A stretch of DNA of 55,825 bases from Methanobacteriota archaeon (GTDB lineage Archaea; Thermoplasmatota; Poseidoniia; Poseidoniales; Poseidoniaceae): contig CATFLP010000127.1 in assembly GCA_949514915.1 (NCBI GenBank), positions 1 through 55,825 of the forward strand, in the 5' to 3' direction. The notes under the pieces are model-generated. The model saw only the letters and a list, made by a program, of their open reading frames with translations. It was not told the DNA's origin and did not search any database. Shown here one piece after another: positions 1 to 55,825 of this stretch. Position numbers and translations under genes: made by a program. Every line of letters begins with the position of its first letter. Position 1 is the stretch's first letter.

Positions 1-1
1 A

Positions 2-217
2 GGTCCTGGCGGCCCTCCAAGAAGAGGCGGTCCACCAGGAAGGAGTCCAGGCGGTCCACCAGGAAGGAGTCCAGGCGGTCCACCAGGAAGGAGTCCAGGC
101 GGTCCACCAGGAAGGAGTCCAGGTGGTCCATCAAGAAAAGGGCCAAGTGGTCCTCCAAGAGGTGGTCCAAAAGGTCCTTCAAGAGGTGGCCCTCCAAGCG
201 GACCTAGGCGTAGATAA
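2..217 (+). CDS. C-terminal end of a Gly/Pro/Arg-rich protein (partial)
   Basis: The reading frame is open from the window edge to a TAA at 215-217, so only the last 71 residues are visible. They are almost entirely Gly, Pro, Arg, Ser and Lys, with four exact copies of the octapeptide GGPPGRSP followed by degenerate copies. No folded domain is visible, and this is probably a disordered basic tail. A similar basic Gly/Pro/Arg-rich tail ends the large membrane protein at 9096-12281. The upstream part of the gene lies outside the window, so no function is assigned. Confidence 0.75.
   Translation, partial: GPGGPPRRGGPPGRSPGGPPGRSPGGPPGRSPGGPPGRSPGGPSRKGPSGPPRGGPKGPSRGGPPSGPRRR
26..121 (+). repeat. 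24-bp in-frame tandem repeat, four copies
   Basis: Four head-to-tail 24-bp units (26-49, 50-73, 74-97, 98-121) each encode GGPPGRSP; diverged units follow. Because the unit is a multiple of three, changes in copy number would keep the frame. Confidence 0.9.
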
Positions 218-228
218 ATAGATATTTT

Positions 229-1152
229 TTATCTTAAACCTGCATCCTCTAATGCTTTTAGTAATACTTTTCCAATTTCAGAAGGATCATTTGCACATGA
301 GATGCCTGCTGATTCCATTGCTGAAACTTTTTCTTTTGCAGTACCTTTTCCCCCACTAATTATTGCGCCAGCATGCCCCATTCTTTTTCCAGGAGGAGCA
401 GTCATTCCAGCTACAAACCCAACAACTGGTTTTGTCATGTGTTCTGACACCCATTTTGCTGCTTCTTCTTCAGCAGTACCTCCAATTTCACCAATCATTA
501 CAACGGCTGCAGTTTCTTTATCATTTTCAAACGCACTTAGGCAATCTATGAAACCAGTGCCATTTACTGGATCTCCACCAATTCCTACACAAGTGGTTTG
601 TCCTTCACCAATACTCATAGTTTGAGCTACTGCTTCATATGTCAAAGTTCCAGATTTAGAGACAATTCCTATTCGGCCTTTAGCATGAATATGTCCAGGC
701 ATTATTCCAATTTTTGCACCACCATTTTCTCCTGGTGTAATAATCCCTGGGCAATTTGGTCCAATTAATCTAACACCTTTCTTTTCATTAACAAATGCAG
801 TTGCTTTAATCATGTCTAGTGTAGGGATTCCTTCTGTAATGCAAACTATAACTCCATTACCTTTTAGTGAATCAAAAGCATCTGCTGCTTCTATTATTGC
901 TCCTCCTGCAAATGGAGGGGGTACATAGATAACTGTAGCATCGGCATCAGTTGTTTGAATTGCTTCTTTCATGGTATTCCATACTGGAAAATCTTTACCT
1001 TGAAGATTCACAGTTTGTCCACCTTTTCCAGGTGTACAACCACCTACTATATTGGTTCCATATTCAACCATTTTGTCTGCGTGAAATTGTCCTTGTTTAC
1101 CTGTAATTCCTTGTACTAAAACCTTAGCATCTTCTTTAATCCATATAGCCAT
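229..1152 (-). CDS. sucD: Succinate-CoA ligase, alpha subunit
   Basis: This subunit of the TCA-cycle enzyme interconverts succinyl-CoA and succinate with phosphorylation of ADP or GDP. The 307-aa length is normal for the family. An N-terminal CoA-binding Rossmann region contains [10 protein letters not shown]. The active-site histidine that is transiently phosphorylated lies in [14 protein letters not shown], at about residue 260. The ATG overlaps the sucC stop by one base (TAATG), which implies translational coupling in a sucC-sucD operon. Confidence 0.95.
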
Positions 1153-2360
1153 TATTCTTCCCCTCCAATTAATGAAACTATTTTTTGAGCACCTTCAGCT
1201 AATGTTTCAGCAGTATGTATATTCAAGTCACTTTCAGAAAGAATCTTTCTTCCTTCCTCAAAATTTGTTCCTACTAACCTAACTACTAATGGCACATCTA
1301 AATCTAATGCTTGTGTTGCTCCTATAACTCCTCTTGCAATAATATCACAACGCATGATGCCCCCAAAAATATTTACTAAAATTCCTTTAACCGCAGGGTC
1401 GTCAAGTATGATGCTAAATGCAGTTTTTACTTGTTCTTCGTTGGCACCTCCTCCTACATCTAAGAAATTTGCAGGCTCACCACCATATAATTTGATTACA
1501 TCCATTGTTGCCATTGCTAATCCAGCACCATTAACTAAGCAACCAATGTTACCTTCGAGTTTAACATAAGAAAGGCCCGTATCTTTTGCTTTAACTTCAG
1601 TAGCTTCTTCTTCAGAAAGATCTCTAAGTTCTAAAATATCTTGATGCCTAAATAATGCATTTTCATCAAACCCAACTTTTGCATCAAGTAATATCATCTC
1701 ATCATTAGTAGTTTTTACTAGTGGATTTATTTCAACCATAGAGCAGTCTTTTTCAACAAATAATGTAAAAAGTCCTTTAATCATTATTGCAAATGATTTA
1801 GCAGCCACATCATTTAATTCTAATGAATTACATAATGTGTTTATTTGAGAATCTAATAATCCTTTAGACAAATCTACATGAATTTTATGTATCGCTTCAG
1901 GTGTATTTTCTGCAACTTCTTCAATATCCATCCCTCCTTCTTTAGATGCCATTATTAATGGCATTCTCATTTCTCTATCTACTAAAATTGCCAAGTAATA
2001 TTCATGGGCAATAGAACACCCTGCTTCGATGTATAAGTTATTCACAATTTTCCCATTTTCGCCAGTTTGTTTTGTGACTAATTTATTTCCAAGAATTGAG
2101 CTTGCATATTTTTCAACTTCATCTTTATTAAAGGCAATTTTAACTCCTCCTTCCATTACCAATTCATTAGTTTCTGGATTGTAAAGAGAACCTTTACCTC
2201 TTCCTCCTGCATGAATTTGACTTTTAACAGCAACAATTTCAGAGCCTAAATAGTCGTAAGCATTCATAGCTTCTTGAATTGTTTTACAATGTATGCCATT
2301 TTGCACAGGTAATCCTTGCATTTTGAATAATTGTTTACCTTGATATTCGTGTATATTCAT
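1152..2360 (-). CDS. sucC: Succinate-CoA ligase, beta subunit (ATP-grasp)
   Basis: The partner of sucD carries the nucleotide-binding ATP-grasp fold. The N-terminus [12 protein letters not shown] and the motifs [16 protein letters not shown] and [10 protein letters not shown] are characteristic. The frame is open four codons further upstream from a GTG at 2372, but the conserved family start is the ATG at 2360. An A/T-rich TTTTTATT element about 30 bp upstream would suit a leaderless transcript. It is divergent from the nucleotidyltransferase gene. Confidence 0.94.
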
Positions 2361-2445
2361 TTGCCCACACACTGCCCAATAAAAACACGTCTTTGAACTA
2401 ATCTATAGTCGCTTTGTTTATGACAACCTAGTCTTTCGCAGTGTT

Positions 2446-3441
2446 GTGCAAGTAATTGTATTGGCGGGAGGTTTTGGTTCAAGGCTTGCTCCTTGGACTT
2501 CACATGTACCGAAACCTCTACTTCCAATGTTGGATAAAACATTAGTTGAAAGAGTATTAGATTTATTACCAATAGACGAAGTAGATAGAGTAATTATCGC
2601 AGCAGGTTATCGTGTAAATGATATTAAAAATTATTTTGATAGTCTTAAATTACCATTTGAAATTATAGTACAACCAGAAAAAGAGCCTTTGGGTACTGGG
2701 GGAGCCATTGCAAATTGTAAGGATTTTATCACAGACACATTTTTAGTAATTAATGGAGATTTGATTACTAGTGTTGATATTAAATCCTTAGTCAATGAAC
2801 ATAAAAAAGCGGGAGTTTTAGCTACAATTTCACTTTTTGAAGTTGAAGATCCAACTCGTTTTGGAGTAGTTAAATTAACTAATGAAGATAAAATAATACA
2901 ATTTCAGGAAAAACCAACATTAGAAGAAGCATTTAGTAATTTAATAAATGCAGGAACCTATGTACTCGAACCTGAAATTTTTGACATAATGCCCTCAGGT
3001 GCTCATAGTATGGAAAGAGATGTATTTACGAAAATAGCACCATTGGGGGAAATGCTTGGTTTTGAATTTGATGGATATTTTGTTGATGCAGGAACACCAC
3101 CTTCATGGTTAGAATCTTGTCGTACTTGTTTTTTAGATAATCGTTGGGATTTAGGTGAAAAACAAGGAAATAATTGGATTGGAGTTGATTCTATTGTGAT
3201 TGGTGCAAATCTTATAGATTCCTTTATTTCAAATAATTGTATTTTAGAAAAGTCAACAATTGTTAATTCTTGTGTTCTTAAAAATGTAAGAATCAAAGGA
3301 GGATGTAGTCTTAGGAACACTTTAGTTGGTGAGAACGCAAAAATTGGTGAAAATTGTGATTTGGAAAATGTAATTGTTGATTACAATGCCATAGTTCCAG
3401 ATGGTTGGAAACAGTCTGGTGGAAGGTATCCTAATCAGTGA
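2446..3441 (+). CDS. Sugar-phosphate nucleotidyltransferase with left-handed beta-helix domain
   Basis: The N-terminal NTP-transferase domain begins with the pyrophosphorylase signature VLAGGFGSRLAPWT and a downstream PKPLLPM motif; INGDL is the metal-binding segment. From about residue 240 onward, hexapeptide-like repeats (VIGANLI, CILEKS, TLVGENAKIGENC) form a short left-handed beta-helix. The enzyme should activate a sugar-1-phosphate (mannose-1-P guanylyl- or glucose-1-P thymidylyl/uridylyl-transferase type); the substrate cannot be read from sequence. Translation starts at GTG. A TTTATG element about 28 bp upstream and the lack of a ribosome-binding site suggest a leaderless mRNA. Confidence 0.85.
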   Translation: MQVIVLAGGFGSRLAPWTSHVPKPLLPMLDKTLVERVLDLLPIDEVDRVIIAAGYRVNDIKNYFDSLKLPFEIIVQPEKEPLGTGGAIANCKDFITDTFLVINGDLITSVDIKSLVNEHKKAGVLATISLFEVEDPTRFGVVKLTNEDKIIQFQEKPTLEEAFSNLINAGTYVLEPEIFDIMPSGAHSMERDVFTKIAPLGEMLGFEFDGYFVDAGTPPSWLESCRTCFLDNRWDLGEKQGNNWIGVDSIVIGANLIDSFISNNCILEKSTIVNSCVLKNVRIKGGCSLRNTLVGENAKIGENCDLENVIVDYNAIVPDGWKQSGGRYPNQ

Positions 3442-3473
3442 AAGTCAAAAAGTAGATGCTTCTGCTATGCTCA

Positions 3474-4145
3474 ATGACCAAACCAATAATTTGTGTAAAT
3501 TTTAAGATTCATCCACAAGCATACGGGGAAGAGGCTGAAAAATTGGCAAGGATTATGGCTAAAGTTTCTAAAGAATTTGGCGTTAAACTTGTTGCTGCTG
3601 TTTCAGCTTTCGATTTATCTCCAATTGTTTCAAAAGTTGATGGTTTAGAGGTTTGGAGTCAACATTTAGATGCAATAGATGTAGGAAGTTATACAGGATT
3701 ATTACAACCAAAAAATGCGTATTATCATGGTGCTAAAGGAACTTTACTAAATCATGCAGAAAACCAAATTCCATTAGAACAGATTGAAAAAACATTGAAT
3801 TTAATTCCTGATGGGATGGTGACTTGTGTTTGTGCGGCAGATGTTGAACAAGCGAGAGCTATTGCTGCTTTTGGTCCAGATATGATTGCAGTTGAACCTC
3901 CAGAATTAATAGGAGGAGATATATCTGTAACAACTGCAGACCCAGAGATCATTAAAAATACAGTGCTTGCAGTAAAATCAGTGAATCCAAAGGTGGATGT
4001 ATTAACTGGTGCTGGAGTAAAAAATGGAGATGATGTTAAAATGGCAATAAAATTAGGAACTATTGGAGTTTTACTTGCATCTGGTGTTACAAAGTCAGAA
4101 GATCCAGAATCGGTTCTAAGAGATTTATGTTCTTCATTAAAATAA
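3474..4145 (+). CDS. tpiA: Triosephosphate isomerase, archaeal type
   Basis: This glycolytic enzyme interconverts glyceraldehyde-3-phosphate and dihydroxyacetone phosphate. The short archaeal form (224 aa) is recognised from substrate-binding Lys11 (VNFKIHP), catalytic His94 (LLNHAEN) and catalytic Glu141 (VEPPELIGG), with a phosphate-binding GAGVKNGDD near the C-terminus. An upstream in-frame ATG at 3456 would add MLLLCS, but the ATG at 3474 matches the family N-terminus. It lies 32 bp after the nucleotidyltransferase, probably co-transcribed, and is convergent with the next gene. Confidence 0.93.
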   Translation: MTKPIICVNFKIHPQAYGEEAEKLARIMAKVSKEFGVKLVAAVSAFDLSPIVSKVDGLEVWSQHLDAIDVGSYTGLLQPKNAYYHGAKGTLLNHAENQIPLEQIEKTLNLIPDGMVTCVCAADVEQARAIAAFGPDMIAVEPPELIGGDISVTTADPEIIKNTVLAVKSVNPKVDVLTGAGVKNGDDVKMAIKLGTIGVLLASGVTKSEDPESVLRDLCSSLK

Positions 4146-4152
4146 TATTTTC

Positions 4153-6546
4153 TTAAATATTAAGAAGATGAATAGATGAACTGATAGCCATTAAAATTCC
4201 TATTGGTATAATTAGAATTCCAACATATCTTGAAATATATGGTTCACTTAGATTTCCAAATAATGTACTTATTTTTCCAAAAGAGGCGCCAAATACTCTA
4301 CCAAATAGAACATTAATGCCCAAGAAAATTAAAGCAGTGATTAATGCAAATAACCCTCCAATTATGCCAAATAAATTAGTAATCATTGGGGTAGTGACCA
4401 TTTGCACAAAGAACATTGGATATATTGTCCAGGAGATCCAACCTACAAAAACACCTAATTCAATATCTCTTGTAGTTGTATTTTCACCTCTGTTTTGACG
4501 ATATAATTGTGGTAATAATGGATAAATCTTTTTCACTAAAAAGTTAACTTCTGGAATTTTTTGTAACCATATTAATGATATGCCGTGCCATAAAATCCAA
4601 ACAGAAAGAATTAATTCTACAATCCACCACATTCCTGGAGAAAATCCAATAATTGAAAAAATTATTTGAGGTAATGCGATGATTAAGGCACCTATCGCTC
4701 CTCCTATGATAGTTCCAAACCAAATAGAACCAGGGAATAGTGCATTTTCATTTTCTTCTTCATATTCAACATCTTCTTCTTTATTTGGAAGGCCATAAAA
4801 AATTCCAGGAATCCCCGCGATTAATATTAGCCCTAATAATGATGTGATTGAATTGTAAGATCCACCAGAACCAACTTTTTCTAATTCTTCAATAATCTCA
4901 TCTTTTCCTGCAAAACTAGGTTTTAGCCAAGAAATTGTACCAGATTTATCGATAATTAATATTGCATCACCTGAACCTGTAGGGAATTGAGATGCTATAT
5001 CTGCCTCACCAATATCCATTAATAGTGGCCAAGATCCATTTACAATTGTTGCATGGAAATCTAAATCAATTAATCGAACATTATTTCCTGTAGCTAGTTG
5101 TGCAATTGCAATATTCTGTTCACTTTCCATTAAAAGTTTAAACTCATTATATTGCTGTTGTGAATTTGGAGATCCTATCTGATATACTCCCAATACTAAA
5201 GCGTCTTTACCATCTAATAATTCATTCAGGCTTACAGAATCACCAGAGTGAGTTAAAAGATCAAAATTCGGAATTGGTCCATTTTCTCTGTAGAATGTTT
5301 TTCCTATATTTTCTATTTGTGATGCCCATGGAATTAATACTAATGTCATTAAAAGTAGAATTACCATTACTGGCCAAGGCATGATTCCAGAACCACGTAA
5401 TGAAAAACCAATAAAACAAATCAAACTTAAAAACCAAATAATGCAAAGTAACATTGTAGCGGAAACGCCATCAGTATCTGGATTTTCTACACCAAAACGG
5501 TAAGATGATTGAATAAATGAAACACTTACTCCAGACATTTTGTCTGCATCGGGACATTTTGAAACTGATGATGTATCCCAATCACTCATGTCTACAGATC
5601 GAATACAAGATTTCAATAAATGATGACCTGGCATTAATTGAATTTCCCCAACCCAGGTTAATGCAGTTCTATTTCCTTCTACAGTAGTATTTCCATCTGG
5701 TTTATCAAAATGCTCAATAAATTGATCCAAAGTATTTGTATCATAAACATCTTCATCTATTGGTCCCCAAACAAATAAATCAAAATGGCTTAAATCATAA
5801 TCATCCATTCCCCATGGAGAATATGGAATGAATTTCATATGAGGTATACGATTATCATCCACCTCAACAGTAAGATTTGGTTTTAATAAATCACCCTGAA
5901 TAACAATTCCAGTTGTTGTTTCTAAGCCACCCCACCAAAGAGTTGCTCTAGTAAATGCACAAGGGTGAGATACGGCCACAGCTAATTCAAAGGAATCACC
6001 TTCATTAATCAGTAAATTTGTATCAAAAATTTCAGTAGAATATTTTCTAATTTCAGTATGTCTTAATACGCCTTCGGAAGTTATAGTATCTTGTAGAATA
6101 CCATTTCCTCCTAATGATACATCAACATCAAATGATGTTACAGTACCTGTGCATAGTGATGCTTGAGCAGAACTCCCAACAGTTAAACTAACAAATAAAT
6201 CAACACTAATATTTGAGGAAATATTCATTGTTTCTGTAGCAGGTTTAGATGAAATTTCAAATAAAAGATTTGATTCAGGTCCAAATTCAATGTTTCCGAG
6301 TGGTTCTGCTGACGTTGGATAATTACGATCTAGTTTTGTTTCAAATTGTGCAGGGTCTTCTTCAGTAGGTAATTCTTGAACATAAATCATATGCTGTTCA
6401 GGTAATTTCCAACTTTCTGTCCCCAAAGGAATTGTTTCATCATCTTCATCCTCTTCAGCAGCTAGCGATTGGGTTGGGATAATCAAAATAGAAATAATCA
6501 GAAGCAGGAAAAAACTGATTTTCCTCCGCTTAACTGTTCCATCCAT
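4153..6546 (-). CDS. Secreted/membrane protein with cysteine-less thioredoxin-like domain and C-terminal membrane domain
   Basis: This 797-aa protein has an N-terminal signal segment (residues ~8-30), an acidic stretch EEDEDDE, and a beta-rich extracellular region to about 360. Two membrane helices follow at ~362-405, then a redoxin-like domain at ~420-560. The C-terminus from about 570 has several more membrane helices in a layout reminiscent of DsbD/CcdA proteins, but this is not a firm match. In the redoxin domain, where a CxxC would stand, the sequence is S459-P-N-S462, so a disulfide catalyst seems excluded. A GAGGTG ribosome-binding site lies two bases before the ATG. The function is unknown. 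Confidence 0.7.
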   Translation of the reverse strand: MDGTVKRRKISFFLLLIISILIIPTQSLAAEEDEDDETIPLGTESWKLPEQHMIYVQELPTEEDPAQFETKLDRNYPTSAEPLGNIEFGPESNLLFEISSKPATETMNISSNISVDLFVSLTVGSSAQASLCTGTVTSFDVDVSLGGNGILQDTITSEGVLRHTEIRKYSTEIFDTNLLINEGDSFELAVAVSHPCAFTRATLWWGGLETTTGIVIQGDLLKPNLTVEVDDNRIPHMKFIPYSPWGMDDYDLSHFDLFVWGPIDEDVYDTNTLDQFIEHFDKPDGNTTVEGNRTALTWVGEIQLMPGHHLLKSCIRSVDMSDWDTSSVSKCPDADKMSGVSVSFIQSSYRFGVENPDTDGVSATMLLCIIWFLSLICFIGFSLRGSGIMPWPVMVILLLMTLVLIPWASQIENIGKTFYRENGPIPNFDLLTHSGDSVSLNELLDGKDALVLGVYQIGSPNSQQQYNEFKLLMESEQNIAIAQLATGNNVRLIDLDFHATIVNGSWPLLMDIGEADIASQFPTGSGDAILIIDKSGTISWLKPSFAGKDEIIEELEKVGSGGSYNSITSLLGLILIAGIPGIFYGLPNKEEDVEYEEENENALFPGSIWFGTIIGGAIGALIIALPQIIFSIIGFSPGMWWIVELILSVWILWHGISLIWLQKIPEVNFLVKKIYPLLPQLYRQNRGENTTTRDIELGVFVGWISWTIYPMFFVQMVTTPMITNLFGIIGGLFALITALIFLGINVLFGRVFGASFGKISTLFGNLSEPYISRYVGILIIPIGILMAISSSIHLLNI

Positions 6547-6592
6547 GACACCTCGAGCAGTGATTAGTTGAATAATTAGCCCTTCAAATAAT

Positions 6593-7357
6593 TCAAAATA
6601 TTACAAAAATGATAGTAAATAATAATCCAAATCCTATTGCTGCATTATTTACTCCTCCTTTTGAAATCCATCCTCTATTTTCGAAAAGAGCACCAATTAA
6701 ACTATCAAATTGACATCCTAACCAACCAGCAATAATTGAGATTATAGACCAGTAAATTCCCGTAGTTAATTCAAACTCACTTGGAACCCAAGCAAAAATA
6801 AATCCAGATAACCCAATCATTAAACTTCCAATAAATGCTGCTTTTTGTCCTGTTGGTGAAAAACCACCATTTGTGCCTGGAGGCACCGTGTTATTTGATA
6901 AAATCAATTTCACTCTTGGATCAAGACATCCGAATTCTGATGCCCAAGTATCTGCTGATGCCACACAAACTGTTGAAATAAAGAGTGGTAATGTTAATGT
7001 CCAATCTTGAATTAAGAAAGCAAAAATTGCTACAGTGCCTGGAATCCCACCATTTGAAATAACATTTTTCCATCCGCGAGAACCATCATTGGACTCATTT
7101 ACTCCTAACTTTGTTTTTCTTTCCCAGCCCCATTTTGTTGCTAAATGGGCAGAAATAAGAAAAGTAAGTAGAATTACTAACCAAGACCAATGTCCTAAGC
7201 ATCCAATAATTGTTCCGAGACTTGCAGCTGCTAGAATCCCTTTTGCATCTAGAACTTTTGCAATGGTTGATAGTGAAATCAAAACTAAAATAATTCCGAA
7301 TGTAATCTGAATGTTTAAGGACGTAAATCCACCAGGAAGTTCACCACCAGTTATCAT
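6593..7357 (-). CDS. DUF92 family integral membrane protein
   Basis: This 254-aa, mostly hydrophobic protein has the DUF92 hallmarks: AKVLDAKGILAA near the N-terminus, a central SNGGIPGT loop, ADTWASEFG, and a C-terminal NNAAIGFG segment. Plant members (VTE6) phosphorylate phytyl phosphate, so archaeal members may act on prenyl phosphates for lipid synthesis, but that is only an analogy. The start is ATG at 7357, 27 bp after the PrsW gene, so the two are probably co-transcribed. Confidence 0.8.
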   Translation of the reverse strand: MITGGELPGGFTSLNIQITFGIILVLISLSTIAKVLDAKGILAAASLGTIIGCLGHWSWLVILLTFLISAHLATKWGWERKTKLGVNESNDGSRGWKNVISNGGIPGTVAIFAFLIQDWTLTLPLFISTVCVASADTWASEFGCLDPRVKLILSNNTVPPGTNGGFSPTGQKAAFIGSLMIGLSGFIFAWVPSEFELTTGIYWSIISIIAGWLGCQFDSLIGALFENRGWISKGGVNNAAIGFGLLFTIIFVIF

Positions 7358-7384
7358 CGGAATAGTATAATCGATGAAGATTAT

Positions 7385-8881
7385 CTATACCATCTTATCG
7401 GGCAATGATTTGACATTATTGACAATTAACTTACCAATTAGGAGTAATCCACTTATTAGGATTAAAATCCATAAAAGGCTTCCAATAGTTGAAATAATTA
7501 TGTTTTCTGTGAATTTATTTAATAAATAATCAATTAAGAAACTACTTCCATTCCAAAAAGAGTGTCCTAAAATAGCTAATATCAATCCTAAACTCAGAGT
7601 TTGTGGTAAGTTATTTGATTTGTGTTCCGAAATATTCTCTTCTTTTTTGAAGAATATGATATTTTCAGTTACATTAAGTTCTATTGATTCTTCAATATTA
7701 TTCGTAGTTTCTATGATTTCATTAGTTTTCGAGTCTATTAATTGCCATTTATTTTCTAAGATATTATCCTTTTTATGACTCATATTATTTCTATCGGTAT
7801 CATTCTTTAAAATATACCAAGCAAATCCAATTCCTGTTAATCCAGTCCATAATGCGTGTCCTGGTATGGAACCTATTGCTCTTATGAGTGATGTTATTGT
7901 GAAACTTAATGGTCCGCCAGTCCAAGAAAGTGCAATGTATTGTAAATTTTCTAACATTGCAAAACCTAACCCTACTGTAATGCCGATTTCAAATCCCCTT
8001 CTTGGACTATCAATAAATTCTCTACACCACCATATGGCGGCTAATTTACAAATTTCCTCGCCAATTGGGGCAATTAATGAAAGTAGTAAAAGTTGAGATA
8101 GTGGTGAATCTAAACCAAATATCCCTGTGAAAAAGATATCTCCAGATGTATTAATCAATAGTGCAGGAATTGTGCAAATCATACCAGCAACAAGAGCAGA
8201 TTCTGCACGATATCCAGTAGTTGGCATATTCAAAGTTCTAGCAGAATAACTCCACCATGCAAATACAGGAATACTAAAGCCAGCAAGCCAAGTTGGAATA
8301 ACAAAAATAATAGTAGTTATTACAATAAAATCAGAGGGGTTATTCAATAATGCAATAAAGATCAATAATGAAATTAGCATTGTTGAAGCAAAAATCATCC
8401 AGAGTTTTTTTGATGGTGGCATATCTAATAGTCCTGAATCATGAACTAAATGATGAGAAAATTTTGTGGGTATAGGAGTAACTAAAGTTTCATTATTTGG
8501 TAAGATATGTGTTTTTTTCCCTTCCTCATTTGGAATTGCTAATTTAATATGGATTAATCTTGGTCTTCTAATCCAGAAGAAAATAAATAATAATGGTAAA
8601 GAACAAAATAAACCAATATAAGACATGAAAATACCTTCAAATTCTCCGAGATATAGTCCGAAAAAGATCATAAGGATTGATTGAGATAATAGATATGTAA
8701 TAATAACTAATCCTACAATTCTTTTTACAATTGCCCAAGGTTTACTCATCTGTGAAAGAATTAATTCATTTTGGGTGTGTGTCATTTTTTCTCTAAATAA
8801 TTCCCTTGGATTATTGGTAATTAAAACGGGTTGCGGAGTTAGCCCCCGGGTTGAATTTTGTACTTCTTCTCCGGGTTCCAC
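7385..8881 (-). CDS. PrsW-family intramembrane metalloprotease
   Basis: This polytopic protein of 498 aa carries the three PrsW motifs in order: PIGEEICKL (the EExxK metal-binding glutamates), GFAMLENLQY, and PGHALWTG. Families of this type cleave membrane-embedded substrates; in Bacillus the target is an anti-sigma factor, and the archaeal target is unknown. A hydrophilic insert near residues 350-410 separates the catalytic core from two more C-terminal helices. The start is GTG at 8881 with no ribosome-binding site. A TTTATTA element about 20 bp upstream points to a leaderless message. Confidence 0.82.
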   Translation of the reverse strand: MEPGEEVQNSTRGLTPQPVLITNNPRELFREKMTHTQNELILSQMSKPWAIVKRIVGLVIITYLLSQSILMIFFGLYLGEFEGIFMSYIGLFCSLPLLFIFFWIRRPRLIHIKLAIPNEEGKKTHILPNNETLVTPIPTKFSHHLVHDSGLLDMPPSKKLWMIFASTMLISLLIFIALLNNPSDFIVITTIIFVIPTWLAGFSIPVFAWWSYSARTLNMPTTGYRAESALVAGMICTIPALLINTSGDIFFTGIFGLDSPLSQLLLLSLIAPIGEEICKLAAIWWCREFIDSPRRGFEIGITVGLGFAMLENLQYIALSWTGGPLSFTITSLIRAIGSIPGHALWTGLTGIGFAWYILKNDTDRNNMSHKKDNILENKWQLIDSKTNEIIETTNNIEESIELNVTENIIFFKKEENISEHKSNNLPQTLSLGLILAILGHSFWNGSSFLIDYLLNKFTENIIISTIGSLLWILILISGLLLIGKLIVNNVKSLPDKMV

Positions 8882-9095
8882 AAACTGTGATATGTTTATT
8901 ATTAGTAAGTATATCTAAAAAATTGCTACTCAGTTCGCCCATCAGTCGTCATTAAAACAGCAGTCGGATTAAGCGTTCATCACTGTAGCAAGTCAACCTA
9001 AAGGTCATAATAATTAGACTAATCTATTCTTATTTGTTATTTTGAAAGTTTTTATTATAGAGAAGGTTTGTAGTGTTAACAGTGTTTCGATACTA

Positions 9096-12000
9096 ATGAT
9101 GGCAGTAGCTAATATCCGTTCTGAATTTCTTCCAAGCGACTTAATTCCAGTAGTTTTTGGAATAGTACTTACATTTTTTATTTTTAGATTTTGGGTCCCT
9201 TTTGCATTACGTAGAGTGCAAATTGCATTTTATACGGATGATGGAATTTATGAAGTACACAGGATTACAGACACATTTAATGAATCAAGAAAGTTACTTG
9301 GAGAAGATGGTGCGATTTTCGGGGTAACGCTATATCGTATGGCAGTTACTGGATTAATGATATTAGCAGGAGAAATTGCATTTGATCCTGAAGAGTATTC
9401 TTTGTATGTATTGTTATTGATAATGTTCTTACTTTCTGTACCTGTTTTAATTTCTCCAGTTTCATCATTAATAGGACAATTTACAAAGACATTGTCTTCT
9501 CGTAAGGCCGACATAATTGATTACAAAAAAAATCGGAGAATATTGATAGTAGTACTTACTATCGTTTTAGTTGCACTTTCACTAGGTTTTTGGATATATT
9601 TAACACGAACATTAGGAATGAGCCCTGAAGAAGGAAGGGCTTGGACATTAGTTTTGTTTTTGTTCCCTTCAGTATTAGTTTATGGAAGAGTTATGGGTTC
9701 TTCTTGGAATGGTTTAGTCCAACAAAAATGGAAACGTGCTAAAGGCCAGGCTTCAGCATTAAACCCTCATCCCCCAGGATTTATTGCTAGATTACTTGCA
9801 TTATTCATATTGGTAAATATTATTTTAATGCCAATTACGGCATTGAATGGATTTTTATCATATTTTTATGAAATATATCTTTACCAATTTTTGGGTAACG
9901 AAGATTTATTCACTCATTCGGCTACAGCATTAGCTGTATATCCTGAGATGGCATCCATTCCATTATCTCAAAAAGGAGGTTTTCTTGGTTATCTTTCAAT
10001 TGAATTATTTTCACAAGTTCCAGATGTGTTTGTTGCAAAATTCCTTTCACAGTTAACAGTATTGTTTTTAATTCTTAATGTGACATTAATTGGTTTGGCA
10101 TTTGTTTATGAAATGGTTAGAATGCAATTTATTGGATTAGGGACTATTGGGGGAATTGGAGGAGTTGTTGTTGCAGATGGTAGGGCTTTACGCGCAGAAT
10201 CATCACATAGAGGACTTTTAGTTTCATTTTGTTTTTCAGCATTTACAGGATATACAGTTTTATTATTGGTGATGGCCATTTTTGGTAAGTTTCCAGGAGT
10301 ACTTCCGAATGCAGATGTATGTACAACACATTTAGACAATCTTGTTGGAAACGTTTCGCCTGAATTTAGAGGAACCTCTATCCAAGCAGAAGCATGTGGT
10401 GTTTTGAGTATGGCTGTTGTTGAAAAGTTAACATTTGCAATTAATGCTGCAGGTCAGGCATTATTCATTCCTTTTTGGTTAATTTCTTTACCTAAGTGGT
10501 TTAGGATGAGGAGGGCTAATTTTGATCTATCTGCAATTGAAGATCGTGGGGGTCCAATGATTATAGAGGACAAAAAAGAAATGGCTAAATTATTGTCTAG
10601 GACAAAACCAGGAGAAGACGCATTATCGTTATTAAAGGCAGATAGATTAGACGATTTAGTTGGAGTTTTAAGAAGATTAGATCGAAGTAATGCTTCTAGA
10701 GATCGAGAGTTACATGCAAGGACAGAGATGCTTTTTGCAGCAAGTAGAGGTGATTGGCAAAGAGCTGAAGATTATGCGGTAAATTTACTTGCTCAAAAAG
10801 AAGGTGATGATGTGATGTGCCGTAAATTATTAGCGGCAGCAGCTCTTGCAAATAGAGACTTATTGGAAGCAAAAATAAGATTAGAAGATCTTCCAGAGAA
10901 TGATGCAGAATCAGATCAATTAAGGTGGGTTGCATCATTATTTGCATTAAAAGGGAAATTAAGAAAATTCGAAGTTGATGAAATGTTACAATTGACACCA
11001 GGTGGTCGTAGGTTGGAAGATTTAGTTTCTAGATTTCCTATGTTGATGGCTTGGCCTTCCAAAAAACCAAGAATAGACAATGCTGTCGACCGTAGAGGTT
11101 TACTTGGAGATGTTGCTAGATTACGTTTAAGCGGAAGAAGTGATGATGCTTTAGCAAAAATCAAGGAAGTTCAATCAATGATGCCAGATATGCTAGGTGC
11201 TCGTTGGTTTGTTGCTGAAGCATTATGTCTTATTGATTTAGGAAGAATTAAAGAAGCTATGGAAATACATTTTGAATTAAGTAAATCTGAGTCAGAAGAT
11301 CCTTATGTTGCTGGTTTATGTGAGGTTTTGAGAACATTGGGTAATAGTGCACCACATTTAGTCGATAGAAGAATGGAAGGAATAATAGAAGTATTAATCG
11401 CGACAGAATCGAAAAAATTGAGCAGGTTAGAATGGTCTAGAATTGTAGATACTATGCCAACTAATGCAGTTGCAGCACTGAAATTAGGTCGAAAAGGAGA
11501 AGATGAAGCACTTGCATCTAATGCTTGGATTTCTATGGGACCAGCATTAAAGAAAAATATGTGGCCGGTTGTAAGAGGTGCTTTTGCAGTTTCAAACGCC
11601 TTCTTTATTTGTATGATTCTGGCAGGTGCTTTAGTTATGTATATGGAAGGCCCATTAGGTATTCCTTTGGTTATTGGTGCAATTGGATTATGGGCACGTG
11701 CAGGCAATATGAGGCAAGTTGTAAGACATCGAGATATGCCTTTGTGTAAGGATTATTCTTCACGTTTAAGATCAAGAAGAGCCATGGTTAAGTATAATGA
11801 TTTACCAGTTGGAACTCATTTGATGTTAAGTGGCATAGTAGTCCCAATTGCAGAAATACCAATCGATTTAGGTTATCCCTTGTGGGTAGATCCATTGGTA
11901 GGTAAGAGAGATAAATGGTTGCCAGGATTAAATTTAGGAAAAGGTTCATCGAAGAAACGCAAGAAAAGACTTGAAAAGCATTTAGATGGGGAATCAACGG

Positions 12001-12281
12001 GAATTGAAGGAAGAGGAAAAGCATCTAAAACAGCCTTACTTTCGATGATTGACAAGAAAAATCATCAGAAGAGAAAGAAATTTGATGGTATTCGAAACAT
12101 CTCATCAAGTATAATTCAGGCTAGAGATGATGGAATGGTTTTTGATACAGAAGAGCACGATGAAAGAAGACATGGAGGTCCAAAGCGACCATCTGCAAGA
12201 GGTTCATCAAGAAAAAGGACCCCCCCTCCAGGTTTCAAAGGAAAGAGGTCACCAGGTAATCGTGATTCTGTATTTTATTGA
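9096..12281 (+). CDS. Large multi-pass membrane protein with helical cytoplasmic region and basic tail
   Basis: I do not recognise this family. The start is probably the tandem ATG at 9096; the frame is open from a TTG at 9042. Roughly eight hydrophobic segments occupy the first ~480 residues, separated by loops. A soluble alpha-helical region with TPR-like spacing follows (about 500-820), then two more membrane helices (~840-885). The final 150 residues are strongly basic (GSSKKRKKRLEKH) and end in a Gly/Pro/Arg-rich stretch (KRTPPPGFKGKRSPG) similar in composition to the partial gene at the window start. It is convergent with the AI-2E family gene, one base apart. Confidence 0.65.
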   Translation: MMAVANIRSEFLPSDLIPVVFGIVLTFFIFRFWVPFALRRVQIAFYTDDGIYEVHRITDTFNESRKLLGEDGAIFGVTLYRMAVTGLMILAGEIAFDPEEYSLYVLLLIMFLLSVPVLISPVSSLIGQFTKTLSSRKADIIDYKKNRRILIVVLTIVLVALSLGFWIYLTRTLGMSPEEGRAWTLVLFLFPSVLVYGRVMGSSWNGLVQQKWKRAKGQASALNPHPPGFIARLLALFILVNIILMPITALNGFLSYFYEIYLYQFLGNEDLFTHSATALAVYPEMASIPLSQKGGFLGYLSIELFSQVPDVFVAKFLSQLTVLFLILNVTLIGLAFVYEMVRMQFIGLGTIGGIGGVVVADGRALRAESSHRGLLVSFCFSAFTGYTVLLLVMAIFGKFPGVLPNADVCTTHLDNLVGNVSPEFRGTSIQAEACGVLSMAVVEKLTFAINAAGQALFIPFWLISLPKWFRMRRANFDLSAIEDRGGPMIIEDKKEMAKLLSRTKPGEDALSLLKADRLDDLVGVLRRLDRSNASRDRELHARTEMLFAASRGDWQRAEDYAVNLLAQKEGDDVMCRKLLAAAALANRDLLEAKIRLEDLPENDAESDQLRWVASLFALKGKLRKFEVDEMLQLTPGGRRLEDLVSRFPMLMAWPSKKPRIDNAVDRRGLLGDVARLRLSGRSDDALAKIKEVQSMMPDMLGARWFVAEALCLIDLGRIKEAMEIHFELSKSESEDPYVAGLCEVLRTLGNSAPHLVDRRMEGIIEVLIATESKKLSRLEWSRIVDTMPTNAVAALKLGRKGEDEALASNAWISMGPALKKNMWPVVRGAFAVSNAFFICMILAGALVMYMEGPLGIPLVIGAIGLWARAGNMRQVVRHRDMPLCKDYSSRLRSRRAMVKYNDLPVGTHLMLSGIVVPIAEIPIDLGYPLWVDPLVGKRDKWLPGLNLGKGSSKKRKKRLEKHLDGESTGIEGRGKASKTALLSMIDKKNHQKRKKFDGIRNISSSIIQARDDGMVFDTEEHDERRHGGPKRPSARGSSRKRTPPPGFKGKRSPGNRDSVFY

Positions 12282-12282
12282 A

Positions 12283-13749
12283 TTATTCTTCTTCCAAGTT
12301 AAACCCTGCGATTTGACCCGAGAATATGTTATCTAACATGTCGGATTCATTTCTTGTAATGATGCCATCGTCTAATACTCCTAATACCTCTTCTTGAATC
12401 TCTTCAGGTAAGTTAAGTATTTTACAAGCCTTAGCGATCATTTTCATCTCTACATCGTTAGGATAAACCCTTTTATTTTTTGCAGCACTGTCAAATGCAG
12501 CTCTTGCAGCAATTAATACAGCCTCATCTTCATTAATACCTAAATCTGCACACATCAAAGCAATAGTTCCTGTTTCTGCTTTATCCATCTTGCCATCATT
12601 ATATGCATCAGCATATAATTCTCTTAAGCTTCGTACTTTTTCTTGCATTAAAATCGCGATTGGTCTAGTTGGCTCAATATTCTCAAGAATTATTTTTACA
12701 ATTACAGTGATTGGTGCAGAAAGGATCATTCCGATAGGGCCCCATACAAAACCTCCATATGCAAATGTTAGTAATAATAATACAGGACTTACATCTAATT
12801 GATTACCTGTCCATTTTGTTTCAATTACTGCACCCCAGAGTTGCTGATTAAAAATTATTACAACCAAAACTACTGTACCAGCCACCCATTGTCCACCTAA
12901 ATCCTCCCATGAAAGCAAACCAAAGAGAGGGTCTTGAATTGCAAGATAACCTAAAACTATGGCAGGCATTGATGCAATTATGGAACCAATATATGGAACA
13001 TAATTGAATAAAAATGCTAATATCCCCCATACAAACCAAAGTGGTACTCCTAGAATCAAACAAATTAGACTTGTACAAACTCCTGTTCCCAAACTTACAT
13101 TTGTTTTAGTCATCAAGTAAGCATTTACACTTGCTTCAATTTTTCTAGTGACTTTGGAAATACTTTTTGCTTTATTCCCTGGAAATGCTCTAGCAATTCT
13201 TCCTTCCAGATATGGCATTTCATAAATTATAAACACTAGGAATAGAATCATTGTAATTGAACTAAATGCATAACCGCTTAGAGTGCCAATGAAACCAGCG
13301 CCTTGTTCAGCACCTATTGAATTAAAAGGATCTTCAAGACCACTTACATTTAGCCCTGTATTATTTAGTGAGGTATATAGTTCTGAATAATTTTCTTCAA
13401 GAGTTTCTATACCTCCATTTTCCATATATACTTGAACATTGTAAGCAATTGCAATGAAAACACCAATTAAGATGTTTATGAACATTAAAAGGACAAAGAA
13501 ATACGACCAACCCTCACGCATTTTAAATTCTCTCATGAGATATAATGCACCAGGCCTTAAGATTAGATAAACTAGAACGGCCATTGCAAAAGGTTGTAGA
13601 ACTGGTGCTAATGATTGGAGTACAAAACCACCAATAAAAAGAACTAAACAAACATTAGCAACTATGGGTAATTTTTGCTTAAGTAATAATCTTAATTCCT
13701 CTGTTAGAATATAATTGATTTCTTTTTCATTTCTTCCTTTCGCGCTCAT
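12283..13749 (-). CDS. AI-2E family (TqsA/PerM-like) permease with C-terminal TerB-like extension
   Basis: The polytopic core of about 350 residues is typical of the AI-2E transporter superfamily: helices in the first 120 residues, a large soluble loop, then membrane segments containing FNYVPYIGSIIA and PIGMILSAPI. Substrates of archaeal members are unknown. After the core, about 110 extra residues contain AYNDGKMDKAETG and a second DDGIITRNESD repeat, resembling the acidic helical pairs of TerB-like domains. The ATG at 13749 is preferred because GGGGTG lies upstream at suitable spacing; a GTG at 13761 is the alternative. It is downstream of pyk on the same strand. Confidence 0.8.
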   Translation of the reverse strand: MSAKGRNEKEINYILTEELRLLLKQKLPIVANVCLVLFIGGFVLQSLAPVLQPFAMAVLVYLILRPGALYLMREFKMREGWSYFFVLLMFINILIGVFIAIAYNVQVYMENGGIETLEENYSELYTSLNNTGLNVSGLEDPFNSIGAEQGAGFIGTLSGYAFSSITMILFLVFIIYEMPYLEGRIARAFPGNKAKSISKVTRKIEASVNAYLMTKTNVSLGTGVCTSLICLILGVPLWFVWGILAFLFNYVPYIGSIIASMPAIVLGYLAIQDPLFGLLSWEDLGGQWVAGTVVLVVIIFNQQLWGAVIETKWTGNQLDVSPVLLLLTFAYGGFVWGPIGMILSAPITVIVKIILENIEPTRPIAILMQEKVRSLRELYADAYNDGKMDKAETGTIALMCADLGINEDEAVLIAARAAFDSAAKNKRVYPNDVEMKMIAKACKILNLPEEIQEEVLGVLDDGIITRNESDMLDNIFSGQIAGFNLEEE

Positions 13750-13830
13750 GCTATCGGACACCCCATAGTGTATGGGTTTGAAATGATAACGGAGGTAATG
13801 AGGTCTTTTCTTTTAAAAAATAAAAATAAG

Positions 13831-15309
13831 TTATTCATCTTTAATTACATTGCCATTAGAATCTAATTTGAACATTCTAACAGTATTTGTTGCACCAGAA
13901 ATTGCTTTTGGTGATCCACTTACAGACACTAGTACATCATTTGGTAAGATTTTTCCATTTTCATATAATATTCTTATTGCATTGAGGATAGTACTACGAC
14001 TTCTTTCTTCTTCTTCAACTAAAATAGAATCTACTCCCCACAATAGTGTGTTTTTTCGCATAGTTTCCATTTTATTTGTAAATACTGTAATAGGGCATTT
14101 GGGCCTATATGCAGAGACTAATCTTGCAGCATTTCCATTTTGACTAGCAACTAATAGCATTGCAACATTTTCTTCTTTACTTAGGGTCACACCAGCATGT
14201 GCTACTGCACGAGTTGCTCTATATTTCGAAAGCGCAGGAGATGAATGAATAGATTCTAATCCTTGTTCGACATGAGCGCAAACTTTGCTCATTGTTTGAA
14301 CTGCTTCAAGAGGATAATCTCCACTTGCAGTTTCTCCAGAGAGCATAAGGGCACTAGTTCCTTGCCTTATAGCGTTAGCAATATCTGTAACTTCAGCTCT
14401 TGTAGGAACTGGGCTATGAGTCATAGATTCTAGAACTTGGGTGGCTACAATTACTGGAAGCCCACGCTCTAATGTTTTTGCGATTAATTTTTCTTGAACA
14501 AGTGGTACTTCTTCATAAGGAATTTCCACACCCAAATCGCCTCTTGCAACCATTATTCCATTACACATTTCAAGTATTTCATCAAAATTTTCTATAGCTG
14601 CGGGATGTTCAATTTTTGCTATTAATGGTGTGAATTTCCCTGCTTCTTTTATTGCATGTATGGCAGGTTGTAAATCATTAGCATTTCTTACATAAGATAC
14701 TGCAATAAAATCAACATTATTTTCTAATGCATGTTTGATTGAAATAAGGTCCTTTTCACCAACAGAAGGTAAACTAACTAGTGTTCCAGGAACATTGACT
14801 CCTTTCCTACTTGAGACTAATCCAGGTTCAACAACTTCGCAATTAACGATGTCATTTTCTTTATTTGGGGATTTTAGTACATTTAGACGTACGGTTCCAT
14901 CTGCGATGAGTATTGCATCACCTTCTGCCAAATCTTTTGAAAGTCCACCATAACTTACAGGGATGTTGAAAATAGCCTCAGCAGTAGAATTTTCTATTAA
15001 TTTGATATCGTCATTTAATTTTTCCATTCCACAATATAATTTTACAAGACTATTTTTTGATAATAAAATTTCTTTTTCCATCGTACCTAATCTTAATTTT
15101 GGACCAGGTAAATCTGCCAGAATGCCAACAGGATTTCCGAATTTAGATTCAACCTTTCTTAATTTATTAATTAATTCTGTTTTTTGTTCTAAATTACCAT
15201 GACTATAATTTAGACGAGCAACATTTAATCCTGCATTAACTAATGCTTCTAAAGTTTCTTCATTATTACTCGCAGGCCCAATAGTTCCAATTATGCGCGT
15301 TCGTCTCAT
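13831..15309 (-). CDS. pyk: Pyruvate kinase
   Basis: This enzyme catalyses the last step of glycolysis: phosphoenolpyruvate plus ADP to pyruvate plus ATP. The 492-aa length is normal. Visible signatures are the N-terminal TIGPASNN and ARLNYSHG, the catalytic segment around LIAKIEHPAAIENFDEI, MVARGDLGVEI, and ATQVLESM with PTRAEVTDIANA. The C-terminal alpha/beta domain is complete. With triosephosphate isomerase and succinate-CoA ligase nearby, this part of the window is rich in central carbon genes, though they are not one operon. Confidence 0.95.
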   Translation of the reverse strand: MRRTRIIGTIGPASNNEETLEALVNAGLNVARLNYSHGNLEQKTELINKLRKVESKFGNPVGILADLPGPKLRLGTMEKEILLSKNSLVKLYCGMEKLNDDIKLIENSTAEAIFNIPVSYGGLSKDLAEGDAILIADGTVRLNVLKSPNKENDIVNCEVVEPGLVSSRKGVNVPGTLVSLPSVGEKDLISIKHALENNVDFIAVSYVRNANDLQPAIHAIKEAGKFTPLIAKIEHPAAIENFDEILEMCNGIMVARGDLGVEIPYEEVPLVQEKLIAKTLERGLPVIVATQVLESMTHSPVPTRAEVTDIANAIRQGTSALMLSGETASGDYPLEAVQTMSKVCAHVEQGLESIHSSPALSKYRATRAVAHAGVTLSKEENVAMLLVASQNGNAARLVSAYRPKCPITVFTNKMETMRKNTLLWGVDSILVEEEERSRSTILNAIRILYENGKILPNDVLVSVSGSPKAISGATNTVRMFKLDSNGNVIKDE

Positions 15310-15383
15310 ATTTCTCGGGGATTAGTCATAAGTGATAATCTTAATATTCACATGTTACGTTTTTTAATATTCTATGAGTAAAG

Positions 15384-15457
15384 TGGACGCGGCGAGATTT
15401 GAACTCGCGGCCTCTACCATGCCAAGGTAGCGATCTTCCAGGCTGATCTACGCGCCC
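15384..15457 (-). tRNA. tRNA-Ala (anticodon GGC)
   Basis: The minus strand folds into a complete 74-nt cloverleaf with acceptor GGGCGCG/CGCGTCC. It contains the G3-U70 wobble pair that identifies alanine tRNAs. The anticodon loop TTGGCAT gives GGC, the T-loop is TTCAAAT, and the discriminator is A. No CCA is encoded and there is no intron. Confidence 0.95.
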
Positions 15458-15483
15458 ATTAATACATACTGGCATTTTAAATT

Positions 15484-15495
15484 GATATAAAATTA
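15484..15495. promoter_or_regulatory. A/T-rich element between divergent genes, possibly a shared TATA box
   Basis: GATATAAAATTA lies about 26 bp upstream of the ATG at 15512 on the plus strand and about the same distance upstream of the tRNA-Ala 5' end (15457) on the minus strand. Both distances match an archaeal TATA box to start site, so the element may serve both directions. Confidence 0.45.
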
Positions 15496-15511
15496 TTAGA
15501 CATAATCTCTG

Positions 15512-18500
15512 ATGTGTTATAACCTAACGGCTAGTCGAGAACCCATGTACGATAGATTGAGTTCTAAAAGAACTCAAGTGAATTCTGCAGTTTTATTAGT
15601 ATTATTGATGATTAGTTCTATTTTTGTAAACATTTTCACTAATTTAGATAGTTCGTTTCAAGAGCAAATGACACAAATAGATGAAAATTTATTTTTACAA
15701 GAAAATTTTGAAAACAATATTGTATATCTCCCTAATTTAGAATATTATACTGCGATGGGTGAAGAAATTGTAGAGTTAGTTGTCATTACAAATGATTTAT
15801 CTTCTTTAACAGAATGGCAAAAAGAAAATGGATTTTTAATCAAACAAGTTGATTTAAAAAATGGACAAAAATTTACTGAACATTCATTACCAGATTTTGG
15901 TTTACAACATCGGAAAATTAGCCTTTCAGGTTGGATGGTTGAGAAGCTAGAAACAATTTCTGGAATTTTGATGGTAATGCCAGATCCTGGGACACCTCAA
16001 CCAGTTGCTTTAGAAGAACCTGGAGAATATTCTGTAGTATCTGGAGAATTACATGGAGCTACAGATTCATGGGATAGGAATATTAGCGGTCAAGGGATTA
16101 AGGTTGCAGTTGCAGATTCTGGGATTGATTTTGCACATCCTGATTTAAATGGAACTCAAGCTAGAGTTGATGATGTAACAAGTCCTTGGAATGGGTGGCC
16201 AATTGTTTTTGACCCACGATCCATGGAACAATGGCAGAGGAATGGTAATACATATCCTAATGATTCATCTTCTTGGTATTCAGATACATCTACAATTGAA
16301 TATGATTTAGATATGAATGATTTTTTGGATGATTCTAATTTGTCAATTTTTGGAATTAATCCTTCAGTCTCGGGAGAATATCATTTAGGAAAGCATCCAG
16401 ATACAGTTTTACAATCATTAGCGGGTGGAGAAATAGATATTTTAGTTGTAGATGAATTAATTGCAGGAGTATATGATACCGTTTATGTTGATACAAATAG
16501 AGATGGCTATTTCAATGACGAAAAACCAATGAAAATGGGAAGTGAAACATCTGGAAGAGATACAGACGGTGACGGATTATGGGACCAATCTGCAGGAATG
16601 TTGTATTGGATATCTGATGGAGCGAATTCTTTACCTTACGGGCCTACATATACTTCAAGAGCAGGATTACAAGATAGGATTCCTGGTAATGGAAATCTTA
16701 CATTATTTATGTTGAATGTACATACAGGACCTGCAGGAAATCATGGGACTCTTTGTGCTTCTGCTGTAGCGGCTCAAGGAATTGTAGGTGATGGAGCAGT
16801 ATTAGGTATGGCACCAGATTCAGAATTAATTGCAATTGCTAATATTTATGCAGGCGGATCATTGCTTGATGTATTTCGTTTTGCTGCTGAAGGATATGAT
16901 GGAAATTTAACATCAGGAGATGAATCAAATATTGCTTCATTTTCATTTGGTTGGAGGCCTCCAGAAGGAGGTGCTGATGGTACTGCACTGTATTTAGATT
17001 GGATGACTAGAGTGCATGCGACAAAAACAACATATCTTGCAGCCGCAGGAAATGGAGGGCATGGGTATGGAACTGTAGCCACTCCTGGTGCAAGTTCAGG
17101 AATAATTACAGTAGGTGCGTTTAGTAGTAAAGGAGGAGATAACTGGGGGCAATCAGTAATGTGGACTGACAGGGGTCCAAATGCACTTGGAAGAATGGAT
17201 CCTGATATCGTAGCTGTAGGTTGGTCTGCAACAGGAGATACAACATTAAATCAAAAAAGTAATGCAAATAGTGCATATTCTTCTTGGGCAGGAACAAGTT
17301 TAGCTACTCCTGTTGCGGCTGGATTAACTGCTCTTGTAACACAAGCATGGTATGAAACAAATGGCGATTGGCCAAATAGTCTTCAAATTAGAGATTTGAT
17401 AATGTCTACAGCAGATGATAGAGGATATGATCCCTTTGTACAAGGAGCAGGATGGTTTAATGCAAAAAGAGGTGTTGAAACGATTTTAAATCAAAATGAT
17501 ACTACATTTTGGGTACAACCTGCATATTGGATGGCTGGAAAATTGCAAGGAGCCAATAGAGATGCAAATATGAATATATTATTGCCTGGAGAAAGTGACA
17601 GTGTTAATATTACATTAAACAATACTGGGACATCAACTATTGATTATTCATTTGAACCCGTAGTAATAGAACCAATTACCCATAATAGAATTATTTGGAA
17701 TGCAAGTAGTTCTAGTGGGTGGGATGGTTATCAAAGTTCAAGACCAGATTTGGTATTTCCCGTAAATTTACAAAATAATCAAAATTATACCTTAGATGAT
17801 GATACAATTTTAATTCGTGCCAGAGCATCATTGAATGGTTCGGCATTTGACTCAGATCAAAATAGAAATGAAGAGAATGTACCTTTGATAAAAATATTAA
17901 GGTGGAATGATGATGACGGAGATGGGAAATATTGGGAAGACCTAGATGGAGATGGAGAAGTAGACGATGGAGAATGGGAGGCAGGTTCAGAATATACAAT
18001 GGTAACACAAACAGGGCATGTTTCACCACAGACAGAAGCAAGGATGGGAATGCCATTAGATCATTCAGATTCAGGTATTTTGGTAGGTATTTGGTTAGAA
18101 CAAGTGAGATCTAGTAATGTAGATCCTGTTCAAATGGAAATAGATATCACTACGTTTGGATATTCTTCAAACCCATGGATACAAAATATTTCAAATATCG
18201 TTGTATTACCAGGGGATGAAGAAATAGTTACTGTTGATTTAGATGTTCCCTTGAATGCTTATCCTGGATTACATCAACAAGCCTTAATGATTACAGCAAA
18301 TAATGGTACTAATGACTCACATTCATGGCCTTTGCCAATAATTGTAAATGTTGCCATGGAAGGGCCGAATGAATTAATATCTTTACCTTTAGATGATGAA
18401 TTAACTAATCAATCATTGTATCGCTCAACTTGGATGCAAGGAGCTCAAGGATGGGGTTGGAGAGAAGAATCAGGAGATTGGAAATCAGTTAGTTTGAATT

Positions 18501-21500
18501 GGCCATCTAATTTGACTACAGGAAATATTCTAATTGATGTAGACTGGGATGATAATGTTTGGACTGATATTGATGCACATCTATTGAGTGAACAGTCCCA
18601 TCCTTATTTTAATGAAGATCCCCTGGCTTATGGGCCAGTTCATTTTAGTGTAGAGTCGGGTTCTGAAAATAATTATCAAGGTTCAGGAAAATGGGATTGG
18701 AATACATACACTGGAGAAAGTCGAGAATTATTACAAGCTAACCCCTCTAATGGAGTTAAACAATTATTGTTACATTCAACATTTCATGGTGTTGGAACAA
18801 ATGACAATCCTGTAAATGTCACGGTATCTTATGTTGATAGTTTAGGAGCACCATTACAAAGAGTAGTTGATGATTGGAGTAATGGAGGATTTAATCAGCC
18901 GATTCAAATAGGAAGCACTCATTCATTAAATGTAGAAGAGGTTAGAGCAATAGGATGGATTAAACCCTTAAGTTTGCAAAATGAATCAGCAACTCAAGAT
19001 ACACCAGGAGATTGGTCTTCTAGTGGATATGTAAGAGAAATAGATATTGAAGGAGCTCAAGAATTTAAAATCAATATAGATTCAAATATGTTTGGTGATG
19101 ATTTAGATTTAGCAGTATATAGAGACAGTAATGAAAACGGGGTAATAGATTGGGGCAATGAACAGGAAGCAACTTCAGGTTCAGGTTCAAGTAGAGAGAA
19201 TATTATGATAGAAAATCCCGCGGATGGAACTTGGTTTATAGTTGTCCAAGGATATGATGTTCCTAATGTAAATACCACTTTTTGGATGGAGGTAGAAGTT
19301 CTAAAAGGTGACAATTTAATAGTTGAAGATATTTTACAATTGAATGAATCAGAAATTAACCAATCATATCCTAATGGTAGTGCTCGTTTAGGAGGGATAA
19401 TTCCAGAGGATGTAATATCTCTTAATTTGACAGCATCAATTCCTCCAGAAGAAGGTTATTGGAAAGGAATATTAGAGTTAGTATTAGAAGGTGATTCAGG
19501 AATTGTTAAAATCCCTTATCATTATCAATTGAATGAATTTCCGACTGAAATTGAGTTTTTACAAATTAATAAAGGAGAATATAGGAATAAATCTGGCCCT
19601 ATAAGTTTACATTTATTGGATAGGGGAGGTGGTTTCTCATTAAATGATTTAGAATTCAATGGTTCATTTAGTTCAAATATGATTACCAATTGGACTGATT
19701 GGGAATTAAATCAATGGCATGATTTTACATTTGAAGGAATAGGAATGGATGGGGAATGGAAAGATTTAACGAATACATGGCTAGGCCTTCAGGTTGAAGA
19801 ATCTAACACGTCTGTATTGACAGAATATTCAGGTTTTGTTGTATTTGAAGCTGAAGATTTTTCAAATACAACTGTTGGTATAGGTACGGCTTTGAACACC
19901 TATTGGTCTGAAGAAACAATAGTTTCAGGATATAGCGGTAGAAGTTATTTAGAAGCAAAGCCAAATAATGGTGTCAATGTATTTGATTCTACAGATGGCC
20001 CTCGTTTAGATTATGAAATTGATTTTAATTCACCAGGAACATATTATGTGTATGTTAGGGTGCTAGGGCAAAGTGGTAGCGATGATTCTTTACATGTAGG
20101 TTTAGATGGTAATCCATTAACATATGGAGATGTGGGCATGACATCTGGTTCTTCATGGGAATGGAAGGATACAGCAGCAGGAAATGTAGTAACTTTCGAT
20201 GTTCAAAATCCTGGTAGACATACATTTAACATCTGGATGAGGGAAGATGGAGTTATTGTTGACAAAGTAGTTTTACAGCAATCGGGTTCAATTCCAACAG
20301 GATTAGGCCCGAGTGGATTAATGAGCACAAATGGATTTAATTCTGGGCTTATAGCAGAATTTTTTGATAATTCTGGATTGAGTGTAAATACAAGTGGAAT
20401 GCCAGATTTAAATGGTAGAACGCCTGATTTTACCAGAATAGATCCGATGATAAATTATTCTAATTCAAATAATCAACCTTGGCCAGGACTGAGTTCTTCA
20501 TTTGCAGATGAATTTTCTTCACGACATACAGGTTATGTAAGGGTAGATATTGCAGGAAATTATACATTTTATGTTAATTCTGACGATGGTTCAAAACTTT
20601 GGATTGATAATCAAATAGTAGTTGAAAATATAGGGACTCATGCAATAAGAGAAGAATCAGGAACAATTTATTTAAATGCAGGATATCATACTTTAAAATT
20701 AGAATTTTTTGAGAATTTTGGGTGGGCAGGTCTTGAATTAAAATGGGAGAGTGACACGATACCTAAGCAATATGTTCCCCCAGAATCACTTTTCCATGGT
20801 TCAGGATTACCAATTAGACAAAATGAATTAGTTTCTTGGTGGCCTCTTGATGAAGCAAATGGTACAATTGTTGGCGATTTGATTAGTGGTTATGACTTAA
20901 ATTTAAGTGGAACCAATGGTACTGATTGGGAAATGTGTAGAAGAGCATATTGCCATAATTTTGATGGCATTGATGATTTTGCTATTTATGATCTAAATGC
21001 AAATGAAGAATGGAGCGGAGATTTTACAGTATCTATGTGGGTCAAAGCAGAGACTTTAGGGCAATCTGATTTTTCAAGTATTTTTGCGGTAGATAATTCT
21101 GGAGGAAACAATCGTTCTTTCCAATTTATGGTGGATGGTAATAATCCTGGAACTTATCAATTTTACAGTGATTCAAGATATGACATTGGTCCAGTTGATG
21201 ATGATTCTTGGGTTCATTTAGCTGCAACATATTCAGATAGTAAAATAAGCAGCCCATCATCTACTACAGCTACTTTAAGACTTTATTATAATGGATTACT
21301 TGCCAACACTGCATCTATAGATCCATTAGATGCAAATAATTTCAATCTGTATAAATTAGGTGTTAATAGAGCAGGAAATTCCTATTTTGCAGGATTAATT
21401 GATGACGTAAGAGTTTATGATGCCTCTTTAGGAAGTAATGAAGTATTAGCAATTTACAATAATGATCAATTTCCAGATTCTGGAGGAATAATCAGAGAGG

Positions 21501-23827
21501 GATGGTTAAATTTCAGTCATGATCCAATTGAAGGGCAACATATATTTCAAGCAAGTATTGTTGATGTACATGGTTTGAAAAATCAAACTAATACTTGGTT
21601 GGTACATGATCATACAAACCCAGAAATCAATGTGATTAATTTACCTTATTCTAATTTAACAAATTTAACCCAGTTGGATTTAATTTTAGAAATTAACGAA
21701 TATTCACAATTAATGATAAATGGAATTCTAGAACAATGGCCTGGCATTCAATTTTGGACAACTCTTGATTTATTTGAAGGCGAAAATGAATTCATGATTA
21801 AAGCAATAGATAGGGCAGGCAATTGGGGAGAATTACCATTGATTATTACTAGAGATACGATTTCGCCAGCAATTTCTCTATTCCCCCTTCCTTCCACTCC
21901 ACAAAATGTTTCAGAAATTACAATTAGTGGTTGGGTTGAACATGGTTCTACAGCATGCTTAGGAGAACTTATTTTCAGTAACCCAATTGTTGGTGAAGTT
22001 TTAGCAGATTGTGATCTAAGATCTAATCAAACAGGTTCAGACTCTCAAGGATGGAGATTTAGTGTAACTTATGATCTTTCCGAAGTTAATGATGGTGAAT
22101 TTTTATTCGAGTTAAAGGCTAGAGATTGGGCTGGTAATTGGAATGAAGTTAACACCAGTTTTAATTTAGATACAACACCACCCTCCATTGAATGGATTTA
22201 TCCTAATATTTTTGATAATAATTTATCAAATCAATACCTTAATTTATCTTGGGAAACAGATGAGCAATCTAATCAATACGTGTATCATAATGGCAACTTA
22301 ATTTCGGAATTAAATGGATATGGAATTAATGAATTAAACCTAGAGTTAACAGAAACTGGAGTTCATGAATTTTGTATTTTTGCTATAGATACGGCACAAA
22401 ACTTTGCTGAATATTGTATAGAATCATATTTATCACCTGATATATATTTTACAGATGTATATGCGCCATGGGATGGAAAAACTGTTAATTCCAAAGTAGT
22501 TAGTGCAGAAATATTCTCTGGCCCTAATCAAACTTATAGCTGGGCTAAATTATATTCAAACATGTGGGTTGTTCAACAGCAAGAAGAAACATTTAATGAA
22601 TTTACAACAGTAAGTTTTGATTTAGATGAAGGAATAAATAATTTGAGAATATTTGTTTCAACTTTAGATGGTTATGTAATACATGAATTATCTGTTATTC
22701 TTGATACAGAATCACCAAAATTAAATACAGATATTTCTTTAAAAAATATTTCAGTATCTGATAACTCATTGGATATTACTGGAGATTGTGAGCCTGGTTT
22801 ATTTGTAAATGCAATATTGCAATCTGAATTTTTAGAAGTGGAATGTAATTCATTGGGTAGATATTTGATAAGTATGCCATTATCTGGCCCAGAAGGAGAA
22901 AAACAAGTTTCCCTTTGGTCAGAAGATTTAGCGGGTAATACAGCACAGATCACTTTAAATTTCACATTAGATACAATTTCACCCACGATAGCAATAATTC
23001 AAATTAATGGTAATTGTACAGATCTGCCAATACCTACAATTTTTGATAATAATGAATTACCTTCATGTTTATTAGATGCAAATGCTAAATTTACAGGTGA
23101 AGATATTGTAGAATGGCGCTTTGTAGCTTTTTATGAAGGGATTGAAGTAGAAAGAATTAGTGGATTTAATATAGAGAATGGTACTGAAATAAACCTTCAG
23201 GTTAATGACAATATCATGAGTGGTACCTGGGTATTTAATGCTTGGGCCATAGATGATGCTGGAAATAATTTTGAAACAAATCAAGTTTTTAATTTAACAA
23301 GTGAAGGTTTTTCAGGATTGCAACATGCAACAAAAATTGGTTCTAGTTTAAATTTGATAATAATTGTAATTACTATATTTATGTTATTTACTTTAATTTT
23401 AATCAAGAAAAGAGAATCTGTATCAGTTGAAATATTTGATGAATCACCATCAATAAACCCTGAAATGATTTTTGATGAAAATGATTTATCTTTAGATGAA
23501 TTAACACTTAAAGAAGAACCTAATTTTAAATCAGAAATTATTGAAAATAATGAAACACATGTAGAGATTCAAGAAATAGAATCTTTGTTGAATTCAGAAA
23601 TTACTAATCAGGAAACAGACTTTGATTCACTAAAAGAACTTCTAGATTCAGAAACAAATACATTAGATGAAGCAGAAGTATTTGCTAATGATACAGGAGT
23701 TATGTTGGCTGCCGAGGGTACAATACAAGGCCAAACAGGTTGGTATCACGATAGGGATGGAAATTTATTTTATTGGAATGTTGATGAAAATGGAGTTTGG
23801 ACAAAAATCGATACGGAGTTGAATTAA
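15512..23827 (+). CDS. Giant cell-surface S8 (subtilisin-like) peptidase with CBM-like, PA14 and LamG modules
   Basis: This 2771-aa surface protein begins with a membrane/signal segment (about residues 26-45). The subtilisin triad is Asp202 (VADSGIDFAHPD), His411 (NHGTLCASA) and Ser596 (GTSLATPVAAG), with oxyanion Asn514 (AAGNGG). A long insert lies between Asp and His. Downstream are a PPC-like beta domain (~1170-1270), a CBM6/35-like domain (~1444-1590, FEAEDFS), a PA14 domain (~1611-1760), a LamG-type domain (~1772-1985) and Ig-like repeats. A C-terminal membrane helix (~2613-2632) is followed by an acidic cytoplasmic segment and a tryptophan-rich end (GWYHDRDGNLFYW). It probably degrades or binds extracellular protein-polysaccharide particles. 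An alternative start is ATG at 15545. Confidence 0.9.
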   Translation: MCYNLTASREPMYDRLSSKRTQVNSAVLLVLLMISSIFVNIFTNLDSSFQEQMTQIDENLFLQENFENNIVYLPNLEYYTAMGEEIVELVVITNDLSSLTEWQKENGFLIKQVDLKNGQKFTEHSLPDFGLQHRKISLSGWMVEKLETISGILMVMPDPGTPQPVALEEPGEYSVVSGELHGATDSWDRNISGQGIKVAVADSGIDFAHPDLNGTQARVDDVTSPWNGWPIVFDPRSMEQWQRNGNTYPNDSSSWYSDTSTIEYDLDMNDFLDDSNLSIFGINPSVSGEYHLGKHPDTVLQSLAGGEIDILVVDELIAGVYDTVYVDTNRDGYFNDEKPMKMGSETSGRDTDGDGLWDQSAGMLYWISDGANSLPYGPTYTSRAGLQDRIPGNGNLTLFMLNVHTGPAGNHGTLCASAVAAQGIVGDGAVLGMAPDSELIAIANIYAGGSLLDVFRFAAEGYDGNLTSGDESNIASFSFGWRPPEGGADGTALYLDWMTRVHATKTTYLAAAGNGGHGYGTVATPGASSGIITVGAFSSKGGDNWGQSVMWTDRGPNALGRMDPDIVAVGWSATGDTTLNQKSNANSAYSSWAGTSLATPVAAGLTALVTQAWYETNGDWPNSLQIRDLIMSTADDRGYDPFVQGAGWFNAKRGVETILNQNDTTFWVQPAYWMAGKLQGANRDANMNILLPGESDSVNITLNNTGTSTIDYSFEPVVIEPITHNRIIWNASSSSGWDGYQSSRPDLVFPVNLQNNQNYTLDDDTILIRARASLNGSAFDSDQNRNEENVPLIKILRWNDDDGDGKYWEDLDGDGEVDDGEWEAGSEYTMVTQTGHVSPQTEARMGMPLDHSDSGILVGIWLEQVRSSNVDPVQMEIDITTFGYSSNPWIQNISNIVVLPGDEEIVTVDLDVPLNAYPGLHQQALMITANNGTNDSHSWPLPIIVNVAMEGPNELISLPLDDELTNQSLYRSTWMQGAQGWGWREESGDWKSVSLNWPSNLTTGNILIDVDWDDNVWTDIDAHLLSEQSHPYFNEDPLAYGPVHFSVESGSENNYQGSGKWDWNTYTGESRELLQANPSNGVKQLLLHSTFHGVGTNDNPVNVTVSYVDSLGAPLQRVVDDWSNGGFNQPIQIGSTHSLNVEEVRAIGWIKPLSLQNESATQDTPGDWSSSGYVREIDIEGAQEFKINIDSNMFGDDLDLAVYRDSNENGVIDWGNEQEATSGSGSSRENIMIENPADGTWFIVVQGYDVPNVNTTFWMEVEVLKGDNLIVEDILQLNESEINQSYPNGSARLGGIIPEDVISLNLTASIPPEEGYWKGILELVLEGDSGIVKIPYHYQLNEFPTEIEFLQINKGEYRNKSGPISLHLLDRGGGFSLNDLEFNGSFSSNMITNWTDWELNQWHDFTFEGIGMDGEWKDLTNTWLGLQVEESNTSVLTEYSGFVVFEAEDFSNTTVGIGTALNTYWSEETIVSGYSGRSYLEAKPNNGVNVFDSTDGPRLDYEIDFNSPGTYYVYVRVLGQSGSDDSLHVGLDGNPLTYGDVGMTSGSSWEWKDTAAGNVVTFDVQNPGRHTFNIWMREDGVIVDKVVLQQSGSIPTGLGPSGLMSTNGFNSGLIAEFFDNSGLSVNTSGMPDLNGRTPDFTRIDPMINYSNSNNQPWPGLSSSFADEFSSRHTGYVRVDIAGNYTFYVNSDDGSKLWIDNQIVVENIGTHAIREESGTIYLNAGYHTLKLEFFENFGWAGLELKWESDTIPKQYVPPESLFHGSGLPIRQNELVSWWPLDEANGTIVGDLISGYDLNLSGTNGTDWEMCRRAYCHNFDGIDDFAIYDLNANEEWSGDFTVSMWVKAETLGQSDFSSIFAVDNSGGNNRSFQFMVDGNNPGTYQFYSDSRYDIGPVDDDSWVHLAATYSDSKISSPSSTTATLRLYYNGLLANTASIDPLDANNFNLYKLGVNRAGNSYFAGLIDDVRVYDASLGSNEVLAIYNNDQFPDSGGIIREGWLNFSHDPIEGQHIFQASIVDVHGLKNQTNTWLVHDHTNPEINVINLPYSNLTNLTQLDLILEINEYSQLMINGILEQWPGIQFWTTLDLFEGENEFMIKAIDRAGNWGELPLIITRDTISPAISLFPLPSTPQNVSEITISGWVEHGSTACLGELIFSNPIVGEVLADCDLRSNQTGSDSQGWRFSVTYDLSEVNDGEFLFELKARDWAGNWNEVNTSFNLDTTPPSIEWIYPNIFDNNLSNQYLNLSWETDEQSNQYVYHNGNLISELNGYGINELNLELTETGVHEFCIFAIDTAQNFAEYCIESYLSPDIYFTDVYAPWDGKTVNSKVVSAEIFSGPNQTYSWAKLYSNMWVVQQQEETFNEFTTVSFDLDEGINNLRIFVSTLDGYVIHELSVILDTESPKLNTDISLKNISVSDNSLDITGDCEPGLFVNAILQSEFLEVECNSLGRYLISMPLSGPEGEKQVSLWSEDLAGNTAQITLNFTLDTISPTIAIIQINGNCTDLPIPTIFDNNELPSCLLDANAKFTGEDIVEWRFVAFYEGIEVERISGFNIENGTEINLQVNDNIMSGTWVFNAWAIDDAGNNFETNQVFNLTSEGFSGLQHATKIGSSLNLIIIVITIFMLFTLILIKKRESVSVEIFDESPSINPEMIFDENDLSLDELTLKEEPNFKSEIIENNETHVEIQEIESLLNSEITNQETDFDSLKELLDSETNTLDEAEVFANDTGVMLAAEGTIQGQTGWYHDRDGNLFYWNVDENGVWTKIDTELN

Positions 23828-24400
23828 TTGGACAGTTCAAATAAAATTGATTTGGAAAAGTTTGCAAATTATATGAAAAATATTCCTATTCCTGAAGATC
23901 CTCCTATTATTTCTAATGAACTTAAGGAAAAAATAGTAAATTCGACAAAAGAAGAATTACCAAAAATATCTATTTTGATTGAAAAATTAGAATTATGTTG
24001 GTTGCCGTCAAATGATAATCGGTTAGGCGTGACAACGTTTAGTGGTGATTACAATGAATTATATCGTAAGAAACGTTTAAATTTACCCTTGGGGCCGATT
24101 AAAATTAAAATTCATCCAGTACTTATTGATGATGAAAAGTTATTTAATCATACATTGGTTCATGAAATTCTACATGCATCTGGAATGTTTGAACATTCTG
24201 AAACACATGATGAATTAACTAATAAAATTGCACCAGCACCCTCATTATCAGAATCACTAGTTTTAAGATATTTACAAGCAATAATGATTTCAACAACTAA
24301 TGTGCTCAGTTGGGAATGTGATAATTGTAATTATATTTGGACAAGAAATACATTTATCAAACCAAATGTTTGTCCAAAATGTTCATCATTATTGAAGTGA
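23828..24400 (+). CDS. SprT-like zinc metallopeptidase-fold protein with C-terminal zinc ribbon
   Basis: The 190-aa product contains an HExxH zincin motif (His112-Glu-x-x-His116 in LVHEILHASG) and ends with a CxxC...CxxC zinc ribbon (ECDNCNY and CPKCSS). This arrangement is like SprT/Spartan proteins, which in other organisms cleave DNA-protein crosslinks. The DNA-repair role is an analogy. The start codon is a TTG immediately after the stop of the giant peptidase with no gap, so it is likely co-translated with it. Confidence 0.7.
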   Translation: MDSSNKIDLEKFANYMKNIPIPEDPPIISNELKEKIVNSTKEELPKISILIEKLELCWLPSNDNRLGVTTFSGDYNELYRKKRLNLPLGPIKIKIHPVLIDDEKLFNHTLVHEILHASGMFEHSETHDELTNKIAPAPSLSESLVLRYLQAIMISTTNVLSWECDNCNYIWTRNTFIKPNVCPKCSSLLK

Positions 24401-24405
24401 AATGG

Positions 24406-24576
24406 TGGGGGCACTGGGATTTGAACCCAGACCAGCGGATATCTTCTACGTATCAGTCATCAAACAGGTCAGCGCTCCAGTTGGTCATCAGCAAAGCAGC
24501 TTTCCTCCTGTCTTCATTCCCGTTCGAATCCCGTGCAACTGGAGCCCGCGATACTACCAGGTTATACTATACCCCC
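24406..24576 (-). tRNA. tRNA-Trp (anticodon CCA) with 98-nt intron
   Basis: The mature tRNA is 73 nt. It has acceptor GGGGGTA/TGCCCCC, a D-stem GTAT/GTAT rich in wobble pairs, and an anticodon stem GCGGG/TCCGC interrupted by the intron. The T-arm is CTGGG-TTCAAAT-CCCAG and the discriminator is A. The loop C32 T33 C34 C35 A36 G37 gives anticodon CCA. The intron is placed at the canonical 37/38 position (24441-24538); the exact cut sites are assigned by convention. No CCA end is encoded. Confidence 0.92.
24441..24538 (-). ncRNA. tRNA-Trp intron acting as a C/D-box 2'-O-methylation guide
   Basis: Within the intron RNA, box C UGAUGA (24485-24490) is followed by a 12-nt guide (24473-24484) and box D CUGA (24469-24472). 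Ten guide bases pair with pre-tRNA positions G31 to G37 plus the first three intron bases. The fifth base upstream of box D pairs with C34, predicting Cm34. Further C-like (24511-24518, 24457-24462) and CUGA (24453-24456) boxes are present. Archaeal pre-tRNA-Trp introns are known to guide C34 and U39 methylation. I could not find the U39 guide. Confidence 0.85.
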
Positions 24577-24658
24577 ATTGGTGAACACCCGAGTAGTCCT
24601 CGGCTTATCAACACAACGTATGTGCATCATTATAGAATATAAAAAAAGAAAGAAGTAT

Positions 24659-24766
24659 TCAGACTTTTGCTTCTCTTCTAGCCCTTTTACGTCGGCGTAG
24701 TTTTTTCTTACGCCATTTCCATCTTTGATTCCCAGTTTTCTTCCAAGCACGAGAACCTCTCTTCAT
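24659..24766 (-). CDS. rpl41e: Ribosomal protein eL41-like, 35 aa
   Basis: A 35-codon frame from ATG (24766) to TGA encodes a peptide that is about half Lys/Arg, with a core WKWRKKKLRRRKRARR very like the eL41 core KWRKKRTRRLKRKRR. In eukaryotes and some archaea this tiny helix sits in the ribosome at the subunit interface. There is no ribosome-binding site before the ATG. It lies between two tRNA genes on the same strand. Confidence 0.75.
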   Translation of the reverse strand: MKRGSRAWKKTGNQRWKWRKKKLRRRKRARREAKV

Positions 24767-24848
24767 GGTAACGAGTGGCCGACTTACTCCCTGTATATGA
24801 GTTTGCTCACTCACAAAACATGTAAACAGACACCTATTTTTGACAATA

Positions 24849-24920
24849 CGGGCACACGGGGATTCGAACCCCGGTTGCCGGCTTAGAAGGCCAGCGTGAT
24901 ATCCACTACACTATGCGCCC
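24849..24920 (-). tRNA. tRNA-Arg (anticodon UCU)
   Basis: This is a complete 72-nt cloverleaf on the minus strand: acceptor GGGCGCA/TGTGCCC, anticodon stem CTGGC/GCCGG, loop CTTCTAA with anticodon TCT, T-arm CGGGG-TTCGAAT-CCCCG, discriminator G. There is no intron and no encoded CCA. Confidence 0.94.
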
Positions 24921-25014
24921 AATCTCTGTCGGGTAATAACGGTCTTATAACGATGTATAACAAGCGTTAACATCTACCCGTCAATTTGAAGTCATGAAAC
25001 TCTACGAGTAGATT

Positions 25015-27168
25015 ATGGGCCGCGGCATTATTGCAATGAATATTTTATTACTGCTATTGCTTCCTTCAATTGCAGTAGCATTACCAGTAAGTAAGGAAAT
25101 TCCAGAATGGCAAATAATGCCTGAAGGCCATACATTAGAAATTCCGTTTCAAATATCTAATGAAAAATATGACGATAATCCTTGGTGGTTAACAACGACT
25201 TTAGATAATAACCGAAATAAAATTCATGATTCTTTAGAAACAGTTTCAGAACCTGTAAGTGTTGGAATTTCTTATGATCACACTCCAGTTAGTAAAGATA
25301 TTCAATTAATTGAGGAAATGGGTTATTCTGTTAATTTGGAAGTTCCAGAAGTAGATGCATTATTAATTGGAACTGTTAATTCAAGTGACATTCTCAAACT
25401 TTCCAACTTAGATGGTGTAGTAATGGTAGAACGATATGGAGAGGTTGTATTTTATGGAGATATCCAAACTCCTGCAGTTAAAGCTAGAAATTCTACATTA
25501 TATCCTGTTGGTGCATGGGATCTTGGAGTTAGTGGTAAGGGAGTAAATATCGCTTTGACAGATACTGGTGTGGATAATGAGCATCCTGGTTTGTCAGGAA
25601 AATTTGTTGCTGGTTATGATGCAGTTTGTTTTGTACACTCAGATCCACAGTGTATTTTAGCTGGTGGTCGTGAAACAGATGGTTCATTTGATCCTGATGA
25701 TGGTAATCAACATGGTACTGCATGTATGGGTATGGCTGCAGCAACAGGAATAGAGGCAGATGGTTCACAAAGTGATTTTTATGGCTCAGCACCAGATGCA
25801 TCACTTGTTGATGTCCGAATAGGAACTGATATTGGGGCTGGCCCTTTCGAAAATTATGTAATATCTCAGGATTTTTATGAATCTGCAATGAATGGTATTC
25901 AATGGATTATTGACAATAGAGATACTGCTTGGCCTGGTGTAGATGAATCACTACATGGGATTGATATAATTTCTTTATCTTGGGGAATTACTAGTCATGA
26001 AGATGGAGGAAGTGATGGAGAAGACATGTTTAGCCGTTTGCTTGATGAAGCAATGGAAGTTGGTGTCACAGTAAGTGTAGCAGCAGGGAATGACGGTCCA
26101 GATAATGATGGTTTGTCAGGAATGGGTTCCAGCAGCTTATCAATAACAGTTGGAGCAACTGATGATCAAAATACAATTGATAGAGAAGATGATACTATTG
26201 CAAGTTATTCGAGTAGGGGCCCTAGAAAGGATAATGGAAATAATAATCCCCTCGATGAATTTAAACCAGAAGTTACTGCACCAGGAACGAATATTATTCA
26301 AGCAGAAGGTTGTGTAACTAGTGGAGGCTGTTCTAATATTATTGATGATGCAGCTGATAATACATATACTGGAAGAGGAAGTGGAACTTCTTATGCTACG
26401 CCAGCAGTAACTGGAGTAATTGCACTAATGATGGAGGCGAATCCAGATTTAGATCCATTACAAATTAAAGAGATTTTAAAACAAACTGCAGAAAGAAGAG
26501 GAGAACCATTCGATACTAGTATTGATCCTTTTTGGAACAAGGACTTTGGTTGGGGGATGGTTGATGCACATGCTGCCGTAAAATTATCCTTTGATTTACT
26601 AAATTCGGGTATGGAAATGGAAAATTATTCACCTTATTTACAGTTGCATATAACTTCATTTTCAGAGGATTTAGAAAACTCATCTACAATGATTAGTGGT
26701 ATTGCTTGGGCCCAACAAGGAGAAGTATCTGCAATTGAGTACAATATTGATGACGGTGTTTGGTATCAAGCTACTTATGAAGAAGTTAATGAAACAAATC
26801 AAAATGTTCCCTTTAATTGGTCAATACAATTAGATCCTGGAGCATTATCTGATAAAAATCACACAATACAAATTAGAAGTGTTGGAGCAGGAGATACAAA
26901 TAATCAATATTCTCTTTTGAGTATTTTAACAATAAGGGGAACTGGTGTTTCTGATGATTCTAGTGGAGGAATAAATATGTTTGTTATTATTTCACTTTTC
27001 ATCATAATTGGCTTCTTACTTGTAATGTTTATGTCTCAGATTAGTCAACCTGAATTACTACCATCTTATCAAGAACAAATGCACCAAGGCAACAATTTAT
27101 CTGGGAAAGTATTAGATGCGGAATTGCTGGATGTAGTAGAAGATTTTGAGAAGAATCATCCAACCTAA
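25015..27168 (+). CDS. Secreted membrane-anchored S8 (subtilisin-like) peptidase
   Basis: This 717-aa protein has a cleavable-type signal peptide (hydrophobic LLLLLLPSIAVA then ALP). A propeptide-like region is followed by a catalytic domain with Asp183 (TDTGVDNEHP), His233 (NQHGTACMG) and Ser459 (GSGTSYATPAV). A beta domain and a C-terminal membrane helix (~653-675) follow, leaving a short cytoplasmic tail. It is a normal-sized relative of the giant peptidase at 15512, lying on the other side of the tRNA cluster. In-frame ATGs occur at 25015 and 25036; the first gives a better charged N-region. Confidence 0.9.
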   Translation: MGRGIIAMNILLLLLLPSIAVALPVSKEIPEWQIMPEGHTLEIPFQISNEKYDDNPWWLTTTLDNNRNKIHDSLETVSEPVSVGISYDHTPVSKDIQLIEEMGYSVNLEVPEVDALLIGTVNSSDILKLSNLDGVVMVERYGEVVFYGDIQTPAVKARNSTLYPVGAWDLGVSGKGVNIALTDTGVDNEHPGLSGKFVAGYDAVCFVHSDPQCILAGGRETDGSFDPDDGNQHGTACMGMAAATGIEADGSQSDFYGSAPDASLVDVRIGTDIGAGPFENYVISQDFYESAMNGIQWIIDNRDTAWPGVDESLHGIDIISLSWGITSHEDGGSDGEDMFSRLLDEAMEVGVTVSVAAGNDGPDNDGLSGMGSSSLSITVGATDDQNTIDREDDTIASYSSRGPRKDNGNNNPLDEFKPEVTAPGTNIIQAEGCVTSGGCSNIIDDAADNTYTGRGSGTSYATPAVTGVIALMMEANPDLDPLQIKEILKQTAERRGEPFDTSIDPFWNKDFGWGMVDAHAAVKLSFDLLNSGMEMENYSPYLQLHITSFSEDLENSSTMISGIAWAQQGEVSAIEYNIDDGVWYQATYEEVNETNQNVPFNWSIQLDPGALSDKNHTIQIRSVGAGDTNNQYSLLSILTIRGTGVSDDSSGGINMFVIISLFIIIGFLLVMFMSQISQPELLPSYQEQMHQGNNLSGKVLDAELLDVVEDFEKNHPT

Positions 27169-27215
27169 TGAATATTTTTGAATTATTTCCGCGCGAGAGT
27201 TTCAAGTGTAGAAGC

Positions 27216-27250
27216 CACCTCCGATGGTACGGATGCGTTCCGGCGGTGAG
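27216..27250 (+). promoter_or_regulatory. Hairpin that covers the ribosome-binding site of the aminotransferase
   Basis: CACCTCCG (27216-27223) pairs with CGGCGGTG (27241-27248) with one mismatch. The second arm contains most of the GGTGAG ribosome-binding site six bases before the TTG start. The segment is strikingly G/C-rich for this genome. Confidence 0.45.
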
Positions 27251-27255
27251 TATTT

Positions 27256-28404
27256 TTGAGTCGGGATTTTACAAAAAGAGTTTTAGCAATTCAGCCAACG
27301 GGCGTTCGGAAAATGTTTGATATGGCAGGAGATGATGTCATTTCATTTGGATTAGGTGAACCTGATTTCCAGCCACCACCTCTTGCAATTGAAGAGTTTC
27401 ACAAAGCCATGTTGGATGGCCGTAATAAATACACTACAACTGCAGGGTTACCAGAATTAAGAAAGAAAATTGCAGAGTCCTGGTCTGATTATGACCCTAA
27501 TCTAAATGAACAAAATGTATGTATGACAATGTCTGGAACAAATGCACTTTTCAATTGTTTTATGGCTTTAGTAGAATCTGGAAATAATGTATTACTTCCA
27601 GAACCATATTTTCCATTATATGGTCCAGACGTGGTTTTAACAGGAGGGGAAGCTAGATATTATCCTTGTTTATTTGAAAATGAATTTATTCCTTCGATTG
27701 AAGATTTAGAAGAATTAGTAGATGAAAATACAAAAGCAATACTGTACAATTTCCCTTCAAATCCTACAGGTGCTATGCTTACAATTGAACAGAGAGACAC
27801 TCTTTTGAATTTTGCAAAAAAACATAACCTTTGGATTATCACTGATGAAGTGTATGATAGAATAATTTACGAAGGAGAACATATTTCTTTTATTGGAACA
27901 GATTATGAGAGAGTGTTACTAATAAATTCTTTTTCAAAAACATTTGCAATGACGGGATGGAGGATTGGATATATATTATCTCCAAACCTTGAAGCAATGG
28001 AGCAAGTAATAAAGTTGCAATATTATTTAGCTGCATGTTCAAATGATGGCATGCAATATGCGGTTTTAGCTGCATTTGAAAATGCAAGTGAGTATCCAAA
28101 AGAAATGGCGCTTGAATTTAAGAAAAGAAGAGATTTAATCTGTGAAAGACTCAATAATATGCCAGGTGTTTCATGTCATGTGCCTAAAGGTGCATTTTAT
28201 GTATTTCCAAAAGTATCTGTAAATGGTATGAGTTCTGAAGATTTGGCTATTGAATTATTGAAAGGAGGAGTACTTTGTTCTCCTGGATCTGCCTTTGGAG
28301 AATCTGGAGAAGGTCACCTTAGGTTTGCTTATACAATATCAAGAGAGGATATTTCAAAAGGAATGGATAAAGTAGAGGCAGTACTTCAAAAACTTACAAA
28401 ATAG
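27256..28404 (+). CDS. Class I/II pyridoxal-phosphate aminotransferase (aspartate aminotransferase-like)
   Basis: This 382-aa fold-type I aminotransferase has the PLP Schiff-base Lys228 in NSFSKTFAMTGWRIGY, the NFPSNPTG motif and the DEVYD cofactor-binding aspartate. The C-terminal arginine lies in GHLRFAYT. The family transfers amino groups between amino acids and 2-oxoacids; aspartate, alanine or aromatic substrates are all possible. Translation starts at TTG (27256), with GGTGAG six bases upstream. The next gene starts 11 bp downstream and has its own GGAGG site. Confidence 0.88.
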   Translation: MSRDFTKRVLAIQPTGVRKMFDMAGDDVISFGLGEPDFQPPPLAIEEFHKAMLDGRNKYTTTAGLPELRKKIAESWSDYDPNLNEQNVCMTMSGTNALFNCFMALVESGNNVLLPEPYFPLYGPDVVLTGGEARYYPCLFENEFIPSIEDLEELVDENTKAILYNFPSNPTGAMLTIEQRDTLLNFAKKHNLWIITDEVYDRIIYEGEHISFIGTDYERVLLINSFSKTFAMTGWRIGYILSPNLEAMEQVIKLQYYLAACSNDGMQYAVLAAFENASEYPKEMALEFKKRRDLICERLNNMPGVSCHVPKGAFYVFPKVSVNGMSSEDLAIELLKGGVLCSPGSAFGESGEGHLRFAYTISREDISKGMDKVEAVLQKLTK

Positions 28405-28415
28405 GAGGGCTCAAT

Positions 28416-29051
28416 ATGAGCACATTAATCTCGGGAATTTTTTGGTTAATCTTAGGTGGACTTATAGGGCATATAATACCAAGAGTCCCTATCATGTTTT
28501 TTACAAGATCAAAATCTCAAAATTTAATGTTTCCTCCACATCCAGAACCAATGCCTATTACATCGGAATTATTGGTAAGGATACTTAATATGAGAAAACT
28601 ATATTGGATGTCCTTATTTTTCACATTACCTTCACTTGTTTTTGGATGGATTATGATTTCATGGGCTAATTCTCCAATGGGATTCGGGATGTTTTTAGCT
28701 AGTGGTTGGACAATAATATCTAGATTGTTACCAGATAGTGTGCACAAAAAATACAATTATCCTTATTCTTTAAGTTTGATTTTTGATTTAAATTTACTAA
28801 TAAATAGTGCTAGGTTGAAAGATGTATTAGTAGATGAAGGATTAGAAATTAATAATGCACTAATTTGTTGTGAAAATATAAACCCTCAATGGGAAGTAGC
28901 TTGTGTAAGGTGTTTAAATTGTGATAGATTGCTCTTGAATCATCCAAGGCCAGATTTGGGGAGAATAAGAACGGATGGATTTTTGAAAGGAGGACTTAGA
29001 GTTTTATTGTTAGATAGTCGCCCATTACTTTCGTTAAAGGACGAAGAATAA
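28416..29051 (+). CDS. Unknown membrane protein with cysteine-rich cytoplasmic segment
   Basis: I do not recognise this 211-aa protein. It has an N-terminal hydrophobic segment (~5-30), a second pair at ~65-105, and a soluble C-terminal half. That half contains Cys-Cys and a CxxCxxC cluster (CVRCLNCDR), which could bind a metal. A GGAGG site precedes the ATG and it is 11 bp from the aminotransferase, so it is probably in the same operon. Confidence 0.6.
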   Translation: MSTLISGIFWLILGGLIGHIIPRVPIMFFTRSKSQNLMFPPHPEPMPITSELLVRILNMRKLYWMSLFFTLPSLVFGWIMISWANSPMGFGMFLASGWTIISRLLPDSVHKKYNYPYSLSLIFDLNLLINSARLKDVLVDEGLEINNALICCENINPQWEVACVRCLNCDRLLLNHPRPDLGRIRTDGFLKGGLRVLLLDSRPLLSLKDEE

Positions 29052-29059
29052 TTTCATTA

Positions 29060-30055
29060 TTACCATTCATCTAATAAATCTCTAACTTCGGGTATAGGTT
29101 CTGGTTTGTCTGGTCTAATCCAATCATCATCAACTTTAAGCCACTGAGGTAGACCTTTGTTTGCACCACCTAATACAGCAAGTGTAGTGAATGCAGCAAG
29201 GGGAAGTACCGATAAAGCAGTCATTAGATCTAAAAATGAATTTTGTGGTACTGTTGCACCACCCATTAACCCTATGATAAAATCTTGTTCTGTTGTGATG
29301 TCTATACTATTTCCAAGCATTCCTACTACAAGTACCGTGGCCAATCTTCCTAACATCCACAATACAAGTATTGGGAAAAATATCGATAACTTTGTCATTG
29401 AAACCAACCATCTTCTAGCAAAAGTTGCAACACCTATGAATTTTGTAGCAATTGTTGGAAATACCCTCAATGAAATAATCAAAACAGCAAGATATGAAAC
29501 AATTACCATTTCTAAGACTTGGCCGCCTTCTGCCCAGGGTAGCACAATCATTAAGATAATCCATGGAATTACTACTACAATAAATTGAAATGGAATTGCG
29601 AGCATTTGAAGTCCTCCAAAAATCGCAATAATGCTTTTCCCATCTCCGTGTTGGTCGGAAATTAATTTAATCATTTGTCCATATGGTGAGTTTTTATGCC
29701 TTAGTTTTGCTCTAGATATTAAATCAGCATTACGAGGCTTGTTTGATAAATTTAACGAAGAAAGCCAACCTCCGCGTTTTACGACCATGTTTGGTGAGAA
29801 CCCCCCAACAATTAGAGCCAAAGCAAGAGCGGTTAATCCTGAATAAAATGAAGCACCTATAATCCAACGAAATAAATCATCTCTAATTTCTACAGAAAAC
29901 ACAAAAGGTTCAAATTGAAGGGTAAAATCAAACATGTAAGTAATTGTAAATGCTGCAATTGGAGTAAATACAATTTGACCTATTGCAACAAGGGTTAACC
30001 AAATTCGAGGTAGTAGGTTTTTTGTTCCCACAATAGCCTTCTGTGAGTTATACAT
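29060..30055 (-). CDS. Unknown multi-pass membrane protein
   Basis: This 331-aa protein has about five to six membrane segments (around residues 15-40, 65-85, 150-175, 185-205, 230-255 and 285-305) and a hydrophilic, Pro/Asp-rich C-terminus ending DLLDEW. The hydrophobic layout is vaguely like Yip1-type proteins, but no diagnostic motif is visible and no function is assigned. It is convergent with the preceding gene (8-bp gap) and divergent from the next surface-protein gene. Confidence 0.6.
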   Translation of the reverse strand: MYNSQKAIVGTKNLLPRIWLTLVAIGQIVFTPIAAFTITYMFDFTLQFEPFVFSVEIRDDLFRWIIGASFYSGLTALALALIVGGFSPNMVVKRGGWLSSLNLSNKPRNADLISRAKLRHKNSPYGQMIKLISDQHGDGKSIIAIFGGLQMLAIPFQFIVVVIPWIILMIVLPWAEGGQVLEMVIVSYLAVLIISLRVFPTIATKFIGVATFARRWLVSMTKLSIFFPILVLWMLGRLATVLVVGMLGNSIDITTEQDFIIGLMGGATVPQNSFLDLMTALSVLPLAAFTTLAVLGGANKGLPQWLKVDDDWIRPDKPEPIPEVRDLLDEW

Positions 30056-30127
30056 ATTTGCTTTTTACTTAAATAATTGAAATATATGTATTTTTGAGAA
30101 TGGTTATTTTTTGCGGAAGATTTTTTT

Positions 30128-30137
30128 TATTATATAC
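30128..30137 (+). promoter_or_regulatory. Probable TATA box for the 30175 gene
   Basis: ATTATATACT lies about 45 bp before the ATG at 30175. A start about 25 bp downstream would leave a short leader with AGGTG just before the ATG. Confidence 0.4.
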
Positions 30138-30174
30138 TAATCAAACTTTTTACCTTCCTCCTATTGGCAGGTGC

Positions 30175-33100
30175 ATGGCAGTGTTAGATAGCCGTGTTCT
30201 TACTTTCATCGTTATTGGCTTGTTGATGGTTTCAAGCCCCCTAGTAATAATCTCCGAAGAGTTAGAAATGAATTATTCAGATTCCGAAGTAGAAGGGCGT
30301 GTTACTGTAGATTATCTTGTTGAATCAGTATCTTTTGGAAATACATCAAGTCCTGTGGAAAATTGGACTGAACCAGATAAATCAGTTGCGAATTTTTTAA
30401 TTAGAGGAGTTTTAGTGGATATTGATGTGACAATTTTTCAAAATGCAGGATCATTAGGACAATTTTCTACAGCATATGTTTTAGTTGAGGCATATCACCC
30501 AATAGGATATCTTGAATGGAGTGATTCTTATACAGAATACATGACTAGAGGAATGCGCAATACTACAACTGTTAAGTGGACACCAGAAGCTGCTCATAGT
30601 CATCTTGAGAATGGTTCATTATCTGGAGGTTATACAATAAGAGTTACAATATCTAATGATAATATAGATACAGATACAGATCCTTCTAATAATGTAATGG
30701 AAATTGAAATGCCTGTGGCTATTTGGAGAGATCAACTTGATGACACAAGTGAGACGGCATCTTATTTTGCAATGCGTGCATATAAGTATTCTAAAGATAC
30801 TGCAGATGGACCTGATGCTATCGGAAAAGGATCTTGGCAATTAGAAGAGAATACAGGTATTGTTGGTTCTGATAGTTATCGTCATTCAACACCTGGAAAT
30901 AATTACCCTGGAAATGCATATGATAGATTGGTATGGGGTTTCCCTACTGATGGGCAATCTGGTTGTGGAGAAGTATTGGGCGTTAGGAGTTCTAATGAGT
31001 TTGGATGGGATGGAGATGGTTCATATTTTTGGCCATGGTGTAGAGCTAAATTAGATGGTAGCCAATTTGTAACTTTGGATATTGCAACACAGGCGTGGGG
31101 TAATATAGGTACAGGAGATAAAGTGGGGCTTGAGTTATGGCAAGCAGGCGGAGGAAATATCCAAACTTTGGTAAAAGAGATTGAAGGCGTAAGCAGTACT
31201 AATTCTCAATGGTCTCAAGTATATTGGAAAGTTTCTGATGAAGAAATGAATAAATTAGAATGGCATGTTGGCTTTATTTTTGAAAGCGATAATTCTGTGG
31301 CAACTCCAGGATATCATGTAGATGATTTTGCTATTTTTGCAGTTGAAAATGTTTCTAGATTTACTCTCGATGTAGATTGTAAAGATATCACTACTGGACA
31401 ATATCCTGATTTAGGTTTTAGTGTTATTCCTGATGACCCTAACCCTCCAGCTATGGAATGTTTAATTCATAATAATGGATATCGGGATGCACATGTTAGT
31501 GTATTAAGCAATAATAACAATGATACTTGGTTTGATCCAAGAATTGATCATAGTCTTTCATCGACATATGGTTCTCAAGTATTTGTAATAATTCCTCCAG
31601 ATGAGACTGCAGCATTTTGGATTAATCAATCAATAATTCCAGCTGCAGAGGTCACTAATCCAAGTGACATTGCATTATTGAACATCTCAGTTATTGGTTC
31701 ATATACTCTTGAAGAACATTATTTCACTTCAATTCCTATTTCTGTAGGTTATCATGACAATGCACGTATTTGGTCTGAAGCACCCAATCCAGCATTTTCA
31801 TTTTATCCTGGAGAATCTGGAATTGTAGACGTCCAAGTCACAAATACAGGAAATAAAAATGGTAAATTTGCATTGACTGGTGCATTTCCTAATGAAAGAC
31901 CACAATGGCTTCCATGGTTGTCAATCTCGTATAAAGATCAGTTTGGTAACGATATTCCAAGAGATAATAATGGATTCCAATCAATAGAATTAACCAAGGG
32001 AGAATCTGTAGATTTATCTTTAGAATTAGTTGCACCAGTTGAAACATTTCCAGGAGTTTTCGACATAGAATTGCAGGTAAATGGAATTGAAGGAACATCT
32101 ACGCAAGCAACATTCCCACTAGCAATTGAAGTAAGAACTCAGTATGATTTACAAATGACAGCCGAATCTCAATCATTAAGCACTCCTGCAGATGGAGTAC
32201 AAGAGTTAATACCTGTAAATCTAGTAAATAATGGGAATACTTTAGAGGTATTTGATTTACAATTGTTAGGAGATGCTTGGTCTTTAGGTGCAGAATTATC
32301 ATCAACACAAACCCAACCACTTGCTGCTTACGGGTTAGAATCATCAGGAGTTAATATCATATTACCTATGACTGAAGGAATTAGTCCTGGAGATTATACA
32401 TTAATTTTATCTGCAACTTCAGTAAATGATCAAAATTACAATGGCCAGATATATTTCACAATAACAGTTGAAGACACAAGGAAAGTAGAAGTCGAAAGTA
32501 GAGATTTAAGAGAGCAAAGTTATCGTGGAGGACAACAAGTAGAATCTATAACTTTTCAAATCAATAATACTGGAAATATTGAAGATCAATATATTATCCA
32601 GTTAGATACACCACTTGGAATGGATGCTTATGTAGAATCAATTGGAATGGATGGAGGAAAAACACCTTTGATACAACCAGGGGCATCATTTAATGTGACA
32701 GTTTCATTTACATTTGATACATTAGCAGAAGGAGATTTTAATTTAGGAGTAATTGCAAAAAGTAGCAATAATGAAAATGTAATGTCTACGGGAAATGCTA
32801 AATTTATAGTAGGTAATTTAGGTTGGATAAAATTATTACTTTCTTCCGAAGATTTAGATATTGATCTTGAAACAGAAGAAGCAGGAAAAGTATATGTTTT
32901 GCATGTTGATGAAAATGGTGACTACTACTTAAATTTACAAGTATTCAATAAACATTACACTGAACAAGAAATTAGAATTGACTTTGATGATAAAATTTCA
33001 GCCAGTTATTTTGGTATTCAAGTAGATGAGTATACAAGTGCCTTTAATGTTAGAGATAATGATAATGAGGATATTGCGTTGAAAATAAGTGTTCCACGTT

Positions 33101-33612
33101 CAACACTTCTTTCATTACCTAGTGATACATATATGGTTAATTTGACAATTTGGGTTGAATCAGATCTTGATGTGTCTCCGTTGATATTAAGAGTGGATTT
33201 GATGCGAGAATCTCTAAATACAGAGGTAGAGGAAAGTTCTAGTGAATATAGCAGCATGATTTTTAATGGTCTTTCTATAGTGTTGCTTGTAGGAATTCTT
33301 GGAGGATTATTATTTGTTCTTTGGAGGGAATTTTCCAAGGAAGATGATGAAGAATCATATAATTATGATTCAGGAATAACAAGCCAATTTGGTGATGATG
33401 GGCGTTCAGTACCTTCAGCAAGTATGTTATTGGGTGGCGTAGATTCGATTGAAGTTGGAAAAACAGCTCCTGATTTACCTCAAGAAAATGATCTTGTTGC
33501 GAATATAGATGAAGAAACATCTCCTCCATTGCCAGTGTCTGGGTTACCAGAAGGATGGACAATGGAGCAATGGAAACATTATGGCCAACAATGGTTAGAT
33601 CAGCAAAAATAA
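30175..33612 (+). CDS. Large cell-surface protein with Ig-like/NEW3-type repeats, C-terminal anchor and Trp-rich tail
   Basis: The start is the ATG at 30175 (AGGTG just upstream), giving 1145 aa; the frame is open further upstream but without a plausible signal. A signal segment (~8-28) is followed by a long beta-rich extracellular region. In it, NTGNKNGKF, NNGNTLEVFDL and NNTGNIEDQYII mark repeats like archaeal NEW3/CARDB Ig-like domains. A membrane helix lies at ~1027-1050, then an acidic cytoplasmic segment and a conserved-looking end LPEGWTMEQWKHYGQQWL. It is likely a structural or adhesive surface protein; I see no catalytic domain. Confidence 0.7.
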   Translation: MAVLDSRVLTFIVIGLLMVSSPLVIISEELEMNYSDSEVEGRVTVDYLVESVSFGNTSSPVENWTEPDKSVANFLIRGVLVDIDVTIFQNAGSLGQFSTAYVLVEAYHPIGYLEWSDSYTEYMTRGMRNTTTVKWTPEAAHSHLENGSLSGGYTIRVTISNDNIDTDTDPSNNVMEIEMPVAIWRDQLDDTSETASYFAMRAYKYSKDTADGPDAIGKGSWQLEENTGIVGSDSYRHSTPGNNYPGNAYDRLVWGFPTDGQSGCGEVLGVRSSNEFGWDGDGSYFWPWCRAKLDGSQFVTLDIATQAWGNIGTGDKVGLELWQAGGGNIQTLVKEIEGVSSTNSQWSQVYWKVSDEEMNKLEWHVGFIFESDNSVATPGYHVDDFAIFAVENVSRFTLDVDCKDITTGQYPDLGFSVIPDDPNPPAMECLIHNNGYRDAHVSVLSNNNNDTWFDPRIDHSLSSTYGSQVFVIIPPDETAAFWINQSIIPAAEVTNPSDIALLNISVIGSYTLEEHYFTSIPISVGYHDNARIWSEAPNPAFSFYPGESGIVDVQVTNTGNKNGKFALTGAFPNERPQWLPWLSISYKDQFGNDIPRDNNGFQSIELTKGESVDLSLELVAPVETFPGVFDIELQVNGIEGTSTQATFPLAIEVRTQYDLQMTAESQSLSTPADGVQELIPVNLVNNGNTLEVFDLQLLGDAWSLGAELSSTQTQPLAAYGLESSGVNIILPMTEGISPGDYTLILSATSVNDQNYNGQIYFTITVEDTRKVEVESRDLREQSYRGGQQVESITFQINNTGNIEDQYIIQLDTPLGMDAYVESIGMDGGKTPLIQPGASFNVTVSFTFDTLAEGDFNLGVIAKSSNNENVMSTGNAKFIVGNLGWIKLLLSSEDLDIDLETEEAGKVYVLHVDENGDYYLNLQVFNKHYTEQEIRIDFDDKISASYFGIQVDEYTSAFNVRDNDNEDIALKISVPRSTLLSLPSDTYMVNLTIWVESDLDVSPLILRVDLMRESLNTEVEESSSEYSSMIFNGLSIVLLVGILGGLLFVLWREFSKEDDEESYNYDSGITSQFGDDGRSVPSASMLLGGVDSIEVGKTAPDLPQENDLVANIDEETSPPLPVSGLPEGWTMEQWKHYGQQWLDQQK

Positions 33613-33693
33613 TTCATCCATCTAAACCGTTGCGTTAAAATCAATGGAGGTTTCGGCTACTCGCGGGAGAATCGCATAAACCAAGGTGATGAA

Positions 33694-35322
33694 ATGAATT
33701 CAGGAGCACAAGGACAAGGGCAAGCGCCAATTTTCATATTGAAAGAGGGAACATCTCAAACAAGAGGCAAAACTGCACAAAGTAACAATATTGCTGCGGC
33801 TAAAGCTGTAGCAAATTCTGTTAGAAGTACTCTTGGTCCTAAAGGAATGGATAAAATGCTTGTAGATTCCATGGGAGATGTAGTAATTACTAATGATGGT
33901 GCAACTATCTTGAAGGAAATGGATATAGAACATCCTGCTGCAAAAATGATAATTGAAGTTGCAAAAACACAAGAGCAGCATTGCTATGATGGCACAACAA
34001 CAGCAGTTGTTTTAGCAGGAGAATTATTGAAAAGAAGTGAAGATTTAATTGAACAAAATGTCCATCCTACTGTTATTTGCGAAGGATTTAGGTTGGCTGC
34101 TGAAAAAGCAATGGACATACTTTCTGAACATGGGATTGATGTAAATTCTGAACAATCAAAAATGCTTAATGAAGTTGCAAAAACTGCACTTACAGGAAAG
34201 AGTGCGGGGGCAGTTAGAGAATTCCTTTCAGATATTTGTGTTAGAGCGGTAATATGTGTTGGTGGTGAAGAAGATGGTGAACGTTATGTTGATCTTGATG
34301 ACATAAAGGTACAAAAGAAACAAGGAGGTTCAATCAGAGATTCTACATTAATAGATGGGATACTTTTAGACAAGGAAAGAGTACATTCAGGAATGCCAAG
34401 GAGTGTGACTTCAGCATCAATAGCATTAATTAATTCTGCTATTGAAGTTAAGAAAACAGAAGTAGATGCAAAGATTCAAATTACAAACCCAAACCAATTA
34501 GCATCATTTTTAGATGAAGAAGAAGGATATCTAAAAGGACTAGTTGAAAAAATCAAATCTAGTGGTGCAAATGTTGTTATATGTCAAAAAGGAATTGATG
34601 ATTTAGCACAACATTATATGGCCAAATCAGGTATTTTTGCAGTTAGAAGGGCAAAAAAGAGCGATATGGAAGCCTTATCAAAAGCAACAGGTGCATCCAT
34701 AATTACGAATATTGATGATTTAAATTCTGAGGAATTAGGTCATGCTTCAAAAGTAGAAGAAAAGAAAATAGGAGATTCAGATATGATATTTATTACTGGT
34801 TGTGAATCAGCAAAATCGGTTAGTGTACTTCTAAGAGGAGGGACTGAGCATGTTGTTGATGAAATCAGACGTGCTTTTGATGATGCAGTCGGTGTTGTAA
34901 GTGTTGCTTGGGAAGATGGAACCGTTTTAACAGGAGGAGGATCTGTACTTGCAGCATTATCTAGAGATTTACGTAATTTTGCAGAAGGAGTAGGTGGCCG
35001 AGAACAAATGGCAATTGAAGCATTTGCTGGAGCATTGGAAGTAATACCAAGAACTCTTGCAGAAAATGCAGGATTAGATCCTGTTAATACAATAATAGAT
35101 CTTCGAAAAGCTCATGCAGAAGGAAAAAGAAATTTTGGAGTTAATGTTTACGAAGGTGGAGTAAAAGATATGTTGGCCGCAAATGTCGTAGAGCCTCAAA
35201 GAGTGGTAGAACAAGCGATTCAATCAGCAACAGAAACGGCAACTATGATTCTTCGGATTGATGACGTAATCTCTGCTAAATCTGCTTCTGGCGGAGATAT
35301 GGACGCAATGATGGGTTACTAG
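33694..35322 (+). CDS. ths: Thermosome subunit (group II chaperonin)
   Basis: This ATP-driven protein-folding chaperonin has 542 aa, normal for the family. Signatures include [42 protein letters not shown] and, near the C-terminus, [12 protein letters not shown], with the end [10 protein letters not shown] typical of thermosomes. A GGTGATGA ribosome-binding site directly precedes the ATG. The roughly 80-bp upstream gap is fairly G/C-rich and could hold a heat-shock promoter, but I could not define boxes there. Confidence 0.96.
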
Positions 35323-35413
35323 TATTGCAGATTTATTTTCTGTAGTCTGCGTTATATTCAAGAATCGCATTCGTGTGGCATATAATGTCCAGTCAAATTT
35401 GGACGGTGATTTG

Positions 35414-37549
35414 ATGTCAAAACCAGTATTGATTCTTTTTGGAACCCAATCTGGTAATTCTGAAGATTTAGCATCACAATTAGCTAAATCTGCAACTGCT
35501 CATGGCTTGACTCCAACTGTGCTTGATATGGATGCAACAAATGTAGAGATGATGGCATCTTCAGAAAGGATTTTGATTATTTGTAGTACTTGGGGAGAAG
35601 GTGAAATGCCTGATTCTGCTGAAGCATTATGGGATTCAATTAATGCAGAAGGAGTGCCAAAAATGGAAAATACGCATTTTTCAGTTTGTGCTCTTGGAGA
35701 TACAAGTTACGAATTTTATTGCCAGTCTGGTAAAGATTGGGATCGAAGATTGGAAGAATTAGGGGCAAAACGAGTTTTTGCAAGGCAAGATTGTGATGTT
35801 GACTTTGACGAACCTTATGCTGCATGGGCCGCAGGTGCTTTACCAGCAATATCTTCTGTTGGTGGATCAGTTGCAGAAGTTGTCGAAGAACCCTCAGAAG
35901 AATTAAGTGAACCTAGTACTGAAGAATCTTCATCAGGGGAATTAGATGAAATAATGTCTGATGGAGATAGAAAATTAGTAGTTTTATTCGGAAGCCAATC
36001 TGGAAATTCAGAAGATTTAGCCTTTAGGGTAAAGTCAAAAGCAAGTGAATTTGGATTAAATGCAGAAGTTTTCGATATGGAAGGTTTTGATTTAAATTCA
36101 TTAGAGAACACATCAAGATTATTGATAATTTGTAGTACTTGGGGTGAGGGCGATATGCCTGATTCTGCTGAAGCATTATGGCAACTTGCGAAATCAGACA
36201 AAAGGCCAAAATTATCAAAAACTTATTTCTCAGTTTGTGCTCTTGGAGATACAAGTTATGAATTCTTTTGCCAGTCTGGTAAAGATTGGGATGAAGTTAT
36301 AGAAGAAATGGGTGGAAAAAGAATTCATGAAAGAGCAGATTGTGATGTTGATTTCGATCCAACATTCCAGAAATGGGTGATTCCAGCATTAGCTGGTCTT
36401 GCAGCAGTAGATGGTAATGGAGACTATCACGAAGAATTAGTGTCATTATTCATAGAATTAGTCGAAAATAAAGGAAAGAAAACTTCAACTGGAGATTTAG
36501 ATACTCCTGTTATTTTCCGTGAGTCAATTGAATTAACTTTCAAAATCTTCCGATATAATCCTTTATTGATCGAAAAAGGATGGGATACATATGAATGTAA
36601 AATACCAGGTCATTTTTCATTATTAGATGCATTAAAATCCATAAAATCAAATTTCGACCCTACACTTTCTTTTAGAGGAAGTGGACCTTTATCAGGAATT
36701 ATTGTTAATGGTGCAGTCGTAAGAGCAGATAGAACCCGATTGTTAGATATGGTTGAATTATGTGGTCATGAACTTAAGATAGAACCATTATCTGGATATG
36801 AAGTAGTAAAGGATTTGGTAATAAGCACTAAAAATTATGATGTCCATAGAATTAAATCTACTCCATGGATGATTCCTGCTACTAGATCCGGTGTTAATAC
36901 TGTTTCAGGAACTACTATCGGAGTGATGGATGCATCAAAAGCTACAGATTTACATGAATTAGGAGACATAGATAGCCCCCAATTATTGCATTCATTTTCA
37001 GATACCTTGCCTTATGATCCAGAGTACATTGGTCCAGCATTAGTAATGCATACTTGGAAAAGAGTAAATGATGAAAGGTATTCAGAAAAAGCAAGACAAT
37101 CAAGCATTAATTTACTTCAAAACGAAGGAGGAGCTTGGAATGAATCAGATTGTAGTTCATTTGGAAGGCATGGAGATTTCGGTAAAAAAATTGCCAATTC
37201 ATTTAATGAATGCCGTGCAGAATTAATTCGTAAAAAAGGCTTTTCTGGAAAGCATGGGCGTTTAGTAAAATGGTATGGACTTTCAGTAAAATGGTCTGGT
37301 AAAGTAAATGAAACAACATTGTATAGGCAAGTTTTAGGTCCCTTAGGATTAGTATCAAATTTATTTTCGGGAGTTTCTATGAGGATGATGCTTGGATTTA
37401 CTAGGACTGGTGCAAAACCATTTAGAAGCATTTTTCCATTAATAGCACCACCTGCAGGAATTGGAAAAATTCCTCCAATGATTAATTCTAAGGTTGAGTC
37501 ACATCATGAAGTGGCAAATTTATTTAATAAATTAGATAAGAGGTTTTGA
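35414..37549 (+). CDS. Tandem flavodoxin fused to a cysteine-depleted SdhB-like subunit
   Basis: The start is the ATG at 35414 (GGTGAT upstream; the frame extends to GTG 35375), giving 711 aa. Two diflavin-reductase-type flavodoxin domains (~1-147 and ~182-330) each show FGxQSGNSEDLA, CSTWGEG and CALGDTSYEF FMN motifs and are joined by a Glu/Ser linker. Residues ~365-620 follow the fold order of succinate dehydrogenase/fumarate reductase iron-sulfur subunits: FKIFRYNP, LLDALKSIK, DPTLSFRGS, VVKDLVI, EYIGPALV. The [2Fe-2S] cysteine loop after DPTLSFR is gone, as are essentially all [4Fe-4S]/[3Fe-4S] cysteines. No NAD(P)H-binding domain is present. It abuts the HdrB-like gene and probably forms a complex with its product. 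Confidence 0.8.
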   Translation: MSKPVLILFGTQSGNSEDLASQLAKSATAHGLTPTVLDMDATNVEMMASSERILIICSTWGEGEMPDSAEALWDSINAEGVPKMENTHFSVCALGDTSYEFYCQSGKDWDRRLEELGAKRVFARQDCDVDFDEPYAAWAAGALPAISSVGGSVAEVVEEPSEELSEPSTEESSSGELDEIMSDGDRKLVVLFGSQSGNSEDLAFRVKSKASEFGLNAEVFDMEGFDLNSLENTSRLLIICSTWGEGDMPDSAEALWQLAKSDKRPKLSKTYFSVCALGDTSYEFFCQSGKDWDEVIEEMGGKRIHERADCDVDFDPTFQKWVIPALAGLAAVDGNGDYHEELVSLFIELVENKGKKTSTGDLDTPVIFRESIELTFKIFRYNPLLIEKGWDTYECKIPGHFSLLDALKSIKSNFDPTLSFRGSGPLSGIIVNGAVVRADRTRLLDMVELCGHELKIEPLSGYEVVKDLVISTKNYDVHRIKSTPWMIPATRSGVNTVSGTTIGVMDASKATDLHELGDIDSPQLLHSFSDTLPYDPEYIGPALVMHTWKRVNDERYSEKARQSSINLLQNEGGAWNESDCSSFGRHGDFGKKIANSFNECRAELIRKKGFSGKHGRLVKWYGLSVKWSGKVNETTLYRQVLGPLGLVSNLFSGVSMRMMLGFTRTGAKPFRSIFPLIAPPAGIGKIPPMINSKVESHHEVANLFNKLDKRF

Positions 37550-38416
37550 GTGATTAAAATGGTTAAGTTTGCATATTATCCAGGTAATGTTGCTAGAGCA
37601 GCTTCAATTGAAGTTGAAGATTGTATTCAGCCCTTATGTTCAACTTTAGGAATTGAATTAATTGAAATACCAAAAGCCACTTCAGATGGAGGGAATATAA
37701 TTTCTCAAGCATCAACGATATTACAACATACTTTGGTTGCAAGAAATATGGCATTAGCTGAAGAAAAAGGACTTGACATGATCACTACTTGTGCAACTTC
37801 TCATGGTATTCATTGTGATACAATTGATGCAATGAACAATGATATTTCACTAAAGTCAAAAATTAATAGCACCTTATCCCAAGTTTCAGGTGTTGAATTT
37901 CATGGAGAATCAAACTCAAAGCATTTACTCCATGTTTTAGTTGAGGAAATAGGATTAGATAAAATAAAATCATTAGTAAAAAACCCAATTGAATTAAAAG
38001 TTGCAGGTTATTATGGGCCAAATATGCAAAAAGAAGGGGCAAGTTCAGAAGATAATGTATTTAATCCACAATATCTAGAACAACTTATTTCTGCATTAGG
38101 AGGAACTCCAGTAGATTATGATTTAAAATGTCAAAGTGTTGGCGCACCCTCCTTATTGACGAATCAATCTAGTACTCTAAGGATGACTGCTGCTGTACTT
38201 GATGATGCAAAAGAAAATGGAGCACAATTAATGGTTAGTGCTTGTACATTATCCCATTCAAATTTAGATACTTACCAAGTTAAAGCAGGTAGAATCTCAG
38301 GAAAGGATACCTCTATGCCAGTGATTCATTTGGCAGAATTAGTTGCTTTTGCTTTAGGCCATCACAGAGATCGTTTTGCTCAGTTAAAAACAAGAGTAAT
38401 AGTAATTGGAAGTTAG
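37550..38416 (+). CDS. Cysteine-depleted HdrB/SdhE-like (CCG domain) protein
   Basis: This 288-aa protein aligns along its length with heterodisulfide reductase subunit B and archaeal SdhE/TfrB C-terminal CCG domains. Matching segments include YYPGN, LGIELIEI, LVARNMALAEEKGLDMITTCATS, LKVAGYYGP, VDYDLKC, NLDTYQ and PVIHLAEL. The ligands of both non-cubane cluster motifs are mostly replaced: YPGC to N13, CC to S45-D46, CxxC to C81-ATS84, YGC to P157, CC to S196-V197, CxxC to C232-TLS235. GTG at 37550 follows the previous stop directly with GAGGT upstream; ATG at 37559 is an alternative. The two genes are surely one unit. Confidence 0.78.
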   Translation: MIKMVKFAYYPGNVARAASIEVEDCIQPLCSTLGIELIEIPKATSDGGNIISQASTILQHTLVARNMALAEEKGLDMITTCATSHGIHCDTIDAMNNDISLKSKINSTLSQVSGVEFHGESNSKHLLHVLVEEIGLDKIKSLVKNPIELKVAGYYGPNMQKEGASSEDNVFNPQYLEQLISALGGTPVDYDLKCQSVGAPSLLTNQSSTLRMTAAVLDDAKENGAQLMVSACTLSHSNLDTYQVKAGRISGKDTSMPVIHLAELVAFALGHHRDRFAQLKTRVIVIGS

Positions 38417-38421
38417 TATGA

Positions 38422-40221
38422 TTATTCTTCTTCTGATTTCAGATTAAATTGCTCTAAACCTGTTTGTCCAAGTGGCCTTAGTTTTTGTGAAATTGATAAA
38501 TTATTACTTATATCCCTCATTTCATTTTTTAATTTTTGATTATTTTTTCCAGAATCACTGATAGTATCTTTTTTGGAAATTTCTTTTAATCTTTCTTCTT
38601 CTAATTCTATGAATGATTGAACATCGTATTCATTTTCATGAATTGAAACTGTGAAATTATTTAATTTATTTATTGGGTTTTTATAATTAAATGAAAGATT
38701 GCGTTGATTTTTAACTCTATTTAGAATTCTGTGCATTCTAATTTCTTTAGCTACAGCAGCATGTCTTATGCCTTCATCTCTAGTATTCTTCGATATTAAA
38801 ATATATACATATCCATCTTTGTGTCTTCCAGTTCTTCCTCTTCTTTGAATTGTTCTAATCTCACTAGCTACTGGTTCATAGAATACTACTCTGTCTGCTG
38901 AAGGTATGTCAAGCCCCTCTTCTCCCACAGAAGTGGCAACTAATACATTTAATTCACCTTCTCTGAATTTATTCAATGTTGAAATTTGTTGTTTTTGAGT
39001 CATTCCTTCATCACCATCTCTTGATGATTGGCCAACAAATGGAATCGCATTTATTCCGTTAATGCCATTTAATGAAATTGAAATAGATTTTACAGAATCT
39101 CTTAATGAAGCAAAAACGATAATCCTGCTGTTAGGGTCTATCTCTATTTGCTCTTTTACTAATTGCTTTACTTTATCCATTTTGTTATGGATCTCTTTCA
39201 TGTTATATATTTCATTTTTTAAATCAATAAATTCTTTTTTTTGCACGAACCTGGATAGCTTTTTTTCTCCTTTTTGAAATTGAGACTCAGTTCTCCTCAT
39301 GTAATTACGTGTACTGATGATGCCTTGAGTCGAAATCAAATTTATTAATTGAAGAACACGAATCGCATCAACAATTATTTTTATTGAATTCCAACCATGT
39401 TGACTTTTACGCTCAATTAGGTAATTTGCTCGTTTCATGGCATCATTTAATCCAGTACGCGTAATAATTCCTTTATGTAAATAAACTCCAGTTCTTTGTA
39501 ATGTTTCTACCATGCCATCTAACCATTTTTTTAATGGCTCTACCATTTCCTGAATTTTTATTGGCAAATCAAGGTTAATTACATTGGATTCTAATTCTAT
39601 TGCGTATGGTTTGATTAATGGATTACTTCTTTGCATCGAAAAGATATTTTTTGAATCCAGCCTTTTTGTTAAATTTATTATTGATTTTTCAGTTGAACCT
39701 GGAGATGCTGTTGCCCCTAATAGTAATCCAGAGCTTGCATGTTCTAAGTATTGATCAGCAACCTCACCCATTGCATGTTTACCTGATGCATGGTGTGCTT
39801 CATCAATTACTAGTAGGCAATAATTTGAAAGGGAAAGAGAACCTCTTTTTACATCATTTCTAATAACTTGAGGAGTTGAAAGTACTAATTTTGCATTTTT
39901 TACAATTTCTTCCCTTTTTTTCCAATGAATTCCGCCATTTATCATCACTATTTCTTCAGACGGAATGTTTAGAAATTTTTCTGCATCAGAAAAATGTTGA
40001 GCCAATAGTGGATTTGTTGGTGCAATTAATAATGCTTTTTTTTCTGGATTTTGTAGTAATTTATCTGCAATTACCATGAATTCAATTGGTGTTTTACCCA
40101 TTGCAGTAGGCAATACTAGTAATGTTGACGAATTGAGTATAGAATTTAATGCTTTTAATTGATATGCTCTTGCTTCAACATAATTCGAAGAGAGATATGG
40201 ATGGTTAATTCTTGCACTCAC
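38422..40221 (-). CDS. Hef/FANCM-type superfamily 2 DNA helicase
   Basis: This 599-aa DNA-dependent ATPase has motif I LPTAMGKT, motif II DEAH, motif III GATASPG, motif V VGEEGLDIPSADRVVFYEP and motif VI QRRGRTGRH. This set and the inserted helical region between the two RecA domains match archaeal Hef and FANCM/MPH1 helicases, which remodel stalled replication forks. The C-terminal XPF nuclease domain of full-length Hef is absent; only about 80 polar residues follow the helicase core. It starts at GTG 40221 without a ribosome-binding site and is divergent from the ribosomal operon. Confidence 0.85.
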   Translation of the reverse strand: MSARINHPYLSSNYVEARAYQLKALNSILNSSTLLVLPTAMGKTPIEFMVIADKLLQNPEKKALLIAPTNPLLAQHFSDAEKFLNIPSEEIVMINGGIHWKKREEIVKNAKLVLSTPQVIRNDVKRGSLSLSNYCLLVIDEAHHASGKHAMGEVADQYLEHASSGLLLGATASPGSTEKSIINLTKRLDSKNIFSMQRSNPLIKPYAIELESNVINLDLPIKIQEMVEPLKKWLDGMVETLQRTGVYLHKGIITRTGLNDAMKRANYLIERKSQHGWNSIKIIVDAIRVLQLINLISTQGIISTRNYMRRTESQFQKGEKKLSRFVQKKEFIDLKNEIYNMKEIHNKMDKVKQLVKEQIEIDPNSRIIVFASLRDSVKSISISLNGINGINAIPFVGQSSRDGDEGMTQKQQISTLNKFREGELNVLVATSVGEEGLDIPSADRVVFYEPVASEIRTIQRRGRTGRHKDGYVYILISKNTRDEGIRHAAVAKEIRMHRILNRVKNQRNLSFNYKNPINKLNNFTVSIHENEYDVQSFIELEEERLKEISKKDTISDSGKNNQKLKNEMRDISNNLSISQKLRPLGQTGLEQFNLKSEEE

Positions 40222-40309
40222 TGATGACCCTATGAATTATGGCTCAAAAGCATTTATCACAGACGAGTCACCCATTTTTAATTAATTTTTATTACCGAAC
40301 CACTCATAT

Positions 40310-40477
40310 ACGGGAGGTTTGTCGGCCACCTGCTTAAACAGTTGAGTAACCAGACACTTAGGGCAATCAAAACGACCCCTTAATGACTTTGAGCACACTT
40401 GTGGCTCTGGTCTGGTGTCACGGTTTCTCCTGTACTGTGAGGGCCCGTACTGAGTACGGAATTAGGAGGAATCCAGA
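40310..40477 (+). promoter_or_regulatory. Folded 5' leader of the ribosomal-protein operon
   Basis: This G/C-rich segment before uL3 can fold into a closed junction: ACCAGAC (40349-40355) pairs with GTCTGGT (40410-40416), enclosing a GGG/CCC hairpin and a hairpin at 40391-40407. Two more hairpins follow: TCACGGT/ACTGTGA (40418-40440) and CCGTAC/GTACGG (40445-40459). The nine-base loop TTCTCCTGT can pair with the TAGGAGGA ribosome-binding site (40463-40470). This suggests translational control of the operon; the promoter itself is not clear. Confidence 0.55.
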
Positions 40478-41494
40478 ATGGCGAAGAGAAGTCACCCACG
40501 TAGAGGAAGTATGGCATTTAGTCCGCGTAAGCGTGCTAATCGTCAGTTTGGTAGGGTTAAATCATGGAATGATGATGATTCTGGAGATATTAGAGTACAA
40601 GGTTTCGTTGGTTGGAAAGCTGGAATGACTCATGTTTTATTAAGAGATACAAACCCAAATTCTACAAGTGCTGGTCAGGAAGTCCGTAAACCAGCAACAG
40701 TAGTAGAGATTCCAGCTTTAAGGGTATTAGGAGTTAGAGGATATGGAGATAGTCCATATGGTTTACAATCATTAGGTGAAGTATGGTGGGATTGTGAAGA
40801 AATTAAAGAAACATTCCCAGAATTATTTAGAAGAGTTCCAGCAAGAAAGGAACATGATATAGAATCTCATAAAGAACAACTCAAAGGCGCAGATCTTTCT
40901 GAAATACGCCTAATTATAGCAACTAATCCTAAATCAATTTCAGCAACATCTAGTAAAACCCCTGAAATAATGGAAATGGGCTTATCTGGTGGAGATGTCA
41001 ATAGTCAATTAGATTGGTCCTTTGATAAAATAGGTACAGAATTAGAAATGAATTCTATTTTTGAAGTAGGTAAACAAATAGATGTAATTGGGATTACCAA
41101 AGGATATGGATGGCAAGGTGTTATCAGAAGATTTGGTGGAAAATTACAATCACATAAAAATTCAAAGAAAATAAGACAACATGGAAACATGGGTGATTTT
41201 GGAACAGGATATGTTAGAAAAACAATACGTCAAGGAGGACAAACAGGATATCATCAAAGAACTGAATTCAACAAGAGGATTCTAAAGATCTCACATCCTG
41301 ATGAAGATGAAATAACTCCTAGTGGAGGTTTCTTACATTATGGGGAAGTACGTAATTCATATGTATTGATTGAAGGGAGTATCCCAGGCCCTGCTAAAAG
41401 ATTAGTAAGGTTTAGGGATGCAGTTCGTCCTAGGAAAAAAGAATATCCAGTTGAAATTACTTACGTTTCAACAGCTAGTAAACAGGGGGCATGA
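40478..41494 (+). CDS. rpl3: Ribosomal protein uL3
   Basis: The large-subunit protein uL3 (338 aa, the archaeal/eukaryotic length) begins MAKRSHPRRGSMAFSPRKRA and contains VIGITKGYGWQGVIRRFG and the conserved HGNMGDFGTGYVRKT loop that reaches toward the peptidyl-transferase centre. A strong AGGAGG lies eight bases before the ATG. It is the first gene of the cluster; the stop overlaps uL4 (ATGA). Confidence 0.97.
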   Translation: MAKRSHPRRGSMAFSPRKRANRQFGRVKSWNDDDSGDIRVQGFVGWKAGMTHVLLRDTNPNSTSAGQEVRKPATVVEIPALRVLGVRGYGDSPYGLQSLGEVWWDCEEIKETFPELFRRVPARKEHDIESHKEQLKGADLSEIRLIIATNPKSISATSSKTPEIMEMGLSGGDVNSQLDWSFDKIGTELEMNSIFEVGKQIDVIGITKGYGWQGVIRRFGGKLQSHKNSKKIRQHGNMGDFGTGYVRKTIRQGGQTGYHQRTEFNKRILKISHPDEDEITPSGGFLHYGEVRNSYVLIEGSIPGPAKRLVRFRDAVRPRKKEYPVEITYVSTASKQGA

Positions 41495-42384
41495 TTTTGA
41501 AAACCACAGTAACCAATATTGTAACAATTGTTACTGAAGATGAGATGGATGCTGGAAAACTTCAAGAGCAATTTGAAGTAAGTACTGAGGAAGGTAAAAA
41601 ATTAAGTTTGCCAGATTCATTTGAAACATCATTTAGGCCAGGATTAATTCGCAGGGCAGTTCATTCATCAAGGGCAAATCGTCGTCAAGCATATGGAAGT
41701 CGGGCACATGTTGGAAAGAGATCACCAATGTCTGGAATGAAATTCTCAGTAGAATGGTGGGGAAAAGGTCGTGGTGTTTCTAGAATTATGCGTAAAACAG
41801 GTCAGAAAACAGGAGCACAAAACCCACATACAAGACAGGGAAGAAGAGCACATGGTCCTAAAGTAGAAAAAGATTGGACACAAAAATTAAATTCAAAAGA
41901 AAAGATACTTGCTAGAAATAGTGCACTTGCTGCAACAATATCATCCGATTTAGTTTCGTCAAGAGGTCATAAATTCGATAGTGATTTGAAATTACCTTTG
42001 GTTTTAGGTTCTTACACAGAAGTAAGAGACGACGGAAAAACAACAGTTGACATTGAAGACATGTCTTTGAAATGTGCTACAAGAAAAGTACATGCTATAT
42101 TTTCTGAATTAGGCTTAGGTGCAGATTTAGATAGAGCTAAACATGGGCGCAAAGTTCGTGCTGGTAAAGGTAAAATGCGTGGAAGAAGATATAGAACTCC
42201 GAAAAGTTTGCTTTTAGTTGTAAGCAATAAAGGTAATTTAGCAAAGGCAGTAAGAAATTTACCTGGTGTTGATGTTGTCTCTGCAAGTGATCTATCTGCA
42301 GAACATCTTGCACCTGGAGGGGATGCTGGAAGATTAACAATATTTACTCAAAAATCAATAGAATCAATGGGGGTGAGTAATTGA
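41491..42384 (+). CDS. rpl4: Ribosomal protein uL4
   Basis: This 297-aa large-subunit protein lines the exit tunnel. The long basic loop (SRANRRQAYGSRAHVGKRS, GRGVSRIMRK, GAQNPHTRQGRRAHGP) is the tunnel extension. The C-terminal AKHGRKVRAGKGKMRGRRYR motif is archaeal/eukaryotic. It starts by ATGA overlap with uL3. In bacteria uL4 represses its own operon, which is relevant to the structured leader upstream, but nothing here proves it does so. Confidence 0.96.
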   Translation: MILKTTVTNIVTIVTEDEMDAGKLQEQFEVSTEEGKKLSLPDSFETSFRPGLIRRAVHSSRANRRQAYGSRAHVGKRSPMSGMKFSVEWWGKGRGVSRIMRKTGQKTGAQNPHTRQGRRAHGPKVEKDWTQKLNSKEKILARNSALAATISSDLVSSRGHKFDSDLKLPLVLGSYTEVRDDGKTTVDIEDMSLKCATRKVHAIFSELGLGADLDRAKHGRKVRAGKGKMRGRRYRTPKSLLLVVSNKGNLAKAVRNLPGVDVVSASDLSAEHLAPGGDAGRLTIFTQKSIESMGVSN

Positions 42385-42653
42385 ACCCTTACGATATAAT
42401 TCTGAAACCATGGATTACAGAGAAAAGCATGGAGAATCGTTTAAACGAGCCAGGCAGGTCAATTAATAGATTAGAGTTTATTGTAGTTAGGACTGCTACA
42501 AAAGACGTTGTTAAAAAAGCAGTTGAACAATTATTCGATGTCAAAGTAGAGCGAGTAAATACAAGAATTACTAAGGCAGGTAAACATGCTAGTGTTAAAT
42601 TAGCTGAAGGGTATGATGCAGAAGAAACATCACTCAAATTAGGAGCATTCTGA
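42381..42653 (+). CDS. rpl23: Ribosomal protein uL23
   Basis: The 90-aa exit-tunnel protein, a docking site for SRP and other nascent-chain factors, shows KPWITEKSM at the N-terminus and VKKAVEQLFDVKVERVNT. The start is a TTG overlapping the uL4 stop (TTGA), preceded by GGGGGTGAG. TTG is unusual within this cluster, where nearly all others use ATG. Confidence 0.94.
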   Translation: MNPYDIILKPWITEKSMENRLNEPGRSINRLEFIVVRTATKDVVKKAVEQLFDVKVERVNTRITKAGKHASVKLAEGYDAEETSLKLGAF

Positions 42654-42663
42654 GGTAGATATT

Positions 42664-43383
42664 ATGGGTAAGAGAACACGATCACAAAGAAAAGGGTCAA
42701 GTCCTAAATACAGAGTTAGTAGTCATAGGTTCCCTGGTGCAAATAGACTTCCTTCAGTAAAGGATGAAGTTGTTGAAGTAACAGAATTGATTCATAGTCC
42801 GATTCACACTGCGCCATTGGTTAAATTAAAATCCAAAGATGGCAAAGAAACATTAGTAGTTGCTACAGATGGAATTTCTATTGGCCAAAAAGTAGCTGTT
42901 GGAGATAATATCACCTTAAAGCCTGGAAATATAACCTCACTGAATAACATTCCAGAAGGTACATTAGTAAATAATGTTGAATTAAGACCAGGAGATGGAG
43001 GTAAAATAGCAAGAACTGCAGGTAATTCTGCACTTGTAGAAACACATCTTGAAGGAAAAGTAAGGATTAAACTTCCTAGTGGGAAATCAAAAGATTTACA
43101 TTCATCTTGCAGAGCAACAATTGGAGTATTAGGCGGTCATGGAAGAAGTGAGATGCCATTAAGAACTGCAGGAGCAGCACATTACCGTGCTAAGGCAAAA
43201 GGTAAAGCTTACCCAACAGTAAGTGGAGTAAAAATGAATCCTGTAGATCACCCCCATGGTGGTGGAAATCATCAGGCGGTTCATGGGCCAAATTCCGTTG
43301 CTAGAGGCGCACCCCCAGGTTCAAAAGTAGGTCATATAGCACCTAGTAGAACAGGTAGAGGAAGAGGTAAAAGGAAAAAATGA
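42664..43383 (+). CDS. rpl2: Ribosomal protein uL2
   Basis: This 239-aa protein of the peptidyl-transferase region shows the archaeal N-terminus MGKRTRSQRKGSSPKYR, RPGDGGKIARTAGNSA and the highly conserved MNPVDHPHGGGNHQ loop containing the functionally important histidine. A GAGG ribosome-binding site lies before the ATG. Confidence 0.97.
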   Translation: MGKRTRSQRKGSSPKYRVSSHRFPGANRLPSVKDEVVEVTELIHSPIHTAPLVKLKSKDGKETLVVATDGISIGQKVAVGDNITLKPGNITSLNNIPEGTLVNNVELRPGDGGKIARTAGNSALVETHLEGKVRIKLPSGKSKDLHSSCRATIGVLGGHGRSEMPLRTAGAAHYRAKAKGKAYPTVSGVKMNPVDHPHGGGNHQAVHGPNSVARGAPPGSKVGHIAPSRTGRGRGKRKK

Positions 43384-43394
43384 GGTGATTCAAA

Positions 43395-43898
43395 ATGGCT
43401 AAGAGAAAGAAACGGTTCATGACCCCAAAAGCAGCGAGAAGAAGAACTCGTAAGTTAAAGAGTCAAATAGCGGAAAGAAGGAAGAAGGAATTCACTTATC
43501 GAGGATTAACCTTAGATGAATTACAAGCATTGCCTTTATTTCCTCCTGAATCAGACCCAGATGCAGATTGTATGCTAAAATATCTGCCATCTAGGGCTAG
43601 ACGTAGCCTTTCAAGAATGAATGACGATGATTATGCAGAAATGAATCAAAAATTCTTGAAAAGAGTAGAAAAAACAGAAGGTACAATAAGAACTCATAGA
43701 AGAGATATGGTAGTATTGCCTACATTTGTAGGTAAAACAATTGCTATTCACAATGGCAGTGGTTTCCTTCCTATAGAAATTAAACCAGAAATGATTGGAC
43801 ATTATTTTGGAGAATTTGCAATGACTAGAAAATCAGTAACACATAGTGGACCTGGTGTAGGTGCTACAAAATCGTCTAAACACGTTGCGTTAAAATGA
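43395..43898 (+). CDS. rps19: Ribosomal protein uS19
   Basis: This small-subunit head protein has 167 aa, somewhat longer than most archaeal uS19 because of the basic N-terminal stretch [20 protein letters not shown]. The [19 protein letters not shown] core and [24 protein letters not shown] end are diagnostic. A GAGGTGATT site precedes the ATG. Confidence 0.95.
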
Positions 43899-43908
43899 GG
43901 TGAGAATA

Positions 43909-44547
43909 ATGAGCAGAGATAGATCAAAACCGCAAAAAGGATACACCCAATCATTGGACAGGGGTACTAGACTTGCATCTGCTAGAGCAAAAAACGTGGA
44001 CGTACATTCAAAGCATTGTTTTGAAATTGCTAGAGAATTAAGACCAAAAGGCAAAGGAGAAAATATGAGATTTACTAGTGTTTCAGAAGCAATTAGTAAA
44101 TTGGAAAAAGTACTTTTGATTGAAGGATGGATTCCTCATCCTGAAACACCAGGTGGGTTTAAGAGAGTAAATAATCAAAGACTTAAGAAACAAGCAAAAG
44201 CAATTCCTTTCCGTAAAGGTAGCGGTAACAAACTAAGGAAAAGAAACGGACCTGGTAAAGTAGGGCATCGTAAAGGAGGAATTGGTCCAGGAAGATATCC
44301 AGTTAAAGCAGCAATGCAATTCATAAAATTAATCAATAGTGCAGCTGAAAATGCTAGGCATCGATATGATGATATTGATGCAAATGATATGTTCATTACG
44401 CATTGTGCGGCACATAGAGGGATGATAAAAAGAGGATGGATCCCAAGAGCTCAGGGGAGAGCAACTCCTAAAAATCACCACCAAGTAAATCTTGAAATAT
44501 TTATTGAAGACTTTAGTGGTGACGAAATGGATGAGGACGAATTTTGA
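43909..44547 (+). CDS. rpl22: Ribosomal protein uL22
   Basis: This exit-tunnel protein is recognised from [45 protein letters not shown] and a C-terminal strand [12 protein letters not shown]. The start is the ATG at 43909 with GAGGTGA before it, not the upstream in-frame GTG at 43900. At 212 aa it is longer than typical archaeal uL22 (about 150), mainly through an N-terminal/central insertion rich in Lys and Gly and an acidic end DEMDEDEF. Confidence 0.93.
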
Positions 44548-44557
44548 GGTGTTTTGA

Positions 44558-45319
44558 ATGGCAGGTCAACAAAGTATGGTAAGAAAAATAATCAATAGAA
44601 ATATTGAGAGGCACTTAGTCAAAGAATATTTAATGAGTGAAACAAAGAAATCTGGTTTTGGAGGGCTTAATATTCAAAGAACACCACAAGGAACAATGGT
44701 TACTTTGAAAGCAGAAAGGCCAGGAATGGTAATTGGAAGAAGAGGGAAGTTAATTAATGAATTAACTAGACAATTAGATTCAAGATTTAATCTAGAAAAT
44801 CCTAAATTAGAAGTTGATGATGTGGAAGAACCTAGATTAAATGCACAAATAATGGCTGATAAACTTGCAGGAGCTCTTGAAAGAGGTTGGTATTTCAGAA
44901 GGGCTGGCCATAGTACAGTCATGAGTATTATGGAAGCAGGTGCTAAAGGAGTAATTGTAATACTAAATGGAAAGATTACTGGTGCAAGGCACAGAACACA
45001 AAAATTTATCGCAGGGCACGTAAAATATTGTGGAGAGCCTGCATTAACTCTTATGGAAAGAGGATATGGTGTAGCAATCAAGAAATTAGGTACAATAGGT
45101 TGTACAGTTGCTATTATGATGCCAAATACAAGACTTCCTCATGAAGTAACAATCCTTCCAAAGGGATCTGTTGAGGATAATGAAGAAGTAGTAATTATCG
45201 AAGAAGAAATAGTCGAAGAAGCAACTGAAGAAGTTGTTGAAGAAGCAACTGAAGAAGTTGTTGAAGAAGCAACTGAAGAAGTTGTTGAAGAAAAAAATGA
45301 TGAGGTGGTTGAAGAATGA
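44558..45319 (+). CDS. rps3: Ribosomal protein uS3 with acidic repeat tail
   Basis: This small-subunit mRNA-entry protein contains the KH-domain signature (VIGRRGKLINELTRQL) and the C-terminal GYGVAIKKLGTIGCTVAIMMP region. After residue ~215 comes an acidic tail with three identical VEEATEEV-type repeats, absent from ordinary uS3. It ends by ATGA overlap with uL29. Confidence 0.95.
   Translation: MAGQQSMVRKIINRNIERHLVKEYLMSETKKSGFGGLNIQRTPQGTMVTLKAERPGMVIGRRGKLINELTRQLDSRFNLENPKLEVDDVEEPRLNAQIMADKLAGALERGWYFRRAGHSTVMSIMEAGAKGVIVILNGKITGARHRTQKFIAGHVKYCGEPALTLMERGYGVAIKKLGTIGCTVAIMMPNTRLPHEVTILPKGSVEDNEEVVIIEEEIVEEATEEVVEEATEEVVEEATEEVVEEKNDEVVEE
45215..45286 (+). repeat. 24-bp tandem repeat, three exact copies, inside rps3
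   Basis: Units at 45215-45238, 45239-45262 and 45263-45286 are identical and in frame, encoding EEATEEVV. They lie in the acidic C-terminal tail of uS3. Confidence 0.95.
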
Positions 45320-45519
45320 CACATTTACATCAAAGAGATATAGATTCAATGAGTGACGAAGCGAGAGTTTCAAGATTGAAAGAATTGCAAGAAGAATTAT
45401 TGCAATTAAGAGCTGAATTATCACTTGGAGGAAGGCCATCTAACATGGGTGCTTTTCGAACTACAAGGCGTAGCATTGCACGTCTAAAGACAAAAATGCA
45501 AGAAAGTCAAAAGGAGTAG
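45316..45519 (+). CDS. rpl29: Ribosomal protein uL29
   Basis: This small two-helix large-subunit protein (67 aa) near the exit tunnel is recognised from the pattern LKELQEELLQLRAELSLGG and RRSIARLKTKMQE. It is translationally coupled to uS3 by ATGA. Confidence 0.9.
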   Translation: MTHLHQRDIDSMSDEARVSRLKELQEELLQLRAELSLGGRPSNMGAFRTTRRSIARLKTKMQESQKE

Positions 45520-45525
45520 AATTTA

Positions 45526-45825
45526 ATGGTAGATATTGATCCAATTACAGGATTACCTAAGGATTTATTAGATTTTGAGGAAATAGCAAAAGAAAATCAA
45601 AAAGTTATAATTTCAACAGTTAGAAGGAGATATGGTAAAATGGTTACAATTGTTGATGGAATCGATGATAAATCGATTGATATTGAAAAATTAGCCAAGA
45701 CTCTGAAGGGTAAATGTGCTGCAGGTGGAACAATTAAGGGAAGGGCAATAGAACTTCAAGGAGAACATAAGAAAAAAGCAGCTCAGGTTTTAGAAGCCAA
45801 TGGGTATGTAGTGGAGGTAATCTGA
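45526..45825 (+). CDS. Translation initiation factor SUI1/eIF1 family
   Basis: This 99-aa SUI1-fold protein contains GLPKDLLDFEEIAKE, a central RRYGKMVTIVDGID, and LKGKCAAGGTIKGRAIELQGEH. The last is the basic-loop segment that in eIF1 monitors start-codon selection at the ribosomal P site. The gene commonly sits here in euryarchaeal ribosomal clusters. The stop overlaps the Rnp1 start (TGATG). Confidence 0.93.
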   Translation: MVDIDPITGLPKDLLDFEEIAKENQKVIISTVRRRYGKMVTIVDGIDDKSIDIEKLAKTLKGKCAAGGTIKGRAIELQGEHKKKAAQVLEANGYVVEVI

Positions 45826-46082
45826 TGAGTTCAATATTGCATATGCCTTGGATAGGTCGTGATTTGGAAGTAATAAAATCTTTTGATCCAACTTATCATG
45901 GACGTAGAGGAATGATTGTTGAAGAAACTCAAAGAACATTGATTATTAGTGAAGAAGGAAGAAATATTTGTCTTCCTAAACAAGAAATAGATTTCAAGAT
46001 AATTGGTGAAGAAATTGTAATTAAAGGTAGTTTTGTATTGCAAAGATCAGAAGACAGAGTACATAGAAAATATAGGGGATAA
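45825..46082 (+). CDS. rnp1: RNase P protein component 1 (Rpp29/Pop4)
   Basis: This 85-aa Sm-like-fold subunit of archaeal RNase P, which matures tRNA 5' ends, contains WIGRDLEVIKSFDPTYHGRRGMIVEET and a basic end RSEDRVHRKYRG. Its position between SUI1 and uS17 is typical of euryarchaea. ATG overlaps the SUI1 stop. Confidence 0.92.
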   Translation: MSSILHMPWIGRDLEVIKSFDPTYHGRRGMIVEETQRTLIISEEGRNICLPKQEIDFKIIGEEIVIKGSFVLQRSEDRVHRKYRG

Positions 46083-46086
46083 ATAA

Positions 46087-46419
46087 ATGCGAGATATTGG
46101 AATTGATGTAAAGATGCCCAGTGGAGAGTGGGATGGGGATGCAAATTGTCCTTTTAATGGGTCACTTAGACTTAGAGGTCAATTATTTGAAGGAGTAGTT
46201 TCAAGTGTTGGCATGTCTAAATCAATAGTAGTTGAATTACAAAAAGTGAGATACATGCCTAAATATGAACGGTATGAGAAAAGAACTAGCAAGATACCAG
46301 CTCATCTTCCAAGTTGTATTGGAGATTTAGAAGTTGGAGATAGAGTAAAAATCATGGAATGTAGGCCGATTTCAAAAACAGTATCATTTTGTGTCGTAGA
46401 AGGAGGGGATTCAAAATGA
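46087..46419 (+). CDS. rps17: Ribosomal protein uS17
   Basis: This 110-aa small-subunit protein binds 16S rRNA helices 7 and 11. The OB-fold contains CPFNGSLRLRGQLFEGVVSS, KYERYEKRTSKIPAHLPS and GDRVKIMECRPISKTVSFCV, all family-typical. The final ATGA overlaps uL14. Confidence 0.95.
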   Translation: MRDIGIDVKMPSGEWDGDANCPFNGSLRLRGQLFEGVVSSVGMSKSIVVELQKVRYMPKYERYEKRTSKIPAHLPSCIGDLEVGDRVKIMECRPISKTVSFCVVEGGDSK

Positions 46420-46814
46420 AAGGAATTTCTGGAAGTGTTACAAGAGGATTGCCTACCAAAGCGAAATTAACTTGTGCAGATAACACTGGTGCTAAGATTA
46501 TTGAATTAATTTCAGTTTTAAAAATAGGTAGCACCATGAGAAGATATCCTGCAGGAGGAGTTGGTGATTTAATCAAAGTTAGTGTCAAAAAAGGAACACC
46601 AGAAACACGTAGGCAAATCTATACAGCAGTAATCATTCGTCAAAAGAGACCATTTCTTAGAACAGATGGTACTTGGGTTCAATTTTCTGATAATGCGGCT
46701 GTTTTAACAAATGAACGTGGAGAAGTACAAGGTTCGGATATCAAAGGCCCTGTTTCTAGAGAAGCAGCAGAACGTTGGCCAAGAATTGCTGCTACGGCCA
46801 AGCAAATAGTATGA
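46416..46814 (+). CDS. rpl14: Ribosomal protein uL14
   Basis: The 132-aa protein starts MKGISGSVTRGLPTKAKLTC at the ATG overlapping the uS17 stop; the frame is open nine codons earlier, inside uS17. The motifs CADNTGAKIIELISV and GDLIKVSVKKGTPE are conserved. It sits at the subunit interface and contacts translational GTPase sites. Confidence 0.96.
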   Translation: MKGISGSVTRGLPTKAKLTCADNTGAKIIELISVLKIGSTMRRYPAGGVGDLIKVSVKKGTPETRRQIYTAVIIRQKRPFLRTDGTWVQFSDNAAVLTNERGEVQGSDIKGPVSREAAERWPRIAATAKQIV

Positions 46815-46826
46815 GGTGACATAAAA

Positions 46827-47231
46827 ATGGTAAGAAGTAGTAAACCTGGTAAACAAAGAAAGGCATTAGCTAATGCTTCTAAGCAAAGCAAACGTAGAAC
46901 TTTAAGGGCACGTTTGGCAACAAGTGATCCTAGATTTGCAGGAATACGTTCAGTTACTGTTAGAGTTGGAGATACTGTTGAAGTTCAACGAGGAGATTTT
47001 GGACATCCCTCAAAAGGTAAGAGGCTTGGAGATTCTAGAGGAAGAGCAGGCGTTAAAGCTAAAGTTGTAGGGATTGATTCATCTAATGGAAAAATAATGA
47101 TTGAAGGAATAACTAGTTCTAAATCAGATGATAAAGAAGAAGGTCTCCCAATACATGTTTCAAATGTAGTAGTTACTACACTTGAAGAAAGTGATCCTTT
47201 AAGAATGAAAAAAATAATGGAGAAGAGTTGA
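46827..47231 (+). CDS. rpl24: Ribosomal protein uL24
   Basis: This 134-aa large-subunit assembly protein has a KOW domain visible as VRVGDTVEVQRGDFGHPSKGK. The basic N-terminus SSKPGKQRKALANASKQSKR is archaeal/eukaryotic. A GAGGTGA site precedes the ATG. Confidence 0.95.
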   Translation: MVRSSKPGKQRKALANASKQSKRRTLRARLATSDPRFAGIRSVTVRVGDTVEVQRGDFGHPSKGKRLGDSRGRAGVKAKVVGIDSSNGKIMIEGITSSKSDDKEEGLPIHVSNVVVTTLEESDPLRMKKIMEKS

Positions 47232-47235
47232 TTTT

Positions 47236-47937
47236 ATGGGTTCAAGTCATCATTTAAAGCGTTTAGCAATGCCAAGAAGTTGGCCATTGCCAAGAAAGAC
47301 TACTGTGTGGATTGCAAGACCTCGTCCAGGTGCTCATTCACTTGAAAGATGTATTGCACTTTCAGTTGTAATGAGAGACATTTTAGAAGTTGCAGATACA
47401 AGTAGAGAAACAAGAAGAATCATACATAATGGACATGTAATGATTGATGGTAGAATTGTTAAGGATTCACGCCAAGGTGTAGGGTTAATGGATGTATTAA
47501 CACTGGGAGATCAAAATTTTAGATGCGTTCTTGATGGAAATGGAAAATTAAGATACAGGCCAATTAGTAAAAAGGATGCAACTTGGAAGATATGCAAAAT
47601 TGAGAATAAGACTACAATTAAGGGAGGAATGACTCAATTGAATTTACATGATGGTAGGAACCTTTTGGTTAAAGATGCTAACAAATACAATACTGGAGAT
47701 ACTTTGAAACTTAATTTACCTGATCAAAAGGTGTTAGAGCATATACCTTTCGTAGAAGGAGCGGCTGCTTATCTAATAGGAGGTAGCCATGTAGGGGAAC
47801 TATCACACATAAAACAACATGTTGTAAAACGTTCAACTATGTCAAATGAAGTTGTTTTTGAAAACTTCAGTACTATCGAAGGATATGTCTTTTTGGTTAA
47901 TAAAAAGACACAATTGCCAGGAATTGAGGTGAAATAA
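47236..47937 (+). CDS. rps4e: Ribosomal protein eS4
   Basis: This 233-aa archaeal/eukaryotic-specific small-subunit protein begins MGSSHHLKRLAMPRSWPLPR. It has an S4-type RNA-binding segment (SRETRRIIHNGHVMIDGRIV), a central beta domain and a C-terminal KOW-like part. The ribosome-binding site (GGAGAAG) is weaker than its neighbours' and lies within uL24. Confidence 0.95.
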   Translation: MGSSHHLKRLAMPRSWPLPRKTTVWIARPRPGAHSLERCIALSVVMRDILEVADTSRETRRIIHNGHVMIDGRIVKDSRQGVGLMDVLTLGDQNFRCVLDGNGKLRYRPISKKDATWKICKIENKTTIKGGMTQLNLHDGRNLLVKDANKYNTGDTLKLNLPDQKVLEHIPFVEGAAAYLIGGSHVGELSHIKQHVVKRSTMSNEVVFENFSTIEGYVFLVNKKTQLPGIEVK

Positions 47938-47938
47938 A

Positions 47939-48466
47939 ATGAGTGAAGTTTCTAATATCATGCTTAATCCAAGGGTTTCAAAAATTACATTAAACATAGG
48001 TGTAGGTGAAGGGGGAAAGAGATTAGAATTAGCAGAGAAAGTAATTTCTTTAGTTACAGGATTAAGTTCTGTAAGGACCTTAGGTAAGATTCAAAATAGA
48101 GATTTAAAAGTACGTAAAGGAGCACCAATCGGTTGTAAAGTTACAATGCGTAATCCAGATCAAATGAAACAGTTCTTAAAAGATGCATTTTGGGTAAGAG
48201 AAAATAGAATACCTTCTTGGAATTTTGACGCTCAAGGTAATCTTTCATTCGGAATAAGGGATTACACAGATTTCCCAGGCCAAAAATATGATCCAGATAT
48301 TGGAATTTTTGGAATGGACATCAATGTAGTATTGGAAAGGCCAGGTCATCGAGTATCAAGAAGAAGACGTAATAAGGCAAAGGTTGGGAAATCGCATAGA
48401 TTAAGTAAATCAGAATCAATAGAATTCTTTACTTCTGAATTCGGATTAAATATTGTGGAGGAATAA
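47939..48466 (+). CDS. rpl5: Ribosomal protein uL5
   Basis: This 175-aa 5S rRNA-binding protein of the central protuberance is recognised from [53 protein letters not shown] and the archaeal end [20 protein letters not shown]. The GAGGTG ribosome-binding site lies in the last codons of eS4. Confidence 0.96.
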
Positions 48467-48468
48467 AT

Positions 48469-48621
48469 ATGGCAAAAGATCATGGTATGAGAATAGGAAG
48501 AAGCAATGGTTGTAGAAGATGCGGCAGAAAACGTGGATTAATTAGACGTCATGGCTTGAATTTATGTAGACAATGTTTTAGAGAAATAGCTCCAGATATA
48601 GGATTTAAGAAATATAGTTAA
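48469..48621 (+). CDS. rps14: Ribosomal protein uS14 (zinc-binding)
   Basis: This 50-aa small-subunit head protein, read directly from the sequence from ATG 48469 to TAA, carries a four-cysteine zinc site: C15-x-x-C18 (GCRRCG) and C33-x-x-C36 (LCRQC). The C-terminal [13 protein letters not shown] is family-typical. It starts three bases after the uL5 stop with GGAGG upstream. Confidence 0.96.
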
Positions 48622-48634
48622 GAGGTGAATATGA

Positions 48635-49024
48635 ATGCAATTTGATCCATTAAGTGATGCTTTAATTAAGTTATACAATGCTGAACAATCGGGTAAATAC
48701 AACGTTTCCGTTGCGCCCGCAAGTAAATTATTAGGCTCAGTCCTAGAAATTATGCAAAAATCAGGATATATAGGAGAATTTGATAAAAATGATGACGGAC
48801 GAGGAGGATCCTATGATATTAAATTAATAGGTGCAATTAATCGTTGTGGGATTGTTAAACCAAGATACTCTGTAAGAAGAACAGATTATGAGAAATGGGA
48901 ATCAAGATATTTACCAGCTCAAGATTTCGGATTATTAATATTAACAACAAATAAGGGAATAATGAATCATTATGATGCAAAAGATTCGAGAATTGGTGGC
49001 AAGTTACTTGCATATGTGTTTTGA
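48635..49024 (+). CDS. rps8: Ribosomal protein uS8
   Basis: This 129-aa central-domain 16S-binding protein shows DPLSDALIKLYNAE, SVAPASKLLGSVLEIMQKSGYI and the C-terminal GLLILTTNKGIMNHYDA segment. GAGGTGA lies six bases before the ATG at 48635; an overlapping ATG four bases earlier is out of frame. Confidence 0.95.
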   Translation: MQFDPLSDALIKLYNAEQSGKYNVSVAPASKLLGSVLEIMQKSGYIGEFDKNDDGRGGSYDIKLIGAINRCGIVKPRYSVRRTDYEKWESRYLPAQDFGLLILTTNKGIMNHYDAKDSRIGGKLLAYVF

Positions 49025-49030
49025 GGTGAT

Positions 49031-49591
49031 ATGATGGCGGTAATTGATAGAATTATGCACAAGATATCCTTTAATGAAGGTGTAACTGCTGAATTATCTG
49101 ATGATGGAATGGTTACATTTTCAGGAGAAAACGGAAGTATTTCTAGAGAATTCACACATCAAAAAGTAATTATCACCAAAGAAAATAATGGATTATTAGT
49201 ATCTTGTGAAATTCCTAGAAAGAAAGAAAAGGCACTTTGTGGAACTTGGGCGGCTCATTTAAGGAATATGAATAAAGGAGTTTCAGATGGATTCACTTAC
49301 AAAATGAAGGCAGTATATTCTCACTTTCCTATGACTATGAAGGTAGATTATGCAAATAAAAAGTTTATCGTGAATAATTATTTTGGAGAAAAGGTTCCAA
49401 GAGAAGCGTCATTACCTTGGCCTGAAAATGAAGTTAAAGTTGAAGTTAAAAATAAAACAGAAGTTGTAATTTTTGGTGCCGATAAAGAAAAAGTAGGTCA
49501 AACTACAGCAAATATTGAAAGATGTTGTACTGTAAAGAAAAGAGATAGGAGAGTATTTCAGGATGGAATATATCTCGTAGAGAAAAATTAG
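49031..49591 (+). CDS. rpl6: Ribosomal protein uL6
   Basis: This 186-aa large-subunit protein near the sarcin-ricin loop has two tandem alpha/beta repeats. Recognisable parts are TFSGENGSISREF, TWAAHLRNMNKGVSDGF and the C-terminal VGQTTANIERCCTVKKRDRR. Tandem ATGs at 49031 and 49034 follow GAGGTGAT; either may be used. Confidence 0.94.
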   Translation: MMAVIDRIMHKISFNEGVTAELSDDGMVTFSGENGSISREFTHQKVIITKENNGLLVSCEIPRKKEKALCGTWAAHLRNMNKGVSDGFTYKMKAVYSHFPMTMKVDYANKKFIVNNYFGEKVPREASLPWPENEVKVEVKNKTEVVIFGADKEKVGQTTANIERCCTVKKRDRRVFQDGIYLVEKN

Positions 49592-49602
49592 GTGGGATGT
49601 AA

Positions 49603-50280
49603 ATGACTGAAGAATATGAAAATATGACTGTTTCAGAACTTAAAGAGTTACTTAGAGAAAAAGGGTTGCCTGTTTCTGGAACTAAAAAGACATTAATTGA
49701 ACGATTATCGGAAGAAAGTAAAGTTGAAGATATTACTGATGATGTTGAAGATGTTGTTGAAGATGTTGTTGAAGATGTTGTTGAAGAAACTGCAGATGAT
49801 GATTTCGATGAAGAATATGAAGATTTTGATGATAGCGAGTGGGATGATGATGAGTCGGAATTTCACGTTGCAAAACAAAAGCCTGAATTAGATCAAGAAA
49901 TGCAAGAAGCATTACAACTAAGAAATTTACAATCAAAATCAACACCTACTTTCCGTAGAACAGAATGGTTCCGTTACAAGAGACTTTCTCGTAGTGGTTG
50001 GCGTAGGCCCAAAGGAATGGACAATAGTCAACGTAAGAATTTGAAATATAGAGGTTCAAGGGTAAGGATTGGACACGGAAAAATTTCTACTGCACGTGGA
50101 TTGCACCCTAGTGGATTTAGGGAAGTATTAGTATACAATACATTAGATTTAGAGAATTTAAACCCTGCATCAGAAGCTGCACGTATTGGGGCTACTGTTG
50201 GCGGCAGGAAAAGAGAGCAAATACATTTGAAAGCTGATGAATTAGGAATCAGAATTTTAAATAGAAGGAGGAATGTATAA
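49603..50280 (+). CDS. rpl32e: Ribosomal protein eL32 with N-terminal SAP domain
   Basis: The C-terminal ~135 residues are eL32 (FRRTEWFRYKRLSRSGWRRP, RVRIGHGKISTARGLHPSG). The first ~38 residues form a SAP-type helix-extended-helix (MTVSELKELLREKGLPVSGT), normally a nucleic-acid binding module. It is joined by a very acidic linker with DVVEDVVEDVVE repeats encoded by a 12-bp tandem DNA repeat. At 225 aa it is far longer than the usual eL32. The stop overlaps the eL19 ATG (TAATG). Confidence 0.92.
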   Translation: MTEEYENMTVSELKELLREKGLPVSGTKKTLIERLSEESKVEDITDDVEDVVEDVVEDVVEETADDDFDEEYEDFDDSEWDDDESEFHVAKQKPELDQEMQEALQLRNLQSKSTPTFRRTEWFRYKRLSRSGWRRPKGMDNSQRKNLKYRGSRVRIGHGKISTARGLHPSGFREVLVYNTLDLENLNPASEAARIGATVGGRKREQIHLKADELGIRILNRRRNV

Positions 50281-50756
50281 TGCAAGTAACTAACCAAAAA
50301 AGAATGGCTGCAAGCATACTTTCAAAACAAGAAGGTAAGGAAGTCGGACTTAATCGTGTATGGATACATCCTGCTTATATTGATCAAGTTGCAACTGCTG
50401 TACAAAAAGAAGAGATACGTGAATTAATTGAAGAAGGAGTAATTCGTTCAAAACCAGTTAAAGGCACAAGTAGAGTTAGGGCAAGATTAGCAAATAAACA
50501 AAAATCAAAGGGAAGGAGAAAAGGCCATGGTTCTAGAGCAGGTTCTAAAAATGCAAGAACGCCTAGAAAACAACTATGGATGAGAAAAATAAGATCTCAA
50601 AGAAGAGTACTTAAAGATATGAGAGAGAGTGGTACAATTACAGCATCTAGATACAGATATTATTATCGTAAAGCAAAAGGTGGAACATATCGTAGTGTTG
50701 CTCATATGAAGACATACTTAGAAGCAGAGGGAATCAAAGATGGAGGTGAATCTTGA
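50280..50756 (+). CDS. rpl19e: Ribosomal protein eL19
   Basis: This 158-aa archaeal/eukaryotic-specific large-subunit protein has a long basic helix. Motifs include RMAASILSKQEGKEVGLNRVWI, KGRRKGHGSRAGSKNARTPRK and ASRYRYYYRKAKGGTYRS. It overlaps both neighbours by one base. Confidence 0.95.
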   Translation: MQVTNQKRMAASILSKQEGKEVGLNRVWIHPAYIDQVATAVQKEEIRELIEEGVIRSKPVKGTSRVRARLANKQKSKGRRKGHGSRAGSKNARTPRKQLWMRKIRSQRRVLKDMRESGTITASRYRYYYRKAKGGTYRSVAHMKTYLEAEGIKDGGES

Positions 50757-51268
50757 TGGCTCATGGTAAAAGGCAACGTAATAATTATCGAAGAAGATTA
50801 GAATCAAAAACTGATTATCATAGGCGTTTACGTTTATTGAAGAGTGGGCTTCCTAGGGCAGTAGTAAGAGTTTCAAATACACAAATTACTTGCCAATTAA
50901 CAAATTATAGTAAAGAGGGAGATAAGGTAGTAACTAGCATGACAGGTGCAGATTTACAAAAGCATGGTTATCCAAATGATGCTTCAAAGAAATCAGTTCC
51001 TGCAAGTTATTTAACTGGCTTTGCTTTAGGCAAAAAAGCAGTATCTAATGGAATAAATGAGGCAGTATTAGACATTGGGTTATCAACAGCAAGTAGTGGT
51101 TCTAGAGTTTTTGGTGCTCTTAAAGGAATGATTGATGCTGGATTAGAAATACCTCATGGAGAGGGAGTACTACCTTCCGATGAGAGAATAAATGGTGAGC
51201 ACATATCTGATTCATTATCAAAAGTATTAGACAAAACAAAAAAATCAATTGAAGGGGCGTTTAAATGA
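50756..51268 (+). CDS. rpl18: Ribosomal protein uL18
   Basis: This 170-aa 5S rRNA-binding protein starts MAHGKRQRNNYRRRLESKTD at the ATG in TGATG; the TTG three bases earlier is not needed. It also shows KSGLPRAVVRVSNTQI, YLTGFALGKKA and VFGALKGMIDAGLEIPHGE. Its stop overlaps uS5 (ATGA). Confidence 0.95.
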   Translation: MAHGKRQRNNYRRRLESKTDYHRRLRLLKSGLPRAVVRVSNTQITCQLTNYSKEGDKVVTSMTGADLQKHGYPNDASKKSVPASYLTGFALGKKAVSNGINEAVLDIGLSTASSGSRVFGALKGMIDAGLEIPHGEGVLPSDERINGEHISDSLSKVLDKTKKSIEGAFK

Positions 51269-52050
51269 GTGATGAAGAACAAAATATGGAAGAACTTGCA
51301 GATGATGCACCGATGGCTCCTGGTCTTCTTGCTGCTGTAAATTTTGAACAACCAGATGATTCTCAACCTCGAAGAAGGGGAGAATCTGATGAAGCTGGTA
51401 GAAGATTAAGAGAATGGGATCCAAAAACAAGGTTAGGAAAAATGGTATTTTCTGGAGAAATAGTTTCAATGGAAAAAGCAATTTCCACAGGATTGCCTAT
51501 TAGGGAAGTAGAAATTGTAGATGCATTAATTCCTAATTTAGAGGATGATGTACTTTCAGTGAATATGGTACAACGTATGACTGATAGTGGTAGAAGAGTC
51601 AGGTTTAATGTCTTGGCAGCAGTTGGAAATAAGGATGGATATATTGGAATTGGAATGGCTAAAGGTAAAGAAGTACCTGCAACAATTCAAAAAGCAATAT
51701 CAGTTGCGAAATTAAATATTATTCCTGTATTAAGAGGTAACGGAAGTTGGGAATCTGGAATAGGACCTGGTACAAGCATTCCAATCGAAGTTACTGGAAG
51801 AAGTAGTTCAACAAGGTTGACATTAATTCCTGCACCATCTGGTAAGGGATTAGTTGTAGGTCCTGTAGGCAGAAGAGTTTTGACTTTGGCAGGAATTACT
51901 GATATTTGGTCCCGTTCGAAAGGGCAAACGCGCACTACAATTAATTATGCTAAAGCAACATTTAATGCATTAGTAGAATTAAATAAAGCTAGGATAAAAA
52001 GCGAACAAAAGGATAATTTATTCATATCTGAAGGAAGGGTGTTAAAATGA
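51265..52050 (+). CDS. rps5: Ribosomal protein uS5
   Basis: This 261-aa decoding-centre protein has its dsRBD-like N-domain at RRVRFNVLAAVGNKDGYIGIG with GKEVPATIQKA, and its C-domain at GPVGRRVLTLAGITDIWSRS. About 45 extra acidic N-terminal residues (MSDEEQNMEELADDAP) precede the normal start of the family. It is linked by ATGA overlaps on both sides. Confidence 0.95.
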   Translation: MSDEEQNMEELADDAPMAPGLLAAVNFEQPDDSQPRRRGESDEAGRRLREWDPKTRLGKMVFSGEIVSMEKAISTGLPIREVEIVDALIPNLEDDVLSVNMVQRMTDSGRRVRFNVLAAVGNKDGYIGIGMAKGKEVPATIQKAISVAKLNIIPVLRGNGSWESGIGPGTSIPIEVTGRSSSTRLTLIPAPSGKGLVVGPVGRRVLTLAGITDIWSRSKGQTRTTINYAKATFNALVELNKARIKSEQKDNLFISEGRVLK

Positions 52051-52517
52051 GTTTTATAGTTGTAAGAGTTAGATCAGATATTAATGTTAGACACGACATA
52101 AAGAAAACAATGCACAGTTTGAATTTAACTAAAGTTAATCATGCAGTATTGGTCCCAAATAGGCCTGAAATATTAGGTATGCTTACCAAAGCTAAAGATT
52201 ATGTAACTTGGGGAGAACCATCTAAAGAAGTAGTAGAATCTTTAATTAGAGAAAGAGGAAAAATGGTTGGAGATGTACCAGTCACAGATGATATCATTAA
52301 AGAAGTTTCAGAATATAAGGGAATTAAAGCATTTGCAGATGCATTAGTTTCAGGAAAAGCGGAAATAAAATCCGTTTCAAATATGAAAAGAGTTTTCCGT
52401 CTTCATCCACCAAGAGGTTCTAAAGGATGGGGTGGAATAAAACGCCCATTTACAACAGGGGGCGCTCTTGGAAATAGAGGAGATGCGATAAATTCATTGA
52501 TTGAGAGGATGCTTTGA
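52047..52517 (+). CDS. rpl30: Ribosomal protein uL30
   Basis: The archaeal-length uL30 (156 aa) shows VRVRSDINVRHDIKKTMHSL, NRPEILGMLTKAKDYVTWGE and the end FRLHPPRGSKGWGGIKRPF. It is coupled to uS5 by ATGA. Confidence 0.95.
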   Translation: MSFIVVRVRSDINVRHDIKKTMHSLNLTKVNHAVLVPNRPEILGMLTKAKDYVTWGEPSKEVVESLIRERGKMVGDVPVTDDIIKEVSEYKGIKAFADALVSGKAEIKSVSNMKRVFRLHPPRGSKGWGGIKRPFTTGGALGNRGDAINSLIERML

Positions 52518-52526
52518 GGTGAGAAA

Positions 52527-52949
52527 ATGGTTTCAAGAACAAATAAATTTAGAGGTAGAAATCGTACACATGGCCGTGGTAAAAAAGCAGGTCGTGGTGC
52601 AGGAAAACGCGGCGGCAGAGGAAATGCTGGAATGAATAAGCATAAGGTAATGCACCGTTTGAAATATATGCCAGGTCATTGGGGAATGCACGGATTTAAT
52701 AGAGATCCTAGCCTAATAAACGTTCATGTGACTTGTAATTTACAAGAATTAATCAAATTTGCAGATGGAAAGAAAAAAGTAGATTTAAGTGAATTTGGTA
52801 TCGACAAATTACTTGGTTCTGGAAAGATTGGTATTGCATTAGAGGTCACAGTTGATACAGCATCTGCTAAGGCAGTTGAAAAGATTGAGGCCGCTGGCGG
52901 ATCTGTAATTCAATCTGATGAAGATTGGGATGAATGGGAAGAAGAATAA
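52527..52949 (+). CDS. rpl15: Ribosomal protein uL15
   Basis: This 140-aa large-subunit protein has the Gly/Arg-rich N-terminus RGRNRTHGRGKKAGRGAGKR, followed by GKIGIALEVTVDTASAKAVEKI. It ends with an acidic DEDWDEWEEE tail. GAGGTGAG precedes the ATG. Confidence 0.95.
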   Translation: MVSRTNKFRGRNRTHGRGKKAGRGAGKRGGRGNAGMNKHKVMHRLKYMPGHWGMHGFNRDPSLINVHVTCNLQELIKFADGKKKVDLSEFGIDKLLGSGKIGIALEVTVDTASAKAVEKIEAAGGSVIQSDEDWDEWEEE

Positions 52950-52970
52950 TTTTAATGATTAGGTGATGAG

Positions 52971-54899
52971 ATGAAAAAACCAATTCCTTGGGCTGTTGCA
53001 TTAGTTGCAATAATGTATTGGGGTGCATTGATTTGGTGGCAATACGATTCACTTTTTGGAAGTGTTGATCCACAAATGACTTCAAATGCCCAATGGGCAT
53101 TAGTATTCTCTGTAGTTTATGTTGCTATGTTACTTTTATTTTTTATGAGAGATACTCCCGAGAATATTTCATCAATTCCAGTAATTGGTAAATCAATAAA
53201 GTTCTATTGTTGGTTAATCTTTAGTTTTGCTCTTACTGCTTGGTGTATTTGGATTGATACTGAGGCAGTTGCTGTAATGTTTGTTGGAGTATTGTTAATG
53301 GGGTTAATCGCTGCAATGGCTTTATGTTGCTTGATGTATAGAGGTGAAAAAAGCAGTCGTTTGTATGCATTAAAGCGTTTTGTTGACGTATACCCTAGTA
53401 TTGCAAAACCAGAAGGACATGTCAGATTTAATCAGAAATTATGGACTACTGTATTAGTATTGATTATTTATTTTGGAATGACTAATGTATTAATTTGGGG
53501 TATGTCTGGTTCAGCACTTGATATCTTTTCAGGTTTCAGAGCAATTATGGCTGGTGCATCAGGTTCAATTATGCATTTGGGTATAGGCCCTATTGTTACA
53601 GGTTCAATTATTATGCAATTATTTGCAGGTGCTAAAATCATAAATTTAGATTTACAAGATTCTGATGATAAGCAAATGTATCAAGGAGTTCAAAAATTAG
53701 TAGTTTTAGTTATGATTCCAGTGGAATCAATTCCGCAGACTTACGGATTCCTTACCGCAGATCCAGATATTGTGGCAAGTATTGGTAGTGGCTGGGCTAA
53801 TTTTATCATAGTCGCACAATTATTCGCAGGTTCTTACTTAGTGTTTCTTTTAGATGAATTAGTAAGTAAATGGGGCATTGGTTCAGGGATTTCATTGTTT
53901 ATTGCGGCTGGTGTAGCTCAATCTACTTTCGTAGGGACATTATCTCCACTTCCCGCAGGAGGAGGAGGAATGGGAGATTATTCAGTACAGAATCCTCCTT
54001 CAGGTGCTTTACCAATGGTGTTCTATATGTTTAGGACCTTATCGAATTCTGAGATGGTTTCACAAAATGGATTTGAAGTAATGTTATTGACTCATGTTAA
54101 TCCATTAGCAGCTTTATTCTCATCTATTGTTGTGTTTTTAGTAGTTGCTTATGCTGAGTCAAGTCGACTTGAATTGCCATTAACTCATGGAAAAGTAAGA
54201 GGGCACAAGGGAAGTTACCCAATTCGTTTGGTATATGCAAGTAACATTCCTGTGATATTAATGGCTGCATTATTGGCGAACATAAATATGTTCACCCTTC
54301 TGTTTTGGAGCCATCCTACGTTGATGACTGTTCCAGTACTTGGTGCTGATGGTGCTTGGAGTATTGCACCTTATCTTGGAAGTTATGAGCCTGGATCAAG
54401 TACTGCATCAGATGGTTTTGCTTGGTATTCATCAATGGTTAATGGTGTAGGTGATTGGTTGATTCCATTATTAAATCAACAAGGAGATCTTTATGGACAT
54501 TCACTTTGGCAAATAATGTTACATATTTTGACATATGTTACTTTGATGACTTTAGGTTCAATGGTTTTCGCTAAGTTTTGGATTGAAACTACGGGTATGG
54601 GTACTAAAGATGTAGCAAAACAAATTGAAAGAACTGGAATGCAAATCCCAGGTTTCCGTAGATCTCCAAAGGCAGTTGAGAAAATTTTGGAGAGATATAT
54701 TCCGCCTGTGACTTTATTTTCTGGGGCATTTGTAGGTCTTTTAGCTGCGGGTGCAGATCTTTTAGGTACTGTAGGTAATGCAACAGGTACAGGTTTGCTT
54801 TTAGCAGTAGGAATTATTTTGAGAACTTATGAGCAAATACAGAAAGAACAGGCAATGGAAATGCATCCAATGTTAAGACAATTCTTCGGAGCAGAATAA
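52971..54899 (+). CDS. secY: Protein translocase subunit SecY with N-terminal membrane extension
   Basis: This is the central channel of the Sec translocon. From about residue 135 the sequence is archaeal SecY: SGSIMHLGIGPIVTGSIIMQ, KLVVLVMIPVES, SKWGIGSGISLFIAAGVAQ, ESSRLELPLTHGKVRGHKGS and the C-terminal GTVGNATGTGLLLAVGI. The first ~130 residues add four predicted membrane helices (about 8-27, 42-61, 75-94 and 99-123) not present in ordinary SecY, bringing it to 642 aa instead of about 450-490. AGGTGATGAG precedes the ATG. It is the last gene of the cluster. Confidence 0.94.
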   Translation: MKKPIPWAVALVAIMYWGALIWWQYDSLFGSVDPQMTSNAQWALVFSVVYVAMLLLFFMRDTPENISSIPVIGKSIKFYCWLIFSFALTAWCIWIDTEAVAVMFVGVLLMGLIAAMALCCLMYRGEKSSRLYALKRFVDVYPSIAKPEGHVRFNQKLWTTVLVLIIYFGMTNVLIWGMSGSALDIFSGFRAIMAGASGSIMHLGIGPIVTGSIIMQLFAGAKIINLDLQDSDDKQMYQGVQKLVVLVMIPVESIPQTYGFLTADPDIVASIGSGWANFIIVAQLFAGSYLVFLLDELVSKWGIGSGISLFIAAGVAQSTFVGTLSPLPAGGGGMGDYSVQNPPSGALPMVFYMFRTLSNSEMVSQNGFEVMLLTHVNPLAALFSSIVVFLVVAYAESSRLELPLTHGKVRGHKGSYPIRLVYASNIPVILMAALLANINMFTLLFWSHPTLMTVPVLGADGAWSIAPYLGSYEPGSSTASDGFAWYSSMVNGVGDWLIPLLNQQGDLYGHSLWQIMLHILTYVTLMTLGSMVFAKFWIETTGMGTKDVAKQIERTGMQIPGFRRSPKAVEKILERYIPPVTLFSGAFVGLLAAGADLLGTVGNATGTGLLLAVGIILRTYEQIQKEQAMEMHPMLRQFFGAE

Positions 54900-54900
54900 G

Positions 54901-54931
54901 TATATTTTTTAATTATTAGATGAATAATTAA
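54901..54931 (+). terminator. T-run and perfect inverted repeat after secY
   Basis: A run of six T follows the secY stop, and TTAATTATT (54909-54917) is exactly mirrored by AATAATTAA (54923-54931) across a five-base spacer. The T-run fits an archaeal terminator. The repeat may be part of it or an operator for the RNA downstream. Confidence 0.5.
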
Positions 54932-54942
54932 TCTATCTATAT

Positions 54943-55198
54943 GGGGCGCAGTACCTCATTTGTAAATATTCACATGCGTCATCTTGATAAGGTCAACTAA
55001 AGTGGCAGGCCCGCTTGCGCTATCAAAGGCGTTGACGACAGAGCATTTCGGTGCTATGAAAATCGTCATCTGAAGGTGTAAGCCGAAGTCGAAGCGATTG
55101 CGAGGAAACTTGTGGTCTGGTAGGTGATCAAACGACTAAATTGCTAGTCGTGTGCAATGGTGCAAAGAATAATACAGAGCACCTTGCCAATTTATTTT
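54943..55198 (+). ncRNA. Unidentified structured RNA between secY and 16S rRNA
   Basis: This non-coding stretch has several good hairpins. TTGATA (54984-54989)/TATCAA (55021-55026) encloses GCAGG-CCCG-CTTGC (55005-55018). TGACGA (55033-55038)/TCGTCA (55063-55068) encloses AGCA/TGCT. ACGACTA/TAGTCGT lies at 55132-55151, and a terminal GCAA(T)GGTGC/GCACCTTGC stem (55154-55187) is followed by a T-rich CAATTTATTTTAT. No SRP helix-8 or RNase P core motif is visible. The ends are estimated. Confidence 0.5.
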
Positions 55199-55208
55199 AT
55201 GTTATACA

Positions 55209-55221
55209 GTTAGTGACTAAC
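55209..55221. promoter_or_regulatory. Inverted repeat upstream of the rRNA promoter
   Basis: GTTAG-TGA-CTAAC is a perfect 5-bp inverted repeat ending four bases before the proposed TATA box, where a regulator or BRE-side factor could bind. Confidence 0.35.
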
Positions 55222-55225
55222 AGCG

Positions 55226-55235
55226 TTATAAAAAA
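55226..55235 (+). promoter_or_regulatory. TATA box of the 16S rRNA gene
   Basis: TTATAAAAAA is the best TATA match in the region. A start about 25 bp downstream (near 55255) leaves a leader of about 30 nt before mature 16S. Confidence 0.55.
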
Positions 55236-55285
55236 CACACTTGAGAAATATACTCCTAAGGATCAGGAATTCCATTCCAGGAAAT

Positions 55286-55825
55286 CCGGTTGATCCTGCC
55301 GGAGGCGACCGCTATTGGAATTCGATTAAGCCATGCGAGTCGAGAGCCATAATGGGCTCGGCATACTGCTCAGTAACACGTGGATAACCTGCCCTGTTCT
55401 AGGGGATAACCTCGAGAAATTGAGAATAATACCCTATAGTCCACTACGCCTGGAACGGTGAGTGGATCAAAGCTCCGGCGGAACAGGATGGGTCTGCGGC
55501 ATATCAGGTAGTAGTGGGTGTAATGGACCCACTAGCCTTCGACGTGTACGGGTTGTGGGAGCAATCGCCCGGAGATGGATTCTGAGACACGAATCCAGAC
55601 CCTACGGGGTGCAGCAGGCGCGAAAACTTCACACTGCAGGAAACTGTGATGAGGGAATTCCAAGTGGCTAGACAAAGTCTAGTCTTTTTGTAACTTTTAA
55701 TCGGTTACAGAATAAGGGGTGGGAAAGACCGGTGCCAGCCGCCGCGGTAATACCGGCACCTCAAGTGGTCGTCGCTTTTATTGGGCCTAAAACGTCCGTC
55801 GCCTGTTTGGTACATTCGTGGGTAA
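55286..55825 (+). rRNA. rrs: 16S rRNA, 5' portion (partial)
   Basis: The gene begins with the archaeal 5' signature TCCGGTTGATCCTGCCGG and continues through CTCAGTAACACGTGGATAACC and CTACGGGGTGCAGCAGGCGCGAAA. It reaches the universal CAGCCGCCGCGGTAATACC segment and GGGCCTAAAACGTCCGT before leaving the window after about 540 nt. It lies directly downstream of secY and the unidentified RNA. Linkage to 23S cannot be seen here. Confidence 0.97.

Follow-up and report, generated by a model that had tools for sequence, protein, structure and literature searches.

The locus described here raises the question of what an iron-sulfur subunit can still do once the ligands of its clusters are gone. In the window, which is the whole stretch of 55,825 nucleotides analysed from an archaeon of the Poseidoniaceae, one gene encodes a protein with two flavodoxin domains followed by a region that resembles SdhB of succinate dehydrogenase. 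The first-pass annotation had read it as an SdhB/TfrB-like electron-transfer subunit converted into a cluster-free, flavin-based or non-redox partner, possibly an iron-sparing device, and had placed it at 35414-37549. These limits were confirmed: the longest open reading frame at the locus runs from a GTG at 35375 to 37549 (724 aa), but the ATG at 35414 (711 aa) is probably the true start because the orthologue L065 starts there. A second gene, absent from that annotation, directly abuts the first and encodes a partner resembling HdrB of heterodisulfide reductase and SdhE. The SdhB-like part and this partner are called SdhB' and HdrB' in the following, with ferredoxin and flavodoxin shortened to Fd and Fld where domain orders are given.

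35414-37549, forward strand: Fld-Fld-SdhB' protein, 711 aa from ATG 35414, with the frame open from GTG 35375
35417-35860, forward strand: flavodoxin domain A of the CysJ type, FMN motifs intact (Pfam PF00258; NCBIfam cysJ, 288 bits)
35963-36409, forward strand: flavodoxin domain B, the copy retained in nearly all relatives (Pfam, architectures of relatives, domain tree)
36521-37231, forward strand: SdhB', an SdhB/FrdB fold without any Fe-S ligand (PF13085, 38.7 bits; Foldseek 1kf6_B, TM 0.80; cysteine tally)
36674-36709, forward strand: remnant of the [2Fe-2S] loop, shortened, four cysteines lost (alignment with intact SdhB)
36959-37009, forward strand: remnant of the first [4Fe-4S] motif, one cysteine column being Ser in 97/97 relatives (alignment, cysteine tally)
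37142-37180, forward strand: remnant of the second [4Fe-4S] motif (class-E SdhB), one cysteine column being Glu in 97/97 (alignment, cysteine tally)
37232-37546, forward strand: C-terminal tail, partly common to class-E SdhB (GxxNE), with its own near-invariant RM..GFTRTGG
37550-38416, forward strand: HdrB', the HdrB/SdhE-like partner, 288 aa, eight of ten cluster cysteines lost (phmmer, NCBIfam, cysteine tally)
37586-37801, forward strand: former proximal noncubane site of HdrB' (N13, S45, D46, C81 at 37790-37792, S84)
38018-38254, forward strand: former distal noncubane site of HdrB' (P157, S196, V197, C232 at 38243-38245, S235)

Upstream of the pair lie two very long open reading frames of 2771 and 1172 aa (15512-23827 and 30094-33612); the shorter one appears to encode a secreted or membrane-anchored protein and stays syntenic with the pair.

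The SdhB-type backbone proposed from the sequence was recovered by independent methods. Pfam assigned two Flavodoxin_1 stretches (E 1.7e-61) followed by Fer2_3 (E 1.1e-9, above the gathering score) and no FAD/NADP domain, in agreement with the two flavodoxins and the missing reductase domain noted at first pass. Residues of about 386-589 matched FrdB/SdhB (phmmer, 1kf6_B, E 6e-10). An AlphaFold2 model of residues 360-724, built from 53 sequences (pLDDT 78, pTM 0.73), gave 33 PDB matches at E<=1e-3 in Foldseek, almost all of them SdhB/FrdB, among them 1kf6_B (TM 0.80 by target length over 244 columns). Profile E-values from an alignment that included five intact SdhB rows are inflated and were left out of account. 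The predicted fold is thus that of SdhB, with a Fer2-like N-domain and a helical C-domain. When 97 relatives were aligned to five intact SdhB-SdhE pairs from the same phylum, all 12 ligand columns of the three clusters turned out to be lost in 97/97, with two stray cysteines in a single column; the window protein has 0/12, and the loss already suspected from its sequence is fixed across the whole order. The Ser and Glu columns listed above are likewise fixed. The tally shows that SdhB' had been stripped of the ligands of its three clusters by the time the order diversified.

HdrB' has undergone a similar but less complete loss. Its best solved relatives are HdrB of heterodisulfide reductase (phmmer 8rvv_B, E 3.8e-32), and nearly its whole length is matched by NCBIfam TIGR03288 (138 bits, cut-off 345) and MFR_anch_SdhE (134 bits, cut-off 500), so that it has the HdrB fold of two CCG domains throughout and falls below the curated cut-offs of both families. 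Of the ten cysteines that hold two noncubane clusters, the window copy keeps two. The distal site is lost in 97/97 relatives, where only C232 stays (Cys in 97/97), and C81 is Cys in 96/97. The five proximal positions read CCCCC in 12 relatives, CCCSC in one, NSCCT in 55 and NSDC or NGDC followed by S or A in 29, the window having NSDCS. Conservation is strong around the former cleft. The bridging catalytic cysteines of HdrB are C81 and C234 in Hdr numbering (PMC13083937); their counterparts in HdrB' are positions 84 and 235, and both are replaced. The five-cysteine proximal site is intact in members of both families. The tree calls for two losses of this site, but the AU test does not reject a grouping of all losers in one clade (p 0.10), and either number fits. 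The distal site has therefore been lost in all members and the proximal one in most, as the alignment shows. It would be wrong to annotate such archaeal genes as subunits of succinate dehydrogenase or heterodisulfide reductase.

The two genes are joined in one natural fusion (L087 8870-11833), a single Fld-Fld-SdhB'-HdrB' chain of 987 aa in which the C-terminal tail of SdhB' loses its end. A 948-aa open frame in genome G231 may be a second SdhB'-HdrB' fusion. A structure model of the L087 chain was built from an alignment with L087 first, most other rows being gene pairs joined by reading the TGA between them as Trp; with pLDDT 79 and pTM 0.58 it supports the folds and not the relative placement of the domains. 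Its parts matched HdrB (TM 0.86-0.89 by target), SdhB (about 0.8) and the CysJ flavodoxin 1ykg (0.93). Read-through of the TGA between the genes was considered and rejected, as 38 in-frame cases among about 96 pairs are near chance.

At the N-terminus, most relatives have a [4Fe-4S] ferredoxin (Pfam Fer4_13) as the first domain in place of a flavodoxin. A survey of about 100 loci from 21 genera found four forms (Fd-Fld, Fld-Fld, Fld only and Fd only), and a single genus often has more than one of them. On the gene tree of SdhB' and HdrB', ferredoxin presence changes at least 18 times. Sister pairs differ only in the first module, with flanking DNA 86-95% identical on both sides; in close pairs such as L176/L177, L192/L193 and L178/L179 the flanks are 87-95% identical, and homology breaks exactly across the module. 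In the flavodoxin domain tree, first-position copies fall into several groups and second-position copies mostly track the host, which fits cassette exchange by recombination together with duplication. The genome also holds a single free CysJ-like flavodoxin (L302 5480-5941, 153 aa), a possible partner or donor of domains.

The exchanged domains have kept their cofactor motifs. The FMN P-loop (phosphate loop) is present in 131/131 flavodoxin domains, and the flavin-loop motif was found as well. CxxCxxC is present in 54/54 ferredoxins. A strict pattern finds the later CP ligand in 44 of them, and the exceptions listed have it by eye (CPVEII). These alignments and trees show that putative carrier domains, ferredoxin and flavodoxin, were tethered to the N-terminus of SdhB', and that the predicted ferredoxin was repeatedly replaced or deleted in place. 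The strongest evidence for an electron carrier in this position is that ferredoxin and flavodoxin substitute for each other there. All 12 carriers of the full proximal HdrB' site have a ferredoxin and 0/44 members without ferredoxin keep the site, although kinship inflates this association. As the early branches of both families combine Fd-Fld with an intact proximal site, the ancestor likely had two Fe-S sites, in the form of Fd-Fld-SdhB' with an HdrB/SdhE-like partner that had one noncubane site left; rooting was on an outgroup, and the inner branches near the base are weakly resolved. The double-flavodoxin form would then be a derived state, and the genus of the window is likely an end state, with no Fe-S site left. 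The conversion assumed at first pass holds as far as the ligand loss is concerned, whereas the clusters were not swapped one-for-one for two flavodoxins, since the ancestor was probably Fd-Fld.

The reading that we prefer, at a probability of roughly one half (0.5), is that the two genes form an electron-transfer pair in which tethered carriers took over from a built-in Fe-S relay and iron was then removed stepwise. SdhB' would now serve as a structural adaptor onto which HdrB' docks, while the tethered domains would perform the electron transfer once done by the internal clusters, carrying low-potential electrons to or from the active cleft of HdrB'. If mobile carriers replaced a fixed relay, one would expect just such a layout, with ferredoxin and/or flavodoxin tethered to an SdhB-shaped adaptor to which HdrB' is bound. 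The POR domain of 2-oxoacid:ferredoxin oxidoreductase was found in 4/4 genomes checked (G000, G014, G054, G061), and NuoF (PF01512), the NADH-binding subunit of complex I, only in G054 among four Poseidoniales genomes and not even in the closed MG-II chromosome; in most Poseidoniales, complex I may lack its NADH module. Reduced ferredoxin or flavodoxin is therefore a plausible source of electrons, and the oxidoreductase, judged by its co-occurrence, would plausibly supply them. In the genus of the window the motifs predict FMN as the only recognisable cofactor of the complex. It is tentatively conceivable, with the odds somewhat against it, that this is a flavin-only complex of the complex II/Hdr type, in which two tethered flavodoxins feed electrons through an SdhB-HdrB core without Fe-S clusters into a repurposed HdrB cleft, the last stage of a stepwise iron removal. 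It counts against the preferred reading that the genes beside the pair include no flavodoxin reductase, and that the cluster-free SdhB' and HdrB' of the window offer no recognisable electron acceptor within the complex.

One alternative is a core that has left redox chemistry altogether. SdhB' and HdrB' would then be a scaffold or a regulatory sensor, the tethered carriers would serve an external enzyme, and the cleft would have no chemistry. Every member has lost all SdhB ligands along with the distal HdrB' site, and both folds are conserved without a recognisable cofactor site. Against this, both families include members that still have one proximal noncubane site intact, C232 and C81 are retained, and conservation around the former cleft is strong. 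This alternative is considered unlikely, at about one chance in four.

In the preferred reading the driver would be a shortage of iron. Replacing ferredoxin by flavodoxin is a classic iron-saving response of free carrier proteins. The first-pass idea of an iron-sparing device is strongly backed by comparison, since a [4Fe-4S] ferredoxin and a flavodoxin take turns in place as the N-terminal module; that the exchange and the loss of the last cluster save iron in iron-poor seawater is what chemistry, habitat and repetition suggest. By isolate codes, flavodoxin forms made up 6/8 from iron-poor basins and 1/16 from coastal or dust-fed ones (Fisher p 0.001), a grouping made post hoc and uncorrected for kinship, which gives a hint that flavodoxin forms come from iron-poor basins. 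The meaning of these codes and the iron status of the basins are what we take them to be. The iron saved by one protein may be small. A second alternative, judged just as improbable as the first, keeps the same redox pair and changes the cause, the ferredoxin exchange and the cysteine loss being an avoidance of oxygen-labile clusters and not a response to iron shortage; this would yield the same pattern. In its favour, oxygen sensitivity is expected of the solvent-exposed noncubane clusters of Hdr (PMC13083937), and oxygen respiration has been reported for the hosts (PMC6336850). Nevertheless, the same genome keeps a normal Fe-S SdhB as well as intact CCG domains over the family cut-off, and many species keep the [4Fe-4S] ferredoxin module.

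Less probable still is a new cofactor, that is, another metal, a flavin or a small molecule bound by HdrB' and perhaps SdhB' in the emptied sites, for example via C81, C232 and the clade-fixed N, S and D. The replacement residues are indeed fixed by clade and do not drift (NSDC-S/A or NSCCT), and each half of the former cluster cleft has kept one of the two remaining cysteines, but family searches in Pfam and NCBIfam revealed no known binding motif.

A pseudogene, misassembly or binning artefact has nothing in its favour beyond the motif loss and can be dismissed, as intact frames occur in about 200 genomes, including a single-cell genome and a closed chromosome, with fixed synteny and dN/dS between relatives of 0.01-0.18 (purifying selection). 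SdhB' was found in 74/78 near genomes and HdrB' in 204/244 genomes of the class sample; the genomes listed for f3, the other family of this class, had none. The named hosts are marine Candidatus Poseidoniales (Marine Group II), the closed MG-II chromosome being CM001443. Most Poseidoniales genomes have a single HdrB-type match at E<=1e-8; a few have two, which look like split copies. The pair occupies the same place in almost all of 41 neighbourhoods, with the thermosome gene on one side and, on the other, a reverse-strand helicase and then the L3-L4 ribosomal operon; the pairs are therefore regarded as orthologues. Genus g3 has two versions of the pair (L068 and L161 versus L067, L069 and L162), one of which adjoins genus g4, so that transfer of the whole pair between lineages is likely. 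A contig titled Rhodobiaceae bacterium (L290, CALDQY010000296.1) carries a Poseidoniales locus and is either mislabelled or from a mixed bin.

The hosts are among the most abundant archaea of the surface ocean, and nearly all of them carry the pair. The swap of ferredoxin and flavodoxin took place here within one protein, in place and many times, on a chassis already stripped of respiratory Fe-S clusters. If the flavin-only reading is true, living Marine Group II species still record a stepwise and repeated removal of iron. The natural variants make it testable which Fe-S relays flavin can replace, in what order and at which iron supply.

No such protein was described in the literature searched, mostly without subscription journals, and several known systems share parts of it. 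Both window flavodoxins are like that of CysJ, but there is no FAD/NADPH reductase part and no sulfite reductase nearby. The uncharacterised Helicobacter pylori protein 3KWL is the only listed solved chain long enough to span both halves of the L087 model (fold match over 623 columns, TM 0.71 by target, 14% identity), and it is perhaps an independent SdhB-HdrB chain. TfrB of thiol:fumarate reductase has SdhB-like and HdrB-like parts in one chain, as in the fused L087. It matches weakly (24 of 385 bits), the pair being without clusters and without an adjoining TfrA. HdrB of methanogen heterodisulfide reductase is the best match to HdrB' in sequence and fold, whereas in HdrB' both bridging catalytic cysteines are replaced and neither HdrA nor HdrC adjoins. 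The SdhE profile of the Wolinella 8-methylmenaquinol:fumarate reductase SdhABE (PMC2680327) covers nearly all of HdrB', whose score stays far below the cut-off and whose 10-cysteine motif is lost.

The pair is not the succinate dehydrogenase of its host, because the same genome encodes a separate canonical enzyme (L301 1083-4618) with a membrane SdhC-like subunit, SdhA and an SdhB with all cysteines; no SdhA-type gene was found in the conserved neighbourhood of the pair (41 loci). A phylum-wide search with a less degraded HdrB' traced the closest intact relatives, at about 40% identity, to family f6 of this phylum. In families f6 and f27 the gene order is SdhA-SdhB-SdhE with all cysteines present, which is the arrangement of class-E succinate dehydrogenase, and in f27 these genes adjoin those of malate dehydrogenase and succinyl-CoA synthetase. 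From gene order and homology, the pair appears to descend from the SdhB-SdhE (HdrB-like) module of a class-E succinate dehydrogenase or methylmenaquinol:fumarate reductase. Unlike the class-E enzyme, it is without SdhA and without SdhB clusters, keeps one HdrB site at most, and has ferredoxin or flavodoxin fused to SdhB. With class-E SdhB-SdhE of the Acidianus/Sulfolobus type (intact in L139, L140, L144 and L145), it has in common the adjacent SdhB-like and HdrB-like genes in the same order, the SdhB and HdrB folds, and part of the C-terminal tail of SdhB.
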